Source: Erysipelotrichaceae bacterium (GTDB taxonomy: Bacteria; Bacillota_I; Bacilli_A; Erysipelotrichales; Erysipelotrichaceae). From it: a DNA stretch of 21,506 bases. This document shows, in pieces, positions 1 to 21,506 of this stretch. The stretch covers positions 1 to 21,506 of the forward strand of contig JAILBD010000257.1 in the NCBI GenBank assembly GCA_024681275.1. Direction: 5' to 3'. The stretch's first letter is position 1, and the number at the start of each line of letters is the position of its first letter. A program made the position numbers and the translations under genes. Under the pieces are notes generated by a model that searched no databases, was not told where the DNA came from, and worked only from the letters and a program-made list of their open reading frames with translations.

Positions 1-479
1 TGAACAGTTTCGGTTTCTCTTCGATCGATTTCATCGAGGGACCATATTGGGCGAAGATGTTTGTCCTTTGTTTCTATACCATCTGGGTCGTCCTGCCTTT
101 CAAGATCCTGATATTGACTTCCGCTCTGGCTTCAGTCAACAAGGATTACTACAATGTTGCCAGGGTCGATGGGACTTCCAGATGGCGGACTTTCTATAAG
201 ATCACGCTGCCGATGATCTCACCGTCTTTGTTTTATCTGGTGATCACCGGTTTCATCGGTGCATTCAAGGCTTATTCGGATGTTGTGGCGCTTTTTGGCA
301 TCGATCTGAACGCAGCCGGTATGAACACGATCGTCGGTTATGTCTATGATATGCTGTATGGCAATTCGGGAGGTTACCCGTCTTTTGCTTCGGCAGCGGC
401 CCTTATCCTGTTTGCGATCGTCCTGACGATCACTGTCATCAACCTTCTGGTTTCCAAAGAGAACGTACACTATCAGTAA
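1..479 (+). CDS. ABC sugar transporter permease (MalF/UgpA type), 5' truncated
   Basis: This is the 3' part of an inner-membrane permease of a carbohydrate-type ABC importer. The reading frame is open from the left edge of the window (first complete codon at base 3), so the true start lies outside; an internal ATG at 57 is not the start. The visible part carries the cytoplasmic EAA loop that contacts the ATPase (ARVDGTSRWRTFYKITLP, with the typical G and the closing I-x-LP), followed by hydrophobic segments and the usual short tail. Family knowledge: MalF/UgpA proteins pair with a MalG/UgpE partner, which follows one base downstream. The substrate cannot be read from the sequence; sugar or oligosaccharide is the family default. 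Confidence 0.88.
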   Translation, partial: NSFGFSSIDFIEGPYWAKMFVLCFYTIWVVLPFKILILTSALASVNKDYYNVARVDGTSRWRTFYKITLPMISPSLFYLVITGFIGAFKAYSDVVALFGIDLNAAGMNTIVGYVYDMLYGNSGGYPSFASAAALILFAIVLTITVINLLVSKENVHYQ

Positions 480-480
480 T

Positions 481-1347
481 ATGGATGAGATCAAAGAATT
501 AGAAAAAAAGAGCCGCAGAAGGAACAGGATCTGGTCAACCCTGATCTTTGTCCTGCTCATATTATGGGCGATCATCGTTCTGTTCCCGTTTTACTGGATG
601 CTTCTGACTTCGGTCAAATCATATGCGGCCTACAACGCCGAATATGTGCCGAAGTTCTTTACGCTGTCTCCGACACTGGATAACTACATCCGGGCTTTCA
701 CGGCTGTACCACTGGCAAAGTATTTCAGTAACACAGTGATCTTCACACTGGTCACCACAGTGCTGATGATGGTCATCGTCGTCTTGTCGGCTTTTGCATT
801 CTCCAGACTGGAGTTCAAGGGCAGGAACTTTGTTTTTACCATGTTCCTGTCTCTGATGATGATCCCGAATGAGCTGGTCATCATCACCAATTTTGTCACG
901 ATCACCAATGCCGGGCTCAGGAACAGTTTCCCGGGTCTCATATTGCCAAGCGTCACCAGCATCTTCTATATCTATCTGCTGAAAGAGAATTTTGAGCAGA
1001 TCCCTGAAGAGCTTTACAAGGCCGCCAAAGTTGACGGTACTTCGGATTTCAAGTATCTGTGGAAAGTCATGATCCCGATCTGTTCACCGACGATCGTCAC
1101 GATCTTCATCCTGAAGGTCATCGAATGCTGGAATGCCTATGTTTGGCCAAGGCTCATCACGGATGATGAGGACTATTTCCTGGTTTCCAATGGCATACAG
1201 ACGATCCGGGAATCCGGTTTTGGCAGAGAGAACATCCCGGCGATGATGGCTGCTGTCGTGGTCATCTCCATCCCTTTGATCATCATCTTCCTGATCTTCC
1301 ATAGAAAGATCATGGAAGGCGTTTCCAGAGGAGGTACCAAAGGATGA
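481..1347 (+). CDS. ABC sugar transporter permease (MalG/UgpE type)
   Basis: A 288-residue inner-membrane permease, the second half of the heterodimeric channel. A basic cytoplasmic N-terminus (KKSRRRNR) precedes a strong first transmembrane helix, with about six helices in all. The EAA loop is clear (ELYKAAKVDGTSDFKYLWK, then the I-P end), and the length is normal for the MalG/UgpE family. It starts one base after the upstream permease stop and has no convincing ribosome binding site, so translational coupling is likely. Its own stop overlaps the start of the solute-binding protein gene. No ATP-binding subunit is in view; in many Firmicutes such importers share a multitask MsmX-type ATPase encoded elsewhere, which is an inference here. 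Confidence 0.92.
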   Translation: MDEIKELEKKSRRRNRIWSTLIFVLLILWAIIVLFPFYWMLLTSVKSYAAYNAEYVPKFFTLSPTLDNYIRAFTAVPLAKYFSNTVIFTLVTTVLMMVIVVLSAFAFSRLEFKGRNFVFTMFLSLMMIPNELVIITNFVTITNAGLRNSFPGLILPSVTSIFYIYLLKENFEQIPEELYKAAKVDGTSDFKYLWKVMIPICSPTIVTIFILKVIECWNAYVWPRLITDDEDYFLVSNGIQTIRESGFGRENIPAMMAAVVVISIPLIIIFLIFHRKIMEGVSRGGTKG

Positions 1348-2921
1348 GAAAAACTGCACTTCTGATCGTGAGCTTTTTCCTGGTTCTTATATTGAGCGGC
1401 TGTCACGGTTCACAGGGTTCGAATGAATTCGTGATCCCTGAGGATTTCGATGAGAACAGGTCCTATGAGATCACTTTCTGGGCGAAGAACGATACCAATA
1501 TCAATCAGGTCAATGTCTACAAGAAGGCAATCAGTGATTTTGAGAGTTTTTATCCGAATATAAAGGTGAATCTGAAGCTGTATACGGACTATTCGCGCAT
1601 CTATAACGATGTGATCACCAATATCGCCACCAATACGACGCCGAATGTCTGTATCTCTTATCCGGATCACATAGCGACTTATCTGACAGGAAGCAATACG
1701 GTCGTGAAACTGGATGAGCTTCTGATCGATGAGAGATATGGATTGGGAGGGACTGAAGTCCGTTTCGATGGTCCGAAGAAGGAGGAACTGGTCACGGAAT
1801 TCCTCGATGAATGCATGATCAGCGGTTCCTACTATGCGCTGCCTTTCATGCGCTCCAGCGAGGTCCTTTATATCAATAAGACTTATGTGGAAAAGCTGGG
1901 ATATCAGATCAAAGATGTCTATACCTGGGATGAGATCTGGGATATGTCTGAGGCGGCGATGACCAGGGATGAAGAGGGCACTTTCCTGCTCAATGGCCAG
2001 AAGGTCATGATCCCTTTCATCTACAAGTCGACTGACAATATGATGATCTCAATGCTGAAACAGCTCCATGCCCCGTATTCAAACGATGAGGGTGAAGTCC
2101 TGATCTTCAATGATACGACAAAAGAGATCCTTTACGAGATCTCCAAACATGCGGCATCCGGTGCTTTCTCAACTTTCAAGATCTCTTCCTATCCGGGCAA
2201 TTTCTTCAACGCCGGTCAGTGTATTTTTGCGATCGATTCAACAGCAGGTGCGACCTGGATCGGTTCCAAAGCGCCTCTGATCGAGATCCCTAAGGATCAG
2301 CTGGTCGATTTTGAGACGATCGTGCGTCCGATCCCGCAATATGACGTGAATGAGATGCATATGATCTCGCAAGGTCCTTCATTGTGCATCTTCAACAAGG
2401 AAGATCCGCAGGAAGTCCTCGCTTCGTGGCTCTTTGGCCAGTATCTTCTGTCCAACGAGGTGCAGATCGGATATGGTCAGACCGAAGGCTATGTTCCCGT
2501 GACTTATAAAGCCCAGGCCGCTGATGCCTATCAGGAATATCTGGAAAACGCAGGAACGGATTATGATCTGCATTATGATGTCAAGATCGCCGCTTCGAAA
2601 CTTCTGATCGATCACATCGGCGACAGTTTCGTCACGCCGGTGTTCAATGGTTCTGCTTCTTTGAGGGATGCGGCAGGTTCTCTGATCGAGAATACCTGCA
2701 AATCCACAAGGCGCAGTGAGACGATCGATGATCAGTATTTCGCAGCGCTTTATGAAAAGTTGACATCTCTCTACCATCTGGATCAGAGCACGGCAGTCGG
2801 CGCGACCAAGGAACTTGGTCCTCTGCCGGGGACGTCCAAAGCCTTGCTTGGAGCGCTCGGCTTTGCGTGGATCTGCATCGGTGCATATTACATATCAGGA
2901 AAGATCAGGGGCGGGAAGTGA
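1344..2921 (+). CDS. extracellular solute-binding lipoprotein of the sugar ABC importer, with sortase-like C-terminus
   Basis: A 525-residue family 1-type solute-binding protein that captures the substrate outside the membrane for the two upstream permeases. The N-terminus is a lipoprotein signal peptide with lipobox LSGC (lipidated Cys20). The mature part reads like a sugar-binding protein (ITFWAKNDTN near the start, VYTWDEIWDMS in the middle). The ATG overlaps the permease stop (ATGA) and has a strong site AGAGGAGG at 1327-1334, nine bases before it. Odd: the C-terminus ends LPGTS (residues 494-498), a hydrophobic stretch of about 20 residues and a basic tail (KIRGGK). That is the architecture of a sortase signal or C-terminal membrane anchor, which ordinary solute-binding lipoproteins lack. 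Confidence 0.9.
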   Translation: MRKTALLIVSFFLVLILSGCHGSQGSNEFVIPEDFDENRSYEITFWAKNDTNINQVNVYKKAISDFESFYPNIKVNLKLYTDYSRIYNDVITNIATNTTPNVCISYPDHIATYLTGSNTVVKLDELLIDERYGLGGTEVRFDGPKKEELVTEFLDECMISGSYYALPFMRSSEVLYINKTYVEKLGYQIKDVYTWDEIWDMSEAAMTRDEEGTFLLNGQKVMIPFIYKSTDNMMISMLKQLHAPYSNDEGEVLIFNDTTKEILYEISKHAASGAFSTFKISSYPGNFFNAGQCIFAIDSTAGATWIGSKAPLIEIPKDQLVDFETIVRPIPQYDVNEMHMISQGPSLCIFNKEDPQEVLASWLFGQYLLSNEVQIGYGQTEGYVPVTYKAQAADAYQEYLENAGTDYDLHYDVKIAASKLLIDHIGDSFVTPVFNGSASLRDAAGSLIENTCKSTRRSETIDDQYFAALYEKLTSLYHLDQSTAVGATKELGPLPGTSKALLGALGFAWICIGAYYISGKIRGGK

Positions 2922-2958
2922 TGCCCTTGATTTTCGTTTGTGTTATCATAGTATTGTT

Positions 2959-2974
2959 CTAAAGAGTACTTTAG
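2959..2974 (+). promoter_or_regulatory. small inverted repeat next to the ribosome binding site of the lipoprotein gene
   Basis: CTAAAG-AGTA-CTTTAG is a perfect six-base inverted repeat with a four-base loop. Its right arm touches the AGGAGG at 2973-2978. A weak promoter candidate lies upstream (TTGATT at 2927, TAGTAT at 2949, 16-base spacer), which would place this hairpin at the very 5' end of the mRNA. It could be an operator or a 5' stabilising hairpin. The evidence is only the symmetry and the position. Confidence 0.35.
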
Positions 2975-2985
2975 GAGGAGAAAAA

Positions 2986-3816
2986 ATGAAAAAATTACTG
3001 ACTGTGTTATTGGGCGTATTGATGGTCCTTAGCTTGGCAGGCTGTGCCAAGAAGGATGAAGCCCCTGAAACGCCGGATGCTCCGGCCGTTGAACCATTCG
3101 ATCCGAATGCTAAATCCGAGGGTGTCATGACTTATGCGCAGTATGTCAATGCGGCAATGGGCGATGAAGTTCTGATCGAAGGCTTCGTTCAGGCTGCTCA
3201 GTCATACTGGAACGGCGCAAAGCTTTATCTGGCCGATCCGGATGGCGCATACTTCGTCTATTGCGAAGGCAAAGGCGAGGATATCAACATCTCGGAAGAT
3301 GATTTCGCTAAGGTCGTCACTTCCACTGACTATTCTGAAGGCTGGAAGGGTACCGGCACAGGTGCTAAAGTCCAGGTCAAGGGTATCAAGTCTGAATGGT
3401 CAGGTGAAGTCGAGATCATAGAAGCTGTCGTCACTGTCCTGGATTCTGAAACATGGTTTGCGCAGCCGGAAGATGTGACTGCGATCCTGGCTGATCCTTC
3501 ACTGGCTGACAAGATGAACAGATGCGTCACTTTCACCGGCATGACTGTCGAACCTTCAAAGGATGCAGCTGGCAACGATGTCGCATTCCTGTACAACTGG
3601 GATGGTTCCGGAGAACCTGGTTCTGACCTGTATTTCAATGTTTCTGTCGATGGAAACACCTACAATTTCGTTGTTGAATCTTATCTGTGCTATGACGGTT
3701 CTGATGTCTACGAGGCTGTTGAAGCTCTCAATATCGGTGACGTCGTCGATCTGACCGGTTTCTTATACTGGTACAACGGCGCGAACCCACATATCGTTTC
3801 TGTCATCGTCAAATAA
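2986..3816 (+). CDS. small secreted lipoprotein, possibly with two OB-fold-like domains
   Basis: A 276-residue exported lipoprotein of unknown role. The start at 2986 is chosen because it follows a strong AGGAGGAG site and begins a classic lipoprotein signal peptide (lipobox LAGC, Cys20). The frame is open much further upstream, but that part overlaps the solute-binding protein gene. After an acidic, proline-rich linker (about residues 21-45) come two beta-rich segments, about 48-150 and 165-276. Phrases such as GDEVLIEGFVQAA and NIGDVVDLTGFLYWYNG resemble strands of OB-fold domains; this is an impression, not a search result. It has its own promoter region and terminator, so it is probably monocistronic. 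The adjacent importer may be coincidental. Confidence 0.8.
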   Translation: MKKLLTVLLGVLMVLSLAGCAKKDEAPETPDAPAVEPFDPNAKSEGVMTYAQYVNAAMGDEVLIEGFVQAAQSYWNGAKLYLADPDGAYFVYCEGKGEDINISEDDFAKVVTSTDYSEGWKGTGTGAKVQVKGIKSEWSGEVEIIEAVVTVLDSETWFAQPEDVTAILADPSLADKMNRCVTFTGMTVEPSKDAAGNDVAFLYNWDGSGEPGSDLYFNVSVDGNTYNFVVESYLCYDGSDVYEAVEALNIGDVVDLTGFLYWYNGANPHIVSVIVK

Positions 3817-3830
3817 GCTGACATTTGCCG

Positions 3831-3862
3831 AAAGGAAGGATACTCGTATCCTTCCTTTTTTT
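3831..3862 (+). terminator. intrinsic terminator after the lipoprotein gene
   Basis: A twelve-base stem (AAAGGAAGGATA paired with TATCCTTCCTTT) with loop CTCG runs into seven T residues. It lies 14 bases after the stop codon. Confidence 0.93.
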
Positions 3863-3907
3863 GGCCTTTTTTCAAGCGATTCTTATTCAATTTTCAAGGA
3901 AAAACCT

Positions 3908-3913
3908 TATAAT
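3908..3913 (+). promoter_or_regulatory. -10 box (TATAAT) for the GAPDH gene
   Basis: A perfect TATAAT in the short gap between the preceding terminator and the gene, 37 bases before the ATG. The best -35 candidate is poor (TTCAAT at 3886-3891, 16-base spacer), so only the -10 is called. A strong AGGAGGA ribosome binding site follows at 3933-3939. Confidence 0.7.
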
Positions 3914-3950
3914 ATAAATGTAGTCATAAAATAGGAGGAAAAATTAAATT

Positions 3951-5021
3951 ATGGCAGTAAAAGTTGCAATTAATGGCTTCGGACGTATCGGTAGATTAGC
4001 TTTCCGTCAGATGTTCGGTGCTGAGGGCTACGAAGTTGTCGCTATCAACGATTTAACAAGCCCAAAGATGTTGGCAAATTTATTGAAGTATGACTCTGCA
4101 CAGGGTGGATACTGCGGTACATTTGGCGAAAATCTCCACACAGTTTCTTCAAAAGAACCTGAAATGGAAGAAGATGGCAAGACTGTTAAGGTCCCTGGTT
4201 CCATCACAGTTGACGGCAAAGAGATCACTATCTATGCTAAACCAAACGCAGCTGATTTACCTTGGGGCGAATTAGATGTTGATGTCGTATTAGAGTGCAC
4301 AGGCTTCTATACTTCAAAGGCAAAGGCACAGGCTCACATCGATGCAGGTGCTAAGAAAGTCGTCATCTCTGCTCCGGCTGGAAATGATCTTCCTACAATC
4401 GTTTACAACGTTAACCACAAGACTCTGACAGCTGATGATACGATCATTTCTGCTGCTTCTTGTACTACAAACTGCTTGGCACCTATGACTCAGGCTCTGA
4501 ATGATTACGCTCCGATCCAGTCAGGTATCATGACTACAGTTCATGCTTACACTGGTGACCAGATGATCCTCGATGGACCTCATAGAAAAGGTGACCTCCA
4601 GAGAGCTAGAGCAGGCGCTGCTAACATCGTTCCTAACTCAACTGGTGCTGCTAAGGCTATCGGACTGGTAATCCCTGAACTCAATGGCAAGCTCATCGGC
4701 GCTGCACAGAGAGTTCCGACTGTCACTGGTTCTACGACGATCTTACACGCTGTCGTTGCTGGCGAAGACATCACTGTCGAAGGCATCAACAAGGCTATGC
4801 AGGAACATGCAAACGAATCATTCGGCTACACAACTGAAAAACTCGTTTCTTCCGATATCATCGGTATGAGATTCGGTTCTCTGCTCGATGCTAACCAGAC
4901 AATGGTTTCCAAAGTTGCTGATGGCTGCTACCTGGTACAGGTCGTTGCTTGGTACGATAACGAGAACTCTTACACATCACAGATGGTAAGAACGATCAAG
5001 TACTTCGCAGAACTGAAATAA
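3951..5021 (+). CDS. gap: glyceraldehyde-3-phosphate dehydrogenase, phosphorylating, NAD-type
   Basis: Cytosolic glycolytic enzyme converting glyceraldehyde 3-phosphate, phosphate and NAD to 1,3-bisphosphoglycerate. The N-terminus has the dinucleotide-binding motif NGFGRIGR (residues 8-15) and Asp34 at the end of the second strand, which indicates NAD rather than NADP preference. The catalytic motif ASCTTNC places the nucleophile at Cys171. The NAD-contacting WYDNENSY is near the C-terminus. At 356 residues it is about 20 longer than the usual 335, because of an inserted charged stretch at about residues 55-78 ([20 protein letters not shown]). Start supported by AGGAGGA at 3933-3939. It is flanked by terminators on both sides and so stands alone. 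Leucine codon use changes within the gene (see findings). Confidence 0.98.
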
Positions 5022-5035
5022 GACCCGAAATACTG

Positions 5036-5067
5036 AAAGACAGACGCAAACGCGTCTGTCTTTTTTT
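5036..5067 (+). terminator. intrinsic terminator after gap
   Basis: A twelve-base stem (AAAGACAGACGC paired with GCGTCTGTCTTT) with loop AAAC, followed by a run of T. It lies 14 bases after the stop codon. Confidence 0.95.
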
Positions 5068-5102
5068 GTCCGTTCATATGAGAAGTAAATGAGAAGGACA
5101 GA

Positions 5103-5111
5103 TGATATAAT
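5103..5111 (+). promoter_or_regulatory. extended -10 promoter (TGATATAAT) for the peptidase gene
   Basis: TG-A-TATAAT is an extended -10 element with a perfect hexamer, 26 bases before the ATG. No -35 hexamer is recognisable at the proper distance, which fits extended -10 promoters. Confidence 0.65.
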
Positions 5112-5137
5112 TCATTACTGGAAGGAATGTATGAAAC

Positions 5138-6892
5138 ATGAATAAAGAATGGTCACTGGATGTGTTATACAAAGGGTATGATGATCCCAAATTTGCATCG
5201 GATGAAGCAGAACTCGATCGACTGATCAGCGAATTCACAAAGATGGCTTCTTCTCTCAATGGAGATCCGAAGGATGAACTGATCAGAGCGTTACAGCTCA
5301 ATCAGGAACTCATGAAGAAGGCATCCGCTCTCTTCTCTTTTGCTTCCTTGTCTCAATCGACGAATACTTCAGATTTCAAGGCAGCAGCCATACTTGGCAG
5401 GCTGTCAGGAAAGATGTCTGCGACAGCTGCACCGAGGACCGCTCTGGTCCAGTATGTTGCCGGATTGAATGATCTCCAAAGTGTCATCGATGCTGATCCA
5501 CTTCTGAAGGAACACGAATTCTATCTTAAGAATATCAAGGAAGATGCGAGATATACGCTTTCTCCTGAGGTCGAAAAGGTCATCAGTCTATATGAGATCT
5601 CCGGATCTTCCGCATGGTCGGATATGCAGAGTTTCCTGACTTCAACGGTTCCTGTGGAATATGAAGGAAAGATCACCAATCTTTCCGATATCCGCAATCT
5701 GGCTTATGATCCTGATCCTGCTGTCAGAAAGAATGCCTATGAGGCTGAACTCAAGTCTTATGAACGCATCAGAGATGCTGTCGCTTTCTCTTTGAATTCC
5801 ATCAAGATGGAGGTCATCAGACACTGCCAGCTGAGGGGATATGATTCCCCGCTTGATGAGACTCTGAAGAATGCTCACATGAAAAGAGAGACTCTGGATG
5901 CACTAATGTCGGCAATGGAAGAGTATCTTCCAAAATTCTGGGAGTATATGAAGGCCAAGGCCAGACTGCTCGGTCATGAGGGCGGTCTTCCTTTCTATGA
6001 GATCTTCGCTCCTTTGAAGGGAAACGACAAGGAATATACGACGCAGGATGCAAGGGATTATCTGGTCGATCTCTTCTCAACTTTCGATCAGGAAGAGACG
6101 GATATGATCGCCAGGGCTTTTGATGAATCGTGGATCGATTTCTATCCGCATGATGGCAAAGTAGGCGGAGCATTCTGTGCAAGCCTCAGTTCGGTCTCGC
6201 AGAGCCGTATCCTGACCAATTTCGGTGGAACGCTGGGTGATGTGATCACACTGGCCCATGAACTCGGACATGCTTTCCATAATCACTGTCTGAGAGATAA
6301 CAGTTTGATGAACAGGGACGTCTCCATGCCGGTCGCGGAAACAGCTTCAACGTTCAATGAGGTCGTGGCGATGAATGCGGCGATAGCGATGGAAAAGGAT
6401 CCGATCGCCAGAAGAGCGCTGATCGAGAACCAGCTCCAGGATGCGACCCAGATCATTTGTGATATCTATTCAAGGTATCTGTTTGAGACAGCGGTCTTTG
6501 AGAACAGAGAAAAAGAATTCATGTTTGCAGACAGGCTTTGTGAACTCATGCTGGAAGCGCAGAAGAAGGCCTATGGTGATGGACTCGATCATGACTATCT
6601 GCACCCGTATATGTGGTGCTGCAAGAGCCACTACTACAGCGGCAACATGAGTTTCTACAACTTCCCGTATGCGTTCGGCGGTCTTTTTGCCAGAGGCCTC
6701 TATGCAAAGTATCTGAAGGAAGGCGGATCATTCGTTCCTCTCTACAAGAAACTGCTCAAGGCTACCGGAACGACGACTGTGGAGGGTGCCGCTGAAGTTG
6801 CAGGCATCGATCTGACCGATAAGGATTTCTGGCGTTCATCGCTGCAGATCCTGACGGATGAGATCGATGAGTTCATTGCGCTCTGTGAATGA
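5138..6892 (+). CDS. pepF: oligoendopeptidase F, M3 family zinc metallopeptidase
   Basis: A 584-residue cytosolic metallopeptidase that degrades oligopeptides, typically those released by larger proteases or imported. The zinc site is HELGH (His374, Glu375, His378), and the third ligand is probably Glu401 in the downstream AETAST stretch, at the usual M3 spacing. The N-terminal two thirds is the helical lobe typical of M3B enzymes, and the C-terminal HPYMWCCKSHYYSGNMSFYN segment matches the substrate-binding region of PepF-like proteins. Length is close to the usual 600 or so. The start at 5138 follows GGAAGGAA; the ATG at 5131 runs into a stop after four codons. The gene has its own extended -10 promoter and terminator, so it is monocistronic. 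Confidence 0.95.
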   Translation: MNKEWSLDVLYKGYDDPKFASDEAELDRLISEFTKMASSLNGDPKDELIRALQLNQELMKKASALFSFASLSQSTNTSDFKAAAILGRLSGKMSATAAPRTALVQYVAGLNDLQSVIDADPLLKEHEFYLKNIKEDARYTLSPEVEKVISLYEISGSSAWSDMQSFLTSTVPVEYEGKITNLSDIRNLAYDPDPAVRKNAYEAELKSYERIRDAVAFSLNSIKMEVIRHCQLRGYDSPLDETLKNAHMKRETLDALMSAMEEYLPKFWEYMKAKARLLGHEGGLPFYEIFAPLKGNDKEYTTQDARDYLVDLFSTFDQEETDMIARAFDESWIDFYPHDGKVGGAFCASLSSVSQSRILTNFGGTLGDVITLAHELGHAFHNHCLRDNSLMNRDVSMPVAETASTFNEVVAMNAAIAMEKDPIARRALIENQLQDATQIICDIYSRYLFETAVFENREKEFMFADRLCELMLEAQKKAYGDGLDHDYLHPYMWCCKSHYYSGNMSFYNFPYAFGGLFARGLYAKYLKEGGSFVPLYKKLLKATGTTTVEGAAEVAGIDLTDKDFWRSSLQILTDEIDEFIALCE

Positions 6893-6909
6893 TTGCGTCT
6901 GTTGTTTTG

Positions 6910-6936
6910 AAGGCAGGAACTGATCCTGCCTTTTTT
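6910..6936 (+). terminator. intrinsic terminator after pepF
   Basis: Nine-base stem AAGGCAGGA paired with TCCTGCCTT, loop ACTGA, followed by T residues. It lies 17 bases after the stop. Confidence 0.93.
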
Positions 6937-6954
6937 GTTGTTCCGGGAAAGACA

Positions 6955-6960
6955 TATAAT
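6955..6960 (+). promoter_or_regulatory. -10 box (TATAAT) for the gtrA-like/glycosyltransferase operon
   Basis: A perfect TATAAT lies 20 bases before the ATG of the GtrA-like gene, just after the preceding terminator. No good -35 hexamer is seen. Confidence 0.6.
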
Positions 6961-6980
6961 AGAAATGTTGAGGTGAGTAT

Positions 6981-7514
6981 ATGTTCAGAAGATTAGATGA
7001 GAAGTTTAAGGATTCCGTTGTATGGCAGTTCATCAAATTCAACCTGATGGGAACGGTCATATTCTGGATACAGGTCATCCTGGCAAATCTTCTTCCTTTC
7101 GTTTTTGATGGTCTGGCGATCAAACTGCCGCCTTTTTTAAGGGGCGTCTTCAGAAGTGAAGTCCTTTTTGATGGACCGAGCAGATATGTGATCGATGGGA
7201 TCGTGACCTGGGGCTATGTTCTGCCTTTCTTTCTCTCAAATCTGATCGCCAATATCGTCGCTTATTTTCTCAGTATGAAAACAGTATTCAGGGGAAAGGG
7301 ACACAGATGGTCGTTCATCGTATATTGCGTCGTTCTGATCTCTCTGATCCTGTTTTCGACATGGCTGCAGGGTCTTATCGTTTCCCTGCTGGCGAGGAGC
7401 AGCTTCGCCGTTCTGGCCAGATCGATCGCAACTATGGCCGCAGGATTGGTCCAGGTCATCGTACTGTTTCCTTTGGAAAAATATGTTCTGTTCAAACAAG
7501 AGGTCACTTTATGA
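6981..7514 (+). CDS. GtrA-like multi-pass membrane protein
   Basis: A 177-residue integral membrane protein with about four hydrophobic helices. GtrA family hallmarks are visible: the opening QFIKFNLMGTVIFW, the central SNLIANIVAYFLSMKTVF, and the ending FPLEKYVLFK. GtrA-like proteins are thought to move undecaprenyl-phosphate-linked sugars across the membrane for glycosylation of envelope polymers. It is longer than the common 120-150 residues because of an insert between helices 1 and 2 (about residues 45-75). The start follows GAGGTGAG at 6970-6977. The stop overlaps the glycosyltransferase start (ATGA), so the two are translationally coupled, supporting a joint role in sugar transfer. Confidence 0.85.
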   Translation: MFRRLDEKFKDSVVWQFIKFNLMGTVIFWIQVILANLLPFVFDGLAIKLPPFLRGVFRSEVLFDGPSRYVIDGIVTWGYVLPFFLSNLIANIVAYFLSMKTVFRGKGHRWSFIVYCVVLISLILFSTWLQGLIVSLLARSSFAVLARSIATMAAGLVQVIVLFPLEKYVLFKQEVTL

Positions 7515-8815
7515 GCAAAGTCAGTATCATCGTACCGGTCTATAATGGGGAAAGATCGCTTTCCAGATGCCTCGATTCTATCCTGGCACAGGACTATAAA
7601 GACATCGAGGTGATCGTCATTGATGATGGCAGCAGGGATGATTCTTTCAGGATCATTTCGGAGTATGCACAGAAAGACAAGAGGATCGTTCCGATCCACA
7701 AGGAGAACAGCGGTGTTTCCGCGACGAGGAACATCGGTCTTTCTCTGGCAAGAGGGGATTATATCCGTTTCGTCGATGTCGATGACTGGATCCCTTTCGA
7801 TTCAGTGAAGCTGATGGTCAGGGCGATGGAGGAAGAGAATACCGACATGGTGGTCGCCGATTTCTATCGCGTCGTTGATGAAAAGATCTCCAAGAAAGGT
7901 TCCATCAAAAAAGAAGCGGTGATCACGGTGGAAGAATATGCCGACAGGATGCTGCTGTCGCCGGCTGATTTCTATTACGGCGCCATCTGGAACAAGCTGT
8001 ACAGGAAGAAGATCATCGATGATCATCAGCTCGCCATGGATGAAAACATTTCCTACAGCGAAGATGCCATCTTCAATCTTCAGTATCTTCTGCATACGGA
8101 CAGGATCTTTGTGCTGAGATCTGCCGTCTACTACTATGTGAAGACGGAAGGATCACTGGTCTTTCAGAACATGAACATTCAGAGCACAGTCAAAATGAAG
8201 ACCGGTGTCATCAGATACTATGACAGTTTTTACAGGCAGATCCTGGATAAGGATGACTACGAGGCGAGAAAGCCCATCATCTATGGTTTTCTGGTCGCCA
8301 TTTCGACTGATGGTTTCACTTTGCCATTGATCGATGACACGAAAAAGCTCGGCGAGGAAAATGGTCCGATCTTCATTGCGGATGACGGGATGGCTTTCGA
8401 ACTGCAGTTCGATCGTCTGAGTGAGACTGTCTTTGCAAGACTGCTTAGGCCGATCGCTCAGAGGGCAGACCTCGATGAAGACGATATCGGCATCCTCTAT
8501 TACCTCTATAAGAAGGGGAAGGAGGCTTCGATGGAAGAGATCTCTGCCGCATGCAGGATCAGTGCTTCATCCTGTGCCTTGTCACTGGCCAGGCTGGTCG
8601 CTTCTGCTCATATCAGGATAGAGAATGTGGACCTCCTTGCGGATGACAAGGTGATGTATGCATACAATCAGGGAGTCCTGGACGCCGCCTTTGATAAGGC
8701 GGAAGAGGACTACAGAGCGCTCTGTTATGAGGGATTGAGCATCGATGAGCTAGCTGCCTACGCTTCAAGCAAGAAGAAGATCTTCCTGAATATGAAAAAG
8801 ACATTGTCCGGCTGA
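7511..8815 (+). CDS. family 2 glycosyltransferase with a C-terminal MarR-like winged-helix domain
   Basis: A 434-residue protein. Residues 1 to about 280 form a GT-A fold family 2 glycosyltransferase: opening SIIVPVYNGERSLSRCLDSI, nucleotide-binding VIVIDDGSRDDS, donor-site ENSGVSATRNIGL, and metal-binding VDVDDW (Asp89, Asp91, Asp92). It would transfer a sugar from a nucleotide sugar at the cytoplasmic face. From about residue 291 the protein changes: a helix (MAFELQFDRLSETVFARLL), then DIGILYYLYKKG, a helix-turn-helix (MEEISAACRISASSCALSLA, residues 341-360), a wing-like stretch and a long helix ending GLSIDELAAY. This order matches MarR-type regulators. The start at 7511 is chosen because it begins the GT fold and overlaps the upstream stop; the frame is open to 7307, but that part lies over the GtrA gene. 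Confidence 0.85.
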   Translation: MSKVSIIVPVYNGERSLSRCLDSILAQDYKDIEVIVIDDGSRDDSFRIISEYAQKDKRIVPIHKENSGVSATRNIGLSLARGDYIRFVDVDDWIPFDSVKLMVRAMEEENTDMVVADFYRVVDEKISKKGSIKKEAVITVEEYADRMLLSPADFYYGAIWNKLYRKKIIDDHQLAMDENISYSEDAIFNLQYLLHTDRIFVLRSAVYYYVKTEGSLVFQNMNIQSTVKMKTGVIRYYDSFYRQILDKDDYEARKPIIYGFLVAISTDGFTLPLIDDTKKLGEENGPIFIADDGMAFELQFDRLSETVFARLLRPIAQRADLDEDDIGILYYLYKKGKEASMEEISAACRISASSCALSLARLVASAHIRIENVDLLADDKVMYAYNQGVLDAAFDKAEEDYRALCYEGLSIDELAAYASSKKKIFLNMKKTLSG

Positions 8816-8839
8816 GAGCAAATCAGCAGAAGGATGGTT

Positions 8840-8845
8840 TATAAT
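8840..8845 (+). promoter_or_regulatory. -10 box (TATAAT) six bases before the amidase-like start codon
   Basis: A perfect TATAAT ends six bases upstream of the ATG at 8852, which would place the transcription start at or beside the ATG. No -35 hexamer is seen at the normal distance (the bases there are AGCAAA). The nearest purine-rich site (AGAAGGA, 8828-8834) is 17 bases from the ATG, too far for a normal ribosome binding site. Confidence 0.5.
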
Positions 8846-8851
8846 TAAGAC

Positions 8852-10093
8852 ATGAAGATCAGAAGCCGGGCCTTGATGGTCATGATATTGTCTTTGATGC
8901 TGGTCCTGACGTTTCTGGGTGCACTGACACTGAAGAAGGAGGCACCGGAAAACAGCGGCAAAGAAGGGCAGGAGAACATCGTTCCCGAAACAGTCTCCGT
9001 ACCGGATACGTTCAAAGGCAGGATCGAAGATGAATTCGGCGTTCCTGGCGAAGTGATGGACCTCATCGTTTCGTATATGGATGCATACTATAAGAGCGTT
9101 TTCACATTGGAAGAAGCATCTGTGGATGACCTTTTTGATAATGAGCTGATGAGTGCCATCAGTTCCAGGGCCATGTCTCTGATCATCGATACCAGAAAAA
9201 GATACGATTTCGATTTCAGGATGGACAGCGCTCATTATGATCTCAAGGTCACGAATTTCGAGCAGCAGGGCGATCTTTACATCGTCGACATCCTGGAAGA
9301 TGACTATATGAGTTTCTCTTTCCTTCCGGGTATCGAGTCGCAGTCTTTTGAGATCGAAAACTACTTCAGGATCTCAAAGAAGGATAACGGATGCAGGATC
9401 TCTGATCTGGAGAAAGTCCAGGGCTACTATATGACTTTCTACGATGAAGCGCAAAGCGTCGAGGACGTGGAAAGGATCTATGACTATTACCGTGGACAGC
9501 TGAAGGATATGCACACCTATAATGAAGAAGTCCTGAAGGTCAAGGCAGCAAACAAGCCGTATCTGTCTGTCAAGACATTTGCCAAAGCATATGATCGAAA
9601 TAAGGCGATCGCTTACGCGGATACCTATTATCATGACAGGAATAAGGACTGGTATAATTTCACCGATGAAGGCGGAAACTGCCAGAATTATGCTTCACAA
9701 TGTCTTCTGCAGGGCGGCATCGAGATGGATTTTTCGGGCGATGAACAGTGGAAGTGCTATGTCAATGATCCCGATTATGATCCTTACATCAATGAAGATC
9801 CGACACCTGAGGGCAGGACGAGGTCCTGGGTCAATGTCGGTTATTTCTATAACTATGCCAAGTGGAATGAGGGGAAGGGCCTGGTAGCGGATGTCAATGT
9901 CAATCTTTATTATGCCCAGCCTGGCGATATCATCATGGTAGGCAATAACGGTCTGGTCCATACGGTCATCGTTTCCAAAGTCGTTGATGGTCACATCCTG
10001 GTGCATTCCAACAGCATCGATATGAAGGATTATCCGATCGAGGCTTACACTTATACCGACATCATGCTCATAAAGATACTGGGAAGCAATTAA
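8852..10093 (+). CDS. membrane-anchored or secreted amidase_6-like protein
   Basis: A 413-residue exported protein. A basic N-terminus and hydrophobic helix (MVMILSLMLVLTFLGALTL) form a signal anchor or uncleaved signal peptide with no lipobox. Residues 28 to about 245 contain a helical/beta region without a recognised motif. The C-terminal 165 residues match the putative amidase domain (amidase_6) pattern: YDRNKAIAYADTYYHDRNKDW, then GGNCQNYASQCL with probable nucleophile Cys277, RSWVNVGYFYNYAKW, QPGDIIM, and GLVHTVIVS with probable catalytic His370. This is a papain-like NlpC/CHAP-type active site, so the substrate may be peptidoglycan or an amide outside the cell; this is inferred. The start codon lacks a ribosome binding site (see findings). 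Confidence 0.82.
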   Translation: MKIRSRALMVMILSLMLVLTFLGALTLKKEAPENSGKEGQENIVPETVSVPDTFKGRIEDEFGVPGEVMDLIVSYMDAYYKSVFTLEEASVDDLFDNELMSAISSRAMSLIIDTRKRYDFDFRMDSAHYDLKVTNFEQQGDLYIVDILEDDYMSFSFLPGIESQSFEIENYFRISKKDNGCRISDLEKVQGYYMTFYDEAQSVEDVERIYDYYRGQLKDMHTYNEEVLKVKAANKPYLSVKTFAKAYDRNKAIAYADTYYHDRNKDWYNFTDEGGNCQNYASQCLLQGGIEMDFSGDEQWKCYVNDPDYDPYINEDPTPEGRTRSWVNVGYFYNYAKWNEGKGLVADVNVNLYYAQPGDIIMVGNNGLVHTVIVSKVVDGHILVHSNSIDMKDYPIEAYTYTDIMLIKILGSN

Positions 10094-10110
10094 GAAGGAA
10101 GTGCCTTATC

Positions 10111-10692
10111 ATGACGAGATTTCATTTTGCAGGAAGATATGATGATGATCCTGAAAGCCTGATCACGCATGAGCATGAGCCCGGATATGTTCCGTTCAGG
10201 GAGATCAAGTCGATGAAAACACTGGGCATCGTCATGAACGGGATCGCTCTGCTGATCGCTGTCATCTGCTTCGGACTTTATTTCTACATCGCAAGAAAGC
10301 CTTTGGAGATCAGCGGTCTCATCATTTTCCTTGCGTCATTGATCCCGCATGAGTTTCTCCATGCCATCTGTTTCAGTGGTGATGTCTATATGTATGAGAA
10401 TCTGAAAAGAGGGATGCTGTTTGTAGCTGGTCCGGGGACTTTCTCCAAGGCGGGTTTCGTCTTCATGTCTATGCTTCCAAATCTGGTATTCGGTTTCATC
10501 CCCTTCGCCCTCTTTCTGATCGATCCGGATCTGACTGTCCTTGGTACGCTGGGAGCGGCAGCGATCTCTTCCGGAGCCGGAGATTATTACAATGTGTTCA
10601 ACGCTTTGACACAGATGCCCAAGGGCTCAAGGACTTATCTGCACGGCACCAGTTCCTACTGGTACATGCCCAAAGACGGAATCGGAAAATGA
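10111..10692 (+). CDS. DUF3267-like membrane metalloprotease-type protein
   Basis: A 193-residue membrane protein with about four hydrophobic segments. The second segment ends in HEFLHA (His80, Glu81, His84), an HExxH zinc motif at a membrane edge. A later GAGDYYN carries Asp158, in the place where this family has a conserved GD-x-x-N. The HExxH motif, the hydrophobic segment ending LPNLVFGFIPFALFLI and the distal Asp are the pattern of DUF3267 putative zincin proteins. No substrate is known. It starts 17 bases after the amidase-like gene with site AAGAAGGAAG and ends directly at a terminator, so it closes this operon. Confidence 0.78.
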   Translation: MTRFHFAGRYDDDPESLITHEHEPGYVPFREIKSMKTLGIVMNGIALLIAVICFGLYFYIARKPLEISGLIIFLASLIPHEFLHAICFSGDVYMYENLKRGMLFVAGPGTFSKAGFVFMSMLPNLVFGFIPFALFLIDPDLTVLGTLGAAAISSGAGDYYNVFNALTQMPKGSRTYLHGTSSYWYMPKDGIGK

Positions 10693-10716
10693 ACAGATCC
10701 TTGGATCTGTTTTTTT
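10692..10716 (+). terminator. intrinsic terminator after the DUF3267-like gene
   Basis: Stem AACAGATC paired with GATCTGTT, loop CTTG, then T residues. The stem starts on the last base of the stop codon. Confidence 0.93.
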
Positions 10717-10764
10717 GTTCACTGTAAGCAAATGATCACAGGGGATTTTCTGCAGGAAAAGCTA

Positions 10765-10773
10765 TGATAAAAT
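10765..10773 (+). promoter_or_regulatory. extended -10 promoter (TGATAAAAT) for the lipid kinase operon
   Basis: TG-A-TAAAAT matches an extended -10, with five of six bases in the hexamer, and resembles the peptidase promoter TGATATAAT. It would give a leader of roughly 108 bases before the lipid kinase ATG. That leader holds a possible 22-codon ORF and the hairpin CGGAAT/ATTCCG (10815-10820 with 10832-10837). Confidence 0.45.
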
Positions 10774-10822
10774 GGAATCAATAAAGCATATGGAATAATC
10801 TGATATTGAAGGAGCGGAATAT

Positions 10823-10891
10823 TTGTTTTTCATTCCGATACGTGATCATGCGATCGATTTGTGGATCTTAAGGAAGGGGGAATTTGCATGA
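10823..10891 (+). CDS. possible 22-residue leader peptide upstream of the lipid kinase
   Basis: A TTG start at 10823 is preceded by GAAGGAG (10808-10814) with an eight-base spacer. It opens a frame of 22 codons that begins MFFIPIRDHA and ends RKGEFA. Its TGA overlaps the lipid kinase ATG (ATGA at 10888-10891), and the kinase ribosome binding site lies inside it. Translation through it could couple to, or modulate, kinase expression. The TTG start and the small size make this tentative. Confidence 0.35.
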   Translation: MFFIPIRDHAIDLWILRKGEFA

Positions 10892-11736
10892 TTTATTTAT
10901 TGTTCAATCCGAAAGCAAACAATTCAAAGGGGGAAGAGGATGCCAGAAAGTGGGCTTCAGATAATAACTGCGGATGCGAGTTCGTGAGTCTTCTTGACAT
11001 CAGGAACATGCCTGATTTTCTGGACGGTCTCAAAGAAGATGATGAGGTCATCCTGACAGGCGGAGACGGAACGCTGAATCGTTTCGCCAATGATGTCTAT
11101 GGGCATGAGATCAGAGTCCCTGTCTATTATGTGAAGTGCGGCAGCGGAAATGATTTTTTCAGAGATAACGAAAAATATGCGGTGGACGGAAAGATCGAAC
11201 TGCGGCCTTTCCTGAAGGATCTGCCTCTGATCACAGTCAAGGGAATAAAAAGAAGGTTCCTGAATGGCATCGGCTACGGTCTTGATGGAGAGACCTGCCG
11301 TGTCGGAGATATACAGAGACAGACTTCTGATAAGCCGGTCAATTATACGAATATTGCCATCAGGCTCCTGCTCGGCGCTTACAAACTGAACAGGGCTACT
11401 GTCACGGTAGATGGTGAGACCGCGAAGTATGAAAACGTCTGGCTGGCTTCCACGATGAAAGGCAGATTCTATGGCGGTGGTCTGATGGTGGCTCCTCATC
11501 AGGACCGTTTTGCGGACGGTCTTGTGACAGTTGTCACTCTATATAAGAAAAGCCGTCTGATCACTCTGATGCGTTTCCCGTCGTTGAATAAAGGTGAGCA
11601 CATCAATAAGAGCGACTGGGTGACGGTCAGAAGAGGAAAAACAGTCGAAGTAGCTTTTGAAAAGCCTTGTGCATTGCAGATCGATGGCGATGTCATCGAG
11701 GACGTCCTTTCTTACAAAGTGGAAACTGGGGTCTGA
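10888..11736 (+). CDS. YegS/DagK-type lipid (diacylglycerol-like) kinase
   Basis: A 282-residue cytosolic or membrane-peripheral kinase of the diacylglycerol kinase catalytic family, which phosphorylates a lipid hydroxyl with ATP. The N-terminus has LLFNPKANNSKG, then the nucleotide-binding signature LTGGDGTLNRF, then KCGSGNDFFRD, which matches the conserved G-T/S-x-ND-F segment. A C-terminal beta-sandwich reads as in the family (YENVWLASTMKGRFYGGGLM, then ALQIDGDV). Start at 10888 chosen for AGGAAGGGGG at 10871-10880; a GTG at 10861 also opens the frame but lacks a site. One base separates its stop from the next ATG. Its operon with redox enzymes and a YhhN-like protein suggests a dedicated membrane-lipid substrate. 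Confidence 0.88.
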   Translation: MIYLLFNPKANNSKGEEDARKWASDNNCGCEFVSLLDIRNMPDFLDGLKEDDEVILTGGDGTLNRFANDVYGHEIRVPVYYVKCGSGNDFFRDNEKYAVDGKIELRPFLKDLPLITVKGIKRRFLNGIGYGLDGETCRVGDIQRQTSDKPVNYTNIAIRLLLGAYKLNRATVTVDGETAKYENVWLASTMKGRFYGGGLMVAPHQDRFADGLVTVVTLYKKSRLITLMRFPSLNKGEHINKSDWVTVRRGKTVEVAFEKPCALQIDGDVIEDVLSYKVETGV

Positions 11737-11737
11737 T

Positions 11738-13270
11738 ATGGACAGATATGATGTGATCGTGATCGGAGCGGGAAACGGCGGCCTTGCCGCTGCGGCGAAG
11801 ATCCTGAATGCGGGCAAGACCTGTCTTGTCTGCGAGAAACACAATATCCCGGGAGGCTTTGTGACGAGCTTCGTCAGAGGGAGGTTTGAATTTGAAGCTT
11901 CCCTGCACGAGTTCAATGGCATCGGGACAGAAGAAGAGCCGGGTTCGACCAGACAGCTTTTTGAAGAACTCGGTGTGGCTGATAAGATCGAGTGGATCCA
12001 CCTGAAGGATGCCTATCATCTGATCTGTGAAGAAGACGGTTATGATTTTGTCATGCCTTTCGGAAAAGAGGAATTCAAGGCTGCCAACAGGAAGCTTCAT
12101 CCGGACGGAGACAAGTATATAGAAGACTTCTTTGCGCTGGCTCAGCAGATCAGGGATGCCATGGAATATCTCTCTGCTTCCAAGGGAAGGCCGGACCCGA
12201 AGGTCATGATGGAGAAATATCCCGACTACCTGGCCTGCGCTTCCTATTCGGTCAATGAAGCTTTTGAAGCACTCGGCTACCCGAAGGCGATCGTCGACAA
12301 TCTGAATACTTACTGGTGCTATCTGGGTGCAGATGGGGACAATCTGAGTTTCCTGCACTATGCCAATATGATCTATTCCTATTTCTCAAAAGGAGCGGTC
12401 ATTCCGAAATACCGCTCCCATGAGCTGTCTCTGGCTTTTGAAGAGCACATCCATGAGATGGGCGGCGACATCTGGTTCAATACCGAGGTCGTGAAGATCC
12501 TCGCTGATAAAGACGGTCATGTCGATGGCGTGATGCTGAAAGATGGCAGGAAGATCGCCACTCGCCACGTCATTGCCAACTGCTCGCCGCATTTGGTCTA
12601 TGGAAAGCTTCTAGATCCTGAGGCCGTTCCGGAAAAAGCCTTGAAACTGACCGGTTTCCGGAAATTTGCCGGCAGAGGCTTCACGGTATTCCTCGGACTC
12701 AATGCTTCCGCAGAAGAACTCGGGATCAGAGATCATAACTACTTCATCTACGATACGACGGACAATGTGAAACAGTATGAATCGATGAAGAAGATCGGCA
12801 ATACTGCTGCCCAGGCGACAGTCTGTCTCAACAATGCCGATCCGGATTGTTCTCCTGAAGGAACATGTATCATGTATATGACGACATTATTTACCGATGA
12901 TGTATGGAGCCAGGTAGAAGAGATGGATTATTTCAGAGTCAAGAACGAAGTAGCCCGTTCCATGATAGAACGCTTTGAAAGAGCGACCGGAACGAAGATA
13001 TCGGATCACATCGAAGAACTGGCGATCGCAACTCCTGAGACTTATGCGCGTTACTGCGGACATCCTCAGGGTACTGTATACGGTTATGAATCGCAGTATT
13101 ATGATGGCCTGATGAACAGGATACAGATGGTGGAAGAGGATCACTTCGTTCCCGGTCTGAGGATAGGCGGAGGCTATGGCGAAAGACTGCTTGGTTATCC
13201 GAGTTCTTACAAGTCCGGTGCCAATGAGGCCGGACGAACTTTGAAAGATATGGAAAAGGAGGGGTGCTAG
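11738..13270 (+). CDS. CrtI-like FAD-dependent oxidoreductase (phytoene dehydrogenase/retinol saturase family)
   Basis: A 510-residue flavoprotein. The FAD-binding beta-alpha-beta motif is at the N-terminus (VIVIGAGNGGLAAAAKIL, with Gly10, Gly12 and Gly15), followed by CEKHNIPGGFVTSF, as in CrtI and carotenoid isomerase/saturase proteins. A C-terminal FAD-contacting segment (GLRIGGGYGERLLGYPSSY) closes the fold. Family members desaturate, saturate or isomerise double bonds in polyprenoid or other lipids. No carotenoid genes are nearby, so phytoene is not a safe substrate. The start at 11738 begins the dinucleotide fold one base after the kinase stop; the open frame back to 11657 overlaps the kinase. 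The next gene, a ferredoxin-type reductase, is a natural electron partner. Confidence 0.88.
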   Translation: MDRYDVIVIGAGNGGLAAAAKILNAGKTCLVCEKHNIPGGFVTSFVRGRFEFEASLHEFNGIGTEEEPGSTRQLFEELGVADKIEWIHLKDAYHLICEEDGYDFVMPFGKEEFKAANRKLHPDGDKYIEDFFALAQQIRDAMEYLSASKGRPDPKVMMEKYPDYLACASYSVNEAFEALGYPKAIVDNLNTYWCYLGADGDNLSFLHYANMIYSYFSKGAVIPKYRSHELSLAFEEHIHEMGGDIWFNTEVVKILADKDGHVDGVMLKDGRKIATRHVIANCSPHLVYGKLLDPEAVPEKALKLTGFRKFAGRGFTVFLGLNASAEELGIRDHNYFIYDTTDNVKQYESMKKIGNTAAQATVCLNNADPDCSPEGTCIMYMTTLFTDDVWSQVEEMDYFRVKNEVARSMIERFERATGTKISDHIEELAIATPETYARYCGHPQGTVYGYESQYYDGLMNRIQMVEEDHFVPGLRIGGGYGERLLGYPSSYKSGANEAGRTLKDMEKEGC

Positions 13271-13271
13271 G

Positions 13272-14444
13272 GTGGCTTTCAGAAGAAGCAATGTTCCCGG
13301 TGAGGACATCAGACGTGGCATGGAGATGGTCCAGAAGCGCCGTCAGCTGATCGAAGAGACTCCGGCAGGACCTCTTGTCTATGAATATGGTGTCAACAGG
13401 CTGGCAAAGTCTCTGCATCCCGGCATGATCAGAGCCAGGATCACGAACAGGAAGGAACTTGGAAAGGACTTGTATCTGCTGACGTTTGGATCACTGAGAG
13501 AAGACGGACGGTTTCCTTTTTTCCGGGCAGGTCAGTTCATAACGCTCTCAAAACAGGTCGGTCCCTCTTTTCTGAGCAGGCCTTATTCGATCGTTTCGTC
13601 TCCGATGGAAGCGATGAAAGGAAAACTGGAGATCATCGTACAGAGAAAGGGGATCTTCTCCTCTTACCTCATCGATGATGCCGGGGTCGGTGAGGAGATC
13701 GCGATATCAGAACCTAGCGGTGATTTTTATCATGATGATCTGAGAGATCCTGATCACATTGCCGCGATCGCCGGAGGAAGCGGCATCACACCGTTCCTCT
13801 CCATGATGAGGGCGATCCATGAGGGCAGCGAAGAGTTCAGCCTGACCTTGTTCTATGGGATCAGGAGCCTTGACCGGCTGCCTTTCGACCCAAAGGAATA
13901 CGAGGATGAGAAGATCAGGATCGTGATCGTGTTGTCGGAAGAAAAGGCTGAAGGATATCGACACGGTTTCATCGATGCCGATCTGCTGAAGAAAGAACTG
14001 CCTGAAGACTGCAAGATCTTCATGTGCGGACCGGATGCCATGTATGAACATGTCGGAAAACAACTGCAGATGATCGGTTTCGATCCTTCCAGGATCAGAA
14101 GGGAAAGGAATTCCATTGGCGATAGAAAGTGCGAAGATATCAAAGCCTATGTCCTGAAGATCCGGATCCGCGATGAAATGTTCAGGATCAGCGCATTCAA
14201 CAACGAGACTATCGTGACCGCTATGGAAAGGGCAGGCATCAAAGCTCCCGTCAGATGCAAGAGCGGTGTATGCGGCTTCTGTCACAGCAAAGTGATCAGC
14301 GGTGAATATCTGGTGGACAGTGAAGATGATTTCCGCAGAGCCGCTGACAGGAAATTCAACTATATCCATCCTTGCTGCACATATCCTCTATCGGATATGG
14401 TGATCGAGGTACCGATCTTTGAGATCCCGGAGGATCAGTTATGA
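13272..14444 (+). CDS. FAD/NAD(P) reductase with C-terminal 2Fe-2S ferredoxin domain
   Basis: A 390-residue electron-transfer flavoprotein. Residues 1-50 are a poorly characterised extension (VPGEDIRRGMEMVQKRRQLI). Then comes a ferredoxin-NADP reductase module: FAD-binding RPYS (103-106), nucleotide-binding GGSGITPF (168-175) and MCGPDAMY. The C-terminus is a plant-type 2Fe-2S domain with Cys329, Cys334, Cys337 and a fourth ligand at Cys368 or Cys369. It should pass electrons between NAD(P)H, FAD and the cluster, most simply to or from the upstream CrtI-like enzyme. The GTG start has AAGGAGGGG at 13256-13264 inside the upstream gene's end. The stop overlaps the next ATG (ATGA). Confidence 0.9.
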   Translation: MAFRRSNVPGEDIRRGMEMVQKRRQLIEETPAGPLVYEYGVNRLAKSLHPGMIRARITNRKELGKDLYLLTFGSLREDGRFPFFRAGQFITLSKQVGPSFLSRPYSIVSSPMEAMKGKLEIIVQRKGIFSSYLIDDAGVGEEIAISEPSGDFYHDDLRDPDHIAAIAGGSGITPFLSMMRAIHEGSEEFSLTLFYGIRSLDRLPFDPKEYEDEKIRIVIVLSEEKAEGYRHGFIDADLLKKELPEDCKIFMCGPDAMYEHVGKQLQMIGFDPSRIRRERNSIGDRKCEDIKAYVLKIRIRDEMFRISAFNNETIVTAMERAGIKAPVRCKSGVCGFCHSKVISGEYLVDSEDDFRRAADRKFNYIHPCCTYPLSDMVIEVPIFEIPEDQL

Positions 14445-15100
14445 CATTGTTTGTGATCGTTTATTATGCTGCGCTGTTCTGTTATTTCTTTACCAGAGTA
14501 TCAGAAAACATCAAGTATCGCGCCATCAACAAATACATCATGGCAACGATGTATCTGGTCCTGGCGATCATCGTCTTTTTCAGAAAATACGATTTCGCAT
14601 CCTACCAGACACTTTTGATGGCGGCGCTGATATTCGCCTGGCTTGGAGATGTCTTCCTTGTCTTTGATTTTGGCAGAGGCGGGGATTTCTTCCTGGCGGG
14701 GAACGTCTGCTTTACACTGTATGAACAGATCGTCATGGTCAGTCATGGCTATGACTATCACAGCTTTTTCTGGGTCTTTATCGTGGTGGCACTGATCCTG
14801 GGATCTTTCTACTATGCCTCAGGCAGATGGCCGGATAAGATCCGCATGGGCAGGATGCGAGGGCCTTTCTGTTTCTACTTGTCTTCGATCCTGACACATG
14901 GTTTTACGGGCTTATGTATGGCTCTTCTGCTGCCGGGGACCAACTATGTGATGATGGGTATCGGTTCTTTCCTTTTTATGATATCGGACCTGATCCTGAC
15001 GACTTACATGTATATTCTAAGTAAAAACAAGTGGTTGATCAGGGCCAATTCCCTGACTTATTTCACCGGTCTTTTGCTGATCGTGCTGAGCACAGTGTGA
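14441..15100 (+). CDS. YhhN/TMEM86-like membrane protein (lysoplasmalogenase family)
   Basis: A 219-residue protein of about eight hydrophobic helices. Family-typical points are visible: FAWLGDVFLV with Asp70, a following G-x3-F-x3-G stretch (GGDFFLAGNVCFTLYEQ), SFLFMISDLILTTYMY with Asp183, and the terminal YFTGLLLI. Characterised YhhN/TMEM86 members hydrolyse the vinyl ether of lysoplasmalogens using membrane-embedded Asp residues. Divergence is noticeable: the usual His after the second motif reads Asn (AGN), so the activity may differ. It overlaps the reductase gene by four bases and is the last gene before a strong terminator, so it belongs to the lipid kinase operon. Confidence 0.75.
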   Translation: MTLFVIVYYAALFCYFFTRVSENIKYRAINKYIMATMYLVLAIIVFFRKYDFASYQTLLMAALIFAWLGDVFLVFDFGRGGDFFLAGNVCFTLYEQIVMVSHGYDYHSFFWVFIVVALILGSFYYASGRWPDKIRMGRMRGPFCFYLSSILTHGFTGLCMALLLPGTNYVMMGIGSFLFMISDLILTTYMYILSKNKWLIRANSLTYFTGLLLIVLSTV

Positions 15101-15105
15101 TATTC

Positions 15106-15132
15106 AAACGGGATCTGATGATCCCGTTTTTT
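15106..15132 (+). terminator. intrinsic terminator closing the lipid/redox operon
   Basis: Ten-base stem AAACGGGATC paired with GATCCCGTTT, loop TGAT, then T residues. It lies five bases after the YhhN-like stop. Confidence 0.95.
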
Positions 15133-15167
15133 CTTGTTTTTGATGAGTGATAAAGGGGTGCTAAATG

Positions 15168-15194
15168 TTAGCACTCTTATTGACTGAGTGCTAT
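15168..15194 (+). promoter_or_regulatory. CIRCE operator (HrcA binding site) of groESL
   Basis: TTAGCACTC-N9-GAGTGCTAT matches the CIRCE consensus TTAGCACTC-N9-GAGTGCTAA at all but the last base. HrcA bound here represses chaperonin transcription under non-stress conditions. The -35 hexamer lies within the nine-base spacer and right edge, so binding would block RNA polymerase directly. A third half-site-like GGGTGCTAA lies three bases upstream (15156-15164). Confidence 0.96.
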
Positions 15195-15207
15195 AAATGA
15201 TTATAAT
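15180..15207 (+). promoter_or_regulatory. sigma-A promoter of groESL
   Basis: -35 TTGACT (15180-15185) and -10 TATAAT (15202-15207) with a 16-base spacer, overlapping the CIRCE operator. This is the clearest two-hexamer promoter in the window. Confidence 0.92.
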
Positions 15208-15232
15208 AGATTATGGTAAGGAGGATATGAAC

Positions 15233-17147
<1,915 letters not shown>

Positions 17148-17173
17148 GCCGAGATAGAATAGCAAAATGAAAT

Positions 17174-17232
17174 GCTCCCTTTTGCGGGAAGTCCGGATGA
17201 AAAAGCCAGACGGAAAGCAGAAGGGAGCTTTT
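17174..17232 (+). other. structured hairpin downstream of groEL (possible terminator or RNA element)
   Basis: GCTCCCTTTTGC (17174-17185) pairs with GCAGAAGGGAGC (17217-17228) over 12 bases with one G-U. Inside sit opposed five-base purine segments GGGAA and GGAAA, then an inner stem GTCCGG/CCAGAC with one mismatch and an A-rich nine-base loop. TTTT follows the outer stem. It may terminate groESL, but the large internal structure is more than a simple terminator needs. Confidence 0.6.
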
Positions 17233-17264
17233 ATGTTATACTTTTTTAAACAGGGGGTATCCAT

Positions 17265-19106
17265 ATGTCAATGAGGGGGCTTGGGCCTAGAGGCTTTCTG
17301 ACAGATGAAGAAAAACAGAATATTCCGAAAGTGAGCAGGGAACTGATCTTTCGCATACTGAAGTATCTTGCACCATACTGGCTGCAGCTGCTGATCGTTT
17401 TTGCGATCATCATCCTTTCTTCGGTGCTGGGTCTGTTGCCTTCTTTGATCACTGCCAGGATCATCGATGAGGCGATCCTGGGCAAAGACTTCACGCTTCT
17501 GGTCCAGCTTGTCATCCTGGCGATCATCACACTGGCTGTTTCCAATATCGTCGGTGTCCTGGAATCCTATATCAACAGCTGGGTCTCACAGCGCATCGTC
17601 TTCGATATGAAGAATGAGATGTTCGCTCACCTGCAGACCATGCCTCATTCCTTCTTCACTTCCGAAAAACAGGGAGACATCATCACGAGGATGAATTCCG
17701 ACATCTCGGGTGTGGCCACCGTCATTTCATCCATCCTGACCAATATCGTTTCCAATGTCTGCACCGTGATCACGACGATCGTCGCCCTGTTCAGGATCGA
17801 TGCCAAACTGTCCTTGATCGGCATACTCGTCATTCCTTTGCTGGTGATACCGACCAAATCAGCGGGCAAGAACCGCTGGCAGCTTCTCTCGCAGTCCAGG
17901 GAGAAGGCTGACGAGCTCAATGACATCATCAATGAATCGCTTTCTGTTTCCGGTTCTCTGCTGATCAAACTGTTCACGCAGGAAGAAAACATCAACAAGA
18001 AATTTGAGAAGGTGAACAGGGAAGTCACGGCTTTGTCGGTCAAGGAATCGAGGGCCGGCAGCTGGTTCAGAGTCATCATGGGCATCTTCACCAATCTGGG
18101 ACCTTTGCTGATCTATCTGGCAGGCGGTTATCTCATCATCAGGATGAATGATACGGCGATCTCAGTCGGTACGATCACCGCGACCGTCAACATGATCAAC
18201 CGCCTTTACAGACCGGTCGAATCGCTTCTGAACATCTCGGTCGATCTGACCCGTTCCATGGCACTTTTCACCAGGATCTTCACGTATCTGGATATGGAAC
18301 CTGGTGTAAAGAACAGCAAAGTCGTTATCAAGCCGAGTTTTGCTAAAAAGACACAGATCGATTATGAAGATGTCGAATTTTATTATTCCGAGGACGTACC
18401 TCTGATAAAGAACCTTTCCTTTGAAGTCCCTTCCGGCAAGATGTATGCGATCGTAGGTCCTTCCGGATCGGGAAAGTCGACAGTCGTCAATCTGCTGCCG
18501 AGACTCTATGATGTCAAGTCAGGCGCTGTGAAGATCAATGGCAGCGATGTCCGCGACATCGAACTCACTTATCTGCGTTCCAATATCGGCATGGTCACGC
18601 AGGAAGCCTATATGTTCAATGGGACGATCAAGGAGAATCTGCTCTTTGCCAAGGCAGATGCGACGCAGGAGGAGATCGAGAATGCGTGCAGGATCGCCAA
18701 TATCCATGATTTCATCGTTTCGCAGCCGGATGGCTATGACACGCAGGTAGGAAACCGCGGTTTGAAGCTGTCCGGAGGTGAGAAACAGCGTCTTTCGATC
18801 GCCCGCGTCATTCTGAAGGATCCGAAGATCCTTATCCTGGATGAGGCGACTTCGGCCCTGGATTCCATATCCGAGTCTTCGATACAGAAGGCCCTGGATG
18901 TTCTGATGAAGGGAAGGACTTCCATCGTCATCGCCCACCGCTTGTCTACGATCCTGCAGGCTGATAAGATCCTGGTCATTTCAAAAGGAAGGATCGTCGA
19001 ACAGGGCGGACATGAGGAACTCATTGCCATGAATGGCGTCTATAAGGAGCTGTATGAGACGCAGTTCAGAAAGGTGATCGAGATGGAGTCTGGAAAAGAG
19101 TCTTAA
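17265..19106 (+). CDS. ABC exporter half-transporter (ABCB/MsbA type, fused membrane and ATPase domains)
   Basis: A 613-residue exporter with an N-terminal six-helix membrane domain (about residues 35-330) and a C-terminal ATPase: Walker A GPSGSGKST (398-406), Q-loop VTQEAYMFNG, signature LSGGEKQR (from 502), Walker B LILDEAT with Asp526/Glu527, and the switch His558 in AHRLS. All catalytic residues are intact. As a half-transporter it must dimerise; no partner half is adjacent, so a homodimer is likely. Family members export lipids, drugs or peptides; the substrate cannot be told. The start follows AGGGGG at 17252-17257. It is a single-gene unit between the post-groEL hairpin and the terminator at 19230. 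Confidence 0.94.
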   Translation: MSMRGLGPRGFLTDEEKQNIPKVSRELIFRILKYLAPYWLQLLIVFAIIILSSVLGLLPSLITARIIDEAILGKDFTLLVQLVILAIITLAVSNIVGVLESYINSWVSQRIVFDMKNEMFAHLQTMPHSFFTSEKQGDIITRMNSDISGVATVISSILTNIVSNVCTVITTIVALFRIDAKLSLIGILVIPLLVIPTKSAGKNRWQLLSQSREKADELNDIINESLSVSGSLLIKLFTQEENINKKFEKVNREVTALSVKESRAGSWFRVIMGIFTNLGPLLIYLAGGYLIIRMNDTAISVGTITATVNMINRLYRPVESLLNISVDLTRSMALFTRIFTYLDMEPGVKNSKVVIKPSFAKKTQIDYEDVEFYYSEDVPLIKNLSFEVPSGKMYAIVGPSGSGKSTVVNLLPRLYDVKSGAVKINGSDVRDIELTYLRSNIGMVTQEAYMFNGTIKENLLFAKADATQEEIENACRIANIHDFIVSQPDGYDTQVGNRGLKLSGGEKQRLSIARVILKDPKILILDEATSALDSISESSIQKALDVLMKGRTSIVIAHRLSTILQADKILVISKGRIVEQGGHEELIAMNGVYKELYETQFRKVIEMESGKES

Positions 19107-19229
19107 CTGAAAGAATTTACAATAATGTAAAAATATTTTCATAAAATGTAATAATTTCACATATTTTTCACATTTATGAGATATATTTATCATTGTAAAA
19201 AGTTTTTTCATTTTAAATCCTTAAAGAAG
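19107..19229. other. A+T-rich intergenic stretch without a gene
   Basis: About 120 bases after the exporter that are far richer in A and T than the flanking genes. They contain TTACA-ATAA-TGTAA (19117-19130, inverted repeat) and repeated TTTCACAT/TTCACATTT words. I see no credible ORF. It may serve as an upstream element for the tRNA promoter or simply be a low-complexity spacer. Confidence 0.6.
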
Positions 19230-19260
19230 TAGGACCTTGTCGTCCTATTTTCTTTTCTTT
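19230..19260 (+). terminator. probable terminator between the ABC exporter and the tRNA
   Basis: Six-base stem TAGGAC paired with GTCCTA, loop CTTGTC, then a T-rich tail interrupted by single C bases. It is shorter than the other terminators in the window. Confidence 0.6.
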
Positions 19261-19264
19261 CATG

Positions 19265-19270
19265 TATAAT
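19265..19270 (+). promoter_or_regulatory. -10 box (TATAAT) for tRNA-Arg
   Basis: A perfect TATAAT ends nine bases before the mature tRNA 5' end, so the transcript starts just a few bases upstream of the tRNA. No clear -35 is seen; the preceding DNA is A+T-rich. Confidence 0.65.
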
Positions 19271-19279
19271 ATTGTTTGT

Positions 19280-19354
19280 GGCCCCATAGTCTAATGGATC
19301 AAACAATCCCCTCCTAAGGGATAGTTACAGGTTCGATTCCTGTTGGGGCCGCCA
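19280..19354 (+). tRNA. tRNA-Arg (anticodon CCT), CCA encoded
   Basis: A 75-base cloverleaf. The acceptor stem GGCCCCA pairs with TGGGGCC, the discriminator is G, and the CCA end is encoded. The anticodon stem is ATCCC/GGGAT around loop CTCCTAA, giving anticodon CCT, which reads AGG arginine codons. The T arm is ACAGG-TTCGATT-CCTGT. AGG is visibly a frequent arginine codon in the neighbouring genes. Confidence 0.97.
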
Positions 19355-19363
19355 TGATCGATC

Positions 19364-19387
19364 AAAAAGGACGCAAGTCCTTTTTTT
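19364..19387 (+). terminator. intrinsic terminator after tRNA-Arg
   Basis: Stem AAAAAGGAC paired with GTCCTTTTT, tetraloop GCAA, with the T run continuing to 19387. Confidence 0.92.
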
Positions 19388-19414
19388 GCTTGAACGGGTG
19401 GATGAGCTTATAAT
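19386..19414 (+). promoter_or_regulatory. promoter of the acyltransferase-like gene
   Basis: -35 TTGCTT (19386-19391) and a perfect -10 TATAAT (19409-19414) are separated by 17 bases. The -35 overlaps the end of the tRNA terminator T run. The -10 ends six bases before the GTG start at 19421, so the transcript should start at or next to the start codon. Confidence 0.65.
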
Positions 19415-19420
19415 GAGATT

Positions 19421-20917
19421 GTGAAAAAGAATATTAGAGACCTTCATCTGGAAAAACTGAAAGGCGGTCTTACGCAGTCGCAACAGGATAAGATCGATTC
19501 CTTTTTTGCGGATCTGGCTGAAGCGAGCGATGTCACCCTGCTGGCAAAGAATCTGCTTCATGAGCATTTCGTTGCCGGGTTCGAATACTATCTGAATCAG
19601 GGCAGGAGCATAGACGAAATCTGTGAGATCCTGTGTCTCGATCATCTCGGAGATTTCTATCGAAGCAGAAAGCGTCAGACGTATTCTCTGGATAATGCGG
19701 CGATCGTATATCCGTTGGGGATGCGGTATGGGCAGATGCCGATGTTCAGGCTTTCTTTCGTTCTGAAAGAAGAGATCGAACCGGTCCTGCTGCAGCTGGC
19801 TCTTGATTTCACCCTGAAGCGTTTTCCGACGTTTTCCGCTGTGATCAAGAATGGTTTTTTCTGGCACTATCTGGAGTCGGTCAACAATGTATCGATGATC
19901 GAAGAGGAAAAGGAGATCCCGTGCAAACCGATCTCCATCGTTTTGAGGACATACAGGTCGTTCAGGGTCCTTTATTATCATGACCGTTTGAGCGTCGAAT
20001 ACTTTCATGTGATCACGGACGGAAACGGTGGCCTGGTCTTTCTGAAAACACTTCTGGCTGAGTATCTGCGTCTGAAAGGTGTCGATGTCGCAAAGGAAAA
20101 AGGCGTTCTGGATATCGATGAGGAGATAGATAAGAGGGAACTGGTGAATGAGTTCAAGAATGCGAAAGGGGAGTCTTCTCTTTCGACTTTCATGGATAAG
20201 AAGGCGGTCCAGCTGGATGGAAAGCTCTCGCGTATGAATATCACAAGGATCATCCATTTCAAGATGGATGCGGATCTGCTGCATCAGAAAGCAAAAGAAT
20301 ATGGCGCTTCTGTGACTGCTTATATCTGTGCTCTGATATTCATGGCTGCACGAAGCTGCGTCAGCAGGAAAGGCGTCTTCAACATCCAGATCCCGGTCAA
20401 TATGCGCAAGTTCAACGGTTCCAGGACTTTACGGAATTATTCGATGTACTTCAATGCCAGCATGGAACTGGATAAGCTCCCGGAAAAGAAGGAACTGATC
20501 ACCGATATCGCTAAGCAGATCAGGGAAAAAGGCAGTGAGGAGATGATGAGCCAGATGATGAAGACGACAGGCAAACTGATCGATTCATTGTCCTTCGTTC
20601 CACTCTTCCTGAAGGTCCCGATCATGCAGCATGTCTATGGCTATATGAGCAATTCCATCATCTCCGATACTCTCTCCAACCTCGGAGTGATCGATCTGCC
20701 TGATGGAATGAAAGATGAGGTCGAGAAGGCTTTCTTCCTGCTGGTCCCCGGTTCGCCTAACAGGATCTCGACGACGCTTGCCACAGTCAATGGCACAGCC
20801 GTTTTCACAGTCATCAAAAACAGCGACGATCCGTCTTTTGAGAATGAACTGTACAACTATCTGCAAGACGATGGCGTGCTTAAAGCGATAGAAGGGAGCG
20901 TGGAGTATGAATCCTAA
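19421..20917 (+). CDS. condensation/alcohol-acetyltransferase superfamily protein (CoA-dependent acyltransferase fold)
   Basis: A 498-residue cytosolic protein. The catalytic HxxxDG motif is present as HVITDG (His196 to Gly201) after VEYF, the arrangement in condensation domains and alcohol acetyltransferases, which acylate an alcohol or amine. A later NLGVIDLPD corresponds to the second-lobe segment of this fold. Residues 1-85 form an additional helical stretch (for example SIDEICEILCLDHLGDFYR) that I cannot assign. The GTG start at 19421 is the only upstream start that gives a full N-terminus; the next in-frame ATG is near residue 100. There is no ribosome binding site. The following gene overlaps its 3' end by 11 bases, implying a joint operon with a membrane protein. 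Confidence 0.78.
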   Translation: MKKNIRDLHLEKLKGGLTQSQQDKIDSFFADLAEASDVTLLAKNLLHEHFVAGFEYYLNQGRSIDEICEILCLDHLGDFYRSRKRQTYSLDNAAIVYPLGMRYGQMPMFRLSFVLKEEIEPVLLQLALDFTLKRFPTFSAVIKNGFFWHYLESVNNVSMIEEEKEIPCKPISIVLRTYRSFRVLYYHDRLSVEYFHVITDGNGGLVFLKTLLAEYLRLKGVDVAKEKGVLDIDEEIDKRELVNEFKNAKGESSLSTFMDKKAVQLDGKLSRMNITRIIHFKMDADLLHQKAKEYGASVTAYICALIFMAARSCVSRKGVFNIQIPVNMRKFNGSRTLRNYSMYFNASMELDKLPEKKELITDIAKQIREKGSEEMMSQMMKTTGKLIDSLSFVPLFLKVPIMQHVYGYMSNSIISDTLSNLGVIDLPDGMKDEVEKAFFLLVPGSPNRISTTLATVNGTAVFTVIKNSDDPSFENELYNYLQDDGVLKAIEGSVEYES

Positions 20918-21485
20918 GATCATCTATCCGGTCCCGGAGAGACAGAGCCTTTTTTACAGATATCTGCGCAATATCGTCAGGATCGTTTTCCTTGTTGCGG
21001 CCTTGGTCTGTCTGATCGTCAATTTCCTTGTCAAGGGAAAGACGTGGTCTCTGGTCGTCATTTGGTCTCTGTTTTCCGTATGGAGGCTCGTTTTCTCGCT
21101 GCGTCTTGTCGAATTTTCGATCTTCGCACATGCCAACAAGGTCACGTTCTATCTGGTCGTCCTGCTTTTCCTGATCGACCATTTTCTGATCCCGGGCTGG
21201 GCGGAGACAGTCATTCCGATCGTGCTTTTTGCCGATCTGCTGGTCATGTTCGTGATCTATTTTGCCATCTATGACCGCAAGGAAAGACACCTGATCTCGA
21301 TCGTTCTTCTTGGCGTCCTGAATCTGATCACGATCCCGTATTCTTTACACAGCTGGCCGATCAGCAACTGGATCGCTTTCGCTTTCCAGTGTGCTTCCCT
21401 GCTTCTTTTTGTGACACTGCTGCTGATCAACAGGAAGGAGCTGATCTATGAGATCAGGGCCCGTTTTTCAAGGAATACGAAGTGA
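20907..21485 (+). CDS. multi-pass membrane protein, DUF6320-like
   Basis: A 192-residue protein with about six hydrophobic helices, a basic N-terminal segment before helix 1 and a basic tail (NRKELIYEIRARFSRNTK). The first helix and loop (LIVNFLVKGKTWSLVVIW) and the later LIPGWAETVIPIVLF recall DUF6320 membrane proteins, which from memory often sit beside acyltransferases of the upstream type. Unlike the members I remember, there is no N-terminal zinc ribbon. The family call is therefore tentative and the function unknown. The ATG at 20907 lies inside the acyltransferase 3' end, preceded by AAGGGAGCG, and its stop overlaps a possible next start (TGATG). Confidence 0.7.
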   Translation: MNPKIIYPVPERQSLFYRYLRNIVRIVFLVAALVCLIVNFLVKGKTWSLVVIWSLFSVWRLVFSLRLVEFSIFAHANKVTFYLVVLLFLIDHFLIPGWAETVIPIVLFADLLVMFVIYFAIYDRKERHLISIVLLGVLNLITIPYSLHSWPISNWIAFAFQCASLLLFVTLLLINRKELIYEIRARFSRNTK

Positions 21486-21506
21486 TGATATCCATTTACT
21501 TTATCT
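21485..21506 (+). CDS. first codons of a further gene, truncated by the window edge
   Basis: An ATG at 21485-21487 overlaps the TGA of the membrane protein gene by one base (TGATG) and stays open to the edge, reading MISIYFI. Such overlaps are common in the tight operons of this window, so a third operon member is likely. Nothing can be said about its product. Confidence 0.4.

What the first reader, a model, noticed from the sequence alone, without database searches (positions are those of the whole stretch)
7511..8815. Glycosyltransferase fused to a MarR-like winged-helix domain
One uninterrupted frame of 434 codons joins a complete family 2 glycosyltransferase (residues 1 to about 280, with VDVDDW intact) to a C-terminal 145-residue segment. 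That segment reads in order as a MarR regulator: leading helix, DIGILYYLYKKG, recognition helix region SASSCALSLARLV, wing, and a long dimerisation-type helix ending GLSIDELAAYA. I know of no standard family with this architecture. It could be a sugar-transfer enzyme that also binds DNA, a regulator controlled by envelope-precursor supply, or a winged helix reused as a protein-interaction module. The gene is coupled by ATGA overlap to a GtrA-like membrane protein.
Basis: partly seen in the sequence, partly recalled or inferred. Interest (0 to 1): 0.75.

Follow-up and report, generated by a model that had tools for sequence, protein, structure and literature searches.

The report
Sugar-transfer enzyme with regulator-like tail
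A bacterium carries a sugar-transferring enzyme whose tail has the fold of a gene regulator; the join is real and shared by many relatives, but the tail looks partly stripped of its DNA-gripping surface, so it more likely holds the enzyme together or docks it than switches genes.

The parts
7511..8815 (+). gene for the GT2-MarR fusion protein, 434 aa (stop included)
7511..8170 (+). GT-A family 2 glycosyltransferase core, residues 1-220; D39, D89, D91, D92, E184, D185 invariant in 86 aligned sequences
   Evidence: Pfam PF00535 at 5-169, 6.2e-38; invariant columns; D185 aligns with TarS D178 (alignment, residue counted by hand; D178 named)
8171..8356 (+). mostly helical stretch and linker after the GT core (residues 221-282); conserved TKKLGEE at 277-283
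   Evidence: mean entropy of 220-283 1.35 bits against 1.02 for 1-220
8357..8812 (+). MarR-fold winged-helix domain, residues 283-434
8564..8602 (+). a4, position of the recognition helix, residues 352-364 (one basic residue)
8612..8665 (+). wing hairpin, residues 368-385, with K380
6981..7514 (+). GtrA-like membrane protein, 177 aa, overlaps the fusion gene by ATGA
   Evidence: PF04138 5.3e-6, 27.1 bits against cut-off 26.1; adjacent in 17 of 32 relatives

Best explanation
The protein is a working cytosolic GT-A family 2 glycosyltransferase that acts on a cell-envelope acceptor. Its C-terminal oligomerisation or docking module is a domain recruited from a MarR regulator. Inferred mechanism: D39 and the D89/D91 motif hold nucleotide-sugar and metal; D185 is the catalytic base; the MarR-type helices a1, a5 and a6 pair two subunits, or dock the enzyme on a partner (in the close clade perhaps the co-translated GtrA-like membrane protein), in the place where TarS carries an unrelated trimerisation module. 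The DNA-binding face is no longer under the selection seen in stand-alone MarR proteins. Shown here: fold (predicted), fusion, conservation of catalytic residues, weakening of the DNA face. Inferred: activity, acceptor, dimer, docking.
For: GT catalytic residues invariant in 86 aligned sequences. D185 aligns with TarS D178, the base proposed in PMC5156392 (passages read; alignment). Those passages describe TarS as catalytic domain with C-terminal helical bundle, linker, then a separate trimerisation domain: the same layout with another module. Basic residues (K+R), 32 fusions against 39 stand-alone MarR proteins from the same bacterial family: recognition helix 1.34 against 2.62, wing 2.56 against 5.28. 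A wing column with R or K in 39 of 39 controls has R or K in 2 of 32 fusions. Wing D-x-[RK] in 3 of 32 against 34 of 39. Pairwise identity in the recognition helix is at or below the domain mean in fusions (0.33 against 0.37 in the close 14; 0.25 against 0.25 in the distant 18; 0.24 against 0.25 over all 32) but above it in stand-alone proteins (0.30 against 0.22 over all 39; 0.75 against 0.46 and 0.42 against 0.31 in two groups). The two domains' pairwise identities correlate (r 0.78), as expected if inherited together. pTM 0.86 for the whole chain hints at fixed domain packing.
Against: No dimer model, coordinates or inter-domain error map were available, so oligomerisation and packing are inferred. 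The loss of basic residues is not confined to the DNA face: a1 (2.62 against 4.59) and a5 (1.56 against 3.18) also fall, a2 and a6 rise, and only the sum outside the DNA face is similar (11.78 against 13.1, p 0.15). With glutamate allowed, [DE]-x-[RK] is in 14 of 32 fusion wings against 36 of 39. In the wider set of 86, 24 wings keep D-x-[RK], the window's protein has it too, and 10 of 14 close relatives keep a lysine at the column of K380. In that wider set the recognition helix (2.23 bits) is about as variable as a1, a5 and a6 (2.32, 2.15, 2.26), not more. Net charge of a4 does not differ from the controls (0.97 against 0.97, p 0.78). gtrA was not found beside 14 of 32, and a 15th could not be judged, so a GtrA dock cannot be general.
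Confidence: 0.5

Rival explanations
1. Bifunctional enzyme and transcription regulator: the MarR domain still binds an operator, and nucleotide-sugar or acceptor supply alters the binding.
For: Full MarR fold with wing; D-x-[RK] kept in 24 of 86 wings; lysine at the K380 column in 10 of 14 close relatives. Family 2 glycosyltransferases with a regulatory second job exist: GmaR (PMC9638930, passages read) and EpsE (PMC3000366, abstract read).
Against: Recognition helix and wing have half the basic residues of the controls; the recognition helix is not preferentially conserved; no palindrome shared by the 17 regions examined upstream of gtrA, apart from the near-copies L099 and L126.
Confidence: 0.17
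2. Allosteric sensor: the MarR ligand pocket was kept to gate the glycosyltransferase with a small molecule, without DNA binding.
For: The whole MarR unit a1 to a6 is kept, not only the winged helix; among the solved MarR matches are ligand-bound ones.
Against: No pocket residues were tested; the C-terminal domain diverges fast (mean pairwise identity 0.25 against 0.58 for the GT part), which fits one shared ligand poorly.
Confidence: 0.15
3. Partner recruitment: the domain binds a resident MarR regulator or another regulator, as GmaR binds MogR, and titrates it.
For: Each of 30 genomes with the fusion has 3 to 14 PF12802 matches, stand-alone and longer frames together, and stand-alone proteins match the fusion-tail profile (best 6.2e-14). 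In one locus (L123, genome G118) a MarR-like gene ends 3 bases before the fusion frame. GmaR precedent.
Against: A profile of stand-alone MarR proteins finds a MarR-like neighbour in only 1 of 31 loci. Flagellin, GmaR's target, has a match in 0 of 32 genomes.
Confidence: 0.1
4. Sequencing or assembly error joining two genes.
For: None found.
Against: 32 of 195 genomes with a near full-length match; 31 of 31 loci with both domains in one frame.
Confidence: 0.01

Closest known systems
TarS / TarP wall teichoic acid glycosyltransferases (PDB 5tze, 6h1j)
   Same: GT-A family 2 core (4.1e-24 and 2.8e-18); D185 = TarS D178; helical stretch after the core, separate C-terminal module (TarS: PMC5156392, passages read)
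   Different: the TarS module is a trimerisation domain of stacked carbohydrate-binding modules; here it is a MarR fold
MarR family regulators (PDB 2fbh, 3cjn, 3nrv)
   Different: joined to an enzyme; basic residues of recognition helix and wing halved; wing D-x-R/K mostly missing
GmaR of Listeria monocytogenes (GT2 with antirepressor part)
   Same: family 2 glycosyltransferase with a second, regulator-related part (passages; a PDB chain named GmaR matches the GT part at 5.6e-8)
   Different: the second part of GmaR is TPR, linker and antirepressor domains, not a winged helix; its target flagellin has a match in 0 of 32 genomes with the fusion
ROK family repressors (MarR-type winged helix + sugar kinase fold)
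   Same: a MarR-type winged helix joined to a sugar-handling fold (recalled; several PF12802 frames of about 390 residues have that length)
   Different: winged helix is N-terminal and the partner is a kinase fold, not a glycosyltransferase (recalled)
EpsE of Bacillus subtilis
   Same: family 2 glycosyltransferase; NCBIfam EpsE model matches residues 3-261 with 69.9 bits; bifunctional (abstract)
   Different: far below the model cut-off of 450 bits; the model is 265 positions long and does not reach the C-terminal domain

Membership tests
Glycosyltransferase family 2 (Pfam PF00535) | match over curated cut-off | tested here: met
   130.8 bits against 23.3
Glycosyltransferase family 2 (Pfam PF00535) | DXD-type metal site and acidic base intact | tested here: met
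   D89, D91, D92, E184, D185 invariant in 86 sequences; D185 = TarS D178
Glycosyltransferase family 2 (Pfam PF00535) | enzyme activity | not testable with these tools
   needs purified protein
MarR family | MarR fold a1-a6 with winged helix | tested here: met
   predicted model matches solved MarR proteins
MarR family | sequence match to MarR profiles | tested here: inconclusive
   window protein 17.5 bits whole, 19.7 bits C-terminal part, Pfam cut-off 27; 13 of 20 members reach E 0.01 with PF12802; the G189 fusion is over the cut-off with 31 bits; profile of stand-alone MarR proteins hits 28 of 31 fusions at 1e-4
MarR family | basic wing motif and recognition helix for DNA | tested here: inconclusive
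   K+R halved against 39 controls; D-x-[RK] 3 of 32 against 34 of 39; wing R/K column 2 of 32 against 39 of 39; but D-x-[RK] in 24 of 86 in the wider set, and the window protein has it
MarR family | homodimer binding DNA | not testable with these tools
   no multimer prediction or assay
GtrA-linked polyprenyl-phosphate sugar systems | GtrA membrane protein next to a GT2 | tested here: met
   the window and 17 of 32 relatives
GtrA-linked polyprenyl-phosphate sugar systems | GT2 of DPMS/GtrB type with its own membrane helices (recalled) | tested here: inconclusive
   best solved sequence matches are GalT1, 3bcv, chondroitin synthase and TarS; DPMS only 4.8e-4; no membrane-helix prediction was run
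EpsE equivalog (NF053739) | score over curated cut-off | tested here: not met
   69.9 bits against 450

The most novel reading that the evidence does not exclude
In the gtrA-linked clade the protein is a one-piece sensor-regulator: a glycosyltransferase whose MarR domain still contacts DNA or a pocket ligand, so that envelope-sugar supply is read directly by the enzyme that uses it.
Probability: 0.18. Interest if true: 0.8.

Novelty: new variant of a known kind. Interest (0 to 1): 0.5.

Why it matters
It is a conserved case of a transcription-factor fold built into a sugar-transferring enzyme, with the DNA-binding face weakened while the fold persists: a natural experiment in how a regulator domain may become an enzyme part. 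TarS, of the same general layout, carries another C-terminal module, so the slot seems able to take a MarR domain. It also warns that a database MarR hit in such a protein need not mean a regulator.

Tried and rejected
Homology search with the C-terminal profile against proteins of about its own length gave nothing at E 0.001 among 7511 candidates (E-values for 5.8 billion sequences); the same profile did ring against solved structures and whole genomes. A search with residues 286-434 alone found 3 proteins among 580 candidates, all of the same kind; it missed most known relatives, so fusions of the domain to other partners are neither shown nor excluded. A flagellar role (GmaR- or EpsE-like) was rejected: flagellin match in 0 of 32 genomes, which may be incomplete. 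A shared operator upstream of gtrA was sought in the window and 16 loci: 11 of 17 regions had a perfect inverted repeat with arms of 7 or more, none shared except by the near-copies L099 and L126; several are followed by a T run like terminators (by eye). The frame starts used there were mechanical, so in L103 at least the wrong stretch was examined. The phylum sample held the fusion in 2 of 392 genomes, both already in the family sample. The genome-contig scan found two full-length relatives (L001, L002) among 27 loci. Foldseek with the whole model listed glycosyltransferases in its 50 shown rows, so the C-terminal part was modelled alone. A paper search for a wing DXR motif gave no usable passage, so the motif rests on my own alignment. 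Net charge of a4 gave no difference.

Choices that could bias counts: A1 holds P0001 and 85 of the 120 listed hits. A2 holds 20 of the 22 C-terminal segments printed (P0020 and P0104 left out). The controls come from 105 ORFs of 120-225 aa in loci; the iterated profile kept 39 of them and P0122, whose copy from L128 was dropped, which leaves 39. The two stand-alone groups were picked by me. Rows are related, so p-values are descriptive.

Full report
Observation. The window has one 434-codon frame at 7511-8815. Its first 220 residues are a family 2 glycosyltransferase (PF00535, 6.2e-38). Residues 283-434 form a separate domain. The ATGA overlap with the GtrA-like gene is there. The AlphaFold2 model of the whole chain has pLDDT 90.0 and pTM 0.86; the C-terminal part alone has pLDDT 90.6 and pTM 0.82.

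The fusion is conserved. Of the 120 listed homologues, 112 align over at least 95% of the window protein, with identities down to 42%; 14 of the 120 carry a precomputed winged-helix Pfam domain (PF12802 in 10, PF12840 in 3, PF13412 in 1; the name of PF12840 is recalled). In 195 genomes of G001's family, 32 have a near full-length match at 1.5e-107 or better; the next best matches are ordinary glycosyltransferases from 1.9e-54. One of the 32 (G178) is cut by its contig end; I fetched the other 31, and 31 of 31 keep both domains in one frame. In 392 genomes drawn from the phylum the fusion was found in 2, both in the family sample. Source names among the 120 hits, where an organism is given, are Erysipelotrichaceae (9 rows) or Firmicutes (1 row); the two full-length genome-contig loci are named Solobacterium sp. 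and an uncultured Firmicutes bacterium. So I take the window to be from an Erysipelotrichaceae bacterium, by inference.

Neighbourhood. A match to the window's GtrA lies directly upstream in 16 of 31 loci and in the cut 32nd (G178: PF04138 27.3 bits), so in 17 of 32. In 14 none was found; in L127 only 161 bases lie upstream, so it cannot be judged. On a tree of the window protein and 31 relatives the gtrA label needs two changes and sits in a clade of 14 (with the window) and a clade of 3. The fusion is in all rows, so it does not depend on gtrA. In 5 close loci (L097, L098, L100, L102, L107) the genes downstream match the window's through GroES and GroEL: ordinary synteny.

Is the DNA face kept? 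I aligned 32 fusion tails (window and 31 loci) with 39 stand-alone MarR proteins from the same bacterial family. K+R in the recognition helix: 1.34 against 2.62; in the wing: 2.56 against 5.28. At one wing column stand-alone proteins have R or K in 39 of 39, fusions in 2 of 32. Wing D-x-[RK]: 3 of 32 against 34 of 39; [DE]-x-[RK]: 14 of 32 against 36 of 39. Within fusions the recognition helix is not more alike than the domain as a whole; in stand-alone proteins it is. Against this: a1 and a5 lose basic residues too, a2 and a6 gain, and only the sum outside the DNA face is similar; 24 of 86 in the wider set keep D-x-[RK], and the entropy of a4 there is ordinary; net a4 charge is equal; at the column of K380, 10 of 14 close relatives have lysine (0 of 18 distant ones, one arginine). 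So DNA binding is weakened, not excluded, above all not in the window's own clade.

Mechanism. The GT residues are invariant and D185 aligns with TarS D178, so I infer an active enzyme. TarS has the same order of core, helical bundle, linker and C-terminal oligomerisation module (passages of PMC5156392). MarR domains dimerise through a1, a5 and a6 (recalled). I therefore read the tail as a recruited oligomerisation or docking module. Dimer, partner and sugar are untested.

Known or new. GmaR and EpsE show that family 2 glycosyltransferases can have second jobs (passages of PMC9638930; abstract of PMC3000366). GmaR's second part is of another build, and flagellin has a match in 0 of 32 genomes with the fusion. 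Paper searches for this architecture gave 0, 1 (unrelated, judged by its listing), 0, 0 and 0 papers; the library holds open-licence papers only. I file it as a new variant of a known kind.

Noticed in passing
L127 1950-4076 (-), genome G064: A 708-residue frame adds an alpha/beta hydrolase (PF00561, 3.2e-17) in front of the GT2-MarR fusion; seen in 1 of 31 loci, assembly not checked.
   Followed up: partly
L123 7880-8317 (+), genome G118: A 145-residue MarR-like gene (MarR_2 19.7 bits, under the cut-off of 27) ends 3 bases before the fusion frame; the only such neighbour in 31 loci.
   Followed up: partly
window 6900-6980: A hairpin with a T run is followed closely by TATAAT and the gtrA start: the promoter seems to overlap the terminator of the gene before (by eye).
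   Followed up: no
window 8852-10093 and 10111-10692: Next genes: an Amidase_6 protein (PF12671, 1.9e-25) and a DUF3267 putative zincin peptidase (2.2e-17).
   Followed up: no
window 19421-20917 and 20907-21485: A 498-residue protein without Pfam match at 0.001 overlaps a DUF6320 protein (3.1e-13); both are found downstream in L097, L098 and L107.
   Followed up: no
L054, L055, L056 (genomes G179, G167, G186), downstream of the fusion: A family 3 glycoside hydrolase (PF00933 and PF01915) follows the fusion in three loci, two of which also have gtrA upstream.
   Followed up: partly
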